From NCBI RefSeq assembly GCF_030553305.1, contig NZ_JARRAH010000001.1, forward strand, positions 1,984,001-2,048,000: a stretch of DNA of 64,000 nucleotides, written 5' to 3'. The notes beneath the pieces were generated by a model. That model had not been told where the DNA came from and did not search any database. It was given only the letters and a program-made list of their open reading frames with translations. The translations under genes and the position numbers were made by a program. This document shows, piece after piece, positions 1 through 64,000 of this stretch; position 1 is the first letter of the stretch; each line of letters opens with the position of its first letter. This DNA comes from Halomarina ordinaria. Lineage in GTDB: Archaea > Halobacteriota > Halobacteria > Halobacteriales > Haloarculaceae.

Positions 1-1408
<1,408 letters not shown>

Positions 1409-1594
1409 GGTCTCCCCCGAAGGGGAGGGTTAGGCGGGATGTACGAAATGTACATGTACTATCGATCGTTCGACGACAATCGGACCGACCGAGTGTCACC
1501 GAACTACCAGGGCTAACATCAGATCCCATCGTATACGGCGGACCGCAGGGGTGGAATCCTCATTTCCTTCGGACCTGAGTCAAGGCCGTTCGGG

Positions 1595-1603
1595 GTTATA
1601 AAC
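1595..1603 (-). promoter_or_regulatory. rRNA operon promoter, TATA element nearest 16S
   Basis: Reverse strand reads GTTTATAACCCCGAACGG. It has the same layout as the three upstream copies: a TATA element followed by C/G-rich bases and a GTTCGG- or CGAAC-type motif. It lies about 190 nt upstream of mature 16S. Tandem promoters in front of rRNA operons are well documented in haloarchaea. The TATA call is by eye. Confidence 0.65.
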
Positions 1604-1694
1604 CCATCGAACCTGCCTCGCAGGTCGCGACTGTGGGACGGATCCAACGTCCCACACTCACTGTGTGTCTGCATCCATTCCGAACACCCTATCA

Positions 1695-1702
1695 CACTTA
1701 AG
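1695..1702 (-). promoter_or_regulatory. rRNA operon promoter, second TATA element
   Basis: Reverse strand reads GCCCTTAAGTGTGATAGGG followed by GTTCGGAATG. It closely matches the copy at 1778-1785, and the two boxes are 83 bp apart. The shared GCCCTTA and GTTCGGA blocks support duplicated promoter units. Confidence 0.7.
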
Positions 1703-1777
1703 GGCGTCGGTCCGAGTTCGGCGCCGGAATCGCGTTCCCGCGCCGCCTCGCGTGTACTTCTTCCGAACGCCCTTAGA

Positions 1778-1785
1778 CATATAAG
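1778..1785 (-). promoter_or_regulatory. rRNA operon promoter, third TATA element
   Basis: Reverse strand reads GCCCTTATATGTCTAAGGGC followed by GTTCGGAAG. It is the best TATA match of the series (CTTATATG) and lies 95 bp downstream of the outermost copy. Confidence 0.72.
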
Positions 1786-1872
1786 GGCATCGGAGTCGGG
1801 GCGTCCCGGCCCGGGGTGAACCCGGCCGGGAGCGTCCCGCGCTTGTTCGCATTCCATTCGAGTGCAGCGCCC

Positions 1873-1880
1873 CACATAAG
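1873..1880 (-). promoter_or_regulatory. rRNA operon promoter, outermost recognised TATA element
   Basis: Reverse strand reads CGACGGCCTTATGTGGGGC. The CTTATGTG box matches the two boxes nearer 16S. The GTTCGGA block is less clear here. The rest of the gap between 16S and MC1 (1881-2123) holds no convincing gene. A further AT-rich stretch at 2052-2066 could be another promoter or the MC1 transcript end. Confidence 0.6.
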
Positions 1881-2123
1881 GCCGTCGAACCACCGGCGCT
1901 CCGTCAAGCGATTTCATGGGAACGGTGACTCACGGGAGGCGGTGACACTGGACTCGACGAGGATGTCGCGCGGGTGGAGACCGACTCGTCATCCCACGCG
2001 CGTGCGTGCGGTCCGGTCGGGTGAGTGCCGCGCACGCTCGGCTACGCACGCACAAAGTAAATACTGACTGACTCACCACTGTCGGACTGGTTCCCGGGCG
2101 GCTCAAAGAAGCGGTCGAGGGTC

Positions 2124-2438
2124 TCAGATGGTCTCGAGGTGTTCGATACCCCGCTTGGAGACGTTCGCCTTCGTGATGCGGTCGGGCATCCAGTCGGGCT
2201 TGTCGTCCGGGGCCGTCTCGCGCCACGCCCACCCCTCGTAGTGGTGGACCTTCTTCGTCCCTTTCTCCCGGAGCTTGAGTTCGGTCCGGTCGGCGTCACC
2301 CTCGCTGTCTGCGGGGTCGAGCCGGCGGGCCGCTTTCAGTGCCGCCTGTCGCGGCGTACGTCCGGAGAAGACGCTCGATTCGGAGCCGTTGTCGTCGCGG
2401 AGAGCGAAGTTTCGCTTCCCATCATCGCTACGTGCCAT
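2124..2438 (-). CDS. MC1-family non-histone chromosomal protein
   Basis: A 104-residue basic and acidic protein that bends and compacts DNA in the archaeal nucleoid. It carries the MC1 hallmarks in order: RNFALRDDNG near the N-terminus, VFSGRTPRQAALKAARRL in the middle, LREKGTKKVHHYEGW, and WMPDRITKANVSKRGIEHLE at the C-terminus. The ATG at 2438 was chosen because it begins MARSDDGKRNF, which fits the family. The longer frame to 2465 adds residues unlike MC1. A strong AT-rich TATA region at 2471-2487 would start transcription about 10 nt before this ATG, giving a nearly leaderless mRNA. It is divergent from the AbrB-like gene at 2616. MC1 is known from Methanosarcina and haloarchaea, and the family assignment is secure. 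Confidence 0.93.
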   Translation of the reverse strand: MARSDDGKRNFALRDDNGSESSVFSGRTPRQAALKAARRLDPADSEGDADRTELKLREKGTKKVHHYEGWAWRETAPDDKPDWMPDRITKANVSKRGIEHLETI

Positions 2439-2470
2439 GGTTTTCGAACCTCCATGCGAAAGCAAAACAC

Positions 2471-2487
2471 TATCATATATAACTATA
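2471..2487 (-). promoter_or_regulatory. TATA region of the MC1 gene
   Basis: Reverse strand GATATAGTTATATATGATA is the most AT-rich stretch in this neighbourhood. It is about 35-45 nt upstream of the MC1 start codon, the spacing expected for a short-leader haloarchaeal promoter. Confidence 0.6.
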
Positions 2488-2615
2488 TCCCCGAAATCGA
2501 GACACCACAGCCGATATGTTTATACGACAACAATCCTCGGTAGTAGCGAGCGGGACGCACCGGGCACGGCAAGGTTAAGTATGTCGTACGGCGAAGGGTG
2601 CCGTAAGATACCGCG

Positions 2616-2816
2616 ATGGTTCGAAAGAAGAAGCTCAGCCCGAGTGGCGCCAAAGACGAGAACGGCGAGTACCACAATGTGCACCTCAACCTGCACGAGG
2701 ACGAGCTGACCGTCGCCGGGATGGAGATCGGTGACGAGGTGTTCGTCCGCGTCCGCGACAACAAGATCATCATCCAGAAGGCGGACGCAAACGAGGAGAT
2801 AGAACACGAGTTCTGA
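2616..2816 (+). CDS. Small AbrB/SpoVT-like protein
   Basis: A 66-residue protein starting MVRKKKLSPSGAK. It has the loop-hinge-helix pattern of AbrB/MazE swapped-hairpin domains: a basic N-terminus, then a strand-rich stretch with VHLNLHEDELTVAGMEIGDE and VFVRVRDNKIIIQKA. Such domains bind DNA as dimers, so it may be a transcription factor or antitoxin-like protein. No toxin partner is visible. A TATA box (GGTTAAGTATG, 2573-2583) precedes the ATG by about 35 nt. It ends 3 nt before pyrD and is probably cotranscribed with it. The fold call is by motif and the function is unknown. Confidence 0.75.
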   Translation: MVRKKKLSPSGAKDENGEYHNVHLNLHEDELTVAGMEIGDEVFVRVRDNKIIIQKADANEEIEHEF

Positions 2817-2819
2817 CCC

Positions 2820-3872
2820 GTGGACCCCTACGCCGTCGCGAAGCCCCTCCTGTTCCGGCTTCCGGCAGAGACCGCACACACGACAGTACACACCGTCCTG
2901 CGCACCGCCCAGCGGACGCCCGCGATGGACGCGTGCGCGCGACGGCTCGTCGTCGACGACGAGCGCCTCGCAACCACCGCCTTCGACCTCGACTTCCCCT
3001 CACCGGTCGGCGTCGCGGCCGGCTTCGACAAGAACGCCGAGGTGCCGCGCGCGCTCGCTGCGCTCGGCTTCGGCCACGTCGAGGTCGGCGGTGTCACCGC
3101 ACGGGGCCAACCCGGTAACCCCCGTCCCCGGCTCTTTCGGCTCCCCGAGGACCGCGCGCTGGTCAACCGCATGGGGTTCAACAACGACGGCGCGGACGTC
3201 GTCGGCCCTCGCCTCGCGGCGACCGACGTCCCCGTCCCCGTGGGCGTCAACATCGGCAAGTCGAAGGTCACCCCCCTGTCGGAGGCGCCCGCCGACTACC
3301 GCGACACCTACGAGCGCTGTGCCGCGGGCGGGGACTACTTCGTCGTCAACGTCTCCAGCCCCAACACGCCCGGCCTGCGCGACCTCCAGAACCGCGAGCA
3401 CCTGGAGGGCATCCTCGAAGCGCTGACCGACGCGGGAGCGGCCCCGCTTCTGGTGAAACTCTCGCCCGACCTCACCGACGCCGCCACCGAGAGCGCGCTC
3501 GCCGTCGCCGGCGACTTCGACCTCGACGGCGTCATCACGACCAACACCACCACCCGCCGACCCGATACGCTCCGGGGGGTCAACCGCGCGGAGACGGGTG
3601 GCCTGTCGGGCAAGCCCATCGAGGCGCGCGCGACGCGCGCGGTGCGGTTCGTCGCCGAGCGAACCGACCTCCCCGTCGTCGGCGTCGGCGGCGTCTCGGA
3701 CGCCGAGGGCGCCTACGCCAAGATACGCGCCGGCGCGTCGCTCGTCCAGTTGTACACCGGCCTCGTCTACGAGGGGCCGACGCTCGCGCGCGATATCAAC
3801 AGGGAACTGCTCGACCTGCTCGAACGCGACGGGTTCAGTTCGGTCGAGGCCGCGGTCGGCGCCGACCTATAG
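2820..3872 (+). CDS. pyrD: Dihydroorotate dehydrogenase (quinone), class 2
   Basis: A 350-residue FMN enzyme that oxidises dihydroorotate to orotate in pyrimidine synthesis and passes electrons to membrane quinones. Visible motifs are VGVAAGFDKNAEV (FMN/orotate pocket, about residues 61-73), MGFNNDGADV, NVSSPNTPGLRDL (substrate loop with the class 2 catalytic serine), the strand VKLSPD, TNTTTRRPD, and the phosphate-binding pair GVGGVSDAEGAYAKIRAGAS and VQLYTG. The GTG start at 2820 is 3 nt after the AbrB-like stop, and the protein is of normal length. The next pyrimidine step, pyrE, is encoded elsewhere in this window at 15450 on the other strand. Confidence 0.95.
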   Translation: MDPYAVAKPLLFRLPAETAHTTVHTVLRTAQRTPAMDACARRLVVDDERLATTAFDLDFPSPVGVAAGFDKNAEVPRALAALGFGHVEVGGVTARGQPGNPRPRLFRLPEDRALVNRMGFNNDGADVVGPRLAATDVPVPVGVNIGKSKVTPLSEAPADYRDTYERCAAGGDYFVVNVSSPNTPGLRDLQNREHLEGILEALTDAGAAPLLVKLSPDLTDAATESALAVAGDFDLDGVITTNTTTRRPDTLRGVNRAETGGLSGKPIEARATRAVRFVAERTDLPVVGVGGVSDAEGAYAKIRAGASLVQLYTGLVYEGPTLARDINRELLDLLERDGFSSVEAAVGADL

Positions 3873-3907
3873 CGGGCGTCTCGTCCGTGCGAAGAAGGAG
3901 CCTGCCG

Positions 3908-5674
3908 TCACTCCAGCGTGCGAAGGTCGAACTCGAAGGCCGCGACGGGGACTTCGAGGTCGTGTTCGACGAGCACCGCCGGGTGGACCTCGCCGACGAC
4001 GCCCACCGACTCGCCGTCGAGGACCACCGCGGCGGTCCGACCGGGGATGAACGAGGGGTGGTCGGTCGCCGGCGTCTCCAGCTCGCAGTCGAACGCGGCG
4101 GCGAGCGCCTGGAGGCGGGCCTTCGCCGCCTCGTAGCCCGCGTCGGTGCGCGCGAGGACGGCCGCGACGGTCCGTCGTTCGTGGACCTTCGTCTCCTCGC
4201 GCTCGTCGACGCGCGCCGACAGGCCGATCTCCGCGAGGTCCTGTGGGTACGCGCGGTGCGTGTTGTTCTCGAGGACCATCATGAGCGAGGGGAGCGCCCA
4301 CGTGCGGACGACGGTGAAGTCCTCGCTGTACGGTTCGCCGATGGTCGCGGGGGGAGCCGCGCCGTAGGCGCCGCCCTCGGGGTCGAGACGCATCCGGTCG
4401 AAGCACGCCGCCTCGTTGGCGAGGTGGAAGTTCAGCATGTCCTCGAACCCGAGGCCGACGAGGACGTCGCGGGCGGCGTCTTCCAGTCGGGTCCCGGCCG
4501 TTCGTCCGCCGATGGTCCCGACGTCCGGGTAGCGCGGGTCGAGGTCGTTGAACCCGTAGGCCCGCCCGACGTCGTCCACGACGTCGACGGGGTGGAGCAC
4601 GTCGGTCCGGTAGGGCGGGACCGACACGTCGTACACCACGCCGTCGGCCGATTCCTCGACGTCCGCCGCCAGCCCCGAGCGTTCGAGCAGGTCGACGACC
4701 TCCTCCCGTTCGAACCCGACGCCGAGGAGGTGTTCGACGCGCTCGTGGGTGACGCGCTTGTGTTCGACCGCCAGGTCCGGCCGGACGAGCTCCCCGTCGG
4801 GGTACTCGACGCGGACCGACTCGACGCGGCCGCCGCGGGCGGCCAGCGCGTAGCAGATGATGGTACACATCTTGTCGATGGTCCACTGGTCGGTCCCGGT
4901 GAGTTCGATGAACACGTCGCGCGTCCCCTCGTCGACCTCCGTCCGGCGGCCGTTGATGACCGGCGGGAACGAGAACAGGCCGATGTCGTCGTAGATAGCG
5001 GGGTACGCCTCGTAGTCCGCGAGCAGCGGCCCGTAGGTCCGTCCGGTCGGGTGCTCCTCGATGACCTCGCCCGGCGTGCGGTCGGCGTCGTCGTCCAGCG
5101 GGACGAACCGGTCGCCGTCGGGCGCGATGCCGCGATAGGTGATGGTCTTCGGGGGCGCACTGGCCGCGCCGGCTCGCGGGTCGGACTCCGCCCCGTTCGC
5201 GCCCTCCGTGGCGGTCACCGCCGCGCGCCCCTTCAGCATCGTCAGGTCGTGGACGCCGATGGCGCCCTTCGCGCGCTTGCGACCCATCGTCCGGTGGAGT
5301 TTCTCCTGTAACTGGATGAGCGACTCCAGTTTCCCCTCGTCCATCGAGAGGCCGCGGACGATGGCGCCCGTCACGTAGGGGCGCTCCTCGGGGACGGACT
5401 CGTCCACCTCGATGACCCACTCGGGGTCGTTCGTCCGCGGGACGGACACCCCGCGCGCGTCGCCGTACTGGTAGCGCAGCGAGCGGGCCAGCCCCTCGAC
5501 CGAGAGGCGGTCGAGGCGGTCGGACTCGAACTCCAGTTTCGCCTTCCCGTCCTCGGTCTCGCCCTCGTACTCGACGCCGAGGTTGAACAGGTCCCACTCC
5601 AGTTCGTCGTCGCTCTTCTCCTCGTGCCCCGTGAGTTCCCGCAGTTCGTCGAAGTCGACGTCCACCGTGGGCAT
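3908..5674 (-). CDS. pheT: Phenylalanine--tRNA ligase beta subunit
   Basis: A 588-residue beta subunit of the heterotetrameric enzyme that charges tRNA-Phe. The archaeal layout is visible: N-terminal MPTVDVDFDELRELTG, a B3/B4-type editing region (about residues 90-280, with INGRRTEVDEGTRDVFIELT), B5 domains, and a catalytic-like core near GFEDMLNFHLANEAACFDRM. The C-terminus ends FEFDLRTLE. Its ATG overlaps the pheS stop codon by one base (TGATG), so the two subunits are translationally coupled. No odd features were noted. Confidence 0.96.
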   Translation of the reverse strand: MPTVDVDFDELRELTGHEEKSDDELEWDLFNLGVEYEGETEDGKAKLEFESDRLDRLSVEGLARSLRYQYGDARGVSVPRTNDPEWVIEVDESVPEERPYVTGAIVRGLSMDEGKLESLIQLQEKLHRTMGRKRAKGAIGVHDLTMLKGRAAVTATEGANGAESDPRAGAASAPPKTITYRGIAPDGDRFVPLDDDADRTPGEVIEEHPTGRTYGPLLADYEAYPAIYDDIGLFSFPPVINGRRTEVDEGTRDVFIELTGTDQWTIDKMCTIICYALAARGGRVESVRVEYPDGELVRPDLAVEHKRVTHERVEHLLGVGFEREEVVDLLERSGLAADVEESADGVVYDVSVPPYRTDVLHPVDVVDDVGRAYGFNDLDPRYPDVGTIGGRTAGTRLEDAARDVLVGLGFEDMLNFHLANEAACFDRMRLDPEGGAYGAAPPATIGEPYSEDFTVVRTWALPSLMMVLENNTHRAYPQDLAEIGLSARVDEREETKVHERRTVAAVLARTDAGYEAAKARLQALAAAFDCELETPATDHPSFIPGRTAAVVLDGESVGVVGEVHPAVLVEHDLEVPVAAFEFDLRTLE

Positions 5675-7185
5675 CAGTGCACCACCTCCACCGTCCGCAG
5701 GAGGTCGAGGTCACAGAGCGTCCCGTGCACGTCGCGGATGTCCTCGAAGCCGTACATGAGCATGAGCAGGCGTTCGAGCGCGAGGCCCCACGCCATCACG
5801 TCGCAGTCGATACCGAGCGGTTCGAGCACCTCCGGGCGGAAGATACCGGAGTTGCCGATCTCGATTATCTCGCCGGTCTCGGGGTGACGCCCGAACAGCT
5901 CGAAACTCGGCTCCGTGTAGGGGTTGTAGTGGGGTTTGAACTGGATGTCGGTGATGCCGAACTGGCTGTAGAACTCCTCGAAGGTCCCCATCAGGTCGCG
6001 CACCGAGAGGTCCTCCGCCATCACCCACCCCTCTATCTGGAAGAACTCGAGCAGGTGCGTCGCGTCGAGGGTGTCGTTGCGGTACACCTTCTCGACGGAG
6101 AAGTAGCGCTGAGGGGGTTCCAGGTCGCCGACGGCGTCGCCCGAGAGGTAGCGCATCGACAGCGAGGTGGTGTGTCCGCGGAGCGCGAGCGCGCGGGCGA
6201 ACTCCTCGTCCCACGGCGAGTGGTAGCCCTCGCCGTCCTCGCCGACGCCCTCCAGGTGCGCCCGGCGGACGCGCTCGACGAGGTCCTCGGGCAGGTGGTC
6301 GATACGTCTCGGGTCGGAGAGCGCGAAGCGGTCCCAGTGGGTGCGCGCCGGGTGGTCCTGGGGCATGAACAGCGCGTCGTTGATCCAGAAGTCGGCGTCG
6401 ACGTGCGGCCCCTCCATCTCCTGGAAGCCCATCCCGACGAGGACGTCCTTCACCCGGTTCGCGGTCTGGCGCAGGATGTGCTCGCGCCCGCCGTGGACCG
6501 TCTCGGCGTCCGCCTCGACGTTGTACTCGGTGAACTCCACGTCGCGCCACGCCCCGCTGGTGAGCAGGTCTGGCGTGAGCGCGCCGACGGTGTCGGCCAC
6601 CTCGACGCCCTCCATGAGCGCCGTCACGCCGGCGTCGGTGAGCGTCACCGAGCGCGCCGTCGACGCCTCGCGGCGGACCAGCCCGCGTCGCTCGAGCGCG
6701 TCGAGCGCGTCCTCTGGCGCGTCCGTCCCGTCGCCCGCCGCGACGGCGTCGAGCGCGGCCGCCTCCGCGTCGCTCTCGGGGTCCGCGTCCGGGGCGGCCT
6801 CGACCGCCCCGCTCTCGATGCGGCCGTAGCCCTTCCGGGCGAAGTTCGACAGGGCGATGTCGACCGCGGGGCCGTCGAGACCGGCCGCTCCGAGCAGTTC
6901 GCCCATCGAGACGGGGTCGTCGTCGGCCCCGGCGTCGACGGCGGCCCGGTAGAGGCGCACCTCCGGGAGGCCCGACTCGCGGTACTCCGCGCCCTCCTCG
7001 GTGAGCGAGACCGACTCGCGCTCCTCCTCCTCGACGTCGAGGAGGCCGTCGTCGGCCAGTTCGAACGCCGCCCGGGTGACGGCCGTCGGTGACTCGTCGA
7101 GGGCCGCCGCGAGGGCCTCGACCGTTCGTGATTCCGTCGCGCTCGCGGCCTCCAGGACCGCGGCTTGTGCCTGTGGTAATCGCAT
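5674..7185 (-). CDS. pheS: Phenylalanine--tRNA ligase alpha subunit
   Basis: A 503-residue catalytic alpha subunit. The N-terminal part (about 1-200) is made of winged-helix-like repeats, as in other archaeal and eukaryotic PheS. The class II catalytic core follows: motif 2 around RYFSVEKVYRNDTLD, FKPHYNPYTEPSFELF, and motif 3 as VMAWGLALERLLMLMYG. The ATG at 7185 (MRLPQAQAAVLEAAS) is chosen because it begins the conserved winged helix. The open frame runs upstream to 7440, but that part is low-complexity and unlike PheS. It is the first gene of the pheS-pheT operon, behind a 255-nt non-coding stretch. Confidence 0.96.
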   Translation of the reverse strand: MRLPQAQAAVLEAASATESRTVEALAAALDESPTAVTRAAFELADDGLLDVEEEERESVSLTEEGAEYRESGLPEVRLYRAAVDAGADDDPVSMGELLGAAGLDGPAVDIALSNFARKGYGRIESGAVEAAPDADPESDAEAAALDAVAAGDGTDAPEDALDALERRGLVRREASTARSVTLTDAGVTALMEGVEVADTVGALTPDLLTSGAWRDVEFTEYNVEADAETVHGGREHILRQTANRVKDVLVGMGFQEMEGPHVDADFWINDALFMPQDHPARTHWDRFALSDPRRIDHLPEDLVERVRRAHLEGVGEDGEGYHSPWDEEFARALALRGHTTSLSMRYLSGDAVGDLEPPQRYFSVEKVYRNDTLDATHLLEFFQIEGWVMAEDLSVRDLMGTFEEFYSQFGITDIQFKPHYNPYTEPSFELFGRHPETGEIIEIGNSGIFRPEVLEPLGIDCDVMAWGLALERLLMLMYGFEDIRDVHGTLCDLDLLRTVEVVH

Positions 7186-7440
7186 TGGTGTGGGTAGTTG
7201 CGTCCCGTTTCGTGGGGGTACGGGTATGCGTGCTGGTCGAGAGACGATGCGCGGCGACGTCGGTTTGTGCGGGCCGAACCGCGACGGACCCGGTCCTCCG
7301 ACGCCTACGCGCTGAAAAAGCCGAACCCCGCGCTGGGCGGCCGGCGTGCGACACTCCACGGCAGGGGTTCGGGTGCCATACCCGCCTCTGTTCCCGCCGG
7401 GAGCAAAAGGGTTCTGGAGCGCACGAGCGCCGCGCGCCAC
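7186..7440 (-). other. Non-coding upstream region of pheS
   Basis: 255 nt lie between the start codons' side of pheS and the stop of the FAD oxidoreductase. A TATA-like CTTTTTCA (reverse strand, 7312-7321) would give a leader of about 100 nt, unusually long for this group. Further upstream is a small hairpin CGGGT-ATGGC-ACCCG around 7375-7389. No tRNA or recognised riboswitch was found. The open frame through it is judged spurious. Confidence 0.4.
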
Positions 7441-8589
7441 TCAGGCGACGTTGCGCTCGACGAGCGTCTCCCCCGTCTCGAACCGGTCGCTCCCGAGCGC
7501 CCCGATATCGACCAGCGACGCCTCGCCGTCGAGACAGAGTTCCGCGACGAGACGGCCGGTCGCGGGCGCGTGCTGGAAGCCGTGACCCGAGAAGCCGGCG
7601 GCCGTCACCAGGCCCGGACGCGTCTCCTCGAGTATCGGGTGGTGGTCCGGCGTGACGGCGTACAGCCCCGCCCACCCGCGGACGATGCGCGTCTCCGGGC
7701 CGAAGTACGTGGTGTAGCTCGCCGCGCGCTCGACGGCCGTGGCCGCCCACTCGACGTCCATCGACGTGGCGTACCGCGAGGGGTCCACGTCCGGGTCCGC
7801 CTCGGCGAATCGCCCGCCGACGAGTGCCTGCCCGTCACGCTCGGGGCGGAAGTACGACCCCGTGTCGAGGTCGATGGTGAGCGGGAGGGCCTCGGGCATC
7901 GGCGGGTCGGGGGCCACGACGGCGAGCTGGCGACGACGGGGGGCGACCGGGAGCGAGACGTCGGCCAGCGCGGCCACCTCGCGCGCCCACGCGCCGGCCG
8001 CGTTCACGACGAAGTCCGCGTCGAGCGCCCCGTCGGGCGTCTCGACACCCGTCACCCCGCTCTCGTCCCGGCGAATCGCGGTCACCGGCGTCTTCGTTCG
8101 GAGCGTCGCTCCCGCTTCGCGGGCCGCCTCGGCGTACCCCTGGAGGGCGAGGTGCGGGTCGGCGACGCCGTCGGTCGGCGAGTAGGACCCGCCCTCGAAC
8201 GGCCCCGCGTCGACGCCCGGGCAGTGCTCGACGGCCGTCTCGGGGTCGACGAACTCGCTCGGCACACCTCGCTCACGCTGGAGGGCGACCGACTCGCGGA
8301 GCGTCCTCGCGGTCCTCGCCTCGCGGGCGAGGAAGAGGTAGCCGTGGCGGCGGTAGCCGATGTCGACGCCGAAGCGGTCCTCGAACTCCTCCCAGACGGC
8401 CATGCTCTCGACGGAGAGGTCGACGTTCACCGCCGTCGAGAACTGCGCCCGGATGCCGCCCGCCGCCCGGTCGGTACTCCCCGCACCGAGGTGGCCGCGC
8501 TCGCAGACCGTGACGGCGGCACCGCGCTCGGCGAGCGCGTACGCGCTCGACAGGCCGACGATGCCGCCGCCGATGACGACGACGTTCAC
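7441..8589 (-). CDS. FAD-dependent oxidoreductase of the D-amino acid/sarcosine oxidase (DAO) family
   Basis: A 382-residue flavoprotein. The N-terminal dinucleotide-binding motif VVVIGGGIVGLSSAYALAERG begins right after the start and is followed by CERGHLGAGSTDRAAGGIRAQF. Near the C-terminus, GWAGLYAVTPDHHPILEE and AAGFSGHGFQHAPATGRLVAEL are typical of glycine oxidase, sarcosine oxidase and DadA-like enzymes. The substrate cannot be told from sequence. The GTG at 8589 is chosen because it puts the nucleotide-binding strand at the N-terminus and has GGGAGGG just upstream. It is divergent from an ornithine cyclodeaminase homologue, which suggests amino acid catabolism. Confidence 0.85.
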   Translation of the reverse strand: MNVVVIGGGIVGLSSAYALAERGAAVTVCERGHLGAGSTDRAAGGIRAQFSTAVNVDLSVESMAVWEEFEDRFGVDIGYRRHGYLFLAREARTARTLRESVALQRERGVPSEFVDPETAVEHCPGVDAGPFEGGSYSPTDGVADPHLALQGYAEAAREAGATLRTKTPVTAIRRDESGVTGVETPDGALDADFVVNAAGAWAREVAALADVSLPVAPRRRQLAVVAPDPPMPEALPLTIDLDTGSYFRPERDGQALVGGRFAEADPDVDPSRYATSMDVEWAATAVERAASYTTYFGPETRIVRGWAGLYAVTPDHHPILEETRPGLVTAAGFSGHGFQHAPATGRLVAELCLDGEASLVDIGALGSDRFETGETLVERNVA

Positions 8590-8681
8590 GCCCTCCCCAC
8601 ACCGCCGCGACACATGAACGTTCTCGCCACCCTCCTCCAGCGGGCCCGAACGTTCACCTCCGCGACCGGCGAACCGCGGGC

Positions 8682-9650
8682 ATGGTCCGCATCCTCTCGG
8701 CCGACGAGGTCCGCTCGTTGCTCTCGCTGCCCGACCTCCTCGACGTGGTCGAGGACGCCTTCCGCAGGCAGGGTCGCGGCGCGGTCGAACGCCCACCTCG
8801 TCCGCACTTCCCGGTCGGGACCGGACTGGTAGACGCCCCCGGCACGGGGTTGACCATGCCCGCGTACCTCCACGGCGAGGCGACCTACGCGACGAAACTC
8901 GTCACCGTCCAGCCCGCGAACGCGGCGCGGGGACTCCCGACGACGCGCGCGCAGGTGGTCGTCACGGACGCCGAGACGGGCGAGTGCCTCGCCCTGCTCG
9001 CTGGAGAGCCGGTGACGAACGCCCGGACCGGCTGTATCGGCGGGACGGCGGTCCGCCACCTCGCGGCGACGCCCGTCCGACTGGGGCTGCTCGGGGCCGG
9101 CGCGCAGGCGCGCTGGCAGGCCCGGGCCGTCGACGCGGCCGTCCCTCTCGGTTCGGTGCGCGTCTACTCGCCGAGCGACTCCCGCGAGCGGTGCGCGGCG
9201 ACGCTCGACGCCGAACTCGGGGCCGACGTGCGGGCCGTCGACGCCCCCGAGGCGGCCGTCGCGGACGCCACCGTCGTCGTGACGGCCACCACCAGCGAGA
9301 CGCCCGTCTTCCCCGGGGCGGCGCTCGCCGATGGAACGCTCGTCGTCGCGGTGGGCGCGTACACGTCCGCGATGCGTGAACTCGACGGCGAGACCGTCGC
9401 CCGCGCGGCACGCGTGTTCGCCGACGTGCCCGAGGAGGCGGCGGACGTGGGCGACGTCGCCGACGCCGGTCTAAGCGAAGAAGACCTCCTCCCCCTCTCG
9501 GCCGTCTTCGAGGGGGAGGCGGGGCGAGCGCGCGAGGAGGAGGTGCTGGTCGTCGAGAGCGTCGGGTCGGCGGTACTCGACGCGGCGGCCGCCGGGATGG
9601 TGTACGAGCGCGCGCAGGAGGAGGGGGTTGGGACGGACGTCCCGCTGTGA
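8682..9650 (+). CDS. Ornithine cyclodeaminase/mu-crystallin family protein
   Basis: A 322-residue NAD(P)-dependent enzyme of the family that includes ornithine cyclodeaminase, archaeal alanine dehydrogenase and ketimine reductases. It starts MVRILSADEVRSLLSLPDLLD. It carries the family arginine region NARTGCIGGTAVRHLA and a Rossmann fold at GLLGAGAQARWQARAVDA, then VVVTATTSETPVFPG and VVAVGAYTSAMRELD. It is a paralogue of the gene at 43904. The reaction is undetermined. The divergent FAD oxidase suggests a shared amino acid pathway. Confidence 0.87.
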   Translation: MVRILSADEVRSLLSLPDLLDVVEDAFRRQGRGAVERPPRPHFPVGTGLVDAPGTGLTMPAYLHGEATYATKLVTVQPANAARGLPTTRAQVVVTDAETGECLALLAGEPVTNARTGCIGGTAVRHLAATPVRLGLLGAGAQARWQARAVDAAVPLGSVRVYSPSDSRERCAATLDAELGADVRAVDAPEAAVADATVVVTATTSETPVFPGAALADGTLVVAVGAYTSAMRELDGETVARAARVFADVPEEAADVGDVADAGLSEEDLLPLSAVFEGEAGRAREEEVLVVESVGSAVLDAAAAGMVYERAQEEGVGTDVPL

Positions 9651-9663
9651 GGGACCGACCGCA

Positions 9664-11220
9664 CTACCGCCGCGAACTGTCGAGGTCGAGGTCGATGTCG
9701 AGGGAGTCGAGGCGTTCAGCGGCCTCCTCGCGCTTCTCCTGGTGGTCGGCGAGGAACTCGCGCATCAGCGTCGCGGCCTGTTCCTTGCAGTCGCCACAGA
9801 GGCGCTCGCCGCCGACGCACTCGTCGTAGACGCGCGTCGCGAACTCGTCGTCGTCCGCGGCGAGCAGGTAGGCGTACAGTTCGTAGACGGGGCACTCGTC
9901 GGCCTCGCCGCCGAGTTCACGCTGGAGTTCGGCCGTCTCGCGTCCGCCGGTCGTGGCGGACGTCACCTTCTCGTACCCCTCCTCGGGGTCGTCGAGGAGG
10001 CTGATGTGACTCGCTGGCACGCTCGAACTCATCTTCCCGCCGGTGAGCCCGGTCATGAAGCGGTGATAGAGGGAGGAGGGGGCGTAGAAGCCGTAACCGC
10101 CGTGGTCGACCTCCACCTCGCGTGCGAGGTGCGCGGCCGCGTCGTGGTCGAGGTCGAAGGCGTCGACGTGGCCCTCGTAGACGCGCTTCTCGCCGTCGAC
10201 GGCCTCGATGAGCGCCTCGAACGCCTCGGGGGTTGCGTTCCGGTCGAGGAACCGCACGCGTGGACGGAGCGGCTCCATGCCGGCGTTCTCCAGGCTCTCG
10301 ACGAGCGCGGGTGCGTCGAACGCCGCGGCGACGTGGGCGGCGGCGTCCTCACACCGGACGGGGTCGTCGCCCTCGGTGGCCAGCGCGTCGTACGCGTCCG
10401 CCAGGAGCGCGCGCTCCGCGTCGTCGGTCTCGAAGCTCGCGTACGCCTCGGTCACCTTGAAGTAGCGCATGCGGGCGGCGAGGTCGCGCGCGAGGCGGAC
10501 GTGCGGGTCCTGGTCGGGACCGACCGGGATGACCGTCGGTTTCGGCCCGTCGAGTTGCGGGTAGAGGATGTCGGCCATCTGCGTGACGACCGACTGCATG
10601 TGCGAGACGTCCGTCTCGCCGTCGAAGCCGTAGATGGCCTGCAGTTCGGAGAAGTTGGCCTTGCTCCCGAGTTCGAAGGCGAGGTCCTGCAGCGGGCGGT
10701 TCGTGGACTGACGGTAGAGTTCGCCCTCCTCGGGGTCGAACCCGAGTGCGAGCAGCGAGAGCAGGTAGTCGCGGGCGTGCTCGTCTATCTCGGCCCACGA
10801 GAGGCCGCGGGCGCTGTGGGCTTCGAGGTCCGCGATGAGCGCGTAGGCGTCGAGCCCCTGTCGCTGGTGCCAGATTATCTCGTCGAACACCAGTTTGTGC
10901 CCGATGTGGGGGTCGCCGGTGGGCATGAACCCCGAGAGGACGGCCGCGGGGTCGCCGTCACGCATCGCCCGCAGGACGTCGCGGTACTCGCGGTGGCCGA
11001 AGATGACCCCCCGGCGCATCAGGTAGTGGGGGTCGGGCACCTCGGGGAGCACCTCGTCGAACGCCTCGATGCCGAACTCCTCGAACAGTTTGCGGTAGTC
11101 CTCGACGGTGGAGGACCCCCACGGGTCGAGGGTCGTCCCGTCGGCTCCCGCGGCGCTCCCCCCGTCGGTGGCGGCCTCGCGGCGCGCCGTCTCGTCGTGG
11201 TGGTCCGTGTCCTCGCTCAT
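9664..11220 (-). CDS. trpS: Tryptophan--tRNA ligase
   Basis: A 518-residue class I aminoacyl-tRNA synthetase. An acidic, poorly ordered N-terminal tail of about 35 residues precedes the core. The HIGH-type signature is GDPHIGHKL (about residues 102-110), followed by the Trp/Tyr-type fold (ALIADLEAHSARGLSWAEI, IPVGPDQDPHVRLARDLAARM). The KMSKS-type motif is GGKMSSSVPASHISLLDD. The C-terminal part has a four-cysteine-like region (CPVYELYAYLL...CVGGERLCGDCK) seen in archaeal TrpRS. The ATG at 11220 (MSEDTDHH) is chosen over 11295, whose extra residues are arginine-rich and unlike halophilic proteins. Confidence 0.95.
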   Translation of the reverse strand: MSEDTDHHDETARREAATDGGSAAGADGTTLDPWGSSTVEDYRKLFEEFGIEAFDEVLPEVPDPHYLMRRGVIFGHREYRDVLRAMRDGDPAAVLSGFMPTGDPHIGHKLVFDEIIWHQRQGLDAYALIADLEAHSARGLSWAEIDEHARDYLLSLLALGFDPEEGELYRQSTNRPLQDLAFELGSKANFSELQAIYGFDGETDVSHMQSVVTQMADILYPQLDGPKPTVIPVGPDQDPHVRLARDLAARMRYFKVTEAYASFETDDAERALLADAYDALATEGDDPVRCEDAAAHVAAAFDAPALVESLENAGMEPLRPRVRFLDRNATPEAFEALIEAVDGEKRVYEGHVDAFDLDHDAAAHLAREVEVDHGGYGFYAPSSLYHRFMTGLTGGKMSSSVPASHISLLDDPEEGYEKVTSATTGGRETAELQRELGGEADECPVYELYAYLLAADDDEFATRVYDECVGGERLCGDCKEQAATLMREFLADHQEKREEAAERLDSLDIDLDLDSSRR

Positions 11221-11329
11221 GCGGTCGTCGCCCCGAAGTCGCCCCGGCGCGCGCAAAAAGCGTTCGCTTGTGGCGGTGGGGCGTGGGCGACGCACGGCGG
11301 ACCGACGAGCGCGACGAAGCGCGTCGAGC

Positions 11330-12346
11330 CTACGGCGTGAGTCGTTCGACCGAGAGCCAGTCGATGGTCCCCTCGGGGTCGGTCAGCGCGAAGACGATGC
11401 GCTTTCGCACGCCGTGGGCGAGGCGGACGTCGAGGGCGACGTCGCGGGGGTTGAACGCGTGGTCCCGCGAGACGACGCGGACGAGGTGTTCGGAGTGGCC
11501 GAGGTCGTCGGCCGACTCGACGGTGGCGTAGGTGCGGAAGTCGGCGCCGAACTTGAAGCCCGTCTTGGGGACGACGCCGCGCTCGCGCAGGGCGCTGTAG
11601 ACGGCCAGGCGGCGGTCGAACCGTTCGCCCTCGACGTCCCGCCCGCGGTCGAGCACCGCCTCGCGCCCCTCGTCGACGCGGATGGCGCCGTGTTCGGCGA
11701 GGTAGGCCGCCTCGATGAGCGAGCACTGGAGCGGCCCCGCCGCCTGCCGCCCGTCGAGGGGCTGACCGTAGAACGTCCGCCTGTAGAGGTCGCCCGGGGG
11801 GTCCCACAGCACGACCCGGTCGGCGAGCAGCGCCGCCGGCGCGTCCGCGGGCAGGTCGGAGGCGCTCTCGCCGCGCAGGTCGGGGTGGTCGACCGAGAGG
11901 TAGGTCAGTTCGCTCTCCTCGTCGACGACGGCGAGCGTGTCGCTCTCGCTGAGCGACGACGCCGAGAGCGTCTCGCGCTCGCCGACGACGCGCAGGCGGT
12001 ACTCGACGGCGTCGTCCCACGGGCCCTCGCCGCGGGGGTAGACGACGAAGTCGGCGGTACCGGGGTCGTCGACCCAGCCCTCGCGGGCGGGCGAGAGGTA
12101 GAACCCCCGGTTGCGGAGGTCCTTGTAGACGAGGAAGGGGAGGGTGCAGTCGGTCGCCGCGAGGAACGCCGGGAGGTCCATGCCGTCTACCGAATCGAGG
12201 TCGCCGCGGAACAGCAGGTGCGCCGCCTCGACCGACACGAGGTCGAGGGCGTCGCCGTCGGGCCGGCCGTACCCCTGCGAGTCGTAGAACCGCTCGCGCC
12301 CGGGCGGGGGGACCCGGACGACGTCGCCGTCGCGCGTCGCGTCCAT
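11330..12346 (-). CDS. endA: tRNA-splicing endonuclease
   Basis: A 338-residue enzyme that cuts introns from pre-tRNA (and pre-rRNA) at bulge-helix-bulge motifs. It is the double-length form with two fused endonuclease repeats, a degenerate N-terminal one and an active C-terminal one. The C-terminal catalytic triad is visible as the tyrosine in KFGADFRTYATVE, the histidine in GHSEHLVRVVS and the lysine in GVRKRIVFALTD. The family linker and interaction strands also appear (SLIEAAYLAEHGAIRV, YSALRERGVVPKTGFK). The KaiC-like gene lies upstream at 12413 on the same strand. Confidence 0.94.
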   Translation of the reverse strand: MDATRDGDVVRVPPPGRERFYDSQGYGRPDGDALDLVSVEAAHLLFRGDLDSVDGMDLPAFLAATDCTLPFLVYKDLRNRGFYLSPAREGWVDDPGTADFVVYPRGEGPWDDAVEYRLRVVGERETLSASSLSESDTLAVVDEESELTYLSVDHPDLRGESASDLPADAPAALLADRVVLWDPPGDLYRRTFYGQPLDGRQAAGPLQCSLIEAAYLAEHGAIRVDEGREAVLDRGRDVEGERFDRRLAVYSALRERGVVPKTGFKFGADFRTYATVESADDLGHSEHLVRVVSRDHAFNPRDVALDVRLAHGVRKRIVFALTDPEGTIDWLSVERLTP

Positions 12347-12412
12347 ACGCCTACTGGTGAGTCGAGGAGCAAGTGTGTACTGGTAGCCTGAGGCCGGAGC
12401 GGCGCACGGCCG

Positions 12413-12991
12413 TCAGAAGTCGCAGGTCGTGGTGTCGTCCTCGTGGAGGTGGACGACGCCGTCGAAGAGGTCGCGGTAGTCCTCGAGGACGGCCTCCTCG
12501 TGGACCTCCTCGGCGAGGTGGAACAGGCCGATGGCGTCGTGTTCCTCGAGCAGGTCGAGCATCTGCTCGACGGCGACGCGGGCGCGCTCCTCGTCGGCGT
12601 AGTAGGCCATCTCCGTGACGGAGTCGACGCTGACGCGGCGCTTGCCCGCCGTCTCCTCCAGGAACTCGCGGAGGTCGTCGACCATCCCATCCAGGTCGTC
12701 GGGCGAGGAGACGTACCGGACGTGGTCGCCCGCGCGCCGGGAGTAGCCCCGCTCGATGGAGAGGGTGTCGAGGATGACCGCCTTCGACTCGTCGACCTCG
12801 TAGTACTCCAGTTTCTGCTGGACCTCTCGGGCGGTGGTGCGCGTCGAGAGGATGAACAGGTGGTCGGTGTCGGTCTTGAAGAACTCCGTGTCGAGACGGT
12901 CCGTCTCGCCGGTACTGGGGTGCAGGAGCATGATACCGGTCCCGCCCGGTACGGTCTCGGGCGCGCCCTCGATGGCGAGCGTGTAGTCCAT
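12413..12991 (-). CDS. KaiC/RecA-fold protein without a Walker A motif
   Basis: A 192-residue acidic protein. The later half matches the KaiC/RecA-like pattern of haloarchaeal HTR-type proteins: a Walker-B-like segment SVDSVTEMAYYADEERARVA, then GLFHLAEEVHEEAVLEDYRD and LFDGVVHLHED. The place where a P-loop should sit, near VPGGTGIMLLHPSTGETDRL, has no GxxxxGK[TS]. It is therefore probably not an ATPase and may be a regulatory or structural relative. It shares strand with endA and is about 65 nt upstream of it, so possibly one transcript. The function is unknown. Confidence 0.75.
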   Translation of the reverse strand: MDYTLAIEGAPETVPGGTGIMLLHPSTGETDRLDTEFFKTDTDHLFILSTRTTAREVQQKLEYYEVDESKAVILDTLSIERGYSRRAGDHVRYVSSPDDLDGMVDDLREFLEETAGKRRVSVDSVTEMAYYADEERARVAVEQMLDLLEEHDAIGLFHLAEEVHEEAVLEDYRDLFDGVVHLHEDDTTTCDF

Positions 12992-13119
12992 ACCCGGTGA
13001 CGGACCGCGAGCGTCTTATACACCACGTTCCGTCGAGTCGTTGCCACGAGGGGAGAATCGGTCGTCGCGAGCGCCGTGAGCGGGCGCGAGCGGGCGCGCC
13101 GGGGAGCCAGCGCGTCGGT

Positions 13120-14547
13120 TCAGACGGCGGCCTGCATGATGCCGCCCGTCTGGACGACGAAGTAGAGGACGAACAGGCCCGCGAGCACCACCTGCGTCGC
13201 GCGCACGTCGCGCCACTCGCCGACGGCCACCTTCACCAGCGGGTAGGAGATGATGCCCGCGGCGATGCCGTAGCCGATGTTGAACGTGAAGGGCATGATG
13301 AGGATGGTGAGGCCTGCGGGGACGGCGTGAGTGATGTCGTCCCACTGGACGGCGGTGATGTTCTGGAGCATCACGACGGCGATGACGACCAGCGCGATGT
13401 GGCTCGCGTACTGCGGGATGGCCGCCGCGAGCGGGACGAACACGAGCGAGACGAGGAAGAGGAGCGCGACGACCAGCGCCGTCAGGCCGGTGCGTCCGCC
13501 CTCCTCGACGCCCGTCGCGGACTCGATGTACGTCGTCACCGTCGAGGTGCCGAGCATCCCGCCGACGGTGGTGCCGACGGCGTCGGCCATCAGCGGCTTC
13601 TCTATCTCCGGCAGGTCGCCGTCGTCGTCGAGGAAGCCGGCGGCCTGGCCGACGCCGGTCAGGGTCCCGGCGGTGTCGAAGAAGTCGACGAAGAAGAACG
13701 TGAAGACGATGAGCGCGAACCCGAACGGTTCGACGTCGCCGAACCCGGAGACGAACGCGCCCGCCAGCGGCGTGATGTCGTAGACGGGGGGGGTGAAGCC
13801 GACGGTGAGCGTCCCCGGTGCGACGAGGCCGGCCACCTCGACGACGTAGCCCAGTCCCGCGGTCCCGAGGATGCCGAGGAGGATGGAGCCACGCACCCCC
13901 CGGGCGTAGAGTGCGAGAGTGAAGAACAGGCCGACGATGGAGAGAATCGCGATGGGGTTGCTGGCGACCTGCCCGAGCGTGATGTACGTCCCCTCGGGGT
14001 CGGGGACGACGATCTCCATCGCCTGCAGGCCGATGAGCGCGAGGAACGCGCCGATGCCGGAGCCGACGGCGAACTTGACCGGCTCCGGGAACGCCTGGAT
14101 GATGTACTTGCGCGCGCCGACGGCGGTCAGCGCCATGAAGATGACCCCCTCGACGACGACGGCCGCGAGCGCCGTCTGCCAGGAGACGCCGAGCGTGATG
14201 ACCACCGTGAAGGCGAAGAAGGCGTTCAGCCCCAGCCCCGGCGCCTGCGCGAACGGTCGGTTCGCGTACAGCGCCATGACGAGCGTCGCGACGGCCGCCG
14301 AGATGAGCGTGACGACGGTGAGCATCGAGACGACCGCCCCCTGACTGTACCCCTGAATCGAGATGGCCTGCGCGAGGACGGCCGGGTTGACCACGACGAT
14401 GTACGACATCGTGAGGAACGTCGTGAGTCCGGCGAGCACCTCCGTCCAGACGTCGGTGTCGTACTCCTCGAAGTCGAAGAACGCCCGTATCGAGCGGCGC
14501 GCCCGTCCCGCGTACCCCCCTTCGGTGTCAGTGTCCGTGAGACCCAT
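13120..14547 (-). CDS. NCS2-family purine permease, AzgA/PbuG type
   Basis: A membrane transporter of about 475 residues with roughly 12-14 hydrophobic segments. Family motifs are AGLTTFLTMSYIVVVNPAVL in the first segment, APGLGLNAFFAF in the substrate-binding half-helix region, and FFVDFFDTAGTLTGVGQAAG plus GGMLGTSTVTTYIESATGVE in the later repeat. These are typical of hypoxanthine/guanine/adenine permeases. The ATG at 14547 (MGLTDTDTEGG) is chosen because a TATA box at about 14578-14588 rules out the upstream ATG at 14580. GfcR, which contains a phosphoribosyltransferase domain, is just upstream on the same strand. Confidence 0.92.
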   Translation of the reverse strand: MGLTDTDTEGGYAGRARRSIRAFFDFEEYDTDVWTEVLAGLTTFLTMSYIVVVNPAVLAQAISIQGYSQGAVVSMLTVVTLISAAVATLVMALYANRPFAQAPGLGLNAFFAFTVVITLGVSWQTALAAVVVEGVIFMALTAVGARKYIIQAFPEPVKFAVGSGIGAFLALIGLQAMEIVVPDPEGTYITLGQVASNPIAILSIVGLFFTLALYARGVRGSILLGILGTAGLGYVVEVAGLVAPGTLTVGFTPPVYDITPLAGAFVSGFGDVEPFGFALIVFTFFFVDFFDTAGTLTGVGQAAGFLDDDGDLPEIEKPLMADAVGTTVGGMLGTSTVTTYIESATGVEEGGRTGLTALVVALLFLVSLVFVPLAAAIPQYASHIALVVIAVVMLQNITAVQWDDITHAVPAGLTILIMPFTFNIGYGIAAGIISYPLVKVAVGEWRDVRATQVVLAGLFVLYFVVQTGGIMQAAV

Positions 14548-14577
14548 GATGCACGTTTGAGCATACATAGACATCTC

Positions 14578-14588
14578 CAATTAAGTAT
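14578..14588 (-). promoter_or_regulatory. TATA box of the purine permease gene
   Basis: Reverse strand reads GGAATACTTAATTGG. Its centre is about 35 nt upstream of the ATG at 14547, so the transcript has a leader of 10 nt or less. This decides the start codon. Confidence 0.65.
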
Positions 14589-14655
14589 TCCCATGTCTGA
14601 CCGACGGTGGTATACATGTATTTGGATACAATCCCGGTCGGCCGCGGTGGGTCCG

Positions 14656-15375
14656 TCACTCGATGTGGGTCAGCGCGTCGACGGGGGCGTCGGTCAGGTC
14701 GCGGGCGCTCTCGACGCCGACGCTCCCGACGGTGATGAGCGCGAAGACGCCGACGACTTCGGCGTCGGCCTGTCCTGCGATGTCGAGGAGGAGTTCCTGG
14801 GTCTCGCCCGAACGGATGAGGTCGTCGACGACGAGGACGCGCTGACCCGGGCGGAGGGCCCGCGCCGGGAGGTAGTAGGTGAACTCGATACCGCTGGCGA
14901 GGCGCTGGCGCGCCTCGATGAACTCCTCGACGGCCGTCTCCTTCGACTTCTTCGCGTAGGCGAGACGGGCGTCGAAGTGACTCGCCATCGCCGCGCCGAG
15001 CGTGATGCCGTCGGTGGCGGCGGTGAGGACGACGTCGGGACGCTCGACCTGTAGCGCCTCCGCCGCGACGGGTGCGACGAGGTTCAGGAACGGCTGGTCG
15101 AAGACGACGTCTGAGTTGTCGACGTACCCCTCGGGGTCGTAGCGGATGCGGGCCTCGAGTTCCGTCGCGAGCGTCTCCTGGCCGATGGAGGCGACCACCT
15201 CGCGGGCGCGCGCCTCGCCGGGGAGGACGTGGCCGTTGACGTAGCGGTTCAGGTCGCCCGCCGGGAGACCCGTCTCTTCGGCCAGTTCGTCGTACGTGCG
15301 GGTCTCCTTCAGCATCCGGAGGACCGCGACCGCCTGGAGTTGCAGGCTGGCCTTCTCGACGCGGTTCGTGCTCAT
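14656..15375 (-). CDS. gfcR: Phosphoribosyltransferase-domain transcriptional regulator GfcR
   Basis: A 239-residue protein with an N-terminal DNA-binding segment (about 1-60, VLRMLKETRTYDELAEETGL, a helix-turn-helix) joined to a type I phosphoribosyltransferase domain. The PRPP-binding motif is RVLVVDDLIRSGETQELLL. This architecture matches GfcR, described in Haloferax as the regulator of sugar catabolic genes and often misannotated as an orotate phosphoribosyltransferase. It lies between pyrE (upstream, 74-nt gap) and a purine permease. A possible TATA box (AGTAATCATAT, reverse strand, about 15398-15408) precedes the start, and an ORB-like sequence overlaps its upstream side. Confidence 0.88.
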   Translation of the reverse strand: MSTNRVEKASLQLQAVAVLRMLKETRTYDELAEETGLPAGDLNRYVNGHVLPGEARAREVVASIGQETLATELEARIRYDPEGYVDNSDVVFDQPFLNLVAPVAAEALQVERPDVVLTAATDGITLGAAMASHFDARLAYAKKSKETAVEEFIEARQRLASGIEFTYYLPARALRPGQRVLVVDDLIRSGETQELLLDIAGQADAEVVGVFALITVGSVGVESARDLTDAPVDALTHIE

Positions 15376-15408
15376 ACCCCGTCTGGAATACGCACGGATA
15401 TGATTACT

Positions 15409-15427
15409 TCGACACGAAACGAAGGGG
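15409..15427 (+). promoter_or_regulatory. ORB-like sequence between pyrE and gfcR
   Basis: TCGACACGAAACGAAGGGG contains the 12-mer GAAACGAAGGGG (15416-15427) shared with the two core origin boxes and the box at 24021. The TCCAGT half is poorly conserved. It is 6 kb from the core origin and overlaps the upstream side of the gfcR promoter. It may be an outlying Orc1 site, an unrelated operator, or chance. Confidence 0.4.
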
Positions 15428-15449
15428 TCCTATCCACAGAGGTGGGCCG

Positions 15450-15971
15450 TCAGCGGTCGGCGAGCAGGTCCGACGCCGACAGCAGCGCCTCCAGTTCCAC
15501 GCCGTGCTCCGCGAGGTGCTCGCGGGCGCCCTCCTCGCGGTCCACGACGACGAGCACGCGCTCGACGACGGCGCCCGCCTCGCGCAGCGCCTCGACGGCG
15601 TCGACGGCGCTCCCGCCGGTCGTGGCGATGTCCTCCAGCACGACGACTTCCTCGCCTTCGTCCAGTCGCCCCTCGATGCGGTTGCCGGTGCCGTACTCCT
15701 TGGCCCGCTTGCGCGCGATGACGTAGGGGTTCCCGGTGCGGACGCTCGTCGCCGCGACCAGCGGGACGGCCCCCAGCGCGACGCCGGCCAGTTTCGTCTC
15801 GCCGACGCGTTCCGCGAAGGCGTCTGCGACGAGCGAGAGACAGCGCGGGTCTGTCTCGAAAAGGTACTTGTCGACGTAGTACTCGCTGGTGCCGCCGTTG
15901 GCGAGTTCGAACGCCCCGAATTTCACGGCGTCGGCCGCCCGGAGCGCCGCGATGAGGTCCTCGTCGGTCAT
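15450..15971 (-). CDS. pyrE: Orotate phosphoribosyltransferase
   Basis: A 173-residue enzyme that joins orotate to PRPP to make orotidine 5'-phosphate. It starts [19 protein letters not shown]. It has [20 protein letters not shown], the substrate loop region [16 protein letters not shown], and the PRPP motif [19 protein letters not shown]. The ATG at 15971 fits the family N-terminus. The frame runs further upstream, but that part is spurious. It precedes gfcR on the same strand. Confidence 0.95.
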
Positions 15972-16168
15972 ACCCGACGGTGGGCGGAGGGGCGTGTTAA
16001 ACGCCGCGAAGCGTGAGGCGTTCAGGGAGTGAAGTCGGCAGACCCACCCTTCACACACAAGCGCGTTCGCCGCGAGCGAGTGAGCGCAGCGAACGAGCGA
16101 GCGGGCCGACGAACGGACGGGGTCGCGTCTCGACGCGACGAAGTCCGTGAGGAGTGCTTTTGGTGAAG

Positions 16169-16205
16169 CTTTTACAGGCCGGGCGAAGCCCGGCCGTGGT
16201 AAAAG
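16169..16205 (-). terminator. Long inverted repeat just after the polD1 stop
   Basis: Arms CTTTTAC plus GGCCGGGC (16169-16175, 16177-16184) pair with GCCCGGCC plus GTAAAAG (16188-16195, 16199-16205) around a GAA triloop. The structure starts 3 nt after the polD1 stop. It is probably a transcript end or 3'-stabilising hairpin. The rest of the pyrE-polD1 gap (15972-16168) holds no gene that I can see. Confidence 0.5.
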
Positions 16206-16207
16206 GT

Positions 16208-17800
16208 TCAGTTGAAGTCCCGAATCGTCAGTTCGAGCGTGTCGAGGTCGACGATGGGTGCGAAGGCGTGGTCGGGGTCGATGTTGACGCTCTTCTGGAA
16301 GTCGGTCTGTTCCTGCCAGCACCCGGAGTTGATGGCGAGGACGTTGTTGTACTTCCCGTAGCCGAGTTTGTGGACGTGGCCGGTGTGGAAGACGTCGGGC
16401 ACGTCGTCGATGACGAGGTAGTCGCGCTCCTCGGGCGCGAGGCGGGTGTGGCCGCCGTACTGCGGCGCGACGTGGCGCTTCTTCAGCAGGTGGTACATCG
16501 CGAGGTGCGGGTCGTCGTAGGAGGCCTTGTGCTCGGGCAGTTCCGCGATGACCTCGTCGAGCGAGACGCCGTGGTACATCAGCACGTTCACGCCCTCGAT
16601 GGTCACTGTCGAGGGATTACCCGTGATGCGGGCGTCGTGGGCGCTCATGATGCCGCGGAGCTCCTCGTCGAAAGCGGGTTGGGGTTCGGCGAGGCGGACG
16701 GCGTCGTGGTTCCCCGGAATCATCACGATCTCCAGGTCGCCGGGCACCTCCTTCAGGTACTCCGAGAACTCCTCGTACTGGTCGTAGATGTCGATGGTCG
16801 AGAGTTCCTCGTCCTGGTTCGGGTAGACGCCGACGCCCTCGACCATGTCGCCGGCGATGAGGAGGTACTCGACGGGGGCGGCCTCCTCGGTGTGGAGCCA
16901 GGAGGTGAAGCGCGACCACGCCTCGCCCATGAACTCCTGGCTGCCGACGTGGACGTCCGAGACGAGCGCCGCCTGGACGTGGCGGTCGGCGGTGTTCGGG
17001 CGGTGCGTCCGGGGAATCTCGGGGAAGTGAAGCGAGTCGACGAAGAGGACGCCGCCGTCGCCCGAGAGCGACCCCTCGACGGCGATGACCTCGTCGAGCA
17101 GGAGTTCGTCCACCAGGTCCGCGATGGGCTTGTCCTTGAGCACGAGACAGGGGAAGACGCCGTTGGTGTCCTCCAGTTCGACGAGCCAGTGTCCGCTGGC
17201 GGTCGAGCGGACGTCGTTTATCATGCCGACGAGCGCCGTCTCCTCGCCGCCGGGCATGTTCGAGACGGCCGTCGTGGGTCGGTGGTTCACGCGGCCGGTG
17301 AGTTTGCGCGAGAGGCGCTCGTAGCGGTCGCGGAAGACGGTCACGAAGTCGCCGTACTCGCCCGTCCCGGTGCTACGACCGGTGATGTCGCCGGCGATGG
17401 CGGCGGCCTGCGGGGTTCGTGGACGGTTCCCAGACCCCCCCGTTTCGACTGGAGCGGCCGTCCCCCCGTCACCTTCGACGGGCGTCGTTCCATCAGAAGT
17501 CGAGGGAGTCGACGGGTCGTCGACGCTCGGCGACGGGTCCGGGGTCGGTGGGGGAGACGCCGCGTCTGCGTCCGGGTCCGACGTGGACGACGGGTCCGGC
17601 GCGGGGTCGCGGGAGTCGAGGACCGACCGGACGTGCGCCGCCGAGAGCTTCAGTGCGTCCTCGGGCACCGTCTCGAGGGCGCGCTCCAGCGCGGCGGCGG
17701 GGTCCGAGGTGCGCGCGAGGAGCGTCACCGCCTCGCGCTCGGCGTTGTAACCCCGGCTCGCGAGTTCGGTGACGATGCGTCGCGGCGTCTCCAGTGGCAC
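16208..17800 (-). CDS. polD1: DNA polymerase D small subunit (DP1)
   Basis: A 530-residue proofreading exonuclease subunit of the archaeal replicative polymerase PolD. The N-terminal domain (about 1-65) is followed by an acidic, proline/serine-rich linker (about 65-145), then an OB-fold region and a calcineurin-like phosphoesterase domain. Its metal motifs are all present: SDVHVG (about 281-286), [25 protein letters not shown] and GHVHKLGYG. Exonuclease activity is therefore likely. The GTG at 17800 ([17 protein letters not shown]) is chosen because the sequence before it is cysteine- and arginine-rich and not family-like. It is divergent from sec11. Confidence 0.94.
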
Positions 17801-17919
17801 AGGTGTCGGTGGGTCACGAGCGCCAAAAGCGTAGCGTCTCGTCGGGCACACGGTCACGGGCGCGGGGAAGTGCCCGGGAGGACAGAAAGTTGAAACCGGG
17901 GCACGCGATAGGAAGTACA

Positions 17920-18681
17920 ATGAACGACCCCGGTGAGGAGGACGACCGACCGGCCGGAGTGGAGTGGATTCGGTGGCTTCTCACCACGGACGACAGCGCC
18001 GTCGTCTACGTCCGCGAGGTACTCAGCAGCGTCGCCGTCGTGCTGGTCGTCGGGTTACTGCTCTTCACCGTCAGCGGGGTCTGGCCGCCGTTGGTCGCTA
18101 TCGAGAGCCCGAGCATGGAGCCGAACATCCAGCAGGGGGACCTCGTGTTCGTGATGGAGGAACACCGCTTCGCCGGCGACGCGGCGACAACCGCGGGCGG
18201 CGCGTCGACGGGCGTCGTCACCAGGGAGACCGGTCAGGGCAACGGCTACACGGAGTTCTCGGAACCGGGCGACGTCATCGTCTTCCGCCCCGACGGGAGC
18301 CAGGGTGCCACCCCCATCATCCACCGGGCGCACCTCTGGGTCGACGAGGGCGAGAACTGGTACGACCGGGCGAACCCCGACTACGTCGGGACCGCCGACG
18401 ACTGCGAGGAACTACCGGCCTGTCCGGCCCCCAACGCCGGCTTCATCACGAAGGGCGACAACCCGGCGACGAACCAGCAGTACGACCAGGTCGCCGGCAT
18501 CGCGCGAGTCCCCGTCCAACCCGACTGGGTCATCGGGACCGCCGAGTTCCGCATCCCGCTGCTCGGCAACATCCGTCTCCTGTTCAGCTACCTGTTCTTC
18601 GGGGGCGACCAGGTGCTGACGACCGTCGTCGCGGCCGGTACCGTCGGGGCGGCCGGCGTGACGCTCGTCGCACGCGACTGA
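17920..18681 (+). CDS. sec11: Signal peptidase I, Sec11 type
   Basis: A 253-residue membrane protease that removes signal peptides from exported proteins. A transmembrane helix at about 35-55 is followed by the catalytic box ESPSMEPN (serine about 65), the Sec11-type histidine in IIHRAHLW (about 135), and the aspartate in TKGDNPATNQQYDQVAGIAR. A second hydrophobic segment lies at the C-terminus (VVAAGTVGAAGVTLVA). A glycine/threonine-rich insert separates the serine and histidine boxes. The ATG at 17920 precedes the acidic tail MNDPGEEDDRPAG. The GC-rich gap 18682-18871 before orc1 contains the ORB-like box at 18800 and no gene. Confidence 0.93.
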   Translation: MNDPGEEDDRPAGVEWIRWLLTTDDSAVVYVREVLSSVAVVLVVGLLLFTVSGVWPPLVAIESPSMEPNIQQGDLVFVMEEHRFAGDAATTAGGASTGVVTRETGQGNGYTEFSEPGDVIVFRPDGSQGATPIIHRAHLWVDEGENWYDRANPDYVGTADDCEELPACPAPNAGFITKGDNPATNQQYDQVAGIARVPVQPDWVIGTAEFRIPLLGNIRLLFSYLFFGGDQVLTTVVAAGTVGAAGVTLVARD

Positions 18682-18799
18682 CCGCTTTCGGCCGGGGCGT
18701 GTTCGCGGGCCGTGACCGGACCGCTGCCGGCGGACCACTTCGATTCGAGCGCCTCAAGTACGATACGAACACTGACACGTCTCGGCGTATGTCAACGTG

Positions 18800-18819
18800 T
18801 TCCAGTGGAACTGAAGGGG
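18800..18819 (+). promoter_or_regulatory. Outlying ORB-like box downstream of orc1
   Basis: TTCCAGTGGAACTGAAGGGG differs from the core box at 21731 (TTCCAGTGGAAACGAAGGGG) at only two positions. It lies in the gap between sec11 and orc1, about 2.7 kb from the core origin, and points the same way as the box at 21731. Confidence 0.65.
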
Positions 18820-18871
18820 TTCGCGCCGCCTGCCGGGAGGGAGCGAGGGCGCCGAATCGGTCGGGTCGCCG

Positions 18872-20695
18872 TCAGTTGTCGTCGAAGCGCGCCTGGACGA
18901 ACGGCTGGGCGTCCTCGACGTCGCCGAGTCGCGAGTCGCTGAGCAGGACCGCCTCCGTCTCCTCCAGGGGGACGGAGAGCCCCATCTCCTTGGTGCGGCC
19001 GTAGCGACCCTTGCTGACGACGACGGCGTTGACGATGCCGAGCATGTCCAGTTCGCTGATGAGGTCGGTGACGCGCCGCTGGGTGAGGACGTCCAGGTCG
19101 ATCTCCGCGCAGAGGCGCTTGTAGATGTTGAACACCTCGCCCGTGTTGATGTTGTGGACGCCGTTGCGTTCGAGGAGGATGACGGCGTAGAGGACGAGCT
19201 TCGACTGCGTCGGGAGGGTCCGGACCACCTCGACGACCCGGTCGAGTTCGATCTTCTCCTGTGCGCGCCGCACGTGCTCCTCGTTGATGTGTTCGGTCCG
19301 GTCGCGCTCGGCGAGTTCGCCCGCCGTCCGGAGCAAGTCGAGCGCGCGCCGGGCGTCGCCGTGTTCCTGCGCGGCGAAGGCGGCGCACAGCGGGATGACG
19401 TCCTCCGAGAGGGCGTCGCCCTTGAACGCGACGTCGGCGCGCGCCTGGAGGATGTCGCGCAACTGGTTGGCGTCGTACGGCGGGAAGACGATTTCCTCCT
19501 CGCCGAGGCTCGACTTCACGCGCGGGTCGAGGAAGTCGGTGAACTTGAGGTCGTTCGAGATACCCATGATGGACACCCGGGAGTTGTCCAGTTCCGAGTT
19601 CATGCGCGAGAGGTTGTACAGCGTGTCGTCGCCGCTCTTCTCGACGAGTTTGTCTATCTCGTCGAGCATGATGACGACGACGCGCTCCTGGTAGTCGACC
19701 GCCTCGAAGAACGTCGAGTAGACGCGGTCGGTCGGCCACCCCGTCATGGGGACGGGTTCGAACTGCTCGCGGTCGGCTTCCAGTTCCTCGATGCGCGCGT
19801 CGAGCGTCGCCCGGTCGGCGAACCCGGAGTCGGCGAGCGCGTCGGGATGGTCGTCGGCGTCCACACGCTCACGGAGGTCGGTCAGTCGGTCGAGGCGGGC
19901 GTCGATGCGCTCGGTGTTCTCCTCGATGAACTTGTTCGCGAGCTGGGCGAGCACGCGGTACTGCGTGTCGGTCACCTCGCAGTTGATGTACTGGACCTCG
20001 CAGGGCACCTCGTATTTCTGGGAGGTGGACTCGAGTTCCTCGCTGACGAACTTCGCGCTCGCGGTCTTGCCGGTCCCCGTCTTCCCGTAGATGAGGATGT
20101 TCGACGGCGTGTCACCGCGCAGCGCGGTGACGAGGATGGTCGCCATGTTGTTGATCTGCTCCTCGCGGTGGGGCAGACGTCGCGGCGTGTAGGAGGGGCG
20201 GAGCACCTCCTTGTTTTCGAAGATGGGTTCGCCGCTCAGGAGGTCGTCGAACAGGCCGGGGGCCGCCTCGTCGGCCCCTTCGGTCAGCGGCGGGTCCGAG
20301 AGGGAACCCGTGCCGGCACCGTCCGTGTCGACGGTACTCGCGTCGACGGTACTCGCGTCGATGCTGTCGGCGGTGGGCACGTCGCCCGTGGTCGTCCCGG
20401 AGGCGGTCGGTTCGTCGACTGCCGGTTCGTCGACTGCCGGTTCGTCGGTGGTCGGTTCATCGGTGGGCGCCCCGGCCGCGGTCGGGTCGGTCGGCCCGGT
20501 CCCTGCCTCGGCCTCGTTCCCGGGGTCGTCGGCAGGTACGGTCGTATCGACATCGTCGGCCACGGCTTCGGTGTCGGTCTCGGTCGTCGAGTCGACATCG
20601 GCGTCCCGGTCGGTCGCGGCGTCCGCCTCGGCGTCCGTGTCTACGTCGTCCGGCGCACCGTCCGCCTGCGGTCGGTCTGAGTGGTCGTCGGTCAT
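18872..20695 (-). CDS. orc1: Orc1/Cdc6 replication initiator
   Basis: A 607-residue AAA+ initiator that binds ORBs and opens the origin. An acidic N-terminal extension of about 160 residues is low-complexity and contains short tandem repeats (EPAVDEPAVDEP, DASTVDASTVD). The AAA+ core then shows Walker A YGKTGTGKTAS (about 203-213), Walker B VVIMLDEIDKL (about 340-350), and sensor regions ISNDLKFTDFLDPRV and HGDARRALDLLRTAGE. The C-terminal winged helix (about 500-607, with RRVTDLISELDMLGIVNAVV) binds DNA. It is read away from the origin it presumably controls. An ORB-like sequence lies 25 nt upstream of the start. Confidence 0.96.
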   Translation of the reverse strand: MTDDHSDRPQADGAPDDVDTDAEADAATDRDADVDSTTETDTEAVADDVDTTVPADDPGNEAEAGTGPTDPTAAGAPTDEPTTDEPAVDEPAVDEPTASGTTTGDVPTADSIDASTVDASTVDTDGAGTGSLSDPPLTEGADEAAPGLFDDLLSGEPIFENKEVLRPSYTPRRLPHREEQINNMATILVTALRGDTPSNILIYGKTGTGKTASAKFVSEELESTSQKYEVPCEVQYINCEVTDTQYRVLAQLANKFIEENTERIDARLDRLTDLRERVDADDHPDALADSGFADRATLDARIEELEADREQFEPVPMTGWPTDRVYSTFFEAVDYQERVVVIMLDEIDKLVEKSGDDTLYNLSRMNSELDNSRVSIMGISNDLKFTDFLDPRVKSSLGEEEIVFPPYDANQLRDILQARADVAFKGDALSEDVIPLCAAFAAQEHGDARRALDLLRTAGELAERDRTEHINEEHVRRAQEKIELDRVVEVVRTLPTQSKLVLYAVILLERNGVHNINTGEVFNIYKRLCAEIDLDVLTQRRVTDLISELDMLGIVNAVVVSKGRYGRTKEMGLSVPLEETEAVLLSDSRLGDVEDAQPFVQARFDDN

Positions 20696-20720
20696 GTGTG
20701 GTTGTCGCTCCCTCGATAGA

Positions 20721-20740
20721 CCCCATGGTTTCGGGTGGAG
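20721..20740 (-). promoter_or_regulatory. ORB-like box just upstream of orc1
   Basis: Plus strand CCCCATGGTTTCGGGTGGAG matches CCCCTTCGTTTCCGGTGGAA (the core box at 21465) at 16 of 20 positions. It lies 26-45 nt before the orc1 ATG, where an initiator could regulate its own gene. A possible orc1 TATA element (GCTTAATTA, reverse strand, about 20852-20861) is much further upstream and would give a long leader. Confidence 0.55.
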
Positions 20741-21250
20741 TCGGCCCTGCGCGCTGCCTCAGACGGTCGAGAATCGGTGTTTCGAGCTATCTCGCGGAGA
20801 TACCCGCCGGAGGAGGCGTCCAGTTGATGCAGGAGAAAGCGTAGACGAGACTGTAATTAAGCATTGTGGTCCACTCCCACCCCACCGACGCATCCGACGG
20901 TGGATTCCGTGGCGGGCGACCCGCGGCCGACCGGCCTCTCGTGGGACGCGCTGAATTCTCGAAGCGGCCTCGACGGCGCGCGAGAGGGCGACTCCGATGG
21001 ATGAGATGTCGAGGGGGGTCGTGTCACTCGTCGTCGGTCTCGCGAGCGAGCGACGTGAGCCGGAAGTCGCTCGCCGAGCCCGACGGGACGGTCGTGGAGT
21101 CGAAACGCACCCGTCAGCGGTGCGCTATCGTTCGTCCCTTCCTCACTAGCACTGGGGAGTGGACGGGAGCGGTCCGGACACGGCGTCCACGACGCGGTAA
21201 CCACCGACGTACTAGACGGCGCGCGCAGTGGAAGTCGGCCTCTCGTCGGG

Positions 21251-21290
21251 GTGCTAGAGGTGGTAGAGGTCGCTAGAGGGCACTAGAGGG
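21251..21290 (+). repeat. Four imperfect tandem copies of a TAGAGG decamer
   Basis: Successive units are GTGCTAGAGG, TGGTAGAGGT, CGCTAGAGGG and CACTAGAGGG. A related GCTAGAGA occurs at 21315-21322. Three of the four units contain CTAG. They lie about 180 bp outside the left core ORB. This looks like an iteron-like or spacer repeat and is not part of a gene. Confidence 0.65.
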
Positions 21291-21464
21291 ATGTACCGAC
21301 GAATCAGCGACCCCTGCTAGAGAACAAACGACAGCCCCGTTTCGACTCGAACGGATTCCAGGTTCGAAAAGGTCGCACTTATCCGTCGTTTTCGACGGGT
21401 AGCACTCTTCAGTCGAGAGGATCGGTCATAGATGGCGGTCGGCGCGTCGGTCGTTACCCCCCAT

Positions 21465-21484
21465 CCCCTTCGTTTCCGGTGGAA
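21465..21484 (-). promoter_or_regulatory. Core origin recognition box, left
   Basis: Reverse strand TTCCACCGGAAACGAAGGGG, followed by a G-rich extension (ATGGGGGG). It is inverted relative to the box at 21731. Orc1/Cdc6 is known to bind such boxes, with the G-rich end giving polarity. Confidence 0.85.
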
Positions 21485-21529
21485 GCGATACAAGAGGAGG
21501 GGGCGGTGAGTGATGAGACGGAGGACTAG

Positions 21530-21680
21530 AAGGGACGGAAACAACTAAGTAACCTTCCATACAACCAGACCCGTAGTAGGAAGAGATAGCCATTCATTAT
21601 CTACTTTCTAGACTAGTCTAGGTGAACGTTTCCCGTCGTTTCTAGTTCTAGTGACTTTTTCGCGTTCTCTCGACAGTTTT
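21530..21680. other. Low-GC stretch between the core ORBs, candidate unwinding element
   Basis: This segment is clearly richer in A/T than its surroundings, for example AACAACTAAGTAACC at 21540-21554, CATTCATTATCTACTTTC at 21591-21608, and a T-run at 21655-21660. It includes five CTAG sites at 21608-21651. Its place between two inward-facing ORBs is the usual layout of a haloarchaeal duplex unwinding element. Confidence 0.7.
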
Positions 21681-21730
21681 CCGTCACGTCTGCCTACCGA
21701 CGACCGACCCCTACCCACCCCTTCGGACCG

Positions 21731-21750
21731 TTCCAGTGGAAACGAAGGGG
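21731..21750 (+). promoter_or_regulatory. Core origin recognition box, right
   Basis: TTCCAGTGGAAACGAAGGGG followed by TGGGGGTGT. It mirrors the left box, including the G-rich extension, with 246 bp between the two. Confidence 0.88.
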
Positions 21751-22162
21751 TGGGGGTGTCGGAGCGGTGCGTGATAACACGAGTGGGAGATAGTGCCTCC
21801 GGTAGGAGTGTATCGATTCTCGATATAGCACACCTCCGTCGAACGCGACACCCGTTCACCCCGTCTGAACACAGGTGTTGTTCGTCGCTACCGCGGCTCC
21901 GCCTACACTTCGACTCCACCGCCCGGTCCGTGTGTAGAATTGTCGCCCGAGCGCCGGTCGAGGGCTTCGACGGTTGTCGTCGGGACAGCGAGGTGACGAG
22001 GTGGTGTGCCATCAGAGGCATTCCACACGAAGGCGGGGGGTCCCGACACGGAGGCGACGTCGACTGCACCTCGTCGACCGCACCTCGCAGAGACGCGTGT
22101 CGCCCGTAGAACTCGCGTACGCGCGAACGATTCCCAGTTACTTGATAGGTGTCTGACGCACC

Positions 22163-22170
22163 CTTAAGTA
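22163..22170 (+). promoter_or_regulatory. TATA box of the oapABC operon
   Basis: CTTAAGTA within GCACCCTTAAGTACG. It predicts a start near 22193 and a leader of about 40 nt. GGGAGG at about 22219-22224 can serve as ribosome binding site for the ATG at 22235. Confidence 0.65.
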
Positions 22171-22234
22171 CGTCGGGTCAGGTATACCGGGTAGACGCGC
22201 CCCCTGCGGGGGGTCGTGGGAGGACACAGTTAGG

Positions 22235-22882
22235 ATGGGACTGCTCACCGACATCAGGGATAGCATCTCGCGAGTCACGACGCGATTCTTCGAGGGGCCG
22301 AACCAGGAGCCGAAACGCATCGGTATCTACGGCCCACCGAACGCCGGCAAGACGACGCTCGCGAACCGCATCGCACGCGACTGGACGGGCGACGCCGTCG
22401 GTCCGGAGAGTCACGTACCGCACGAGACACGTCGAGCGCGACGCAAGGAGAACGTCGAGATACAGCGCAACGGTCACTCCGTCACCATCGACATCGTCGA
22501 CACGCCCGGCGTGACGACGAAAGTCGACTACAAGGAGTTCCTCGAACACGACATCGAGAAGGACGACGCGGTGCGCCGCTCCCGGGAGGCGACGGAGGGC
22601 GTCGCCGAGGCGATGCACTGGCTCCGGGAGGACGTCGACGGCGTCATCTACGTGCTCGACAGCGCAGAGGACCCGTTCACGCAGGTCAACACGATGCTCA
22701 TCGGCATCATCGAGAGTCGCGACCTGCCCGTGCTCATCTTCGCCAACAAGATCGACCTGGACGAATCGAGCGTCCAGCGTATCTCGAACGCGTTCCCACA
22801 ACACGAGACGGTTCCGCTCTCGGCGCTCGAGGGCGAGAACATGGACGAGGTCTACGACAAGATCGCGGAGTACTTCGCCTGA
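22235..22882 (+). CDS. oapA: Origin-associated GTP-binding protein OapA
   Basis: A 215-residue small GTPase. P-loop RIGIYGPPNAGKTTLANRIA (about 28-47), switch/G3 DIVDTPGV, G4 FANKIDLDES and a G5-like PLSALEGENMDEV are all present. It therefore probably binds and hydrolyses GTP. It is the first gene of a three-gene operon beside the main origin, an arrangement reported for Haloferax, where the genes were named oapABC for origin-associated proteins. The family is Era/Der-like by motif. Its role in replication is not established. Confidence 0.87.
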   Translation: MGLLTDIRDSISRVTTRFFEGPNQEPKRIGIYGPPNAGKTTLANRIARDWTGDAVGPESHVPHETRRARRKENVEIQRNGHSVTIDIVDTPGVTTKVDYKEFLEHDIEKDDAVRRSREATEGVAEAMHWLREDVDGVIYVLDSAEDPFTQVNTMLIGIIESRDLPVLIFANKIDLDESSVQRISNAFPQHETVPLSALEGENMDEVYDKIAEYFA

Positions 22883-22886
22883 GACC

Positions 22887-23276
22887 ATGCCGGAATACAC
22901 CACCTCCGACGGCGAGGGCGTCCAGATCGACCTCATCAGCGGCGAGCGCATGTCGAACCTCCGTACGATGGAGAAGATTCGACTCATCCTCGACGGCGTC
23001 CACAAGGGGAACATCGTCATCCTCGAGGACGGCCTCTCGCCGGACGAGGAGTCGAAGCTCATCGAGGTGACGATGAACGAGATCAGCCCCGACGAGTTCA
23101 CGGGCATCGAGATAGAGACGTACCCCCGCCCGAGTCGAAACGAGGGAGGGTTCCTCGGTCGCCTGATGGGCCGCGACACGGACGACAACAAGCTCACCGT
23201 CATCGGCCCCGCGAACCGAATCGAGACGCTCCACAAGGACGAGAACCTCATCAGCGCGCTCGTCACCCGGAAATAA
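22887..23276 (+). CDS. oapB: Origin-associated protein OapB (DUF2073)
   Basis: A 129-residue protein of the DUF2073 family, starting MPEYTTSDGEGVQIDLISGE. Recognisable stretches are LILDGVHKGNIVILEDGLSP, LIEVTMNEISPDEFTGIEIE and KLTVIGPANRIETLHKDEN. No catalytic residues are evident. It begins 4 nt after the oapA stop, and its TAA overlaps the oapC ATG by one base, so the three are cotranslated. The assignment rests on the conserved neighbourhood and sequence type. Confidence 0.85.
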   Translation: MPEYTTSDGEGVQIDLISGERMSNLRTMEKIRLILDGVHKGNIVILEDGLSPDEESKLIEVTMNEISPDEFTGIEIETYPRPSRNEGGFLGRLMGRDTDDNKLTVIGPANRIETLHKDENLISALVTRK

Positions 23277-23959
23277 TGCCCCACCAGTGTACCGAGTGCG
23301 GACACGTGTTCGCCGACGGTTCGAAGGAGATGCTCTCGGGCTGTCCGGAGTGCGGCGGGACGAAGTTCCAGTTCCACCCGAAGGACGCCCCCATCCCCGA
23401 GACCCCACCGGCCGACGCCGCCCCGCCCGACCGCGAGGACGGCGGGGTCGCGGAGACGGTCGGCCGGGCCACCACGACCGTCCGTGGCTGGGTACACGGT
23501 GACACGGATCCGGTGACGTCGAGTGGAACCGGAACCGTCGACCGGGAGCGGGCACAGTCGGACGCCGGGGTCGACGAGGCGGTGGACGCTCCCCGGTCGG
23601 ACGTCGCCGCCGAGAGCGACCCGAGCGCCGACCCGGACCGGGAGGACGCCGCCCAGGCGTCCGCGCGCCGGGACGTCGCCTCGCCCGACGAACTCCCCGA
23701 CCCGCCCGAACAGGACGCCCCCGCCGACGGTCGGGTCGTACGCGAACCCACCGGCGAGCGTCCGGACCTCTCACAACTTCGCGAGGAACTCAACGAGCAG
23801 TTCGAGAGCATCAAGATACTCGAACCCGGCCAGTACGAACTCAACCTGATGGAACTGTACGACCGCGAGGAGTACATCATCGCCCTCCAGGAGAACGGGC
23901 GCTACGTCATCCAGATGCCCGAGAACTGGATCGGTCGCGACCCCGACGAGGACGACTGA
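23276..23959 (+). CDS. oapC: Origin-associated zinc-ribbon protein OapC
   Basis: A 227-residue protein with an N-terminal zinc ribbon, CTECGHVFADG and GCPECGGTKFQF (four cysteines, residues about 4-30). A long acidic, low-complexity linker (about 40-155) follows. The conserved C-terminal domain (about 160-227) contains LREELNEQFESIKILEPGQY and NLMELYDREEYIIALQENGR. The linker is typical of halophile surface chemistry. It is the third gene of the oap operon. The zinc ribbon suggests nucleic acid or protein contacts. Confidence 0.87.
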   Translation: MPHQCTECGHVFADGSKEMLSGCPECGGTKFQFHPKDAPIPETPPADAAPPDREDGGVAETVGRATTTVRGWVHGDTDPVTSSGTGTVDRERAQSDAGVDEAVDAPRSDVAAESDPSADPDREDAAQASARRDVASPDELPDPPEQDAPADGRVVREPTGERPDLSQLREELNEQFESIKILEPGQYELNLMELYDREEYIIALQENGRYVIQMPENWIGRDPDEDD

Positions 23960-24020
23960 TTCCTCTCCCCCACGACGCACCGCTCCCTTCTCGAACGTAT
24001 CCCACCGCAGTCGTGCGGTT

Positions 24021-24040
24021 CTCCAGTCGAAACGAAGGGG
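24021..24040 (+). promoter_or_regulatory. Outlying ORB-like box after oapC
   Basis: CTCCAGTCGAAACGAAGGGG matches the core box at 21731 at 18 of 20 positions and keeps the full GAAACGAAGGGG block. It is in the oapC downstream gap (23960-24157), about 2.3 kb from the core origin and in the same orientation as the right core box. Confidence 0.7.
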
Positions 24041-24157
24041 TTTCACCGAGTGAAAACGTCGCGGTTCCGTCCGATACTCTTCCCCCGGCGGAGCTCGGAC
24101 CGAGAACGCCGGACGAAACCCAATAGAACTTAACCCGTCGTGGTCGAACCTGCTGGT

Positions 24158-24244
24158 ATGAGTGACGCAACCAAGATCGTCGCCGGGACCATCGGGGTCT
24201 CGGCACTGCTGGCGCTCGTGCTGATACTGACCCTCGCCCTGTGA
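24158..24244 (+). CDS. 28-residue single-helix membrane peptide
   Basis: The frame encodes MSDATKIVAG followed by one hydrophobic helix (TIGVSALLALVLILTLAL) and a stop. A TATA box (GAACTTAACC, 24126-24135) lies about 30 nt upstream, giving a near-leaderless mRNA. Its TGA overlaps the ATG of the next gene (TGATG), which supports real translation and coupling. No family is recognised. Confidence 0.65.
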   Translation: MSDATKIVAGTIGVSALLALVLILTLAL

Positions 24245-25026
24245 TGTTCACCGAGCGGGACCTCCCCGAGGACGTCAGCGGGGTTCGAGCGTCGCACGCG
24301 ACGGGTGCGCTCGTCCTCGACTGCGAGGCGGACTTCGAGACGCTCCCGCCGGCACAGGCCGAGGAGCTCGGCCTGCTCGTCGACGCCCTCGACCCCACGA
24401 GCTACCCCGAGGAGTGGCTTCCGCCGGAGGTACCGACCCAGCTCCGGCGGTACGTCGGGACCGAGTTCACCGTCGGGATGCCGGGTGACGGCGGCGTGAC
24501 GTGGACGCGCCAGACCGACCCGCCCATCGTCTTCGTGAAGGCCCGGACCGAGGGGTCGCCCGAGGACTTCCTCGACTTCCTCGTCGCGGAGGCGCTCGTC
24601 GAGGTGGCCCTCGACCGTCCGGAGCACTTCCTCGGGTTCTTCGAGGGGCGGTACCGCGACCTCGCGGCCGCCACCCGACTGTCGCCGGCGGACACCTACC
24701 AGCTGGCGGTGGCGCTCTACGACGCCTCCCTCGGTCTCGACACCCGAGAGGTGTTTCGTGGGTGGGACGAGGAGTTCCCCCGGCTCCACGACGCGTGGGT
24801 CGACGCCGGCGAGCGTCTCCAGCCCCGTCTCTCCGACCTCCCGCGAGAGGTGGCGACCGGACGAACGTCGTTCCCCGCCGCCGCGGAACTCGCCTGCGCG
24901 GGGGTGAAACACGGCCTCGACGTCCCGACGCCGTTCGGCGCGCTCGACACCGAAGCCTACCGGGACCACGGCGCCGACTACGCGGTGACCTGGGCGCGAA
25001 AGACGTTCGAGAAACTCAGGGAGTGA
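24244..25026 (+). CDS. Conserved haloarchaeal protein of unknown function
   Basis: A 260-residue soluble, acidic protein starting MFTERDLPEDVSGV. No catalytic motif is recognised. The middle is helical and rich in charged residues (SPEDFLDFLVAEALVEVALD), and the end resembles a helical bundle (AAAELACAGVKHGLDVPTPF). The ATG at 24244 overlaps the stop of the 28-residue peptide. A GTG one codon earlier is less likely. It is probably in an operon with the peptide, so the pair may act at the membrane. Confidence 0.75.
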   Translation: MFTERDLPEDVSGVRASHATGALVLDCEADFETLPPAQAEELGLLVDALDPTSYPEEWLPPEVPTQLRRYVGTEFTVGMPGDGGVTWTRQTDPPIVFVKARTEGSPEDFLDFLVAEALVEVALDRPEHFLGFFEGRYRDLAAATRLSPADTYQLAVALYDASLGLDTREVFRGWDEEFPRLHDAWVDAGERLQPRLSDLPREVATGRTSFPAAAELACAGVKHGLDVPTPFGALDTEAYRDHGADYAVTWARKTFEKLRE

Positions 25027-25109
25027 GTCGGTCGGCGTCACCGGGGGCCCTCATCGACCGACGCACAGCCCCGCTGTCTTCTTACGGCTCGCGGACCTAT
25101 CCTGACGCG

Positions 25110-25370
25110 ATGGCAAACCTCGAACTGTACGAACTCGAAGGCTGCCCGTACTGCGCGAAGGTGACGTCCAAGCTCGACGAACTGGGCCTGGAGTACGAGT
25201 CACACACGGTCCCCCGGTCCCACGGCGACCGCACCGAGGTGAAGGAAGTCAGCGGTCAGACCGGCGTTCCCGTCCTCGTCGACGAGGACAACGGCGTCGA
25301 GGGGATGGCGGAGTCCGACGACATCGTCGAGTACCTCGAATCGACCTACGGGAACGGCGCGAGCGCCTGA
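25110..25370 (+). CDS. Glutaredoxin-like protein
   Basis: An 86-residue thiol-disulfide protein with the thioredoxin fold. It has the CPYC active site (ELEGCPYCAKVTSKLDE, cysteines about 12 and 15), the cis-proline region QTGVPVLVDE and the C-terminal EGMAESDDIVEYLESTY. It probably works with low-molecular-weight thiols such as gamma-glutamylcysteine, which haloarchaea use. The gap after it (25371-25571) is a pyrimidine-rich run with no gene. Confidence 0.92.
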   Translation: MANLELYELEGCPYCAKVTSKLDELGLEYESHTVPRSHGDRTEVKEVSGQTGVPVLVDEDNGVEGMAESDDIVEYLESTYGNGASA

Positions 25371-25571
25371 GTCGGTTCGTTCTCTCACACCGCCTCTCTC
25401 CTCTCTCACACTACCTCTCTCGCTCTCCGTCGTCCGCCACGAGCGTCCCGTCCGTTCGGTACCGACCGTCTCGCGCGTGTCGACCGTCTCGCCCGGTAGC
25501 GACGCCGTTACTCGGCGAGGCGCCGACGTCCGCACGGGCCCGTCTTCGCTCGGGACCGCTCTCGACCCGCT

Positions 25572-26534
25572 TCAGGCCGGCTCCTCGACGTCGACCGCCC
25601 GCTCGCGCAGGAGGTCGCGGAGGTCCTCCGCCTCGTCGATGCGCTCGACCTCGTCGCGCTCGATGAGCACCGTCCGGTCGACGCGCTCGCGGGTGGCGCG
25701 GTCGACGACGTAGAACGACTGGGTGCGCGTCACCTCGCCGACGGAGCTCATGATGCGCGCGCGCTTCTCGGCCGTGCGGTCGAACTCGGAGTGACCGGTC
25801 AACAGCGCCTGGTGGCGCTGGTCATCCTCGCTGACGGCCTTGAACGGCGAGCGGAGCGTGGGGTGGACGTCGAAGCCGACGCGGGTCAACACGGCGAGGA
25901 GCGGCTTGTCGGCCTCCCCCGCCTCCGGGTCATCCGGGGTGGGGTCGGCGTCGTCGACCTCCGCGTCGAAGACGTCGATGGGGTTGGTGAGCGGCGCGTC
26001 GAACAGTTCTTCGAGGCGGGCCGCCACCTCGACGCTCGCGTTCATACCGTCCTCGTACTTCGAGACGGTGCGTCGCGAGACGCCGAGTTCCTTCGCGAGG
26101 CGGCCGAGGCTCCAGTCGCGCTCACGGCGGGCGTCCGCCAGGATGTCGCCGTCGATGGTGACGTAGAGTCCCCCGGGAGCGGCGTAGATGAGCGGCGGCA
26201 CCCCCTCGACGAAGAGGTCCATCGCGGTGTCCGGCGAGAGGACCGGCACGCCGTGGCGGAAGTAGACGACGCCGGGTTTCAGGTCCTCGTCGCGTGTCCG
26301 GAGGCCGATGACCATCGGCGTCGCGTCGAGGTAGGTCCCGAGGCGACGCATCTCGGCGCCGGTCAGGCCGTCGAAGGAGTCGATGTTGCCCAGTATCTTC
26401 GCGAGGATGACGTCGTTCCCGCGACGGGCGGCGACGTCGAAGCTCTTCGGGCGAACGGCACACCGGTCGCTCACGAGGAAGCCCGCGTCCGCGAGCATCG
26501 CAGTCACGTTGTCGACCAGTGCGGACCGTGACAT
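25572..26534 (-). CDS. HTH-domain transcriptional regulator (MJ0164-type family)
   Basis: A 320-residue regulator. An N-terminal domain (about 1-115, with [13 protein letters not shown]-like and [20 protein letters not shown] stretches) resembles a nuclease-like sensing fold. A Cro/C1-type helix-turn-helix follows (about 125-175): [20 protein letters not shown] and [20 protein letters not shown]. The C-terminal domain includes [19 protein letters not shown]. The ATG at 26534 lies about 25-35 nt from the TATA palindrome at 26557-26570, so the mRNA is probably leaderless. Related proteins occur across euryarchaea. The target genes are unknown. Confidence 0.85.
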
Positions 26535-26556
26535 AGCTGGACATAAGCCATTCACC

Positions 26557-26570
26557 CAATATATATATTG
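26557..26570 (-). promoter_or_regulatory. Palindromic TATA box of the HTH regulator
   Basis: CAATATATATATTG is a perfect 14-bp palindrome centred about 30 nt from the ATG. A palindrome over the TATA box is a natural place for self-repression by a dimeric regulator. Confidence 0.6.
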
Positions 26571-26675
26571 TGCCCTTTGTCGAATCGCGTCCGGTGGTTT
26601 CGGACCCGCTACCGGGCGATTTTAAGTCGGACGTCGGACGAAAGCGGTTAATCGCCTCCTTCCCCACTTCCGAGC

Positions 26676-28067
26676 GTGACCATCGTCGGCCTCGACGACA
26701 CCGACTCCCGCGAGCAGGGGATGTGTACCACGTTCGTCGCCGCCCGTCTCGCCGAGCGATTGCGCGAACGCGGGCGCGTCGAGCGTCTGCTCCTCGTCCG
26801 TCTCAACCCCGCGGTGAAACACAAGACACGGGGGAACGCGGCGCTGGCCGTCCACACCGACGTCGACCCGGCGACGGCGTTCGACGTCGCGTACGAGACG
26901 GTCGACGAGGCCGCCGTAGTCGACGACGACCGGACGAACCCCGGCCTCGTCGTCCTCCCCGACGACCCGGACGACGACACCCCCGTCGACGGCCGCGACG
27001 CGCTGGCGGCGTTCGCCCGCGCCGCGGTCCGCGACCACCTCACCATCGCCGACGCCGAGGCGCTCGTCGACCACGCGGGCTACCGGAGCGCGTCGTGGGG
27101 CGACGGCCGCGGTCGTATCGGAGCGCTCGCCGCCGCGGGCGCGTGGGCCGCCTGGCGCCAGTCGGGGGCGGACGAGGGGACGGGCGTCGACACCGACGGA
27201 ACCGTGGCTGCGACCGACCCGTTCGCCGAGTGGACCTACGAGCGCATCTCCTACCGCGAGCGCGAGCGCTGGGGAACCGACCGGCAGGTCGACGCCGACT
27301 CCGCCTTCGCCGCCGCCGACCGCGAGTACCCCCTCGTGTGGGACACGGTCGACCGCGAGACGGGCGCGGTGGTCTGCGTCCCGCACACCCCCTGTCCCAT
27401 CCTCCACGGCGTCCGCGGCGACGACCCCGAGGCCGTCGCGCGGACCGCGGCCGCCATCGAGGGGGAATCCGTCCTGCACCGCGAGACGTTCCTCACGAAC
27501 CAGGGGACCGACGCCCACCTCCGCGAGGGGACGGCGGGCGAGGCACTCGACGGCCGGGCCTACCGGCTCGACGGCACCGTCACGGGCGCGCCCGAGACCC
27601 GCCGGGGAGGACACGTCTTCCTCGAGCTGACCGGCGAGGGGGGTACCATCCAGTGTGCCGCCTTCGAACCGACCAAGCACTTCCGCGATAGAGTGCGTGC
27701 GCTCCGCACAGGCGACGAACTCACCGTCTGCGGCGAGTTCACCGACCGTGCCCCCGACGCCGATACCGCCGACGGCTCGACGACCGGCGGAACGCTCAAA
27801 CTAGAGAAGTTCGCCGTCAGGGACCTCGTGAGGACCGAGCGCGTCACGCCGACCTGTCCCGACTGCGACCGTCGGATGGAGAGCGCGGGGCGCGACCAGG
27901 GCTATCGGTGCCGGGACTGCGGGACGACGGCCGAGGGGAAGGCCGAACGTCCCGTGGACCGCGACCTCGACCTCGGCTGGTACGAGGTGCCGCCGTGTGC
28001 CCGTCGACACATCGCGAAGCCGCTCGTCCGCGGCGGGTTCGACGCGCCGACGTACCCCGAGCGCTGA
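26676..28067 (+). CDS. tiaS: tRNA(Ile2) 2-agmatinylcytidine synthetase TiaS
   Basis: A 463-residue enzyme that attaches agmatine to C34 of tRNA-Ile (CAU) so that it reads AUA. The N-terminal kinase-like domain starts VTIVGLDDTDSREQGMCTTF, with LNPAVKHKTRGNAALAV and FVSYRERERWGTD-type regions. Family markers VCVPHTPCPILHGVRGDDPE and TFLTNQGTDAHLRE follow. An OB-fold (GTVTGAPETRRGGHVFLEL) and a C-terminal zinc ribbon (TPTCPDCDRRMES, YRCRDCGTTAEG) complete it. The start is GTG. A TATA-like TTTTAAG lies near 26619. Confidence 0.95.
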   Translation: MTIVGLDDTDSREQGMCTTFVAARLAERLRERGRVERLLLVRLNPAVKHKTRGNAALAVHTDVDPATAFDVAYETVDEAAVVDDDRTNPGLVVLPDDPDDDTPVDGRDALAAFARAAVRDHLTIADAEALVDHAGYRSASWGDGRGRIGALAAAGAWAAWRQSGADEGTGVDTDGTVAATDPFAEWTYERISYRERERWGTDRQVDADSAFAAADREYPLVWDTVDRETGAVVCVPHTPCPILHGVRGDDPEAVARTAAAIEGESVLHRETFLTNQGTDAHLREGTAGEALDGRAYRLDGTVTGAPETRRGGHVFLELTGEGGTIQCAAFEPTKHFRDRVRALRTGDELTVCGEFTDRAPDADTADGSTTGGTLKLEKFAVRDLVRTERVTPTCPDCDRRMESAGRDQGYRCRDCGTTAEGKAERPVDRDLDLGWYEVPPCARRHIAKPLVRGGFDAPTYPER

Positions 28068-28091
28068 CGCACTCCGGGCGCCGACGCCCGC

Positions 28092-29147
28092 TCAGGTCTT
28101 CAACCCGCTCCCCGTCAGTGGAACGACCACGTCCGCACCGTCGTCGAGGACGCCGCGCTCGCGGTACGCCCTGAGCCCCGCCGGGGCGGCCGCGCACGTC
28201 GGCTCCGTGTAGAACCCGTCGGCGTGCAGCGCGTCGAGTTCGCGCCGGACGGCGTCGCTCCCGACGCCGATGACGTCGCCGTCGGTCGCCTCGACGGCCG
28301 CGAGTATCTCCTCGCGGCGCACCGGGTCCCGTATCTGGATGCCGTCGGCCAGGTCGTTTCGCTCCTCGCCGCCCTCGCCGTGCAACTCCCGCGCGATGGG
28401 GTCGTACCCCGTCGCCTGCACGCCGAGCAAACGCGGCAACCGGTCGGTCCAGCCCGCCTCTACCAGCGCGCGAAAGCCCCGGTAGGCCCCGAGGAAGAGC
28501 GTGCCGTGGCCCAGCGGGAGGACGACGGCGTCCGGCACCGCCCAGTCGCGCTGGTGGGCGAGTTCGTAGGCGAACGTCGCCGTCCCGGCGAAGAACGCGG
28601 GGTTCCACGCGTGGCTGGCGTACCAGCCCTCGCCGTCCTCGACGGCGTCGACGCAGGCGTCGGTGACCGCCTCGCGCGACCCCTCGACGCGCACCACCTC
28701 GGCGCCGGCGCGCTCGATGGCGCGTACCTTCGACTCCTTGACGGCCGCCGGGACGTAGATGGCGCAGTCGACGCCCGCGCGGGCGGCGTAGGTGGCGATG
28801 GCCGCCCCCGCGTTCCCCGAGGAGTCCTCGACGACGCGCTCCGCACCCACGTCGACGGCCCGCGAGAGCGTCGTGGTCGCGCCGCGGTCCTTGAAGCTCC
28901 CCGTCGGGAAGACGTACTCCAGTTTGAACCCCGCGTCCCACCGCGGGGCGTCGACGAGGGGAGTGTACCCCTCGCCGAACGAGACGCGCCGCTCGACGGG
29001 GAGGAAGGGAGCGTAGGCCCAGAGCCCCTCGCGTGGGTCCGGGTCGAAGCGGTCGGGACGCGGCCGTTCGTCGAACTCCAGCGGGTGACCGCACGGACAG
29101 CGCCAGCGGTCCTCGTAGTCGGTTCCACAGGCGGGACAGTGGAGCAT
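28092..29147 (-). CDS. thrC: Threonine synthase-type PLP enzyme
   Basis: A 351-residue fold-type II PLP enzyme. An N-terminal zinc-finger-like motif (LHCPACGTDYEDRWRCPCGH) is typical of archaeal threonine synthases. The PLP lysine lies in FPTGSFKDRGATTTLSRAV, the serine/asparagine loop is EDSSGNAGAAIATYAARAG, and the phosphate loop is VLPLGHGTLFLGAYRGF. Conversion of phosphohomoserine to threonine is likely, though close relatives with other activity exist, so the exact substrate is less certain than the family. The gap 29148-29367 has no visible gene. Confidence 0.85.
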   Translation of the reverse strand: MLHCPACGTDYEDRWRCPCGHPLEFDERPRPDRFDPDPREGLWAYAPFLPVERRVSFGEGYTPLVDAPRWDAGFKLEYVFPTGSFKDRGATTTLSRAVDVGAERVVEDSSGNAGAAIATYAARAGVDCAIYVPAAVKESKVRAIERAGAEVVRVEGSREAVTDACVDAVEDGEGWYASHAWNPAFFAGTATFAYELAHQRDWAVPDAVVLPLGHGTLFLGAYRGFRALVEAGWTDRLPRLLGVQATGYDPIARELHGEGGEERNDLADGIQIRDPVRREEILAAVEATDGDVIGVGSDAVRRELDALHADGFYTEPTCAAAPAGLRAYRERGVLDDGADVVVPLTGSGLKT

Positions 29148-29367
29148 GTCCCGAGTGCGCGAGGACCGTACCTGTCGGTTTCGGTCGGCGGTGCCGGGCG
29201 TTCGAGACCGGTGAGACTCGTGGCGAACAGGCGACGCGTGGCGCTCCGCGGGACGGCGCGTCGCGCACCCGCCCTGACCGCCCCGCGGCCGGAGTCAGCG
29301 GATGGCGTCGCTGGTCCCCCAATGGTACTTGAAGGCTCGTCCGACTCGGGGGTGGGCCGACGCCGAC

Positions 29368-30324
29368 TCAGACCTCGTCGACGTCGGTCCCGACCGAGCA
29401 GACGTACTCGCCGGTGGCGACCTGCGGGAGACGGCGTGTACGCCAGAAGACCCCGTCGGAGTCGGCGGTGACCGTCGACTTCACCGTCCCGAAGACGTCG
29501 GTCACGTCGAACAGGGCGTCCCCCCGGGAGACCGACTCCGCGAGGTCCTTGTGGAAGCTGACGAGGCCGCCCGCGGGTGCGCCGTACTGTTCGAACCCCG
29601 TCGCGCGGGTCTGGGGTTCGATGCTCACGTCGCCCTCGTGGAAGCCGTAGTGCGCGAGGACGTTCTTCACGCCGCGGACGCCCAGGCGGATGCTCGCTTC
29701 GTCCCAGCCGACGCAGCCACCGAGTTCGGGGTCGATCGTCGGGATGCCCTCGTCCGGGGCGGCGCGGGCCAACTGGCCGTTCGGCCCCTTCTGGTCGAGG
29801 ATGTGCCCACAGCCGAACACGCGGGCGAGTTCGAGACACTCGCGGTGGAGGCGATGGCGGTGACCGCACCGTACTCGCGTCTCGTTTATCATCCGGCTGG
29901 TCGACCCCTGGTGGAGGTCGAGGATGACGTCGGCGCGGGTCGCCGCCTCGTAGGTGGCCGCCGCGATACGTTCGCTCGACGTGCCGTTCGTGTCGCCCGG
30001 GTACGCCCGGTTCATCTTCGTGTCGTCGATGGGGTTGCGGTGCTCGGCGACGTGGAAGGCGTGCATGTTGACGATGCCGACGACGAGGAGTTGTCCCGAG
30101 AGTTCCCCCGGGTCGAGTTGCGGTATCAGTCGCTGGAGGACGCCGACGCCGTTGAGTTCGTCGCCGTCGCTGACCGCCTGCATGTAGAGCGTCTTGCCGT
30201 CGTGCGCGCCGTTGATGACCGCGACCGGGAGCGCGACTTCGCTGCCGTCGCGGGCCTCGCCGACGGGCAGGCGACCGACCGCCATCTCCCCGGGCGCGGC
30301 GGTCGCCGTGCCGAGCGTCGTCAT
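29368..30324 (-). CDS. Succinylglutamate desuccinylase/aspartoacylase family zinc hydrolase
   Basis: A 318-residue M14-like zinc hydrolase. Zinc ligands are visible in VINGAHDGKTLYMQ (histidine, with aspartate in place of the usual glutamate) and DVILDLHQGSTSRMINETRV (histidine). A C-terminal barrel (GLVSFHKDLAESVSRGDALF) matches AstE/AspA-like proteins. These enzymes release acyl groups from amino acids, but the substrate here cannot be told. The ATG at 30324 (MTTLGTAT) fits the domain start better than the longer frame. Confidence 0.85.
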   Translation of the reverse strand: MTTLGTATAAPGEMAVGRLPVGEARDGSEVALPVAVINGAHDGKTLYMQAVSDGDELNGVGVLQRLIPQLDPGELSGQLLVVGIVNMHAFHVAEHRNPIDDTKMNRAYPGDTNGTSSERIAAATYEAATRADVILDLHQGSTSRMINETRVRCGHRHRLHRECLELARVFGCGHILDQKGPNGQLARAAPDEGIPTIDPELGGCVGWDEASIRLGVRGVKNVLAHYGFHEGDVSIEPQTRATGFEQYGAPAGGLVSFHKDLAESVSRGDALFDVTDVFGTVKSTVTADSDGVFWRTRRLPQVATGEYVCSVGTDVDEV

Positions 30325-30434
30325 TATCCCTACCCGGTAGTCACACGCTCTTAGGCGGTTCGGTCTCGTCACCCGGTCTAGAGGAGCGCCGCGAGCGCGA
30401 AGACGCTTTGTGCGGCAGGGTCTAACGCGGGGGT

Positions 30435-30746
30435 GTGTCAGACCGCGACGCCGCCCCCGGCACCCCCGGCGAGGACGTCCCCGAACGCCCCGGCACCGCC
30501 GCGTTCGCCCGCGCGCTGAACGTGAAGCGAAACGGTCGCATCGGCGTCGCCGCCGGCGCGAGCATCGCGGCGCTGGTCTACGCCGTCCGCGTCTTCGAAC
30601 TGCTGGGGCCCGTGCCGGGGTCGGACGCCGGCCCCGGCCCGGTGCTGTTCCTCGCGCTGGCGTTCGTCCTCGGGGTCGGTGTCGCCCTGCTGGTGACGCT
30701 CGCGCTCACGCTCGTCTCGGCGTCGCGGGCGGCCCGCCGACTGTAA
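30435..30746 (+). CDS. Small two-helix membrane protein
   Basis: A 103-residue protein with GTG start. A charged N-terminus (SDRDAAPGTPGEDVPERPG) is followed by two hydrophobic segments, GVAAGASIAALVYAVRVFEL (about 38-57) and LFLALAFVLGVGVALLVTLA (about 70-92), and a short arginine-rich tail. It ends 2 nt before the stop of the convergent PhoU/RCK gene. No known function. Confidence 0.7.
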   Translation: MSDRDAAPGTPGEDVPERPGTAAFARALNVKRNGRIGVAAGASIAALVYAVRVFELLGPVPGSDAGPGPVLFLALAFVLGVGVALLVTLALTLVSASRAARRL

Positions 30747-30748
30747 CC

Positions 30749-32002
30749 CTACTCGTCCTCGTAGTCGCCCTCGAGTTCGTCGCCCGCGAGCGCCGCCAGA
30801 CGCTGGGCGCCTGCACGCGTCCCCTTCGTGATGACGACGTCGCCGGCGTGGAGTTCCGTCTCGGCACGCGGCGAGACGACCCACTCGCCGCGCTCGCGAC
30901 CGAAGCGTGACAGCGTCGTCTCGCCGGCGATGGGGCCGCGCCGGACGGCGATGACGCGCATCCCCGTCTCGGTGGCGACCATCTCCTCGCGCAGCGTCGC
31001 GCCGTCGAGGGCGCTCCCCTCCCCGACGCTGAGGCGGACGATGACCTCGTCGGACTCGCGGACGGCCTCGGCGACGACCGGGTGGGTGCCGAGGCCGCGG
31101 AGGACGCCCTCGCTTATCTCCAGGGCGGCGTCGGAGATGACCTCCGTCGAGCGCGCGAGGTGGACCAGCCCGCGCAGCGAGACGGGGTCCTCGACGCGCC
31201 CGGCCGCCCGGAGGACCCACGCCTCGAAACGCGACTGGAGGGCGTCGACCTCCGCTTCGAGTTCCAGCACCTCCTCGGCGACGGCGGTGCTGTCGAACAG
31301 CACCGCCCCGTAGGCCAGGTCGACGGCGAGTTCGCTCATGTTCTTCATCAGCACGATGGAGTCGACGGCCCGCTCCAGGTCGTCGATGGCCGGTTCGGCC
31401 GCGGCGACGGGGGCGTACTCCTCGTCGCTCATCTGCCCGTAGACGTCGCCGATGGCCTCCTCGGCCCCGCGGAGCAACAGCACGTCGCCGGCCCGGAGCG
31501 TCGTCTCCGCGGCGGGGTTGGTGAGCCACTCCCCGTCGCGGCGAATCGCGATGACGCGCACGCCGGTCTCCGTCTCGAGGTTCGCCTCGCCGAGGGTCCG
31601 CCCCGCGAGCGCCGCCTCGGGCGAGAGGGTGACGCGCACGAGCGTCTCCACCGCCTCGGGGAGCGCCGCGCGCATCGCCTCCGGCAGGCCGATGTCCTCG
31701 AGGACGATCTTCGCGATGTCGCCCGAGGCGTCGGAGACCTTCTCGGCGGCGCCGACCATCCCGAGGACGGGTGCCAGCGCCTCGGCGTCCTCGGTGGTCC
31801 GCGCCGCGAGCAGGAGGCTCATGCGCGCGCGCATCTGCAGGATGTCCATCCGGTCTTCGAGGTCGAGCACCTCCTCGGCGATGGCGTCGCTGCCGAGCAG
31901 GACCGCCGAGTACGACAGGTCGATGAGGAGCTCCGCCGTGTCCTTCATCTCCGAGAGAAGCTCCTTCACGCTGACTGGCTGGTACTCGACCTCGCCGCTC
32001 AT
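30749..32002 (-). CDS. Tandem PhoU/RCK-C domain protein
   Basis: A 417-residue soluble protein built as two copies of PhoU-like helical domain plus RCK-C (TrkA-C) domain. First unit: PhoU-like about 10-100 (MKDTAELLIDLSYSAVLLGS) and RCK-C about 115-195 (ETGVRVIAIRRDGEWLTNP, LRAGDVLLLRGAEEA). Second unit: about 215-310 (MKNMSELAVDLAYGAVLFDS) and 330-410 (ETGMRVIAVRRGPIAGE, LHAGDVVITKGTRAGAQRL). The RCK-C domain senses ligands for potassium channels and transporters, so a role in potassium uptake is likely. No channel gene is adjacent. The ATG is at 32002. Confidence 0.87.
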   Translation of the reverse strand: MSGEVEYQPVSVKELLSEMKDTAELLIDLSYSAVLLGSDAIAEEVLDLEDRMDILQMRARMSLLLAARTTEDAEALAPVLGMVGAAEKVSDASGDIAKIVLEDIGLPEAMRAALPEAVETLVRVTLSPEAALAGRTLGEANLETETGVRVIAIRRDGEWLTNPAAETTLRAGDVLLLRGAEEAIGDVYGQMSDEEYAPVAAAEPAIDDLERAVDSIVLMKNMSELAVDLAYGAVLFDSTAVAEEVLELEAEVDALQSRFEAWVLRAAGRVEDPVSLRGLVHLARSTEVISDAALEISEGVLRGLGTHPVVAEAVRESDEVIVRLSVGEGSALDGATLREEMVATETGMRVIAVRRGPIAGETTLSRFGRERGEWVVSPRAETELHAGDVVITKGTRAGAQRLAALAGDELEGDYEDE

Positions 32003-32085
32003 ACTCACCCCTCTCGGGGACGAGGTAAAAGGGTTGGCGGGGGGTCGACTCACCCATAGCATGCCGTCGCCGTCGTGCAATCCCG

Positions 32086-32095
32086 GTATAATAAC
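32086..32095 (+). promoter_or_regulatory. TATA box of citrate synthase
   Basis: GGTATAATAACCC lies about 35-40 nt before the ATG at 32128, giving a leader of about 10-15 nt. The purine-poor, AT-rich box is one of the clearest in the window. Confidence 0.65.
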
Positions 32096-32127
32096 CCTTT
32101 TAGACTCGGCTCTGAAACCGGTAGCAT

Positions 32128-33261
32128 ATGGCCGACGAGCTGAAGAAGGGGCTGGAGGGTGTGCTGGTCGCCGAGTCCGAACTGAGCTTTATCGACGGCG
32201 ACGCGGGCCAGCTCATCTATCGCGGGTACTCCATCGACGACCTCGCTCGACAGGCGAGCTACGAGGAAGTCGTCTACCTCCTGTGGCACGGGGAGTTGCC
32301 CGAGGAGGGCGACCTCGCCGAGTTCAGCGACGCGATGTCCACCGAGCGCGCACTCGCCGACGGGATGTACGACCTCGTGCGCGAACTCGCGGACGCCGAC
32401 GAGGAGCCGATGGCCGCGATGCGCACCATCGCCTCGAACCTCTCGGCGTACGACCCCGACCGCGACGCCGACCCGACCGACCGCGAGGCGAACCTCCGGA
32501 AGGGCCGCCGGCTCACCGCGAAGCTCCCGACGGCGCTCGCGGCCTTCTCACGCCTCCGGGAGGGCGACGAACCGGTCGCCCCTCGCGAGGACCTGAGCCA
32601 CGCCGCGAACTTCCTCTACATGCTCAACGACGAGGAACCGGACGACGTGCTCGCGGAGACGTTCGACATGGCGCTCGTGCTCCACGCCGACCACGGCCTC
32701 AACGCCTCGACGTTCTCCGCGATGGTCACCGCCTCGACGCTCGCGGACCTCCACAGCGCCATCACGAGCGCCGTGGGGACGCTCTCGGGGAGCCTCCACG
32801 GCGGTGCCAACCAGGACGTCATGGAGATGCTGAAGGAGGTCGACGAGAGCGGCAAGGAGGCGAGGCAGTGGGTCGACGACGCCCTCGACCGCGGCCGGCG
32901 CGTCCCCGGCTTCGGCCACCGCGTCTACAACGTGAAGGACCCCCGCGCGCGCATCCTGAGCGAGAAGTCGAAGGCCCTCGGCGAGGCCGGCGACATGAAG
33001 TGGTACGACTACAGCGTCGGCATCGAGGAGTACCTCGGCGAGGAGAAGGGCCTCGCGCCGAACGTGGACTTCTACTCCGCCTCGACGTACTACCAGATGG
33101 GTATCCCCGTCGACATCTACACGCCCATCTTCGCCGTCAGCCGCGTCGGCGGCTGGGTCGCCCACGTCCTCGAACAGTACGAGGACAACCGCCTCATCCG
33201 CCCGCGCGCCCGCTACGTCGGCGACCGTGACCTCGACTTCACGCCGGTCGAGGAGCGATAG
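32128..33261 (+). CDS. citZ: Citrate synthase
   Basis: A 377-residue enzyme that condenses acetyl-CoA and oxaloacetate, the entry to the TCA cycle. Catalytic residues are visible as the histidine in SGSLHGGANQDVMEMLKEV, the histidine in PGFGHRVYNVKDPRARI, and the aspartate in APNVDFYSASTYYQMGIP. The N-terminus GLEGVLVAESELSFIDGDAG and LIYRGYSIDDLA match the archaeal/Gram-positive short type. It is a single-gene unit followed by a hairpin with T-run. The name follows the short-type enzyme. Confidence 0.96.
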   Translation: MADELKKGLEGVLVAESELSFIDGDAGQLIYRGYSIDDLARQASYEEVVYLLWHGELPEEGDLAEFSDAMSTERALADGMYDLVRELADADEEPMAAMRTIASNLSAYDPDRDADPTDREANLRKGRRLTAKLPTALAAFSRLREGDEPVAPREDLSHAANFLYMLNDEEPDDVLAETFDMALVLHADHGLNASTFSAMVTASTLADLHSAITSAVGTLSGSLHGGANQDVMEMLKEVDESGKEARQWVDDALDRGRRVPGFGHRVYNVKDPRARILSEKSKALGEAGDMKWYDYSVGIEEYLGEEKGLAPNVDFYSASTYYQMGIPVDIYTPIFAVSRVGGWVAHVLEQYEDNRLIRPRARYVGDRDLDFTPVEER

Positions 33262-33373
33262 ACGGTCTCGGACGCGACGACAGGGACTCTCGTACCCCTC
33301 TTCCTCTCCCCGACCGCACAATCCGGTCTCCTCCATACTCTCCCGCGAGCGAGTGGAGTGAGCGGCCGCGTCG

Positions 33374-33410
33374 ACCCCCGAGCATCGCGAGGGGGTGAGG
33401 CGCGGTTTTT
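33374..33410 (+). terminator. Probable terminator of citrate synthase
   Basis: ACCCCC (33374-33379) pairs with GGGGGT (33391-33396), then GAGGCGCGG and TTTTT (33406-33410). It is about 110 nt after the stop. T-runs terminate archaeal transcription. The rest of the gap to 33516 shows no gene. Confidence 0.5.
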
Positions 33411-33516
33411 GGTCGAGGGGTTGCCAGCGGGCGGCGGAGTCGCCCGCGCAGCAAACCGTCGTGTGGCAACACGTCGGGCCACGAAGCTTACAACCTCCCA
33501 CCCCTCGCTCTCCGAC

Positions 33517-34038
33517 GTGTACGAATCGGTCCCCCCCGCCGTCCAGTCGCTACTGGAGTTCTCCACCGGTCCGTTCGCGCTGTTCGTCGTCCTCGTCTAC
33601 TCCCTCCTCGTGGCGACGGTCCTGCCCTTCCCCGGCGAGGTGGTGCTCGCCGTCCCCCTCGACCTCGGGCTCAGTCACACCACGGAACTCGGGTTGCTCG
33701 TCGTCGTCAGCAGCCTCGGGAAGGCCGTCGGGAGCCTCCTCGCGCTCTCGCTCCGTGACGGGGCGACGCGGACCAGCCCGTTCGTCAGGCTCTACGGGCG
33801 GGTGCCGCCGTGGCTCGCCGCGCGCCAGCGCGCGCTCGTCCGACGCGTCGGCGACCACGGCTACCTCGGCCTCGCCGCCGGCCTCTCGGTCCCGCTGATG
33901 CCCGACACGGCGCTCATCTACGCGTTCACCGTCGTCGAGACGGACCGGTTGAAGTTCGCGCTCGCCACCTTCGTCGGCACCGTCGTCCGCCTGCTGGCGG
34001 TCCTCGGCGTGGTCGGGGGGCTCTCGGCCGTCGCCTGA
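33517..34038 (+). CDS. DedA/VTT-type membrane protein
   Basis: A 173-residue integral membrane protein. It starts VYESVPPAVQSLLEF, followed by hydrophobic segments FALFVVLVYSLLVATVLPFP and LGLLVVVSSLGKAVGSLLAL, and by GLAAGLSVPLMPDTALIYAF. The re-entrant patterns around LPFPGEVVLAVP and PLMPDTALIYAF are like DedA/SNARE-associated proteins, which include lipid scramblases. The GTG at 33517 lies about 30 nt from a TATA-like AAGCTTACAAC. The frame extends upstream to 33358 but lacks a membrane-type sequence there. Confidence 0.75.
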   Translation: MYESVPPAVQSLLEFSTGPFALFVVLVYSLLVATVLPFPGEVVLAVPLDLGLSHTTELGLLVVVSSLGKAVGSLLALSLRDGATRTSPFVRLYGRVPPWLAARQRALVRRVGDHGYLGLAAGLSVPLMPDTALIYAFTVVETDRLKFALATFVGTVVRLLAVLGVVGGLSAVA

Positions 34039-34047
34039 GCGTTCGCC

Positions 34048-35481
34048 TCAGTCTTCCGCGAGGCTCCCGCGTTCGGTCATCAGCCGCGTGGCCCGGCCCG
34101 CCCAGTCCGAGCGCCCGAAGCTCACGGTCACGACGAGCGCCATCCAGACGTAGGCGAGGGCGATGCCGGCGTACGCCCCGACGACGCCGTAGTCGAGGTG
34201 GACGCCGACGAAGTAGGTGACCCCGACCATGAAGCCGAACAGCCCGGAGGTGCGCGCGACGAAGGGGACGCGCGTCTCGCTCGCCCCCCGGAGCGCCCCC
34301 TGCAGGACGGTGAACGTGGCGAGGAACCCGCCGGTGAGGCCGTAGACGCGCGCGAAGTCGACGGCGTAGCGCGTCGTCTCGGGGTCGTCGGTGAAGGCCG
34401 CGACGAACGCGTCCGCGCCGGCCACCAGCAGGAGGCCGACGCCCCCGACGGTGCAGAGACCGAGCGCGGCCGTCGCCCACCCCTCGAAGCGCGCCCGTCC
34501 CGGGTCGCCGTCGCCCAGCGCCTGCCCGACCACGACGCTCGCGGCGACGTTGTACCCCCGCGAGAGCGGCCCCGTCACCTGCTGGTACATCCGCCGGCCG
34601 ATCTGGAAGGCGGCGTTGACCTCCGTCCCGAAGCCGAGGAGGATGCTGTTGAGCGGGAACTCCGCGAGCGTCGAGGCGAGGCCCTCGGCGACGGAGGGGG
34701 CGCTGACGGCGACGAGCTGGCGCGCGACGACCGGGTCGGAGGGGACGACGAGGTCGGCGTCGGCCCAGTCGGTCGCGAGCGCCACGAGGAGGGCGACGGC
34801 GGTGAAGACGTTCCCGGCGGCGGTGGCGAGGCCGACGCCGACGACGCCGAGCGCCGGTGCACCGAGCAGGCCGAGACCGAGGACGACGCTGCCGGTGATG
34901 TTGAGACCGTTGGCGACGACGTTGACGTACATCGGGGTGCGGGTGTCGCCGGTGCCCTGGAGCGCGCGGGCGGCGACGAGCGAGACGTGGCGCGCGGGCG
35001 CGGTGGCGAAGACGACCGCGAGGTAGGCCCCGCCGAGGCGCACCACCGCCGGTGGCGCACCGAGCAGCGCGATGGCCGCCTCGCCGAACAGGAGGCCGAC
35101 CGCGACGAACGGGAGGCCGAGGAGCGCGCCGATGACGACGGCGGTGCTGATGGCCTGGTCGCGGTTGGCGGCGGCGGCCGCGGTCTCGCGCCCACGACCA
35201 CTCCCGGTCCCGTCGTCGACGGGGGCGGCCGTCGCTCCGGTGTCCTGACTGGAGAGGGCGATGGCGCCGCCGCCCATGCCCAGCCCGATCCAGAGGGGGA
35301 AGCGGGCGTAGAGGTCGGCCAGGCCGATGGCGGCGACGGCGACGGGGGAGATGGCGGCGGTGACGACGACGTCCGTCGTCCGCATGAGCGTCCGGAAGGT
35401 CTGTTCGGCCATCACCGGCCACGACAGGGAGAAGACGCGCTTCCAGACGCCGAGGAGACGGGTTCTCGACGCGAACTGCAC
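34048..35481 (-). CDS. MATE-family multidrug efflux transporter
   Basis: A 477-residue, 12-helix antiporter of the MATE family. The N-terminal half has VFSLSWPVMAEQTFRTLMRT and DVVVTAAISPVAVAAIGLAD, and GTGDTRTPMYVNVVANGLNI is the classic intrahelix region. The C-terminal half repeats it (SVVVGQALGDGDPGRARF, LQGALRGASETRVPFVART). It exports cationic drugs or metabolites using a Na+ or H+ gradient. A GTG at 35481 is chosen since the first helix begins shortly after it. It is divergent from a gamma-glutamylcyclotransferase-like gene. A second MATE lies at 59255. Confidence 0.9.
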   Translation of the reverse strand: MQFASRTRLLGVWKRVFSLSWPVMAEQTFRTLMRTTDVVVTAAISPVAVAAIGLADLYARFPLWIGLGMGGGAIALSSQDTGATAAPVDDGTGSGRGRETAAAAANRDQAISTAVVIGALLGLPFVAVGLLFGEAAIALLGAPPAVVRLGGAYLAVVFATAPARHVSLVAARALQGTGDTRTPMYVNVVANGLNITGSVVLGLGLLGAPALGVVGVGLATAAGNVFTAVALLVALATDWADADLVVPSDPVVARQLVAVSAPSVAEGLASTLAEFPLNSILLGFGTEVNAAFQIGRRMYQQVTGPLSRGYNVAASVVVGQALGDGDPGRARFEGWATAALGLCTVGGVGLLLVAGADAFVAAFTDDPETTRYAVDFARVYGLTGGFLATFTVLQGALRGASETRVPFVARTSGLFGFMVGVTYFVGVHLDYGVVGAYAGIALAYVWMALVVTVSFGRSDWAGRATRLMTERGSLAED

Positions 35482-35553
35482 TGTCCGTGGGTTCGGTCGG
35501 GCGCCGTTTGAGCGTGCCGGTCCGTTTACGTCGCCCCCGACCGGACGGGTGGT

Positions 35554-35940
35554 ATGGACGTGTTCGTCTACGGGACGCTGGCCGACCCCGAACGCGTGGC
35601 CGAGGTCGTCGACGACGGGACGTTCGTCGGCGAGGCGACGCTCTCGGGGCTCCACCGCGTCGACGGGACGTACCCGACGCTCGCCCCCGGCGGGGAGGTC
35701 CACGGGCGGTTGCTCCGGACCGCCCACCTCGAACGCCTCGACGCCTACGAGGGCGTCGACCGGGGCATCTACACCCGCGTCCGCGTCCCGAGCGACACCC
35801 GCGAGGGGTCGGTCTGGACCTACGTCGGCGACCCGGAGTCGCTGTTCGTCCCCGTCGACTGGCCCGGCGAGGACCCCTTTCCCGAGCGCGTCCGGCACTA
35901 CCTCCGCCGGCAACCTGTCGTCGTCAGAACAGACGGCTGA
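35554..35940 (+). CDS. Gamma-glutamylcyclotransferase-fold protein
   Basis: A 128-residue protein with the BtrG/AIG2-like fold. It starts MDVFVYGTLADPERVAEVV, where the YGTL motif binds the gamma-glutamyl group, and continues with GTYPTLAPGGEVHGRLLRT and ERLDAYEGVDRGIYTRVRV. The conserved glutamate in DAYEGVD is likely catalytic. Haloarchaea use gamma-glutamylcysteine as main thiol, so turnover of that compound is a possible role. A hairpin begins within the last codons. Confidence 0.87.
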   Translation: MDVFVYGTLADPERVAEVVDDGTFVGEATLSGLHRVDGTYPTLAPGGEVHGRLLRTAHLERLDAYEGVDRGIYTRVRVPSDTREGSVWTYVGDPESLFVPVDWPGEDPFPERVRHYLRRQPVVVRTDG

Positions 35941-35961
35941 CGCTCGTTCGCCAGCCGTCTG
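35930..35961 (+). terminator. Ten-pair hairpin across the GGCT-family stop codon
   Basis: CAGACGGCTG (35930-35939) pairs with CAGCCGTCTG (35952-35961) around a 12-nt loop. Flanking GTCGT/ACGAC can extend it past a bulge. No T-run follows at once. It may end or stabilise the mRNA. Confidence 0.5.
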
Positions 35962-36019
35962 ACGACGCCGGAATCGGGCCGCTGTATGGCGGTTTCACTT
36001 TCGGTCCGGATGGGTGGGG

Positions 36020-36073
36020 TTTATATTTGTGGTGGGCAATACGGCAGACGTCACACGCTCCACGGTGGAGCGT
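36020..36073 (+). promoter_or_regulatory. ilvA promoter with 19-bp palindrome
   Basis: TTTATATT (36020-36027) is a clear TATA box. About 28 nt downstream, at the predicted start of transcription, is ACGCTCCAC-G-GTGGAGCGT (36055-36073), a perfect inverted repeat. Placed there it could be an operator, or form a 5' hairpin in a leader of about 100 nt. Confidence 0.6.
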
Positions 36074-36149
36074 CCCCACCTGTGTTCCGGTCGGGGGCTC
36101 CCCTCGGCCATTCAAAACACGTAACACCCCCGCAGCGGTAGCGCCGGGC

Positions 36150-37361
36150 ATGCTGACGCTCGACGACGTTCGTGCGGCGCGCGAGCGCATCGGCGACGCC
36201 GCCGTCCACACCCCCATCGACTACTCCCACACCTTCTCCCGGTTCACCGGTGCCGAGGTCTACCCGAAGTACGAACAGTTCCAGCGCACCGGCGCGTTCA
36301 AGATTCGCGGCGCGACCAACCGCATCGCCACGCTCCCGGAGTCGGCGCGCGAGGCGGGCGTCGTCACCGCGAGCGCCGGCAACCACGCCCAGGGCGTCGC
36401 GCTCGCGGCCACGCGGGCCGGCGTCGACGCGACCATCGTCATGCCCGAGAACGCCCCCATCTCGAAGGTGAAGGCGACGGAGGGCTACGGCGGCACCGTC
36501 GTCCTCCACGGCGCGGACTACGACGCGGCGCAGGCCCACGCCCACGACATCGAGCGCGAGGAGGACCGGTTCTACGTCCACGCCTTCGACGACGAGGACG
36601 TGATGGCCGGCCAGGGGACAATCGGCCTCGAGATACTCGAGGACTGCCCCGAGGTCGACACCGTCGTCGTCCCCATCGGCGGCGGCGGCCTCATCTCGGG
36701 CATCGCCACGGCGGTGAAGGGCCTCGACGACGACGTGCGCGTCGTCGGCGTGCAGGCGGAGGGGGCCTCCAGCGTGGCCGACTCGCTCGTGAAGGGCGAG
36801 GTGGTCTCGCTCGACGCCGTCGACACCATCGCCGACGGCATCGCGGTGGGCCGCGCCGGCGACCGGACGTTCCCCGTCATCCGCGAGCGCGTCGACGAGG
36901 TGGTCACCGTCTCGGACCCCGAGATAGCGATGGCCATCACCTACCTGCTGGAGCGCTCGAAGGTGCTCGCCGAAGGTGCCGGCGCGGCCGCCCTCGCCGC
37001 CGTCATCGAGGGGACGTTCGACTACGACGAGGGCGAGGTCATCGTCCCGCTCGTCTGCGGGGGGAACATCGACTCCAACACGCTCACCACCGTCCTCATG
37101 CGCGGGCTCATCGAGCGCGGGCGCTACCTCCGCCTCAAGACGGTCCTCACCGACGAACCGGGGGCGCTCCGTCGACTCGCGACCGTCATCGCCGAGGAGC
37201 GCGCGAACATCTACGCCATCCAGCACGACCGGACCGCCCGCGACGTGGGGATGTCCTCCGCCGAGGTGGAACTCGACCTGGAGACGCGCGGACACGACCA
37301 CGTCGAACACCTCATCGACGTCCTCGAGTCGAAGGGCTACCCGGTCGAAGTGCTGCTGTAG
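36150..37361 (+). CDS. ilvA: Threonine ammonia-lyase (threonine deaminase)
   Basis: A 403-residue PLP enzyme that converts threonine to 2-oxobutanoate, the first step to isoleucine. It carries the PLP lysine in QRTGAFKIRGATNRIA, the loop TASAGNHAQGVALAATRAG, the glycine-rich phosphate cup VPIGGGGLISGIATAVKG, and NIDSNTLTTVLMRGLIERG. The C-terminal about 75 residues form an ACT domain (LKTVLTDEPGALRRLATVI, NIYAIQHDRTARDVGMSSAE), so feedback by an amino acid is likely. The ATG at 36150 begins MLTLDDVRAARERIG. Confidence 0.95.
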   Translation: MLTLDDVRAARERIGDAAVHTPIDYSHTFSRFTGAEVYPKYEQFQRTGAFKIRGATNRIATLPESAREAGVVTASAGNHAQGVALAATRAGVDATIVMPENAPISKVKATEGYGGTVVLHGADYDAAQAHAHDIEREEDRFYVHAFDDEDVMAGQGTIGLEILEDCPEVDTVVVPIGGGGLISGIATAVKGLDDDVRVVGVQAEGASSVADSLVKGEVVSLDAVDTIADGIAVGRAGDRTFPVIRERVDEVVTVSDPEIAMAITYLLERSKVLAEGAGAAALAAVIEGTFDYDEGEVIVPLVCGGNIDSNTLTTVLMRGLIERGRYLRLKTVLTDEPGALRRLATVIAEERANIYAIQHDRTARDVGMSSAEVELDLETRGHDHVEHLIDVLESKGYPVEVLL

Positions 37362-37409
37362 TCGGCCTCGCGGCCGAGTCCGGCGGCCTCTCGAAGCCGA
37401 CCCGGCGGC

Positions 37410-38384
37410 TCACACTCCCTCGTGCCCGTCGAGGAACGCCCTCGCCTCCTCCTCGCCGGCGGCCAGCAACCGCTCGACGAACCGGGGCGAGCGGTCGAGT
37501 TTCGAACTCAGGCCGAACTCGCCGTCGAGCGCGACGCGGTGGACGTCGGTGTGGACGAACCGCTCCTCCGGCAGGTAGCCCGCCTCGACCCACTCGTTGA
37601 CGCGCTCGACGAACCGGAGTTCCTGGTTGAGCGAGAGGTTACCCGACAGCTCGTTGCGTCGGTCGGCTATCTCCAGCAGCGACGTGGGGCGTCCCTCGCG
37701 CTCCTGGGGGTTTATCTGGACGACCCACAGCTCCTCGGGCTTGCGGTCCGGTGGCACCTCCATCAGGTCGCGAATCGGCGGGTTCTGCGAGAACAGGCCG
37801 TCCCAGTGGTAGTGGCCGTTCATCGCCACGGCGCGGAACAGTTCGGGGAGCGCCATCGAGGCGAGCGTGGCGTCGAGCGTGAGCCGCGTCGCGTCGAACG
37901 TCTCGAAACAGCCCCCGTTGATGTCGACGGTCCCGACCTGCAGCGCGGGGCTCCCCTCGCGGGCGGCGAGTCGCGGGAGGGCGTCGAAGTCGACGAGCGA
38001 GTCGAGCAGGTCGCGCAGCCTGCGTTCACCCCACCGTGCGGCGGGGTTGTGGTAGGGACTGATTTCGGCGACGGCGGCCCCGCCGTTGACCAGCCGCGAC
38101 CCGGCGACGGTCCAGGCGTTCGCCCAGCGGTCGAGCGGGTCGTCGGCCGCGAGGTCCGCCCACGCCCGGGCGAGGAGGTCGCGTGCCCGCTCCGGCCCGC
38201 CCGTCTGGAGGCCGTACCACGCCGCGAGCGCCGAGAGCGCGCCCCCGGAGGTACCCGACAGGCCGACGAGGCGGTGGTCGTCGCTCGCGTCGAGCGCCGG
38301 CAGCAGTTCGCGCAGCGCGCCCGCGGTGAAGGCCGTGTGACTCCCGCCGCCCTGGCAGGCGACGGCGACGTTCGTCGCGTCCAT
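37410..38384 (-). CDS. Patatin-like phospholipase
   Basis: A 324-residue serine hydrolase. It begins MDATNVAVACQGGGSHTAFT with the oxyanion glycine-rich loop, carries the nucleophile elbow GLSGTSGGALSALAAWYG (GxSxG), and ends its catalytic dyad with the aspartate in YHWDGLFSQNPPIRDLME. These proteins usually release acyl chains from lipids. Archaeal lipids are mainly ether-linked, so the natural substrate is unclear. Confidence 0.9.
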   Translation of the reverse strand: MDATNVAVACQGGGSHTAFTAGALRELLPALDASDDHRLVGLSGTSGGALSALAAWYGLQTGGPERARDLLARAWADLAADDPLDRWANAWTVAGSRLVNGGAAVAEISPYHNPAARWGERRLRDLLDSLVDFDALPRLAAREGSPALQVGTVDINGGCFETFDATRLTLDATLASMALPELFRAVAMNGHYHWDGLFSQNPPIRDLMEVPPDRKPEELWVVQINPQEREGRPTSLLEIADRRNELSGNLSLNQELRFVERVNEWVEAGYLPEERFVHTDVHRVALDGEFGLSSKLDRSPRFVERLLAAGEEEARAFLDGHEGV

Positions 38385-38545
38385 ACGTACCGCTCGGAGG
38401 CATCGGGTAAGTGCTTGGGCGGTGGCGCGGTGACTGCGGGCGTATCTGGGTGTCGCGGCCGCGACGGGGAGGGGGGACCGCGTGCAGTCAGCGCCAGCGC
38501 CCGGGGTCGTCGGGATTTATGCCGTCGCCGTCGGAGTGGTGCGAC

Positions 38546-38935
38546 ATGAAGCGAACCGTCAGCACGGACGACGCGCCCGCCGCCGTGGGGGCGTACAGTC
38601 AGGCGACGACGACCGGCGACCTCGTCTTCACGGCGGGGCAGATCGCCCTCACGGTCGACGGCGAGTCGCTCGTCGACGCCTCCATCGCCGAGCAGACCGA
38701 ACAGGCGCTCGCGAACCTCGAGGCGGTCCTCGAAGCGGCCGGCGCGGACCGCTCCTCGGTGCTCAAGACGACGGTCTTCCTCGCCGACATCGACGACTTC
38801 GAGGAGATGAACGAGGCGTACGCGGGCTTCTTCGAGTCGGACCCGCCGGCGCGGAGCGCGGTGCAGGCCGGCGCGCTGCCGAAGGGCGCTGGCGTCGAGA
38901 TAGAGGCGGTCGCGGTCCGCTCCGACGAGGCGTGA
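38546..38935 (+). CDS. ridA: RidA-family enamine/imine deaminase
   Basis: A 129-residue member of the YjgF/RidA family that clears reactive 2-aminoacrylate and related enamines made by PLP enzymes such as IlvA. It has AVGAYSQATTTGDLVFTAGQ, TEQALANLEAVLEAAGADRS, and ARSAVQAGALPKGAGVEIEA, in which the conserved arginine binds the carboxylate. It is in the same neighbourhood as ilvA, which makes the enamine it removes. A small membrane gene overlaps its stop codon (GTGA). Confidence 0.93.
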   Translation: MKRTVSTDDAPAAVGAYSQATTTGDLVFTAGQIALTVDGESLVDASIAEQTEQALANLEAVLEAAGADRSSVLKTTVFLADIDDFEEMNEAYAGFFESDPPARSAVQAGALPKGAGVEIEAVAVRSDEA

Positions 38936-39123
38936 GGCCCCGGACGCGCGCCAGCCTGCTGTGGGGTATCATCGGTGCGCTGTCGTTCCTCGTCCTCGCG
39001 CAGGGCTATCGCCTGTTCGGCGGCGACCCCATCGACGCGTCGGTGCTGGTCGGGGTGGCGGTCGTCGTGGGGGTGGCCGCGAGCGTCGCCACCTACGTCG
39101 CCGACGGGTTCCTGCACGGGTAG
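38932..39123 (+). CDS. Small two-helix membrane protein
   Basis: A 63-residue protein starting with GTG, overlapping the ridA TGA by four bases. It reads VRPRTRASLLWGIIGALSFL, then a second helix LVGVAVVVGVAASVATYVAD. Basic N-terminus and two helices suggest insertion in the cytoplasmic membrane. No family is recognised. Confidence 0.7.
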   Translation: MRPRTRASLLWGIIGALSFLVLAQGYRLFGGDPIDASVLVGVAVVVGVAASVATYVADGFLHG

Positions 39124-39174
39124 CCCGGGGCAGAACGAAAGGGATTAAGCCGTGGTTCCAGTAGCCTCTGACGA

Positions 39175-39255
39175 GCCAGGATGGCCGAGTGGTAAGGCGC
39201 ACGCCTGGAAAGCGTGTTCCCTCTGGGATCCAGGGTTCAAATCCCTGTCCTGGCG
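39175..39255 (+). tRNA. tRNA-Ser, anticodon GGA
   Basis: The acceptor arms GCCAGGA and TCCTGGC pair, with discriminator G. The D-arm is GCCGAGTGGTAAGGC, the anticodon stem-loop CACGC-CTGGAAA-GCGTG carries GGA at 39207-39209, and a long variable arm (TCCC-TCT-GGGA) marks a type II tRNA. The T-arm is CAGGG-TTCAAAT-CCCTG. CCA is not encoded. A TATA-like GGATTAAGC lies about 30 nt upstream at 39142-39150. Confidence 0.97.
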
Positions 39256-39256
39256 T
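39233..39256 (+). repeat. tRNA-Ser 3' end, first copy of a 24-bp direct repeat
   Basis: The segment starts GGGTTCAAATCCCTGTCCTG and ends GCGT. It covers the T-loop and acceptor 3' strand of tRNA-Ser and is repeated exactly at 39321-39344. Confidence 0.9.
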
Positions 39257-39320
39257 CTCCATCGATACCGACAGAGTTTGAGCAACGAGTACGCGCACAG
39301 CGAAGCGAGCACGTGCGAGT

Positions 39321-39344
39321 GGGTTCAAATCCCTGTCCTGGCGT
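39321..39344 (+). repeat. Second copy of tRNA-Ser 3' end, probable attachment-site scar
   Basis: An exact 24-bp copy of 39233-39256. The two copies are 64 bp apart. Such duplications of a tRNA 3' end arise when an integrase-borne element inserts at the tRNA. No integrase or cargo remains, so this may be the trace of a lost element. The rest of the gap to 39482 has no gene. Confidence 0.75.
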
Positions 39345-39482
39345 TCTTCGGAGTGCAGCGAGATAGAACAGGGAGCGGTTCGCCGCGACCGGGTCCTGCC
39401 GGGCGAAGATTCGCGCGCTCGAGTTCCCCCTCCCGGTTGTCCGAATCCACGAGGCTATGTGTCTCGCCTCGGTGCTGCGTGT

Positions 39483-39881
39483 ATGGACGAACAGCGGTAC
39501 CGGAGCAACTACGCGCTGGTCGAGTTCAGCGAGTACCTCGGCGAGGACGAGGCCGACCTCGACGTGTCGTGGGCGGCGTTCGCCGGGAACGCCTCGGCCG
39601 AGCGGGCGTTCACCGTCCCGACCGACTCGGCCGTCGACGGCTATCTCACCGTCCAGGCGTTCGACGTGGGCACGTACGGTCACGAGATACTGGTCAACGG
39701 GGAGTCGCTCTCGGGGTTCGACCTCCCGCCCTCGTCGGGCTGGCAGTGCTGGATGGACGTACTGACCGGCGCGACGCTCCGGGCCGGCGAGAACACGGTC
39801 CAGTTCCGCCGCGACCCCGACTCGGACGACGCCTTCGCCGTGGGGACGGTCCGCGTCACCTGGCGCGAGCCGGTCGAGTGA
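39483..39881 (+). CDS. Conserved haloarchaeal beta-sandwich-like protein
   Basis: A 132-residue protein, MDEQRYRSNYALVEFSEYLG at the start. The sequence alternates strand-like stretches (VDGYLTVQAFDVGTYGHEIL, GWQCWMDVLTGATLRAGENT, FAVGTVRVTWREP), consistent with a beta-sandwich such as a carbohydrate-binding or jelly-roll fold. There is no signal peptide, so it is probably cytoplasmic. The function is unknown. Confidence 0.7.
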   Translation: MDEQRYRSNYALVEFSEYLGEDEADLDVSWAAFAGNASAERAFTVPTDSAVDGYLTVQAFDVGTYGHEILVNGESLSGFDLPPSSGWQCWMDVLTGATLRAGENTVQFRRDPDSDDAFAVGTVRVTWREPVE

Positions 39882-40024
39882 GTTTCACTATTTAAAGAGC
39901 CGGCTACGGACGGTTCGTCCCGGCGTACGTCGAGTTTCGGTCACGGGCAGAAGGAACGCGGTGTCGGACGTCGAGGGGGGTTTCGAGTGGGTTCGGACCG
40001 TGCATCGTGATAGCACACGCGAGC

Positions 40025-40053
40025 CGAAAACGCGTGCTTTTATATAGAAGCAC
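40025..40053 (+). promoter_or_regulatory. Thermosome promoter, strong TATA with inverted repeat
   Basis: CGAAAA (40025-40030) sits where a TFB recognition element is expected. TTTTATATA (40038-40046) lies about 30 nt before the ATG. GTGCTT (40034-40039) and AAGCAC (40048-40053) flank it as an inverted repeat. Haloarchaeal thermosome genes are heat-inducible through such core promoters. Confidence 0.65.
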
Positions 40054-40073
40054 AAACAACGTTCGACTCGATT

Positions 40074-41744
40074 ATGAGCCAGCGACAGCGAATGGGTCAG
40101 CCGATGATCATCCTCGGCGACGACGCCCAGCGGATGAAAGACCGCGACGCGCAGTCTCACAACATCCAGGCGGCGCGGGCGGTCGCGGAGGCGGTACGCT
40201 CCACCCTCGGTCCGAAGGGGATGGACAAGATGCTCGTCTCCTCGATGGGCGACGTCACCGTCACGAACGACGGCGTCACCATCCTGCAGGAGATGGACAT
40301 CGACAACCCGACGGCCGAGATGATCGTCGAGGTCGCGGAGACCCAGGAGGACGAGGCCGGCGACGGCACGACCACCGCGGTCGCCATCGCGGGCGAGCTC
40401 CTGAAGAACGCCCAGGACCTCCTCGAACAGGACATCCACCCGACGGCCATCATCAAGGGCTTCCACCTCGCCTCCCAGCGGGCCCGCGAGGAGGTCGACG
40501 ACATCGCCGAGCAGGTCGACACCGACGACGAGGAACTCCTCCGGAAGGTCGCGGAGACCTCCATGACCGGCAAGGGCGCCGAACTCAACAAGGAGCTCCT
40601 CGGACGGCTCATCGTCGAGGCCGTCCAGCAGGTCACCGTCGAGGGGCCCGACGGCGAGAACGTCGTCGATCTCGAGTACGTCAACCTCGAGACCCAGACC
40701 GGGCGCGCCGCGGGCGAGTCCGAACTCCTCCAGGGCGCGGCCATCGACAAGGACCCCGTCCACCCCGACATGCCCGACTCCGTCGAGGAGGGCCGGGTCA
40801 TGCTCATCAACGAGCCCATCGAGATCGAGGAGGCCGACGTCGACACGCAGCTCTCCGTCGACAGCCCCGACCAGCTCCAGCGCTTCCTCGACAACGAGGA
40901 GAAACAGCTGAAGGAGAAGGTCGAGCAGATCAAGGCCACGGGCGCGAACGTCGTCTTCTGCCAGAAGGGCATCGACGACCTCGCCCAGCACTACCTCGCG
41001 AAGGAGGGCATCCTCGCGGTCCGTCGCGTGAAGAAGTCCGACGTGAAGTTCCTGAAGGAGGTCCTCGGCGCGCGCGTCGTCAGCGACCTCGACAGCGCCT
41101 CCGAGGAGGACCTCGGCCAGGGCCGCGTCAGCCGCGACGAGGCCGACGAGCTGTTCTACGTCGAGGGTGACGACAGCCACGGCGTGACGCTCCTGCTGCG
41201 CGGCTCGACCGACCACGTCGTCGACGAACTGGAGCGCGGCATCACCGACGCGCTCGACGTCGTCGCCCAGACCGTCTCCGACGGCCGCGTGCTGGCCGGC
41301 GGCGGTGCCATCGAGGTCGAACTCGCCCGGCGTCTGCGCGACTACGCCGACTCCGTCGAGGGCCGCGAACAGCTCGCCGTCGAGGCGTTCGCCGACGCGC
41401 TCGAACTCGTCCCGCGCGTCCTCGCCGAGAACGCCGGCCTCGACGCCATCGACACGCTCGTCGACCTCCGCGCCGCCCACGAGGACGGGCAGGTCCGCGC
41501 GGGCCTGAACGTCTTCAGCGGCGACGTCGAGGACACCTTCGAGGCGGGCGTCGTCGAACCCGCCCACGCGAAGGAACAGGCGCTCTCCTCGGCCACCGAG
41601 GCGGCGAACCTGGTCCTCAAAATCGACGACATCATCGCGGCGGGCGACCTCTCGACCGGCGGCAACGACGACGAGGAAGCGGGCGGCGCCCCCGGCGGCA
41701 TGGGTGGCATGGGCGGTATGGGCGGCATGGGCGGCGCGATGTGA
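40074..41744 (+). CDS. Thermosome subunit (group II chaperonin)
   Basis: A 556-residue ATP-dependent chaperonin subunit. ATP-binding and hydrolysis motifs are present: [60 protein letters not shown], and late [20 protein letters not shown]. The C-terminus ends in Gly-Gly-Met repeats ([16 protein letters not shown]), as in other haloarchaeal thermosomes. Several thermosome paralogues occur in most haloarchaea, so I give no subunit letter. It is the only gene in its transcript as far as can be seen. Confidence 0.96.
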
Positions 41745-41897
41745 CGCTCGGGTAGTCACCACCCACGCCTTCCACGACCCGCACCCACTCGCACCGCACC
41801 GACCGCCGACCGCTCGCCCCGTCGGGCGACCCGAACTCGTTTTTCTGATGTCTGTCCAGTAGGAATACATATGCTACCCCGTGGAGTAACGGGTCGC

Positions 41898-42338
41898 ATG
41901 TCCCCCTCTCGCCGGACGTTCGTCTCGCTCTCGCTGGCGACGGCGCTCGGCGTCGTCGGTTGTGTCGGTTCGCCGACCGACCCGTCGTCGGGGTCGACGG
42001 CCGACGCGGAACCGGCGGCGCAGTCGGTCGAGCGGAGCGCGACGCTCGTGCTCGTGAACGCCGCGGCCGAGCGTCACGACCTGCGCGTCGAGGTCGAGGC
42101 CGACGGGGCGACGGTCTTCGAGACGACGCTCACCCTCGACGGCGGCGAGCGCACGCGCTACGTCGAGACGCTCCCGTTTCGCCCGACGGGCCTGACCGAC
42201 TTCGGGTTCACCGTCGAGGTGGACGGCGACCCCTACCGGAAGGCGGTCGTCCTCGACCGCGACGGCGGCCGGACGGTCCGGGTCGTCGTCCAGACGAACG
42301 GCGTCCCGGCCATCGACTTCGTCGCCGAGGAGTCCTGA
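41898..42338 (+). CDS. Tat-exported lipoprotein
   Basis: A 146-residue protein. A twin-arginine signal (MSPSRRTFVSLSLATALG) is followed by a lipobox VVGC with the cysteine at 22, then an acidic, serine-rich spacer. The mature part (about 45-146) looks like a single beta-sandwich: ATLVLVNAAAERHDLRVEVE, TLTLDGGERTRYVETLPF, VVQTNGVPAIDF. It would be anchored to the outer face of the membrane. The ATG at 41898 puts the twin arginine at residues 5-6. Its general layout resembles the lipoprotein at 63156. Confidence 0.82.
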   Translation: MSPSRRTFVSLSLATALGVVGCVGSPTDPSSGSTADAEPAAQSVERSATLVLVNAAAERHDLRVEVEADGATVFETTLTLDGGERTRYVETLPFRPTGLTDFGFTVEVDGDPYRKAVVLDRDGGRTVRVVVQTNGVPAIDFVAEES

Positions 42339-42339
42339 C

Positions 42340-43818
42340 TCATCGCTCGCGCTCCCCGTTCGTTCCGTTCTCGCTCACGCGCTCCGGGTCGTCCTCGACG
42401 ACGACGGGACGCTCGTCCGCGGCCTCGGAGAGCCACCCGGGGGTGGGGACCGTCGTCTCGCCCCGGTCGCGGTAGCGGAGTTCCTCCCGCCCGCGAATCG
42501 TCCGGTCGCCCTCGTCGCGGACGTACGACTCCTCGTACGTCTCGACGAAGCCCTCCTCGCCGACGACGAACGAGACGCTGGCGTCCGAGGACGCCGCGGG
42601 ACGTGCCCCGGTATCGTACCCGGGGACGCCGGTCGCCTCCACGCGATACCGACCGTCGTCCAGTTCGGTGACGGTCGTCTCCTCGGCGTACGGGAGCCAG
42701 GTCGAGAACGACGGCGTGGGAGCGCTCCGTGCGTTCCCGATGACCTCCTCGGGGTAACTGACGTCTCCCTCGGGGGACACCTGTCGGGAGTAGCCGACCG
42801 ACCCGTTCGACCAGTGGTGCGTCTCCCAGGTCCGGTTGCGACTCGTGCTGGTCCGGTTGCGGTAGTAGCGCTCCCGGTCGGCACTGAGGCGGTCGCGTTC
42901 GGCCGTCCGGTCGAGGAGGTCACCGTCGACGGTCCGGCGGACGTCCTCCCGGACGACGGTGACCGACTCGTTTCGGAGCGACTCACGGTGTGCCTGCCTG
43001 AGCGCGTTCGTGTCGACGACGCGGTCCTCGACCACCCCCGGAGCGACGTACTCGCGGGCCGCGATGGTCGAGAGCGCGTCGTCGACCCACCCGGGGCGGC
43101 CGACGTCCGTCCGGCCGACGTCGGTGAGTTCGACGCTCGTGCGGTCGACCTCGTCCGCCCTGGTCGACCGGTTCACCGTGTACTCGCTGACGAACCCGCG
43201 CTCGTCGACGACGAACTCGGTGGTCCCCTCTCGCCCGTCCAGTACGTCGACGCGGTAGCGGTCGTACTCGCCCTCGGTGGCGAGTGCGCTGACCGAGACG
43301 TCGCGTGCGCCGTCGAGGACGCTCCACAACTGACCCGTGTGCCCGCTGGGGAAGTGCCACCCGCCGTCGCGGCTCTGTCGGCGTTCGAGAGTCCGGCCGC
43401 CACGACGCTCCCGGACGACCGTCGTCGAGTCGTTGGTCCAGAGCCGTATCCCGACGTCGGAGCCTCGACCCGTCATCCGGTCGCTCTCCACCGCCTGGCG
43501 CTCCGCGTCGGGGTCGTACCGATAGGTCACGGTCGAGTTCTGTCGGACCTCGTCGCCCCGCGCCCAGTACCGTCGCTGGTCGACGGTCACGGACCGGTTC
43601 TCGACGACCGAGGCGTGCGCTCGCATCAGCGCGGAGGCGTTCACCACCTCGTGTTCGGTCAGTCCCGGCGCGACGGTGCCGCCGTACATGTCGCGCGGGA
43701 CGTCGGCGGGTTCCACGTCCGGCACCTCGCCGCCGTCGCCGAGTCCCGGCGCGAGGCCGTTGCACCCGGCGAGGACGCAGAGGAGGGCGAGGGAGAGGGG
43801 GAGGAGGACCTGTCGCAT
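42340..43818 (-). CDS. Lipoprotein with two related halves
   Basis: A 492-residue surface protein. The Sec signal MRQVLLPLSLALLCVLAGC has a lipobox LAGC with cysteine at 19. The mature part contains two related units of about 200 residues. Each starts with a 'NASALMRAHASVVENRSVTV' type helix (the second is DTNALRQAHRESLRNESVTV), then strands, and ends with VDERGFVSEYTVNRS or VGEEGFVETYEESYV. Many N-x-S/T sites could be glycosylated. It is convergent, 1 nt from the Tat lipoprotein stop. The function is unknown. It resembles a family of haloarchaeal lipoproteins. Confidence 0.8.
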   Translation of the reverse strand: MRQVLLPLSLALLCVLAGCNGLAPGLGDGGEVPDVEPADVPRDMYGGTVAPGLTEHEVVNASALMRAHASVVENRSVTVDQRRYWARGDEVRQNSTVTYRYDPDAERQAVESDRMTGRGSDVGIRLWTNDSTTVVRERRGGRTLERRQSRDGGWHFPSGHTGQLWSVLDGARDVSVSALATEGEYDRYRVDVLDGREGTTEFVVDERGFVSEYTVNRSTRADEVDRTSVELTDVGRTDVGRPGWVDDALSTIAAREYVAPGVVEDRVVDTNALRQAHRESLRNESVTVVREDVRRTVDGDLLDRTAERDRLSADRERYYRNRTSTSRNRTWETHHWSNGSVGYSRQVSPEGDVSYPEEVIGNARSAPTPSFSTWLPYAEETTVTELDDGRYRVEATGVPGYDTGARPAASSDASVSFVVGEEGFVETYEESYVRDEGDRTIRGREELRYRDRGETTVPTPGWLSEAADERPVVVEDDPERVSENGTNGERER

Positions 43819-43903
43819 GGACGTACTGTCGTACCGTTCGAGAAAAGTCTTGCCCGCCGGACGCTTCAGACACGTTAAGTAGCGGGCGGAAAGTATTGCC
43901 GCC

Positions 43904-44899
43904 ATGGAGACGCTGCTGTTGAACCCCGAGGACGTCGTGGCGAACGCGCGGCTGTCCGAGGTCATCGGTGCGGTCGAGGACGCCTTCGCCGCCTACGAGC
44001 GCGGCGACGCACAGATGCCGGCGAAGTCGTACATCGACCTGCCCCAGTACAACGGGGACTTCCGGTCGATGCCCGCCTACCTCGACGCGGGCGACTGGGA
44101 CGCCGCCGGCATCAAGTGGGTCAACGTCCACCCCGACAACGCGGCGTCGTACGACCTGCCCACCGTCCTCGGCACCATCATCTACTCCGACCCGACGAAC
44201 GCCTTCCCGCTGGCCGTGATGGACGGGACGAGCGTCACGCGCCTGCGCACGGGGGCGGCGGCCGCCGTCGCCACCGACCACCTCGCCGTCGAGGGGGCGC
44301 GTTCGCTCGGCATCGTCGGCGCGGGCGTCCAGTCGTACACCCAACTGGAGGCCATCAGCGAGGTCCGGCCCATCGAGCGCGTCGTCGTCAGCGACCTCGA
44401 CGAGTCGAAGGTCGCCGCCTTCCGCGACCGCTTCGGCGACGACTTCGACGTCCGGGCGGGGAGCATCGAGGAGGCCGCCGCCTGCGACGTCCTCTCCACC
44501 GTGACGCCCGTCGAGAGCCCCATCGTGAAACGCGAGTGGGTCGGCGAGCGCACCCACGTCAACGCGATGGGGGCCGACGCCGCCGGGAAGCACGAACTCG
44601 AAGACGCGGTCCTGCTGGACGCGACGCTCGTCATCGACGACCACTCCCAGACGACGCACTCCGGGGAGATCAACGTCCCCTACTCGCAGGGCGTCCTGAC
44701 GGACGACGACATCGACGCCGAGGTCGGCGAAATCGTCGCCGGGAAACGCGAGGGGCGCACGCCCGAGACGGGTATCTCCGTCTTCGACTCGACGGGCCTC
44801 GCCATCCAGGACGTCGCCACCGCACACGTCGTCTACGAGCACGCCGAGGAGGCGGGCGCCGGCTATCCCTTCGACCTCGTCGACACCCGGCTCAGGTAG
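43904..44899 (+). CDS. ala: Alanine dehydrogenase, ornithine cyclodeaminase family
   Basis: A 331-residue NAD-dependent enzyme. It starts METLLLNPEDVVANARLSEV. It has PAKSYIDLPQYNGDFRSMPA and IKWVNVHPDNAASYDLPTVL for substrate binding, SVTRLRTGAAAAVATDHLAV, and the Rossmann motif SLGIVGAGVQSYTQLEAISE. It closely follows the archaeal alanine dehydrogenase pattern (pyruvate plus ammonia to alanine). It differs from its window paralogue at 8682. A TATA box CGTTAAGTA lies at about 43873-43881. Confidence 0.87.
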   Translation: METLLLNPEDVVANARLSEVIGAVEDAFAAYERGDAQMPAKSYIDLPQYNGDFRSMPAYLDAGDWDAAGIKWVNVHPDNAASYDLPTVLGTIIYSDPTNAFPLAVMDGTSVTRLRTGAAAAVATDHLAVEGARSLGIVGAGVQSYTQLEAISEVRPIERVVVSDLDESKVAAFRDRFGDDFDVRAGSIEEAAACDVLSTVTPVESPIVKREWVGERTHVNAMGADAAGKHELEDAVLLDATLVIDDHSQTTHSGEINVPYSQGVLTDDDIDAEVGEIVAGKREGRTPETGISVFDSTGLAIQDVATAHVVYEHAEEAGAGYPFDLVDTRLR

Positions 44900-44900
44900 G

Positions 44901-45116
44901 TCACCCCGTCCGCCGCGACGCCCCCTGTTCGAACAGTTTCGAGATGGCCCAGACGATGACGAGGAACGGCAACAGCGGCACGAGCAGTATCACCAGCCCG
45001 AGGAAGAGTGCCCAGCCGATGGCGTCCATCTCGACGTCTCGCCGTCCGAAGTACCCGGGCGTGACCGTGTCGATGGCGCGCGTCGCCAGCCCGTCGCTCT
45101 CGGGTTCCTGGCTCAT
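44901..45116 (-). CDS. Small single-helix haloarchaeal membrane protein
   Basis: A 71-residue protein, MSQEPESDGLATRAIDTVTP, then a hydrophobic segment WALFLGLVILLVPLLPFLVI and a basic tail (SKLFEQGASRRTG). It is convergent with ala, almost touching its stop. It is a conserved kind of haloarchaeal small membrane protein with unknown function. Confidence 0.72.
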   Translation of the reverse strand: MSQEPESDGLATRAIDTVTPGYFGRRDVEMDAIGWALFLGLVILLVPLLPFLVIVWAISKLFEQGASRRTG

Positions 45117-45264
45117 AGTTGACGGGAGGCAACGCACGGATATAGCCTGCACGCTGCGCCCGGCTGCCTGGTCCCCACTACGTCGGTCCAACCGTTCGAC
45201 ACACGCCGTGTCCGCCCCGACGCGACGCGGCTCGTCCCCGACCTGTCACCCCCGGGTCGAATGA

Positions 45265-45273
45265 CAACTTAAA
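45265..45273 (+). promoter_or_regulatory. TATA box of leuS
   Basis: CAACTTAAAG lies about 40-48 nt before the ATG at 45313. The rest of 45117-45312 has no gene. Confidence 0.55.
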
Positions 45274-45312
45274 GAACCTCGGGCCGAGTAGCCTAGGCAA
45301 CTCCCTCTCCCT

Positions 45313-47967
45313 ATGCAGGAACAACGAGGCTTCGACCACACCGAGCTAGAACAGAAGTGGCAGGACCGCTGGACGGACGCCGGGGTGTACCACGTCCCCG
45401 ACGACGCCGAGGACCCCACCTACGTCCTCGGGATGTACCCCTACCCCTCGGGACAGCTCCACATGGGGCACGTCCGGAACTACACCATCACGGACGCCTA
45501 CGCCCGTTACCGCCGGATGTGCGGGGACAGCGTCCTCCACCCGATGGGCTGGGACGCGTTCGGCCTCCCCGCCGAGAACGCCGCCAAGGAGCGCGACACC
45601 GACCCGGCGACGTGGACCTTCGACTGCATCGAGACGATGAAGGGGCAGATGGAGTCGATGGGCTTCGGCTACGACTGGGAGCGCGAGGTGACGACCTGCA
45701 CGCCCGAGTACTACCGCTGGAACCAGTGGCTGTTCGCCCGCTTCCACGAGGAGGGCCTCGTCGAACGCCGCGACGCCGAGGTCAACTGGTGTCCCTCCTG
45801 CGAGACGGTCCTCGCGGACGAACAGGTCGAGGGCGAGGCCGAACTCTGCTGGCGCTGCGACACGCCCGTCGAGACGCGGGAACTCTCGCAGTGGTTCCTG
45901 AAGATAACGGAGTACGCCGACGAACTGGTCGACGACATCGACCGACTGGAGGGGTGGCCCGACTCCGTGCGGGGGATGCAGCGCAACTGGATCGGCCGCC
46001 AGTACGGCACCCGCCTGCCCTTCCAAATCGGCAGCCACGGCACCGTCGAGGCCTTCACCACGCGCGCGGACACCGCCTTCGGCGCGACGTTCTTCGCGCT
46101 GGCGCCCGACCACCCCATCACGCAGGAACTGGTCGAGACGGACGAGGCAGTCCGCGAGTTCGTCGAACACGAGGCCGACCCGGAGGGCGACGAACCCAAC
46201 GGCGTCGAGACGGCCCTCGCCGCGACCAACCCCGTCACGGGCGAGGAGATACCCGTCTACGTCGCCGACTTCGTCCTCTCGGGCGTGGGGACGGGCGCGC
46301 TGATGGGCGTGCCCGCCCACGACACCCGCGACCACGCCTTCGCCACGAAGATGGGCATCGACATCGTGCCGGTCGTCGCCCCCGCCAGCGAGGGTGAGGG
46401 CGACGCACCCGAGGCCCCCGACGTGAGCGAGGCGGCCTACACCGACGACGGCGTCCTCGTCAACTCCGGGGCGTACGACGGCCTCGACAGCGAGACGGCC
46501 CGCGAACGCATCACCGAGGGGACGGAGGGGGCCGAGGAGGCGACCCAGTACCGCCTGCGCGACTGGGGTATCTCCCGCCAGCGCTACTGGGGGACGCCCA
46601 TCCCGGTCGTCCACTGCGACGACTGCGGCCCGGTCGTCGTCCCCGAGGACGACCTGCCGGTCGAACTCCCCGCGTTCATCAACACGACGGGCAACCCGCT
46701 CGACGCCGCCGAGGAGTGGAAGGCGACGACCTGTCCCGAGTGCGGGAGCGAGGCCACCCGCGAGACGGACACGATGGACACGTTCGTCGACTCCTCGTGG
46801 TACTTCCTGCGGTACGTCTCACCGGACCTCGACACCGCACCGTTCGACCGCGAGCGGGCCAACGACTGGATGCCCGTCGACCGCTACGTCGGCGGCATCG
46901 AACACGCCGTGATGCACCTGCTGTACTCGCGGTTCTTCACGAAGGTGCTGGCCGACCACGAGGGCCTCGACCACCGCGAACCGTTCACCAACCTGCTCGC
47001 ACAGGGGATGGTCCAGTTGGAGGGCGAGGCGATGTCGAAGTCGAAGGGCAACGTCGTCTCCCCGCAGGCCATCGTCTCGGAGTACGGCGCCGACACCGCC
47101 CGGCTGTTCACGATGGAGGCCGCCCAGCCAGAGCGCGACTTCGACTGGACCGACCAGGGCGTCCAGTCGGCGTACGCCTTCCTCCAGCGCCTGCACGAGA
47201 CGGTCGAGTCGTTCGACGCCGCGGCCGCCGACGGTGCGCGGGACGCCGTCGCCGAGTACGTCGACAGCGAGATAGACGCCACCGTCGCCGTCGCCCGCGA
47301 GGACTACGAGACGCTGACGTTCAACACCGCGCTGCGCGAGACGCGCGAACTGGTCGGCCTGCTGCGCAACTACCGCGAGTACGCCGACGCCGTCCACGGC
47401 GAGACGTTCGAGCGCGGCCTGCGCGTCGCGGTGCGCCTGCTGGCTCCCGTCACGCCCCACCTCTGTGAGGAACTGTGGGCGGCACTGGGGGAGGACGGCT
47501 TCGTCGCCGAGGCGCCGTTCCCCGAACCGGCGGACGACACGGCCGACCACGAGCGTGAGCGCCGACTGGTCGAGAACACCCGGGGCGACGTCCGCCAGAT
47601 AATCGACGTGGCCGGTATCGAGGACCCCGAACGCATCGAGGTGGTCGTCGCGCCCGCGTGGAAGCACCGCGCGCTCGACATCGCCGTCGAGAGCGACGCG
47701 CCGAACGTCATCTCCGAACTGATGCAGGAGGCGTCGATTCGCGAGCAGGGCGACGCCGCCGCCGCCTACGGGCAGGACCTGCAGGACGAGCGCCAGTCGC
47801 TCTCCCCCGCGCTCACGCCCGACCGCGAGCGCGAGACGCTCGAACGCGCCGCGTGGCTGCTCGAACGCGAGTTCGGCGCCGACGTGCGGGTCACCCGGGG
47901 CGAGGACGCGAGCGACGACCTCGCCGGGAAGGCCCGACCGGGTCGGCCGGCGATTCAGATAGACTGA
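45313..47967 (+). CDS. leuS: Leucine--tRNA ligase, bacterial type
   Basis: An 884-residue class I synthetase. The HIGH motif is GQLHMGHVRNYTITDAYARY (about 49-58) and KMSKS is GEAMSKSKGNVVSPQAIVSE. The zinc-binding domain (NWCPSCETVLADEQVEGEAE, CWRCDTPVE) lies before the CP1 editing domain, and the editing motif region is FTTRADTAFGATFFALAPDH. This order is that of bacterial LeuRS, not the archaeal/eukaryal type. Bacterial-like LeuRS in haloarchaea is known and attributed to gene transfer. The sequence is complete and normal in composition. Confidence 0.96.
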   Translation: MQEQRGFDHTELEQKWQDRWTDAGVYHVPDDAEDPTYVLGMYPYPSGQLHMGHVRNYTITDAYARYRRMCGDSVLHPMGWDAFGLPAENAAKERDTDPATWTFDCIETMKGQMESMGFGYDWEREVTTCTPEYYRWNQWLFARFHEEGLVERRDAEVNWCPSCETVLADEQVEGEAELCWRCDTPVETRELSQWFLKITEYADELVDDIDRLEGWPDSVRGMQRNWIGRQYGTRLPFQIGSHGTVEAFTTRADTAFGATFFALAPDHPITQELVETDEAVREFVEHEADPEGDEPNGVETALAATNPVTGEEIPVYVADFVLSGVGTGALMGVPAHDTRDHAFATKMGIDIVPVVAPASEGEGDAPEAPDVSEAAYTDDGVLVNSGAYDGLDSETARERITEGTEGAEEATQYRLRDWGISRQRYWGTPIPVVHCDDCGPVVVPEDDLPVELPAFINTTGNPLDAAEEWKATTCPECGSEATRETDTMDTFVDSSWYFLRYVSPDLDTAPFDRERANDWMPVDRYVGGIEHAVMHLLYSRFFTKVLADHEGLDHREPFTNLLAQGMVQLEGEAMSKSKGNVVSPQAIVSEYGADTARLFTMEAAQPERDFDWTDQGVQSAYAFLQRLHETVESFDAAAADGARDAVAEYVDSEIDATVAVAREDYETLTFNTALRETRELVGLLRNYREYADAVHGETFERGLRVAVRLLAPVTPHLCEELWAALGEDGFVAEAPFPEPADDTADHERERRLVENTRGDVRQIIDVAGIEDPERIEVVVAPAWKHRALDIAVESDAPNVISELMQEASIREQGDAAAAYGQDLQDERQSLSPALTPDRERETLERAAWLLEREFGADVRVTRGEDASDDLAGKARPGRPAIQID

Positions 47968-48036
47968 GCCGCCGAACCGCCGCGCTCGCCGGACGAATCG
48001 TGCGAAAACGAAAACGCGACCGGGACCGAGTCGCCC

Positions 48037-48444
48037 TCAGTTGATGGGGATGGACTCCCCGCCGTTCGCGTCCTCCTTCGCCAGCGTGACGGTGAGGATG
48101 CCGTTGTTGTAGGTGGCGTCCGTCGACCCGCCGTCCAGGCGGCTGCCGAGGCGGACCGAGCGCGTGACCGACTCGCGACTGCGCTCCTGGCGGACGTACT
48201 CGCCGTCCTGTTCTTCCTCCTCGCTGGCGCGCTCGGCGGAGATGGTGAGCGTCGTCCCCGAGAGGCGGACGTCGATGTCCTCCTTCTCGTAGCCGGGGAG
48301 GTCGGCGGTGACGACGTACCCCTCGTCGGTCTCCACGACGTCGACGGGGACGCCCCGCGTGAGGCCGGTGTCGAAGGCGCGAAGCCCCTCGTTCATCTCC
48401 TCGAACATGCGCTCGATGTCCTCGAACGGGTTTCGTCGCGTCAT
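48037..48444 (-). CDS. hsp20: Hsp20-type small heat shock protein
   Basis: A 135-residue chaperone with an alpha-crystallin domain. It starts MTRRNPFEDIERMFEEMNEG. The core is VDVVETDEGYVVTADLPGYE, then KEDIDVRLSGTTLTISAERA and YNNGILTVTLAKED. The C-terminal IPIN tail is the IxI-type oligomerisation motif. A TATA box (CAATTTATTTCC, reverse strand, 48468-48479) gives a short leader. It is likely heat-induced. Confidence 0.93.
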   Translation of the reverse strand: MTRRNPFEDIERMFEEMNEGLRAFDTGLTRGVPVDVVETDEGYVVTADLPGYEKEDIDVRLSGTTLTISAERASEEEEQDGEYVRQERSRESVTRSVRLGSRLDGGSTDATYNNGILTVTLAKEDANGGESIPIN

Positions 48445-48523
48445 GGGCGACGGTACGGCGGCATCGGAAATAAATTGCCGGCCCGCGGGCGCGTGGTGGG
48501 CGTGAACCGTCGGCACGTGGGCG

Positions 48524-49897
48524 TCACTCCCGCGTGAGCCGTACCGTCCACTTCCCCGTCGAGAGCAACAGGTCCGTTCCCCGTCCGGTCGCCCCTTCGC
48601 GTTCGCGGAAGTCGGCCCGCCACCGCACACCGCCGCCCATCGCCGTCGAGAACGAGCGCCCCGGTCGATCCCCGTCCGGCGAGGCGGTGAACGAGAGGTC
48701 CCGTTCCTCGACCGTCACCCGGACGGTTCCGAGCGGCCCGGCTTCGACGCGAACCGTCATCTCCCCACGGGATGTCCCGTAGGTACCCGTCACCGCCGTC
48801 ACGCGCTCGCGGGCGTCGAGCAGGTCCACGGCCTCCTCGGGACGTTCCCCGCAGACGAGCGCGAGCACCGCTTTTCCCGTCGAGACGACCGGTTGCCCCG
48901 TCGTGTTGAACGCGAGGGCGACACCGTAGCCCCGTTCGGGGAGGGAGCCGACGTACCCGCCGGAGACGTAGATGCCGCCCCGGTGACCGACGAGGGGTTC
49001 GCCGAGGAACTCGCTCACCTCCAGTCCGTAGCCGTAGCCGGGTGCCGTCCCGTCCGCGGTCGGCAGGGGCGGCGACTGGCGGGTGCACATCGCCGCGACG
49101 CGCTCGGACCCGAGCACTCGCGTTCCGTCGTGTTCGCCGCCGTTCAGCAGACACCGAACCAGCGTTGCGAGGTCCTCGGCCGTGCTGAGGAGGCCGCCCG
49201 AGGAACCGGCGTGTCGGAACTCGTCCGCGAATCCCTCGACGCTCGTCGGGTCACCGTCGGGGTGGTAGCCCGTCATCAGGTCGTCGTCCGGGAGGGTCCC
49301 GGGGTCGAACGTCGAACGGTCCATCCCGAGCGGGGCGAGGACCTCCTCCTCGGCGTAGACCGGGAACGGGCGCCCGTCGACGGCGGCGACGAGTTCGCCG
49401 AGCAGCGCGAACCCGGCGTTGGAGTACATGTAGCGCCCCTCGTCGGTGAGTCGCCCGTCGGCGACCCCGTCGACGTGCCGGAACAGGTCCTCGCGGTCCG
49501 CGACGGAGTCACGTTCGGCGAAGAACCCGCGCGGCAGCCCCGAGGAGTGCGACAGCAGTTCCCCGACCGTGACCGGGTCGCCCGGCGCGTCCCGGAGCAC
49601 CGGCAGGTGGTTCGCGATGGCATCGTCCAGTGCGACGGCCCCGCGTTCGGTCAACTGGAGGACGGTGACTGCGGTGACGACCTTCGCGATGGACCCGACG
49701 CCGTACACCGTTCGGGGTGTCGCCGGCAGTCGGGGGTCGGTGCGCCGTGCGCCGAGGCCGTTCGCGTACAGCACCCCCTCGCGGTCGACGACGGCGACGC
49801 TCACGCCCGGTACGCCCCCCTCGACCAGCCAGTCGTCGAGGAACCGCTCGACGGCCCGCACGGTCGACGGGGGCAGGGAGCCCTCCTCAGTTGCCAT
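48524..49897 (-). CDS. Beta-lactamase-fold serine hydrolase (class C/PBP4 type)
   Basis: A 457-residue protein. The catalytic SxxK is GVGSIAKVVTAVTVLQLTER (S about 69, K about 72), the YxN is RYMYSNAGFALLGELVAAVD, and a late H-x-G type box is EPLVGHRGGIYVSGGYVGSL. A C-terminal beta-rich domain follows (about 330-457). No signal peptide is visible. Archaea lack peptidoglycan, so an esterase or peptidase role is more likely. The ATG at 49897 (MATEEGS) is chosen over 49918. A further upstream start is not excluded. Confidence 0.87.
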   Translation of the reverse strand: MATEEGSLPPSTVRAVERFLDDWLVEGGVPGVSVAVVDREGVLYANGLGARRTDPRLPATPRTVYGVGSIAKVVTAVTVLQLTERGAVALDDAIANHLPVLRDAPGDPVTVGELLSHSSGLPRGFFAERDSVADREDLFRHVDGVADGRLTDEGRYMYSNAGFALLGELVAAVDGRPFPVYAEEEVLAPLGMDRSTFDPGTLPDDDLMTGYHPDGDPTSVEGFADEFRHAGSSGGLLSTAEDLATLVRCLLNGGEHDGTRVLGSERVAAMCTRQSPPLPTADGTAPGYGYGLEVSEFLGEPLVGHRGGIYVSGGYVGSLPERGYGVALAFNTTGQPVVSTGKAVLALVCGERPEEAVDLLDARERVTAVTGTYGTSRGEMTVRVEAGPLGTVRVTVEERDLSFTASPDGDRPGRSFSTAMGGGVRWRADFREREGATGRGTDLLLSTGKWTVRLTRE

Positions 49898-49940
49898 ACC
49901 GTGACGTGATACCGTCACGACAAAACTGTCGGGGGAGCGT

Positions 49941-50747
49941 TCAGTACAGGACGTGCCGGGTGTCGTACGACCCCAGCCGTTTCACCCACCCCTCTTCGAC
50001 GACGCCCTCGATGGCGGCGACGGCCTCCTTCGTCCGCTCCTCGTAGAGGCCGGCGGCGATGTCCATGTGGAAGACGTAGTCGCCGAGCCGCTCGCCGCTG
50101 GGGCGGGACTCGACGCTCGTCAGGTCGATGTCGCGCTCGGCGAACGGTTCGAGCAGTCGGAGGAGCAAGCCGGGGTAGTTCGTGTTCGGGTAGACGACGA
50201 GCGAACTCTTCCCGCCGGCCTCGCTGCGCTCGGCCTCCGGGGCGACGACGACGAACCGCGTCGCGTTCGAGGTGCGGTCCTGGATGTCCTCGGCGAGGAC
50301 GCGCAGGCCCTCGCCCGCGTTGTCGGGGTGGCCGATGCCGGCGACGGCGGGGTCCTCGCGGGCCTGTTCGACGCCGCGGGCGGTGCTCGCGACCGCCTCG
50401 CGGACGGCGTGCGGGTAGTTCTCCTCCAGGTAGCTCCGGCACTGTGCGAGCGCCTGGGCGTGGCTGGCGACCACCTCGAAGTCCTCGCGCTGGGCGAGCA
50501 GTGCGTGGCGGATGGGGGTGACGATCTCCTCGACGACGGCGACGTCCCGGGTCGCCAGCGCGTCGAGGCTCTCGGTGACGCTCCCCTCGATGCTGTTCTC
50601 GATGGGGACGACGCCGCGGTCGACCTGTCCCGCCGCGACCCGTTCGACGATGTCGGTCACCGACTCGGTGAACGTTACCTCGTCGGCGACCGCCCGCGCG
50701 GCCCGGTGTGAGTACGTCCCCTCGGGGCCGAGCGTGAGTGCCTTCAT
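49941..50747 (-). CDS. pheA: Prephenate dehydratase
   Basis: A 268-residue enzyme converting prephenate to phenylpyruvate in phenylalanine synthesis. It starts MKALTLGPEGTYSHRAARAV. It has GVVPIENSIEGSVTESLDAL, SHAQALAQCRSYLEENYP, and the catalytic TRF region TSNATRFVVVAPE. A C-terminal ACT domain (SSLVVYPNTNYPGLLLRLLE, VESRPSGERLGDYVFHMDI) suggests phenylalanine feedback control. The ATG at 50747 begins the conserved strand. Confidence 0.95.
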   Translation of the reverse strand: MKALTLGPEGTYSHRAARAVADEVTFTESVTDIVERVAAGQVDRGVVPIENSIEGSVTESLDALATRDVAVVEEIVTPIRHALLAQREDFEVVASHAQALAQCRSYLEENYPHAVREAVASTARGVEQAREDPAVAGIGHPDNAGEGLRVLAEDIQDRTSNATRFVVVAPEAERSEAGGKSSLVVYPNTNYPGLLLRLLEPFAERDIDLTSVESRPSGERLGDYVFHMDIAAGLYEERTKEAVAAIEGVVEEGWVKRLGSYDTRHVLY

Positions 50748-50895
50748 GCCCCTCCGTTGTTCGGTGGGCGGCAAAAGCGCGTCGTCGTCACCCTGTTATC
50801 TCCGGCGGAACGCTTTTTCCCGTGTGGGGTGTTACTCCGACGTTGACCGGGATATTACTCACGCTCCCCTCCCCGACGGAGGCCGCCAGCACGCG

Positions 50896-51378
50896 ATGAC
50901 GACGATACGGGCCGAGACGTTCGTCGCCGCGCCGCCGGAACGTGTGTTCGACCTCACCCGGTGTGTCAGCCTCCGCGAGGACGCCCTCACGCACAACCAC
51001 CTCCACGCCGTCGCCGGCGTCGGCGACGACCTCCTGTCGCCCGGGACGTCCGTCGTCTGGCAGACCCGCCTCCTCGGTATGTCCGTCGCGTTGACGATGC
51101 GCCTCGCGACGTACAACCGTCCGCGACACTTCCGCGAGCGGATGGTCGACGGCCCGTTCGAGCGCCTCATCCACGACCGGTTCTTCGAGCCAGAGGACGG
51201 GGGGACACTCGTGCGCGACGTCCTCACCTTCGAGTCGCCGCTCGGTGGGCTGGGCGAGGCGGCCGACGCCATCTACCTCGAACGGTTCTTCCGGGACGGC
51301 CTCGACCGACTGGACCGCGCGGTGCGAGACGCCGCCGAGTCCGACGACTGGCGCCGCTACCTCGCCGAGTCGGCGTGA
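50896..51378 (+). CDS. SRPBCC-fold (START-like) protein
   Basis: A 160-residue protein with the START/Bet v1-like lipid-binding fold. It has TTIRAETFVAAPPERVFDLT at the start, GTSVVWQTRLLGMSVALTMR and FRERMVDGPFERLIHDRFF in the middle, and GGTLVRDVLTFESPLGGLG near the end. Such proteins bind small hydrophobic molecules. The ligand is unknown. It is divergent from pheA. Confidence 0.87.
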   Translation: MTTIRAETFVAAPPERVFDLTRCVSLREDALTHNHLHAVAGVGDDLLSPGTSVVWQTRLLGMSVALTMRLATYNRPRHFRERMVDGPFERLIHDRFFEPEDGGTLVRDVLTFESPLGGLGEAADAIYLERFFRDGLDRLDRAVRDAAESDDWRRYLAESA

Positions 51379-51399
51379 GCGAGCGGCCGTCGATTCGAG

Positions 51400-52824
51400 C
51401 TACCGGTTCAGCGTGTGAATCGCGTGCCCCTGTGCGTTCGCCGCCGCCTCCATCACCGCCTCCGAGAGCGTCGGGTGGGTGTGGACCGTCGCGGCGACGT
51501 CCTCCAGCGTCGCGCCCATCTCGATGGCGAGGCCGACCTCCGCGACGAGTTCGGACGCCTCCGGCGCGACGATCTGCGCGCCGAGGACGAACCCGCTCGG
51601 GCCGTCCGCCACGAGACGGACGAAGCCGTCGGTGTCGTCGAGCGTCAACGCACGCCCGCTGGCGCGGAGCGGCATCGTCCCGACGACGGGTTCGAACCCC
51701 TCCTCTTCGGCCTCGGCCTCCGTCAGACCCACGGTGCCGATTTCGGGGTCGGTGAACACCGCCGCCGGTATCGACTGGTGGTCGAGCGCCGCGGGTTCGC
51801 CCGCGATGTGCTCGGCGGCGACGTGGCCCTCCTTCATCGCCTTGTGCGCGAGCATCGGCTCGCCGGCGACGTCGCCGACGGCGTAGACGTGCTCGACGTT
51901 GGTGCGAGCGCGGTCGTCCGTCGGGACGAACCCGCGTTCGTCGGTCTCGACGCCCGCCGCCTCCAGGTCGAGCGTGTCGGTGACGGGCGTGCGCCCGACG
52001 GCCACGAGCACCTTCTCGGCGCCGAACTCGCTCACCTCCCCGTCGGCGTCCTCCGTCCGGACGGTGATGCCCTCGCCGGCGGGTTCCCAGCCCTGGGCGG
52101 CCTCGCCGAAGTGGAAGTCGATGCCGAGGCTCTCGGCGCGCTTGCGGACGATACGCGCGACGTCGTCCTCGTAGCCGGGGAGGGCGCCGTCGAGCATCTC
52201 GACGACGGTCACGTCCGTCCCGAGTTTGGCGAAGACGGTGCCCAGTTCCATCCCGATGTAGCCCGCCCCGACGACGACGAGGCTCTCGGGGAGCGTCTCC
52301 AGCGCGAGGGCGTCGCGCGAGGAGAGGACGTGCTCGCCGTCGAACTCGAAGTTCGGTATCTGGACGGGACGCGACCCGGTCGAGACGACGGCGTGCTCGA
52401 ACTCGATGGACTCGGAACCCTGCCCCTCGCCCCCGTGGGCGACGCGGACCTTGTTCGCGTCGGCGAACTCCGCGCGCCCCTCGACGAGGTTGACGCCGTT
52501 TGCCTTGCACAGTTTCTCGACGCCGCCGGTCAACTGGTCGACGACGTCGTCCTTCCACGAGCGCATCCCCTTCATGTCGACGGCGGGGTCGGCGTGGATA
52601 CCCATCGCCTCGCCCTCGCGGGCGTCGTGGGCGATGCTCGACGCCGTCACGAACGCCTTCGAGGGGATGCAGCCGTGGTTGAGGCAGGTCCCTCCATACG
52701 TCTCTTTCTCGACCAGCGTCACGTCGAGGTCCAGTTGCGCGGCGCGGATGGCGGCGACGTAGCCGCCCGGCCCGGCGCCGATGACGAGGACGTCCGTACC
52801 TGTCGCGATGTCTCCGACGACCAT
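51400..52824 (-). CDS. lpdA: Dihydrolipoyl dehydrogenase (E3)
   Basis: A 474-residue FAD enzyme that reoxidises the lipoyl groups of 2-oxoacid dehydrogenases with NAD+. FAD motif TDVLVIGAGPGGYVAAIRAA, redox disulfide TYGGTCLNHGCIPSKAF (C47 and C52), NAD motif LVVVGAGYIGMELGTVFAKL, and the C-terminal active histidine-glutamate in TVHTHPTLSEAVMEAAAN are all present. It is the last gene of an E1alpha-E1beta-E2-E3 cluster read leftward. The ATG at 52824 begins MVVGDIATGTDV. Confidence 0.96.
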   Translation of the reverse strand: MVVGDIATGTDVLVIGAGPGGYVAAIRAAQLDLDVTLVEKETYGGTCLNHGCIPSKAFVTASSIAHDAREGEAMGIHADPAVDMKGMRSWKDDVVDQLTGGVEKLCKANGVNLVEGRAEFADANKVRVAHGGEGQGSESIEFEHAVVSTGSRPVQIPNFEFDGEHVLSSRDALALETLPESLVVVGAGYIGMELGTVFAKLGTDVTVVEMLDGALPGYEDDVARIVRKRAESLGIDFHFGEAAQGWEPAGEGITVRTEDADGEVSEFGAEKVLVAVGRTPVTDTLDLEAAGVETDERGFVPTDDRARTNVEHVYAVGDVAGEPMLAHKAMKEGHVAAEHIAGEPAALDHQSIPAAVFTDPEIGTVGLTEAEAEEEGFEPVVGTMPLRASGRALTLDDTDGFVRLVADGPSGFVLGAQIVAPEASELVAEVGLAIEMGATLEDVAATVHTHPTLSEAVMEAAANAQGHAIHTLNR

Positions 52825-52947
52825 ACGCGCGATATTTGCCGCGCGTGGTAAGGCTGTATGGGTTTGCGGGTGCGCGGTCTCGCGTCTGGACGTACTCACC
52901 GCTCGCCGTCCGACGCGGAGCGAACGAGAAACGGGGGCGGGGGCCGA

Positions 52948-54456
52948 CTACTCCAGCAACAGCAGCGAGGGGTTCTCCAGGTACTCCATCACCCGGTTGG
53001 TGAAGGCGGCGGCCTGCGCCCCGTCGACGACGCGGTGGTCGATGGAGAGCGAGAGCGTCATCACGTGGCGGGGGACGACCTCGCCGTCGACGACGCGCGG
53101 CTTCTCCTTGATGGCACCCAGCCCGAGGATGGCCGTCTCGGGGTAGTTGATGACGGGCGTGGCGTACTCGCCGCCGATGGCGCCGAAGTTCGTGATGGTG
53201 AACGTCCCGCCCTGCATCTCCTCGCGCGAGATGCTACGCTCGTGGGCCTTCTCCACCAGGTCGTTCATCTCCGAGGCGAGCTGGAGCATCCCCTTGCGGT
53301 CGACGCCGTCGACGACGGGCACCATCAGACCGGCGTCCGTGCCGACGGCGACGCCGAGGTTGTACGCCCCCTTGAGGACGATTTCCTCCGCCTCCTCGTC
53401 GAGGGTCGAGTTCAGGTACGGGAACTCCTTCAGCCCGGCGACGACGGCCTTCATGACGAACGGCATGTACGTGAGCGAGACGCCGCGCTCGGCGGCCACC
53501 TCCTTCAGGTCGCGCCGGGCCTCGACGAGCGCCGTCACGTCCACCTCGTCGTGGTGGGTGACGTGCGGGGCGGTGTACTTGGAGCGCTCCATCTGCTTGC
53601 CGATGGTGCGCCGGATACCCCGGTAGGGGACGCGCTCGTCCTCGCCCGCGACACCGAGTGCTGCAGCGTCGGCCGCCTGCGCGTCCTGCCGGGCCGTCGC
53701 GTAGGCGGTGACCTGCTCGGGCGTGACGAACGGCTGGCCGTCGCGCTCCTCGTCGGTCGGCACGGCGTTCAGGTCGACGCCCTGCTCCTCGGCGAGTCTG
53801 CGCGTGGCCGGCGCCGCGAGCGTCCGCTCCCTGTCGGCGGCCTCGCCCGCGACCGTCCCCGCACTCGTACCCGTCTCCGCGTCCGCGCTCGCGGCCTCCG
53901 CACCGTCGTCCGTCACCTTCCGCGTCGCGGACTTCACCCCCTCCGTTTCCACTGCGGCGGGGTCGTCGTCGGTGTCGTCCTCGGCGTGGGCGCGCACGTC
54001 GGCGTCGCTGACGCGCCCGCCGGGGCCGGAGCCCTCGACCGCGCCGATGTCGACGCCGAGTTCGCGCGCGAGGCGCCGGGCGCTCGGGGCGGCGAACACC
54101 CGCCCCTCGGGCGTCGGCACCTCCTCGTCGGGGGCGCGTTCGGCCGCGGCGGTCTCCTCGGCCTCGACGGGTTCCGCCTCCGCCGTCGTCGTCTCCGTGG
54201 GGGCGTCGTCACCGCCCTCCGTCTCGAAGACGATGATGACGTCGCCGACGGGGACCATCTCCCCGGCCTCGGCGCGGATCTCCTTGACCGTCCCGTTGAC
54301 CGGGGAGGGAATCTCGACGACGGCCTTGTCGGTCTCGGCCTCCGCGACCGGTTGGTCCTCGCTGACCGCGTCGCCCTCCTCGACCAGCCAGCCGACGATC
54401 TCCGCCTCGGTGAGCCCCTCGCCCACGTCCGGGAGTTTGAATTCTCGGATGCCCAT
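52948..54456 (-). CDS. pdhC: 2-oxoacid dehydrogenase E2 (dihydrolipoamide acyltransferase)
   Basis: A 502-residue core subunit. Domains in order: a lipoyl domain (1-78) with the modified lysine K44 in EAETDKAVVEI, an acidic linker, a first E3/E1-binding domain (about 122-158, APSARRLARELGVDIGAVEG), a linker, a second binding-domain-like segment (about 213-253, AAPATRRLAEEQGVDLNAV), and the acyltransferase domain (about 275-502) with IRRTIGKQMERSKYTAPHVT and the catalytic SLSIDHRVVDGAQAAAFTNR. Two binding domains are unusual. It is 3 nt after the E1beta stop and cotranscribed with it. Confidence 0.94.
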   Translation of the reverse strand: MGIREFKLPDVGEGLTEAEIVGWLVEEGDAVSEDQPVAEAETDKAVVEIPSPVNGTVKEIRAEAGEMVPVGDVIIVFETEGGDDAPTETTTAEAEPVEAEETAAAERAPDEEVPTPEGRVFAAPSARRLARELGVDIGAVEGSGPGGRVSDADVRAHAEDDTDDDPAAVETEGVKSATRKVTDDGAEAASADAETGTSAGTVAGEAADRERTLAAPATRRLAEEQGVDLNAVPTDEERDGQPFVTPEQVTAYATARQDAQAADAAALGVAGEDERVPYRGIRRTIGKQMERSKYTAPHVTHHDEVDVTALVEARRDLKEVAAERGVSLTYMPFVMKAVVAGLKEFPYLNSTLDEEAEEIVLKGAYNLGVAVGTDAGLMVPVVDGVDRKGMLQLASEMNDLVEKAHERSISREEMQGGTFTITNFGAIGGEYATPVINYPETAILGLGAIKEKPRVVDGEVVPRHVMTLSLSIDHRVVDGAQAAAFTNRVMEYLENPSLLLLE

Positions 54457-54459
54457 GGC

Positions 54460-55458
54460 TCAGAACTCGTAGGCCTCCCGGATACCGTCCTCGATTCTGG
54501 CGGCCTCGGGCAGGTAGAAGTCCTCGACGGCGTACAGCGGGTACGGGACGTCGAAGCCCGTGACGCGCGTGACGGGCGCCTCCTGGTACAGCAGCGCCTC
54601 CTCCTGGATGGTAGCGGTTATCTCGCCGGCCAGGCCGCCCGTCTTCGGCGCCTCGTGGACGACGACGGCGCGCCCGGTCTTCTTGAACGACTCGACGATG
54701 GCCTCGTCGTCCAGCGGCGAGAGCGTCCGGAGGTCGACCACCTCGCACTCGATACCCCCCTCCGAGAGCGTCTCAGCGGCCTCGAGGGTGGGGCGGGTCA
54801 TCGCCCCCCAGGTGAACACCGAGACGTCGGTCCCCTCCCGGCGGACGGCGGCCTCGCCGAGCGGGACGGTGTACGTCTCGTCGGGGACCGCCTCGCGGAA
54901 GGCGCGGTAGATGAGCTTCGGTTCGAGGAAGATGACGGGGTCGGGGTCGCGAATCGCCGACGCGAGCAGGCCCTTCGTGTCGGCGGGCGTACTCGGGATG
55001 ACGACCTTCAGTCCCGGTTCGTGGGCGTAGAACGCCTCCTTCGACTCGGAGTGGTGTTCGGGCGCGCGGATGCCCCCGCCGTAGGGGGCGCGCACGACCA
55101 GCGGGCAGGAGAACCGCCCGCGAGAGCGGGTGCGCAGGCGCGCGGCGTGACTCACTATCTGGTCGAAGGCGGGGTACATGAACCCGGAGAACTGCATCTC
55201 CGCGACCGGGCGCATCCCGTAGGCGGCCATGCCGATGGCGGCGCCGGCGATGCCCGACTCAGCCAGCGGCGTGTCGACGACGCGCTCGCCGCCGAACTGG
55301 TCGTAGAGGCCCTGCGTGGCGCGGAAGACGCCGCCGTTCTTCCCGACGTCCTCGCCCATGACGATGACGTTCTCGTCGCGTTCCATCTCGCCGGCGAGGC
55401 CGTCGCGGACGGCCTGGACGAGCGTGAGGTTCTGTGTCTGCTGTGGTTGCTGGCTCAT
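54460..55458 (-). CDS. pdhB: 2-oxoacid dehydrogenase E1 beta subunit
   Basis: A 332-residue thiamine diphosphate enzyme subunit. It contains [60 protein letters not shown] and [20 protein letters not shown], as in pyruvate or branched-chain dehydrogenase beta subunits. Its ATG overlaps the E1alpha stop (ATGA), giving coupling. The substrate (pyruvate, branched-chain oxoacid or other) is not determined by these motifs. Confidence 0.94.
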
Positions 55459-56555
55459 TCCAGGAGTTCCTCGTCGCCGTGTCGGTCGCGGAGCTGTTCG
55501 AGGTAGTCGAGTTGTTGCTGGAGGCGGCGGGGCATCTCGGCGTAGACGTCGGCGAACATCGAGGCCGGGTCGGGGCGCTCGATGGACTCGGCGGTGTCGA
55601 TGGCCTCGGCGACCTCCCGCTCGACCGACTCGGTTATCCCCTCGACGCGCTCGTCGTCGAGGATGCCCTCGTCGCGGAGATAGGCCTCCAGACGCGGGAT
55701 GGGGTCCTTTCGCTTCCACTCCTCGACCTCGTCGTCGTCGCGGTAGACGGTCGGGTCGTCGGCGGTGGTGTGCGCGCCGAAGCGGTACTGCACCGCCTCG
55801 ATGAGCGTCGGCCGGCGCTCCTCGCCCGGCGACTTCGCCTTCTCGACGGCCTCGCGGGTGACCTGGTAGACGGCGAGGGGGTCCATCCCGTCGACCTGGA
55901 CGCCCTCGAAGCCGTAGGCGACGGCCTTCTGGGCGATGGTCTCGCTCGCGGTCTGGCGCTCTCTGGGCACCGAGATGGCCCACTGGTTGTTGTTACAGAA
56001 GAAGACGTTCGGCGTGTCGAAGACGCCCGCGAAGTTGAGCCCCTCGTGGAAGTCGCCCTCGCTGGTGCCGCCGTCGCCGAAGTAACAGATGAACGCCTTC
56101 TCCTCGCCCTTGAGCTTCGAGGCCCACGCCATCCCCATCGCGTGGAGTATCTGCGTCGAGATGGGCACGGAGATGGTGAAGACGTTCTGCTCGGCCATCC
56201 GGTTGCCGCGCTCGTCGCCCATCCAGTAGCGGAGCGTCTCGGCGAAGTCGACGCCGTGGGCGTAGGCGGCGGCGTGTTCGCGGTAACTCGGGACGAGCCA
56301 GTCGTCGTCGTCGAGCGCGAAGGCGGAACCGACTTGCGCACCCTCCTGGCCCGACAGCGGCGGGTACGTCCCCATCCGTCCCTGGCGCTGGAGACTCACC
56401 GCGCGCTGGTCGAAGTGGCGCGCGACGCGCATCTGCCTGTACATCTCGACCATCGAGTCGGCGTCGAGGTCCGGTACCTCGGCCCCCTCGAGCACGCGGC
56501 CCTCCTCGTCGAGGACCTGCACGCGCTCGCGGGGGTCACGCTGGAGCGTACTCAT
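55455..56555 (-). CDS. pdhA: 2-oxoacid dehydrogenase E1 alpha subunit
   Basis: A 366-residue subunit that binds thiamine diphosphate through [20 protein letters not shown] and [20 protein letters not shown] (GDG...NN motif). It has [20 protein letters not shown] at the phosphorylation-loop side and [20 protein letters not shown]. The ATG at 56555 ([14 protein letters not shown]) is chosen since GGAGGG lies about 7 nt upstream. An ATG 12 nt earlier is possible. It is the first gene of the operon, with an AT-rich promoter region near 56594-56616. Confidence 0.93.
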
Positions 56556-56866
56556 ACCGCCCTCCATGACATACCAACGACTGCCGCGGCTGACGGTATA
56601 GTAGTTTCGTAAAAAGGTTTCTCTACTGCTGATTCTTGCCACCCGCGACCCGACGGGGTCGACTTCTGTCCCACATCTCCGGGTATCGGTGGTCGAATAC
56701 GGTACGACTCGGACGACCGGTCGAAATCTTCCAGTTCGGCTTTCGTTCTCGGGGACGTTCCTGGACGATTGTCCGTTATGGATGTGCCCCCTCCCAGAGT
56801 AACGCTGATGCCCGTCGGTCGTGAGGGTCAGGGCGTGTTCGAGCCATCTCGGGGGGCGGAGGCGGT
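56556..56866. other. Divergent intergenic region upstream of the dehydrogenase operon
   Basis: This 311-nt gap has an A/T-rich promoter for pdhA (reverse-strand CCTTTTTACGAAACTACTAT, ending at about 56598). GTCGACTTCTGTCCC and AATACGGTACGACTCGG have no clear role. The rightward open frame 56636-56824 is arginine-rich and not halophile-like, so I do not call it a gene. Confidence 0.5.
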
Positions 56867-58162
56867 ATGGCGCTGAGTACGGTGCTTGACGACGACCGCA
56901 CGAACGCGGCCACGGCCTGGGCGCTCGTCGCCGGCCTGACGCTGGCGGCGGCGGTGAGCCTCGGGTTCGGGGAACCGCTCTGGAGCGTCCTCGCGCTCGC
57001 CGGCGTGGCCGTCGCGGTCGTCCCGGCGGTCGCGTACCGGGACGCCTCGGCGATGCCGCCGTGGGAGGTCCTGGCGGTCGTCGCCGTCCCCGCGCTCCTC
57101 CTCGCCGTGGGCGCGCCGGCGGCGGTCACCCAGGCGGCGTCGTACCTCGCGCTCGCCGCGCTGGCGCTGCTCGTCGTCGTCGAACTCCACGTGTTCTCGT
57201 CGGTCGAACTGACGCCGCGGGTCGCCGTCGCGCTGGTCGTGTTGCTGACGATGGCCGCGACCGGCGTCTGGACCGTCGTTCGCTACGCCGTCGCGACGCT
57301 CCTCGGCACCGGCTTCGTCGGCAAGGTCGCGCTGATGTGGGACATCACGCTGGCGACGGCGGTCGGCGTCCTCGCCGGGGGGCTGGCGTGGGCGTACCTC
57401 GCCTCCCACGAGTCGGCTGGGACCGCCGGGTTCGGGGTCGACGACCACGCCGTCGCGGGCGGCGAGGACGGGACGAACGGCTCGGACGACGAGGGCGTCG
57501 CTGAGGACGACGGGGACCCGGATACCGACGACGACGGCGACGACCGGCGGGGACTCATGCTCGCCGTCCGGGCGATGCAGGTCGCGCTCGTCGGGGTGAC
57601 GCTGTTCGCACTGGTCACCTTCCGCTGGGGCCTCGTCATCAACGCGGGCATCCCGCTCGCGGTGACGTTCCTCCCGGGCGCGCTGGAGCGGGACGTCGGC
57701 CTGCCGATGAACGCCGGCCTCACCGCCTGGATAACGCTCGCGGTGTTCCTCCACGCGGTCGGGGCGCTCGGCCCCTACCAGTGGTTCGGCTGGTACGACT
57801 CGGTGACGCACGCGCTCTCGGCGTCGGTCGTCGCCGGCGCGGGCTACGCGAGCGCGCGGGCGCTCGACCTCCACTACGACCGACTGACCGTGCCGCCGGA
57901 GTTCATGTTCGCGTTCGTCGTGGTCTTCGTCCTCGCCTTCGGCGTCGTCTGGGAAGTCCTCGAGTTCGCCTCCGGCGGCCTGTCGAGCCTCGTCGGCGGC
58001 GAGGCCGTCCTCGCGCAGTACGGCGCGCGCGACATCGTCCTCGACCTGACGTTCAACACGGTCGGGGGCGTCCTCGTCGCGCTGTTCGGGACGTCGCGGC
58101 TCCGGGGGGTCGCGGGGGCGCTGGCGTCGTCGCTCGGCGGTCGGTCGGCCGGCCGGAGCTGA
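56867..58162 (+). CDS. Polytopic membrane protein with YjdF/DUF2238-like end
   Basis: A 431-residue membrane protein. About six helices form the N-terminal half (residues 15-185), then a very acidic hydrophilic loop of about 45 residues (about 195-240), and a second membrane half. The second half has [20 protein letters not shown] and [20 protein letters not shown], patterns like YjdF/DUF2238 proteins. The function of that family is unknown. The acidic loop could face the cytoplasm. Confidence 0.75.
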
Positions 58163-58169
58163 GGGCGAC

Positions 58170-59111
58170 TCAGTCGCTCGCCTGGGTCGCCGTCCGCGCC
58201 CGCTCGCGCGCCTCCTCGACGCTCGCACCGTCGCGCACCAGCGCGTCGACGAACAGTTCCCCCGCCTTGTACGACGAGCGCACGAGGGGGCCGCTGGCGC
58301 AGTAGAGGAAGTCGAACTCCGTCTCGGCCACGTCGCGCCAGGTGTCGAACTTGTCGGGGTGGACGAACTCGCTCACCTCGAGGTGGCGCCGCGAGGGCTG
58401 GAGGTACTGTCCGAAGGTGACGACGTCCACGTCCGCCTCCCGGAGGTCCGAGAGCGTCTGGTACACCTCGTGGTCGTACTCGCCGACGCCGAGCATCAGC
58501 GACGTCTTGGTGTAGATGGACGAACGCTCCGCGACCCGTTCGAGCACCGAGAGCGACTGCTCGTAGGTCGCCCGGCGGTCGCGCACCGGCCACTGCAGGC
58601 GCTCGACGGTCTCGACGTTGTGCGCGATGACGTCCGGGCGGGCCTCGATTATCCGGTCGACGCAGTCGGGGTCGCCCCGGAAGTCGGGGATGAGCACCTC
58701 GACGAGCACCCCCGGGTCGCGCTCCTTTATCTCGCGGATGGTGCGCGCGAAGTGGCGCGACCCCTGGTCGGGCAGGTCGTCCCTGTCAACGCTCGTCAAC
58801 ACGACGTAGTCGAGGCCGATCTCGGCCACGGCCGCCGCGACGTTCGCGGGTTCGGCCTCGTCGAGCGGCTCCATCCCGCCGGTCTTCACGTCACAGAAGT
58901 TACACCCCCGCGAGCAGCGGTCGCCCATCAGCATGAACGTCGCCGTCCCCGGCCCGTCGCGCCCGCTCCAGCACTCCCCGAGGTTCGGGCAGTTGGCCTC
59001 CTCACAGACGGTGTGGAGGTTCCGGTCACGCAACACCCCCTTGATGTCGGTGAAGCGCTGTCCCGACGGCGGCCGCATCTTCAGCCAGTCGGGCTTGCGC
59101 GTGTGACTCAT
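58170..59111 (-). CDS. lipA: Lipoyl synthase
   Basis: A 313-residue radical SAM enzyme that inserts two sulfurs into octanoyl-E2 to make lipoyl groups. Both iron-sulfur clusters are marked: auxiliary CEEANCPNLGECW and radical-SAM CSRGCNFCDVKTG. Other motifs are TATFMLMGDRCSRGC, VVLTSVDRDDLPDQGSRHFA, NVETVERLQWPVRDRRATYE and the final serine-rich QPSRRHL region. It provides the cofactor for the E2 encoded at 52948, which is why the two lie close together. Confidence 0.96.
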   Translation of the reverse strand: MSHTRKPDWLKMRPPSGQRFTDIKGVLRDRNLHTVCEEANCPNLGECWSGRDGPGTATFMLMGDRCSRGCNFCDVKTGGMEPLDEAEPANVAAAVAEIGLDYVVLTSVDRDDLPDQGSRHFARTIREIKERDPGVLVEVLIPDFRGDPDCVDRIIEARPDVIAHNVETVERLQWPVRDRRATYEQSLSVLERVAERSSIYTKTSLMLGVGEYDHEVYQTLSDLREADVDVVTFGQYLQPSRRHLEVSEFVHPDKFDTWRDVAETEFDFLYCASGPLVRSSYKAGELFVDALVRDGASVEEARERARTATQASD

Positions 59112-59206
59112 AGACGCTATCTCGGTACCACCGGACTAAAGCCTGCGGTTCGTCCCGTTGTGCCCGACGGCGGCCCCGTCCCCCTCGCCGTCGGTGGTGT
59201 CTCCAA

Positions 59207-59230
59207 AACTTAAATTGCAAAAATTAAATA
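59207..59230 (+). promoter_or_regulatory. Double TATA region of the second MATE gene
   Basis: AACTTAAATT (59207-59216) and AAATTAAATA (59221-59230). The second lies about 25-34 nt before the ATG at 59255, giving a leaderless mRNA. The first could serve a second start. lipA is divergent. Confidence 0.6.
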
Positions 59231-59254
59231 CTTGCTCGGTGAAAACCGGGATAG

Positions 59255-60736
59255 ATGTTCGACCTCTCGCCAGACGACATCACCGAGGGGCCGGTTCTGC
59301 GTGCACTGCTCGTGCTCGCAGCACCGCTGCTCGCTCAGAACGTCGTCCAGGTCTTCCAGCAGGTCGTCGACCTCTTCTGGGTCGGCCGCCTGGACAACGC
59401 CGGCGACGCGGTGGCGGCCGTCGGTCTGGTCGTCCCCCTCCAGGCGCTCGTCTTCGGGTTCGCCGTCTTCATCCCCTTCGTCGGCACGCAGGTCCTCGTC
59501 TCCCAGCGTATCGGCGCCGACGACGTCGTCGGCGCCCGCCGGGGGGTCGGGTCGGGGCTCCTCGCGGCGCTCGGTCTCGGCGTCGGCGTCGGCGTGGTCG
59601 GTATCCTCCTCGCCCCCGCGCTCATCGACCTCATCACGAGCGTCCGTCCGGAAGGGGTCGGCGAGTCGGTCGGGCCGCTCGCCGTCGCCTACTTCTCCGT
59701 CCTGATGCTCGTCCTCCCGCTCATCACGCTCTCGGACACGACGGAGGCCGCCTTCGTCGGCTGGGGCGACTCCCGCGTCGCGCTCTACATGAACGTGCTC
59801 GCCATCGGTCTCAACGCCGTCCTCGACCCCATCTTCATCTTCGGCTTCGAGGAGAACCCCGCCTTCGCCCTGCTCGGCCTCGGCGGCGTCGCCGACTCGC
59901 TCTACGCCGCGACCGGGTTCGCCGGCCTCGGCGTCGAGGGGGCGGCGCTGGCGACGGGGGTCGGCTACGGCGTGGGCTTCCTCCTCGGCGCGGCGCTCCT
60001 GCTCGCCGGCCGCAACGGCGGGATGACCTCGCGGTCGGCGTTCCGCATCGACCTGGCCGAGCAGCGCGAACTGTTCGACATCGGTCTGCCGATGGCGGGC
60101 CAGCAGGTGGCGAAGCAGGTGGCCGACCTCGCGCTGGTGGTCCTCGCGTTCTCGCTCGGCGGCGCGGCGGGGCTCGCGGCCTACTTCGTCGGCTTCCGCG
60201 TCGCCGGCGTCGCGGTCATCCCCTCGCTGAGCCTCCAGCAGGCCGCACAGAGCGTCGTCGGCCAGAACCTCGGCGCGGGGCTGGTCGGCCGCGCCCGGAC
60301 GGCGACGTGGCACGGGGCGGGCATCGCCGTGACCGTCCTCGGCCTCCTCGGGGTCGTCCAGTGGGTCGTCCCGGAACTCATCGTCGTCGTGCTCGCCCCG
60401 CAACTCGACGCGGCGGGCGTCGCGCTCACCGTCGAGTACCTCCGCGTGCTCGCGCTCGGTTACCCCGCCATCGGCGCCGCCTACCTCTTCCAGGCGGGGT
60501 TCAACGGCGCGAGCGAGACGCGGACGAGTTTCCTCGCCAGCCTCGCACAGTACTGGGGGGTGCGCCTGCCGTTCGCGCTCGTCGGCGGCCTCGCCCTCGC
60601 GTGGGGCGTCTCGGCCGTCTTCTGGGCCGTGACGCTCTCGAACGTCGCCGCCGCCCTCGGTCTCGCGTTCTACTACTACTACTCCGCCGAGAACGGCCGG
60701 TTCGACCCGGAGCCGGAGGGCGCCGCGCCGAACTGA
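59255..60736 (+). CDS. MATE-family efflux transporter
   Basis: A 493-residue, 12-helix transporter. Recognisable parts are LLVLAAPLLAQNVVQVFQQV, DLFWVGRLDNAGDAVAAVGL, VLPLITLSDTTEAAFVGWGD, LQQAAQSVVGQNLGAGLVG and AYLFQAGFNGASETRTSFLA. It belongs to another MATE subgroup than 34048, judging from the different N-terminus. The substrate is unknown. Confidence 0.92.
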   Translation: MFDLSPDDITEGPVLRALLVLAAPLLAQNVVQVFQQVVDLFWVGRLDNAGDAVAAVGLVVPLQALVFGFAVFIPFVGTQVLVSQRIGADDVVGARRGVGSGLLAALGLGVGVGVVGILLAPALIDLITSVRPEGVGESVGPLAVAYFSVLMLVLPLITLSDTTEAAFVGWGDSRVALYMNVLAIGLNAVLDPIFIFGFEENPAFALLGLGGVADSLYAATGFAGLGVEGAALATGVGYGVGFLLGAALLLAGRNGGMTSRSAFRIDLAEQRELFDIGLPMAGQQVAKQVADLALVVLAFSLGGAAGLAAYFVGFRVAGVAVIPSLSLQQAAQSVVGQNLGAGLVGRARTATWHGAGIAVTVLGLLGVVQWVVPELIVVVLAPQLDAAGVALTVEYLRVLALGYPAIGAAYLFQAGFNGASETRTSFLASLAQYWGVRLPFALVGGLALAWGVSAVFWAVTLSNVAAALGLAFYYYYSAENGRFDPEPEGAAPN

Positions 60737-60796
60737 CAGGGCGAGTCGACTGTCGCGGAGAGAAACCCCTTTCATCGCTCGCCCCTCCCATCCCCT

Positions 60797-63139
60797 GTGC
60801 ACGTCACCGAGCGCCTCCCGAAGTTCGCCGACGCCTTCCCCTTCGAGTCGTTCAATCGAATGCAGTCGGAGGCGCTCCCCGCCATCCTCGAACGCGACGA
60901 GAACGTCGTCGTCAGCGCACCCACCGCCAGCGGCAAGACGGCGCTCGCGGAACTCGCCATCTGCAAGACCCTCGAACGCGACGGGACGGCGCTCTTTCTC
61001 GCCCCCCTCCGTGCGCTCACCAACGAGAAGGAGAGCGAGTGGGAGCGCTTCGAGTCGCTCGGCTACTCGGTGTACGTCGTCACCGGGGAACGCGACCTGA
61101 ACCCCCGGCGCGCCGAGCGCGCCGACATCCTCGTGATGACGCCCGAGAAAGCCGACTCCGCGACCCGGAAACACGAGTCGACGCGCTACGGCTTCATCCG
61201 CGACGTCGACTGCTGCGTCATCGACGAGGTCCACCTGCTCGACTCCGACCGCCGGGGGTCGGTGCTCGAGGTGACCGTCTCGCGCCTGCGACGCATCTGT
61301 GACCCCCGCATCGTCGCGCTCTCGGCGACGATGCCGAACGTCGACGACGTGGCCGCGTGGCTCGACGCCGTCCCCGAGACCACCTTCGAGTTCGGCGACG
61401 AGTACCGCCCCGTCCCCCTCGAGGCGGGCGTCCGGACCTACGCCCACGGCGACAACCCCTTCGCCGACAAGTACCGCCGGCTCTACCGCGCGCTCGACAT
61501 CGCCGAACCTCACATCCGCGAGGAGGGCCAGGCGCTCGTCTTCGTCGCCTCCCGACAGGACACGGTGCGGGCGGCCGAGAAGGCGCGCGACGAACTCGCC
61601 GGTCGCGACGTCCCGATGGGCGCGCGTGGCGACTACGACTTCCACACCGAGGCGACGGACCTCCAGAACAAGACGCTCCGGCAGTCGGTGCTCGACGGCG
61701 TCGGCTTCCACCACGCCGGCCTCTCCCGGGAGGACAAGAACCGCGTCGAGGCGTGGTTCAAACGCGGCGACATCCAACTGTTGTTCTCGACGTCGACGCT
61801 CGCGTGGGGGGTGAACCTCCCGGCGCGCTGCGTCGTCATCCGCGACACGAAGCTCCACGACCCGCTCGAAGGCGAGGTGGACATGAGCCCCCTCGACGTC
61901 CTCCAGATGCTCGGCCGGGCGGGCCGCCCGGGGTACGACGACGCCGGCTACGCCTGGGTGGTCTGCGACGCCGCCGACGCCGACCGCTACCGTCGCCTGC
62001 TGAAGGAGGGCAAGGAGATAGAGTCGCGCCTCGCCGCCGACCTCGACGCCCACCTCAACGCCGAAATCGCGCTGGGCACCATCGACGACCTCGACGACGT
62101 GATGGACTGGCTCGACACCACCTTCTACGCCACCCGCGCGCGCAGCGCCCCCGACGCCTACGACTTCGGCGGCCGTCTCCGGGAGCGAGTGAGGGAGACG
62201 CTCTCGCGGCTGGTCGAGGGCGGGTTCGTCGAGACGGACAGCGAACTGCGCGTCGAGGGGACCGCCCTCGGCCAGCTCACCTCGCGGTTCTACCTCCGAC
62301 TGGACACCGCCGAGCGCTTCGCCCGCCTCGCGCGGAGCGACGACATCGGCGAGATGGACGTGCTCGCGGCCGTCGCGGGCGCGGCGGAGTTCGACAGCGT
62401 GAGTTGCCGACAGTCGGAGCGCGACGCCGTCGACGCCGTCCTCACCGGCCGGGCGGCGGACGTCGACGACGCGGGCCACCGGAAGGTCCTCGCCATCCTC
62501 CGCGCGAGCATGGCGGGGACGACGCCCGGCGAACTCCAGAGCGACGCCTGGGTCATCAGGCAGAACGCCCTCCGCCTGCTCGCCGCCCTGCGGGCGTTCC
62601 TCGAACGCTTCGAGTCGCCCGTCGCCGCGAACCTCACCCGTCGGGTCGAGGCCCGCGTCGAGAACGCCATCAGCGCCGACGCCGTCGGCCTGACGGCCAT
62701 CGACGGCGTGGGGTCGGGCCGGGCGAAGAAGCTCGCGAGCGAGGGGCTCACCACGCCCGCCGACGTGGTCGACGCCGGCGTCGACGCCCTCGTCGCGGCG
62801 GGTCTCTCCGAAGGCGTCGCCGAGCGCGTCGTCGAGAGCGCCCGCGGTCTCCCCGCCGTCGAGGTGGCGTGGGGCGACTTCCCCGACTCGGTCGCCCGCG
62901 GCCGCAACGACATGCGCGAGGTGCGCGTGCGCTCCGCGGCGGGCGGGGCGCGCGCCGCCGTCGCCGTCACCGTCAACGGCGTCGAGATGACCGACTCGAC
63001 CACCTACCTCGGCGAGACGACGGTCCCCGTCGGCGTCTTCGGCGGGAGCGCCGACGAGATGGAGTACGTCGTCACCGTCACCTTCCCCGACCTGCCGCTC
63101 GTGCCCGTCACCCGCTCGCGGACCGTGCGCGTGGAGTGA
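60797..63139 (+). CDS. Superfamily 2 helicase, Ski2/Brr2/Hel308 type with Sec63-like end
   Basis: A 780-residue helicase. Motifs: Q-like FNRMQSEALPAILERDENVV, Walker A APTASGKTALAELAICKTLE, Walker B VIDEVHLLDSDRRGSVLEVT (DEVH), SATMPNVDDVAAWLD, motif IV FVASRQDTVRAAEKARDEL, and motif VI MLGRAGRPGYDDAGYA. The helical C-terminal part (about 470-700) has a helix-hairpin-helix (LTAIDGVGSGRAKKLASEG), and the last 90 residues look like the beta-sandwich of Sec63/Brr2 domains. It is likely involved in fork repair or RNA unwinding. GTG start. Confidence 0.92.
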   Translation: MHVTERLPKFADAFPFESFNRMQSEALPAILERDENVVVSAPTASGKTALAELAICKTLERDGTALFLAPLRALTNEKESEWERFESLGYSVYVVTGERDLNPRRAERADILVMTPEKADSATRKHESTRYGFIRDVDCCVIDEVHLLDSDRRGSVLEVTVSRLRRICDPRIVALSATMPNVDDVAAWLDAVPETTFEFGDEYRPVPLEAGVRTYAHGDNPFADKYRRLYRALDIAEPHIREEGQALVFVASRQDTVRAAEKARDELAGRDVPMGARGDYDFHTEATDLQNKTLRQSVLDGVGFHHAGLSREDKNRVEAWFKRGDIQLLFSTSTLAWGVNLPARCVVIRDTKLHDPLEGEVDMSPLDVLQMLGRAGRPGYDDAGYAWVVCDAADADRYRRLLKEGKEIESRLAADLDAHLNAEIALGTIDDLDDVMDWLDTTFYATRARSAPDAYDFGGRLRERVRETLSRLVEGGFVETDSELRVEGTALGQLTSRFYLRLDTAERFARLARSDDIGEMDVLAAVAGAAEFDSVSCRQSERDAVDAVLTGRAADVDDAGHRKVLAILRASMAGTTPGELQSDAWVIRQNALRLLAALRAFLERFESPVAANLTRRVEARVENAISADAVGLTAIDGVGSGRAKKLASEGLTTPADVVDAGVDALVAAGLSEGVAERVVESARGLPAVEVAWGDFPDSVARGRNDMREVRVRSAAGGARAAVAVTVNGVEMTDSTTYLGETTVPVGVFGGSADEMEYVVTVTFPDLPLVPVTRSRTVRVE

Positions 63140-63155
63140 ACGAGGGAGCGACTGG

Positions 63156-63584
63156 CTACCCGTCCCCACAACCGGCCGCGCCGTCCTCCATCGGAACGTC
63201 GAGCCACCCGCCCTCCCGAGCGCGGACGACGACGCCGTAACAGTTCCCGCCCCGGTTCTCGCTCGGTACGCGCCGTTCCTCGGGCGTCTCCGCGTCGTCG
63301 AGCCAGGCGCGGACCACGTACCGCCCGGGGTCGTCCATCCACGCCTCCTCGACGAGCACGCCGTCGTCGCCCTCGCCCTCGCCGACCGGGGCCACCGAGA
63401 ACGACTCGCGGTACAGTCGCTCGTCCCCGCGACCAACCGCCACCGTGATGCGGTGCGTCCGGTCGTCGAGGTTCAGGAGCGTGAGGTCCGCGATGCGCGC
63501 CGTCTCACCCCCGACGCCGGCGAGACAGCCGCTCCCCGCGGTACCGACGCCGAGGACGGCGGCGAGGTACGAACGTCGGTTCAT
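63156..63584 (-). CDS. Tat-exported lipoprotein
   Basis: A 142-residue protein. The twin-arginine signal MNRRSYLAAVLGVGTAGSGC has its lipobox cysteine at 20. The mature part starts with strand-like ADLTLLNLDDRTHRITVAVG and continues with YVVRAWLDDAETPEERRVPS. A late GNCYG and CGDG give a possible disulfide. It has the same order of features as the lipoprotein at 41898, including an N/D-x-R-x-H-x-(hydrophobic) stretch. Confidence 0.82.
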   Translation of the reverse strand: MNRRSYLAAVLGVGTAGSGCLAGVGGETARIADLTLLNLDDRTHRITVAVGRGDERLYRESFSVAPVGEGEGDDGVLVEEAWMDDPGRYVVRAWLDDAETPEERRVPSENRGGNCYGVVVRAREGGWLDVPMEDGAAGCGDG

Positions 63585-63661
63585 ACCGTCACGAGACTGT
63601 CCCTGTAATTGAACTTTCGTGTCGGAATCGGTCGCCCGGTTCCGTTCGTCCCGCCGCCTCG

Positions 63662-64000
63662 GTGCGAGCCTTCTTGTACGAGAACGGGACCAGCGACCCC
63701 GTGTCACCGTCCGACCCCGCCTCGACCGTCCGTATCGTCGCCGGCGACTGCACCACCGAGTTCGAGGGCACCCGCGAGCAGGTCCAGCGCGGCTGCGTCG
63801 TCTGCCTGCTCAAACCCGACGACACCGTCCTCGTCCACGACGCCGACGGCTACCAGCCGGTGGCGTGGCTCACACGCCCCGAGTCCCGCTCCGTGACGCA
63901 CGACCCGCTGGTCGTCGAGGCGCGCGACGGCGACCAGTTCCTCCGCGTGACGGTCCACGAGTCCTTCGCCGATTACACCGTCCCCGCCGGGCCGGCCGGC
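63662..64000 (+). CDS. NucS/EndoMS-like nuclease, N-terminal part (cut by window edge)
   Basis: An open frame without stop reaches the right edge, about 113 residues. It contains TVRIVAGDCTTEFEGTREQV, RGCVVCLLKPDDTVLVHDAD and GYQPVAWLTRPESRSVTHDP, which match the N-terminal DNA-binding half of the NucS/DUF91 family. The catalytic nuclease half would be outside the window. The start is uncertain: GTG at 63662, TTG at 63674 or GTG at 63701. NucS/EndoMS cuts mismatched or branched DNA. A TATA-like GTAATTGAAC lies near 63604. Confidence 0.68.
   Translation, partial: MRAFLYENGTSDPVSPSDPASTVRIVAGDCTTEFEGTREQVQRGCVVCLLKPDDTVLVHDADGYQPVAWLTRPESRSVTHDPLVVEARDGDQFLRVTVHESFADYTVPAGPAG

Follow-up and report, generated by a model that had tools for sequence, protein, structure and literature searches.

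The 64-kb stretch of Halomarina ordinaria DNA analyzed here (hereafter, the window) carries a 1539 bp intergenic region (20696–22234) between an orc1/cdc6 initiator gene and the oapABC genes. The orc1/cdc6 gene (18872–20695, minus strand, 607 aa) matches the ORC1-type DNA replication protein family (NCBIfam NF001625, E 3.5e-196). On the other side lie an oapA-type gene for an Era-like GTPase at the origin border (22235–22882, plus strand), which remains the orc1 neighbor in the relatives used, then oapB (22887–23276, plus strand; Pfam PF09846 OapB, E 2e-42) and oapC (23276–23959, plus strand; Pfam PF09845 OapC, E 1.1e-25). Origin recognition boxes (ORBs) were detected with a single consensus pattern and a threshold of at least 16 of 22 matches. 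This identified an inverted pair: a left ORB at 21464–21485 on the minus strand (19 of 22 consensus positions) and a right ORB at 21730–21751 on the plus strand (22 of 22), which extends with its G-string to 21757. The AT-richer 244 bp between them (21486–21729, AT 0.49) is taken as the unwinding element by inference from known haloarchaeal origin structure (PMC3528665). Judged by its gene context and its inverted G-string ORBs, this is a real oriC1, as the first-pass annotation had assumed in placing a CTAG cluster in an origin, and an ordinary member of the haloarchaeal orc1-oapABC type. The element also contains a conserved promoter-like core at 21537–21576 on the plus strand, with GGAAACAACTAAGTA followed by AACCAGACCCGTAG. 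The core recurs at the corresponding position of many oriC1 elements, 60–80 bp from the left ORB and directed towards oapA, with the consensus GRAAGnTTTAT, ~ 14 nt, AACMnTATCCGYAS; it may be bound by a protein or act as a promoter that directs transcription into the origin.

There are 22 CTAG sites in the window, and 12 of them start inside 21146–21651, exactly the count of 12 in 506 bp claimed from a first reading of the sequence. They form two sub-clusters. Six lie on the orc1 side at 21146–21320 (starts at 21146, 21212, 21254, 21273, 21283, and 21317), and six lie between the inverted ORBs at 21526–21651 (starts at 21526, 21608, 21613, 21618, 21642, and 21648). By sequence reading, the orc1-side group includes a short plus-strand array at 21254–21289 with 9–10 bp steps, in which CTAGAGG is followed by a changed unit, GTAGAGG (21263), and two further copies of CTAGAGG. 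In alignment, the TCTAGTTCTAG pair at 21641–21651 is the CTAG pair of the element that both other Halomarina-like origins (L017 and L018) have in common with it. Outside the origin, six sites fall in the 16S rRNA gene (at 310–1125; gene at 1–1408, minus strand, Rfam SSU_rRNA_archaea) and four elsewhere, which agrees with the earlier estimates of about six and about four. Across a sample of chromosomal stretches totaling 458 kb, CTAG occurs at 0.22 per kb (101 sites), and no other 506-bp window in that sample holds more than five, so the density at the origin is exceptional, as proposed. When the 1539-bp intergenic region was shuffled with its dinucleotides preserved, the mean was 4.7 CTAG, with 12 or more at p = 0.00075, and in none of 5000 shuffles did 12 sites fall within any 506 bp.

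The genome encodes a solitary candidate CTAG methylase of 340 aa (L117:1264–2286, at ~ 1.506 Mb of the chromosome), in keeping with the claim that a conserved solitary methyltransferase, Zim, acts on this motif. TFB and aroD are its neighbors, and no endonuclease gene lies alongside. Over 94%, its product shares 49% identity with the methylase of the Methanothermobacter plasmid pFZ1, the gene of which adjoins an MjaI-family endonuclease gene. Given this homology and established knowledge of MthZI and MjaI, the H. ordinaria Zim probably recognizes CTAG. This is the most conserved haloarchaeal methylase, and its role is given as unknown (PMC6471742, PMC10609329).

Comparison across genomes located the sites within the origin. 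CTAG density was measured in 71 zim-positive oriC1 regions that have inverted ORBs and was 10.9 per kb between the ORBs, compared to 1.1 per kb in the orc1-proximal flank and 1.6 per kb in the other. Several of our tests were conceived after the data had been seen, and the hold-out re-run covers placement and phasing only. In that hold-out of 40 fresh non-redundant origins, sampled from 60 genomes that all carry zim, the densities were 16.0 per kb between the ORBs and 1.4 per kb outside. The inter-ORB sites of zim-positive origins numbered 213 against 70 expected from shuffles (3.0x), the highest ratio among the 16 palindromes, while the flanks of the same origins held 101 against 133 (0.76x). 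A maximal-order Markov model gave an inter-ORB ratio of 1.77x in zim-positive genomes (350 against 197) and 0.98x in those lacking zim.

A passive origin of the cluster would follow if coding constraint, or effects of repair or transposition, had depleted CTAG from the bulk of the genome and AT-richer non-coding origins simply escaped. The low chromosomal background fits this, as does the accumulation of CTAG in 16S rRNA, in a low-GC island, in plasmids, and in some intergenic clusters away from orc genes. Escape alone would leave the element undepleted, however, and the threefold excess over shuffles of the same DNA goes beyond that, while the equally non-coding flanks stand at 0.76x; the comparison here is with flanks of the same origins, as ORF-free intergenic DNA elsewhere amounted to 730 bp only. 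Elements from genomes lacking zim have similar AT content, yet hold 4 sites against 5.4 expected (0.74x). We therefore regard passive escape as improbable.

A dependence on zim was seen across genomes. Whole oriC1 regions held 308 CTAG against 197 expected in zim-positive genomes (n = 70) and 10 against 27 in zim-negative ones (n = 11). The mean number per element was 3.18 in 110 zim-positive origins and 0.36 in the 11 zim-negative origins (Mann-Whitney p = 1.7e-6), the latter being kin to one another, largely confined to a single part of the order, and in draft genomes possibly zim-negative through an assembly gap. On a tree of Orc1 and OapA, the zim-negative origins form five clades, each with fewer sites than the mean of its zim-positive sister group; two of these clades have one sister group in common, and one contrast is slight (1 vs 1–3). 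Among the zim-positive elements, seven of 110 contain no CTAG, and Haloferax elements contain only 1–3. Overall, related origins carry the cluster with zim and lack it without, in support of the first-pass annotation. We also considered whether GATC takes the place of CTAG after zim loss in genomes with a Dam-like gene and rejected this (53 against 57.8 expected). Separately, TGCA, often within CTGCAG, is over-represented in the 11 zim-negative elements (11 against 2.8 expected) and is possibly the site of another methylase.

The same contrast bears on the idea that the TA step of CTAG merely eases strand opening, with methylation irrelevant. The sites do lie in the presumed unwinding element, where TATA and ATAT are likewise enriched, but other TA-containing palindromes are depleted there (GTAC 0.77x, TTAA 0.60x), and ease of melting does not account for a dependence on zim specifically. 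We consider it very improbable. Selection keeps CTAG inside the opening element only where Zim is present, and this favors a role for methylation in the opening or renewed use of the origin over both passive escape and ease of melting.

Conservation of individual sites is strongest in one family of origins, f5, for which 12 genomes from 10 genera were aligned. Of 156 tetramers in these elements, CTAG holds its position best, with a sharing of 0.78 against a median of 0.056. Six CTAG positions are common to 9–12 of the 12 elements, with a column identity of 0.91 compared to 0.60 for the remainder. Three of the units are near TTACTAGA, in direct orientation, and the steps between sites (20–21, 21–22, 10, and 31 bp) approximate whole helical turns. 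In a second family, f9, CTAG ranked fourth of 123 tetramers. Haloarcula and the Natronomonas/f3 set retain many CTAG sites, the positions of which shift, so that conservation is barely above that of other tetramers. Halomarina and Halorarius have arrays with 9–11 bp steps, comparable to 21254–21289, close to the element. In the training set, the phasing z was 3.3, and CTAG was the only one of the 16 palindromes to show it; in the hold-out it was –1.0 for a small first set and 7.9 for a large set, with 10.4 in f5 and 0.43 once f5 was left out. General helical phasing of CTAG was therefore rejected, as f5 drives the signal; our claim of phasing extends to f5 and a few flank arrays and no further.

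These repeats also bring in the nearest rival to a methylation role, namely that CTAG is the core of a site for an origin protein (for example, TTACTAGA in f5) arrayed on one face of the element, with Zim methylation incidental or modulating. Common flanks, uniform orientation, and near-helical steps in f5, its phasing, and the short arrays of Halomarina and Halorarius are all what such a protein would leave, and the phased TTACTAGA repeats are compatible with both readings. A site bound independently of methylation, on the other hand, predicts no loss of CTAG where zim is missing, and that loss is what we observe. Beyond f5, flanks and spacing vary and the phasing disappears, and Haloarcula and Natronomonas keep the number of sites while moving them. 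We hold a protein-binding array of this kind to be unlikely on these grounds, though it deserves to be taken seriously.

Clusters of CTAG also occur at other replication genes. A search of the whole 3.61-Mb genome for three CTAG sites with gaps of at most 25 found eight distinct places, six of which adjoin an orc1/cdc6 gene: oriC1 (counted once), C1:560361–560407, one on C4, two on C5, and one on C6. The other two are in a low-GC island (C1:419555) and beside hisF (C1:1104355). In 12 other haloarchaeal genomes, tight triplets adjoined an orc gene in 8 of the 12 distinct examples examined, and some intergenic clusters without orc exist as well. At the second chromosomal orc gene, seven CTAG occur in 47 bp (G000:C1:560361–560407; L003:1501–1547), with internal palindromes CTAGTACGTACTAG and CTAGAACTAGTTCTAG. 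This cluster lies ~ 200 bp outside an ORB-like inverted pair and thus, unlike that of oriC1, not in the presumed unwinding element. Two further chromosomal orc1/cdc6 genes (G000:C1:1138532 and G000:C1:2110833) lack CTAG in the 1500 bp upstream of them, so the cluster is not present at every orc gene. The low-GC stretch (G000:C1:418055–421072, L002) has a GC of 0.45 and 12 CTAG in 3 kb without an orc gene, and looks like acquired DNA. Tight arrays beside a plasmid orc gene were also seen in two genomes that yielded no zim (L205, G027:C2:2104; L206, G015:C2:7067). Both are very similar to an array of Halobacterium salinarum (L204), and the three probably represent a common plasmid origin moving between hosts with and without zim.

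Methylation at the origin might also serve another purpose, such as telling the new strand apart during repair, or control of the orc1 promoter or of the element's promoter-like core. The conserved BRE/TATA-like core and the adjoining orc1 gene would suit this reading, as would a report that in Haloferax lucentense CTAG is frequent immediately upstream of genes (PMC11001535). Against it, the excess lies between the ORBs and not in the orc1-proximal flank, and it recurs at other orc genes and at plasmid origins, which makes these purposes distinctly improbable.

On balance, we lean towards reading the selected CTAG cluster of oriC1 as a Zim-dependent methylation switch at origin opening, a reading drawn from comparative sequence analysis. 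Counting against it are the zim-positive elements without CTAG, the shifting positions in Haloarcula and the Natronomonas/f3 set, the plasmid arrays in two zim-negative genomes, and the normal growth of a Haloferax volcanii deletion strain discussed below. In this scheme, Zim would methylate each CTAG on both strands. Behind the replication fork, the unwinding element and its border would stay hemimethylated for as long as Zim has not remethylated them. Whether the origin can fire again would depend on the methylation state of the closely spaced sites, which would act either through a protein that binds along the element and reads it or directly, on strand opening or on Orc1/MCM loading. A more specific version, which we put forward only tentatively and think doubtful as it stands, has inter-ORB sites, in some lineages on one helical face, that selection retains only in cells with Zim, and in their hemimethylated state these sites would block opening or be bound by an archaeal counterpart of SeqA. 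We did not adopt a mechanism in which m4C itself strongly weakens the duplex, as PMC4477647 cites reports without destabilization.

Such a switch touches the question of how archaea avoid firing one origin twice, and the placement of CTAG between the ORBs hints that methylation has a part in setting the time at which archaea begin to replicate their chromosomes. The more specific version, if true, would be the first demonstrated case of methylation-timed replication initiation in Archaea. With the site-level anatomy, the correlation already in print yields specific targets, namely a small number of defined CTAG sites in an element of ~ 155–365 bp, with the conserved TTACTAGA array of one family and the natural zim-less controls as further handles. 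The anatomy of the sites also explains why the already-tested Haloferax volcanii is a poor test case. In that species, the motif is dense at only one origin (Ouellette 2018, PMC5867850), a restriction-modification deletion without CTAG methylation shows no growth defect, and cells grow without origins (PMC5867850). The deletion is a poor test of the switch because Haloferax elements hold few CTAG.

The first-pass annotation had thought a Dam-like timing system in haloarchaea new or little described, and this was not borne out. CTAG clusters flanking haloarchaeal orc1/cdc6 starts, often several per genome, their correlation with the conserved orphan m4C methylase (Zim, HVO_0794; cHG U / HG1), and a proposed Dam-like role in replication were all published by Blow et al. 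(2016, PLoS Genet, PMC4752239, Fig. 6D), and the account was restated in 2018 (PMC5867850) and 2023 (PMC10609329). The Dam-like role had already been proposed, and the correlation with zim was confirmed here. The Fig. 6D legend of PMC4752239 gives the motif as CTAG, but its running text gives CATG. That word is one of the palindromes most strongly depleted from oriC1, so CTAG is the correct reading. In the literature on CTAG origin clusters that we examined, no methylation through the cell cycle or effect on initiation timing is reported.

Clusters at orc1/cdc6 have thus been known since 2016, and the present origin is a further example. It has the motif in non-coding DNA upstream of orc1/cdc6, a solitary methylase with CTAG specificity assigned by homology, clusters beside several of the genome's orc genes (on C1, C4, C5, and C6), and a cross-genome correlation with the methylase; the motif, genes, multiple origins, correlation, and Dam analogy are the same as in Blow et al. 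Their account plots CTAG density over 50 kb, and the terms unwinding, AT-rich, origin recognition box, helical, and hemimethylated do not occur in the text of PMC4752239. What is added here beyond that text is the inter-ORB placement, the comparison with all palindromes, the detail of the zim-negative contrast, the conservation of sites, and the helical spacing. From the haloarchaeal oriC1 as described in PMC3528665, which makes no mention of CTAG, we found no difference at the present origin. The Dam/SeqA system of Escherichia coli differs in its modification (m6A, compared to m4C here), in its enzyme family, and in its motif, GATC being common and CTAG rare in the respective genomes. We know of no SeqA-like reader for CTAG sites in haloarchaea. 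The two systems are alike in that sites of a solitary methylase are clustered in the origin and its unwinding region, the feature that oriC1 of H. ordinaria has in common with sequestration of the Dam/SeqA type.

Follow-up and report, generated by a model that had tools for sequence, protein, structure and literature searches.

A haloarchaeal oriC1 and the ORBs beyond it, at the orc1 start codon and inside the DP1 gene

The oriC1 locus of Halomarina ordinaria

The window analysed here is a 64,000-nt stretch of the Halomarina ordinaria genome (3.61 Mb in six contigs), corresponding to C1:1984001-2048000 on the 2.78-Mb contig C1. Its minus strand carries orc1 (18872..20695), an oriC1-type initiator gene recognized by the NF001625 equivalog profile (651.8 bits, cut-off 501) and by Cdc6_C and AAA domains. 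The plus strand carries oapA (22235..22882), oapB (22887..23276; PF09846) and oapC (23276..23959; PF09845). The first-pass annotation had described an origin flanked by orc1 and oapABC (22235-23959), and the profile matches, by which oapA was also identified, bear this out. The oap genes are present, but their name is outdated: OapA, which 114 of 117 genomes from the order encode, is now reported as ArvA, a GTPase that in Haloferax volcanii drives the formation of extracellular vesicles (PMC10927574), so that the three genes (arvA, arvB and arvC) can be taken as neighbours of the origin for which a role in replication is not required.

Past orc1 lie a signal-peptidase-like gene and then the gene for DP1, the small subunit of PolD (16208..17920, minus strand; PF04042), a gene order common to most relatives. 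Relatives align to the DP1 frame from about residue 28-41 onward, and the true start codon, which is uncertain, probably lies somewhat inside this frame. The predicted structure of DP1 has a mean pLDDT of 35 and was left out of the argument. Orc1 itself has a long acidic N-terminal extension and an insertion of ~48 residues relative to TIGR02928 (window 19768-19912); the insertion looks haloarchaeal rather than genome-specific, because no gap of at least 8 residues appears there in the seven relatives compared.

Between orc1 and oapA, two 20-mers face inward across 246 bp, TTCCACCGGAAACGAAGGGG on the minus strand (21465..21484) and TTCCAGTGGAAACGAAGGGG on the plus strand (21731..21750). Both are exactly as the first-pass annotation had given them, and both match the ORB sequence TTCCANNGGAAACGAAGGGG without mismatch. 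The G-rich extensions claimed on their outer sides are also present: the extended G-string of the left box occupies 21457..21464 on the minus strand (CCCCCC at 21457-21462 on the plus strand), and that of the right box, TGGGGGTG, occupies 21751..21758 on the plus strand (GGGGG from 21752). The stretch between the boxes (21485..21730), presumed to be the unwinding region, is A/T-rich as claimed, with a GC content of 0.512 vs 0.695 for the window and a 60-bp minimum of 0.38 at 21572. Taken over every 246-bp stretch of the window, a GC content of 0.512 or less occurs in only 0.2%, and the lowest one begins at 21451. Just inside the left box lies a G-rich tract (21494..21510, plus strand), an imperfect counterpart of the enhancer repeat in Haloarcula hispanica oriC1, and just inside the right box a C-rich tract, CCCCTACCCACCCC (21708..21721, plus strand), an inner tract that is conserved in relatives; the two contain no perfect repeat. 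A chance origin of the core boxes is ruled out, since the window contains five ORB matches at ≤3 mismatches against a shuffle mean of 0.04, and the whole 3.61-Mb genome contains only seven, five of which fall within a 9-kb span at the origin.

The core pair was compared across 81 loci, comprising 80 named haloarchaeal loci and the window (1.56 Mb), and is conserved in 78 of them. Measured between their inner ends, the boxes are 85-466 bp apart (median 235 bp), and the median GC content between them is 0.515 vs 0.655 for the loci. The core boxes share the consensus TTCCAc.cGAAACGAAGGGGTGGGGGgg, on whose inner side lies a C-rich tract, and an extended G-string (at least 5 G in the next 8 bases) accompanies 140 of 156 core boxes. 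In Haloarcula hispanica oriC1, loss of either ORB is reported to impair plasmid replication, alteration of either G-string to abolish it, and the inner G-rich repeat to act as an enhancer (PMC3936714).

The first-pass annotation had named a GC-skew profile as a check on the origin. We sampled 43 stretches of 20 kb, 40 from C1 and three from the window, and the cumulative GC skew of this sample has a single peak at the window (~1.98-2.006 Mb) and a trough at 0.56-0.63 Mb, about half of C1 away. The inflection is thus found at the site, and the assignment stands. The mean skew is +0.0153 in the left half of sampled C1 and -0.0122 in the right half; being positive to the left of the origin and negative to the right, it indicates that the leading strand is C-rich. 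In bacteria the sign of the skew is usually the opposite.

Because its core has the anatomy published for Haloarcula hispanica oriC1, the region is a haloarchaeal oriC1, the main chromosomal origin, and of a well-characterised type. The same identification in the first-pass annotation is supported by the sequence hallmarks of oriC1, by the conservation of the core pair and by the skew peak. Its label of core origin is correct but narrow, since the ORB system reaches well past 21465-21750. The inner G/C-rich tracts, the satellites at 15408, 18800, 20721 and 24021 and a pair inside DP1 at 17435/17488 had all been overlooked.

Elsewhere in this genome, at least 13 orc1/cdc6-type genes score above the family cut-off and are spread over all six contigs. 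Four are on C1, one of them (C1:558810-559895) close to the skew trough, and the other orc/cdc6 genes of C1 could serve further origins. A near-perfect ORB (one mismatch) is located 62 kb from the origin at C1:2068181-2068200, in a short intergenic stretch beside an apparent tRNA gene.

ORBs outside the core origin

Three satellite ORBs in the window, each on the plus strand with two mismatches, are intergenic as judged from the ORFs. They are located upstream of a phosphoribosyltransferase gene (15408..15427, ORB-like), between the signal-peptidase-like gene and orc1 (18800..18819), and 3′ of oapC (24021..24040). Directly after the last of these, an inverted repeat, TTTCACcgaGTGAAA, spans window 24040-24058 and is possibly a terminator or a regulator site.

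A 17-base pattern with ≤2 mismatches was then counted over the 81 loci. It matched 150 times in the core and 50 times inside DP1; 14 further matches fell between the core boxes, six between the core and oapA, 16 just 3′ of oapC (in 14 loci) and 76 elsewhere. Between orc1 and the core there were 56 matches on the minus strand and three on the plus strand. We rejected a chance origin of the satellites, as the 76 matches elsewhere in 1.56 Mb compare with a total of 0-1 matches in five Markov simulations. In 11 Haloferax loci (L068, L073, L076, L081-L083, L087, L094, L105, L106 and L114), almost the same position, ~+4.0 to +4.3 kb relative to the start of oapA, is occupied by a plus-strand ORB.

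One recurrent minus-strand position is the start of orc1. At 76 loci we looked for a minus-strand ORB (≤4/17 mismatches) no more than 60 bp upstream of an in-frame orc1 ATG, and 69 have one; for 64 of the 69, the distance between its start and the ATG is 4-16 bp. None of these 69 boxes carries an extended G-string. The counterpart in the window is a degenerate ORB, CTCCACCCGAAACCATGGGG (20721..20740, minus strand; 3/17 mismatches), ~25 bp before the ATG of orc1 and a candidate operator. The position of the orc1-start ORB in these sequences is compatible with an autorepression operator.

On a larger scale, 74 one-mismatch ORBs were counted in 17 genomes, of which 27 lie within 2 kb of oapA and 10 beyond 150 kb. 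At 2-15 kb there are 15 vs 0.6 expected and at 15-150 kb 22 vs 6.2 expected, the expectations being approximate because some genome lengths were rounded or estimated. One of 18 genomes (G003), whose origin is not beside oapA, was omitted from this count and its three matches dropped; for the Salinarchaeum genome (G038) distances were taken from oapA, though the origin is ~33 kb off. As 64 of the 74 fall within 150 kb of oapA, the satellites might instead form a centromere-like zone for segregation or origin positioning, just as parS sites surround bacterial origins. However, the two recurrent satellites suggest gene control, at the orc1 start codon, or a fixed dimer geometry, in DP1, and no link between a partition protein and ORBs was found in the parts of the literature covered, so that we consider such a zone unlikely.

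An inverted ORB pair inside the DP1 gene

DP1 was matched in 61 loci, and 51 of these contain an inward-facing ORB pair spaced exactly 56 bp start to start, with 36 bp separating the boxes; the runner-up spacing occurs in six loci of 61. The pair lies 191 to 416 bp away from where the DP1 match ends on its N-terminal side. In rows picked by the ORB pattern, a choice that biases the box-identity, peptide, codon and covariation analyses alike towards agreement, box identity between loci is 76-78%, vs 35-37% for the bases compared between and beside the boxes. The spacing count (51/61), the recoding of DP1 genes and the genome counts (186/392) described below are less exposed to this bias.

The genome under study carries the pair in a weaker form. 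One ORB-like box (17435..17454, minus strand) has 1/14 mismatches and the second (17488..17507, plus strand) 3/14, and their spacing of 53 bp is one codon under the usual 56. From its sequence, this pair looks like an eroding copy.

To describe the distribution of the pair, a 28-base pair pattern with ≤3 mismatches was searched in 392 Halobacteriales genomes. It was found in 186 of the 392 genomes and in 51 of 95 genera, at one site per genome in 184 and at two in the other two; the reversed-pattern control matched in 0/392 Halobacteriales genomes. All 30 of the sites that were fetched are inside DP1. By a hand count, ~76 of 93 genomes in the family of the window have the pair. Three of five genomes in its genus have it, and Halomarina ordinaria is among the two without. 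In 10 DP1 genes from genomes failing the 3-mismatch test, five have a 56-bp partner at ≤5 mismatches. A further 17 DP1 genes were chosen because no DP1 had turned up near orc1 or because the pair or orc1 was missing: nine have the 56-bp pair, in four (Halobellus) the spacing is 68 bp and in Salinarchaeum 53 bp, and three have no pair. The pair is weak in Haloferax, and a single good DP1 box is retained in the four Halorubrum-like genomes examined (genus g11). Since the pair appears eroded here, is weak in Haloferax and is reduced to one box in the Halorubrum-like genomes, it cannot be essential for oriC1.

None of 20 DP1 regions from non-haloarchaeal Halobacteriota carries the 56-bp pair (0/20), though orc1 was detected near DP1 in 12 of them. 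We therefore rejected the idea that the pair is ancestral to all Halobacteriota; on these sequences it looks to be of haloarchaeal origin. A dependence on adjacency to orc1 was also rejected, as Natronomonas and Halorarius genomes with DP1 elsewhere retain the 56-bp pair, and Salinarchaeum, whose orc1 has moved, retains a 53-bp pair. In Salinarchaeum laminariae, orc1 is found together with an inverted ORB pair ~33 kb from oapABC, and DP1 with its 53-bp box pair is still beside oapABC.

Archaeal origins have inverted ORBs that face inward as their core layout, and the DP1 pair might accordingly be read as a second, minor or dormant origin. This is quite unlikely: the boxes are separated by just 36 variable bases, among which no low-GC stretch was noted, and the extended G-string, which is essential at Haloarcula hispanica oriC1, is missing from 95 of 102 DP1 boxes and present in seven. 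Because the boxes are too close and G-string-poor, we judge the pair to be probably unable to load MCM.

An inverted repeat within a coding sequence could also act in the mRNA, as a hairpin in the DP1 transcript that controls, for example, translation or decay. The arms are often near-complementary, and at positions 7 and 8 they match above independence (25 vs 20.6 and 34 vs 26.6). Compensatory changes between the arms, which such a hairpin should leave, are not in excess apart from this modest signal at 7 and 8, and at the variable positions 1, 6, 14, 15 and 16 pairing is not above that of independent arms. Moreover, the loop length is fixed, for which a hairpin has no need, and each arm alone matches the ORB consensus. 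We regard a hairpin as very unlikely.

The codons of the boxes were examined in 50 pair rows; the remaining one of the 51 was left out because the automatic frame call had assigned it a different frame. Rare codons are fixed: GTT in 39/39 (2.6 expected), ACT in 33/33 (2.1 expected), GGA in 33/33 (2.3 expected) and CCA in 42/43 (3.2 expected), along with GAA in 50/50, and this fixation also holds at one row per genus (21 genera). Wobble positions in the two boxes are conserved at 0.78 and 0.84 vs 0.69 and 0.73 for first codon positions. When the same DP1 genes were recoded synonymously in 20 rounds, the pair was found in a mean of 7.9 of 61 and a maximum of 14. That selection acts on the linker peptides DPSVSTGT ... 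TPVETKGS, with the likeness to ORBs following from codon use, is hardly credible and was rejected: all but one of the 51 pairs are in the same frame and S and E are invariant in 50/50, yet rare codons are fixed even at one row per genus, wobble positions are conserved above first positions, most pairs are lost on recoding, and the arms are the same DNA inverted while encoding different peptides. As far as sequence comparison among the relatives can establish it, the DP1 boxes are shown to be under selection at the DNA level and not at the protein level.

A proposed ORB circuit and its known counterparts

Taken as a whole, the locus is very probably an oriC1, accompanied by non-origin ORBs that we read as putative docking sites for Orc1, which would regulate without initiating. 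At the core, Orc1 would contact both inward-facing ORBs with its winged-helix domain and its AAA+ domain, the latter reading the G-strings, and would recruit MCM towards the low-GC stretch between them, from which two forks would depart; this loading mechanism is inferred from other archaea. The presence of an extended G-string would separate the two classes of site, such that core boxes with it start replication and boxes without it regulate. Orc1 on the orc1-start box would most likely repress its own gene.

For the DP1 pair, the fixed spacing suggests that two Orc1 molecules are held in a set geometry, and they would most likely dock in this way on the inverted boxes. Binding of Orc1 to the pair is likely in our judgement. 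A regulatory effect of the pair is a more tentative proposal, about which we are nearly evenly divided. The pair could be a non-initiating sink for the initiator that is copied soon after oriC1 fires, and perhaps also a roadblock to DP1 transcription, tying PolD synthesis to free Orc1. We put forward, with the same reserve, that the single-copy intragenic 56-bp element and the orc1 operator may together form a feedback circuit in which initiator availability is set and polymerase synthesis is coupled to initiation.

The origin itself is one more oriC1, and the wider ORB system points to a little-explored layer of replication control. It matters as little is known of how archaea limit initiation at a conserved origin. 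The DP1 pair and the orc1-start box would be precise sites that can be destroyed, the former synonymously, in the genetically tractable Haloarcula hispanica. The main earlier ORB survey covered intergenic regions next to orc/cdc6 genes (PMC3528665), and searches confined to intergenic regions miss conserved sites. In the open-licence PMC literature, as far as its main texts were covered, we came across nothing on ORBs within DP1 or next to the start codon of orc1. The core is known in kind, and the DP1 pair and the orc1-start box are apparently unreported, though their novelty is not proven.

The closest known system is described for Haloarcula hispanica. Its oriC1-cdc6A shares with the present locus the inverted ORBs, the extended G-strings, the AT-rich middle, the neighbouring oriC1-type cdc6 gene and the G-rich tracts just inside the boxes; the inner repeat is perfect there and imperfect here, and the excerpts of that account make no reference to ORBs within DP1 or beside the start codon of orc1 (PMC3936714). 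The same source reports oriC2D, downstream of cdc6E, with 11 ORBs in one 722-bp intergenic region; as here, these are ORBs outside an origin, and they are thought to titrate the cognate initiator and so limit initiation (PMC3936714). Unlike oriC2D, which belongs to another initiator, the DP1 site is a single pair of fixed spacing within a polymerase frame and matches the oriC1 box.

A precedent for an archaeal Orc1-type protein binding its own promoter is Orc1-2 of Saccharolobus islandicus, which is reported as a non-initiator recognizing an ANTTTC motif, whereas an initiator and ORBs are proposed here (PMC9738581). In E. coli, datA and the autoregulation of dnaA similarly place initiator sites off the origin, close to it or in the initiator's own promoter, where they set its availability (PMC3936714, PMC4010727). 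That is a DnaA system without sequence relationship to ours, and for the haloarchaeal sites we infer the function. DARS is likewise an E. coli initiator-binding site outside the origin with which the comparison can be made. In Vibrio cholerae, crtS is reportedly a non-origin chromosomal site that acts on the control of initiation, but the proteins are unrelated and crtS acts on the second chromosome. The proposed haloarchaeal circuit, duplicated soon after oriC1 in most genomes, would be a functional counterpart of datA, DARS or crtS.
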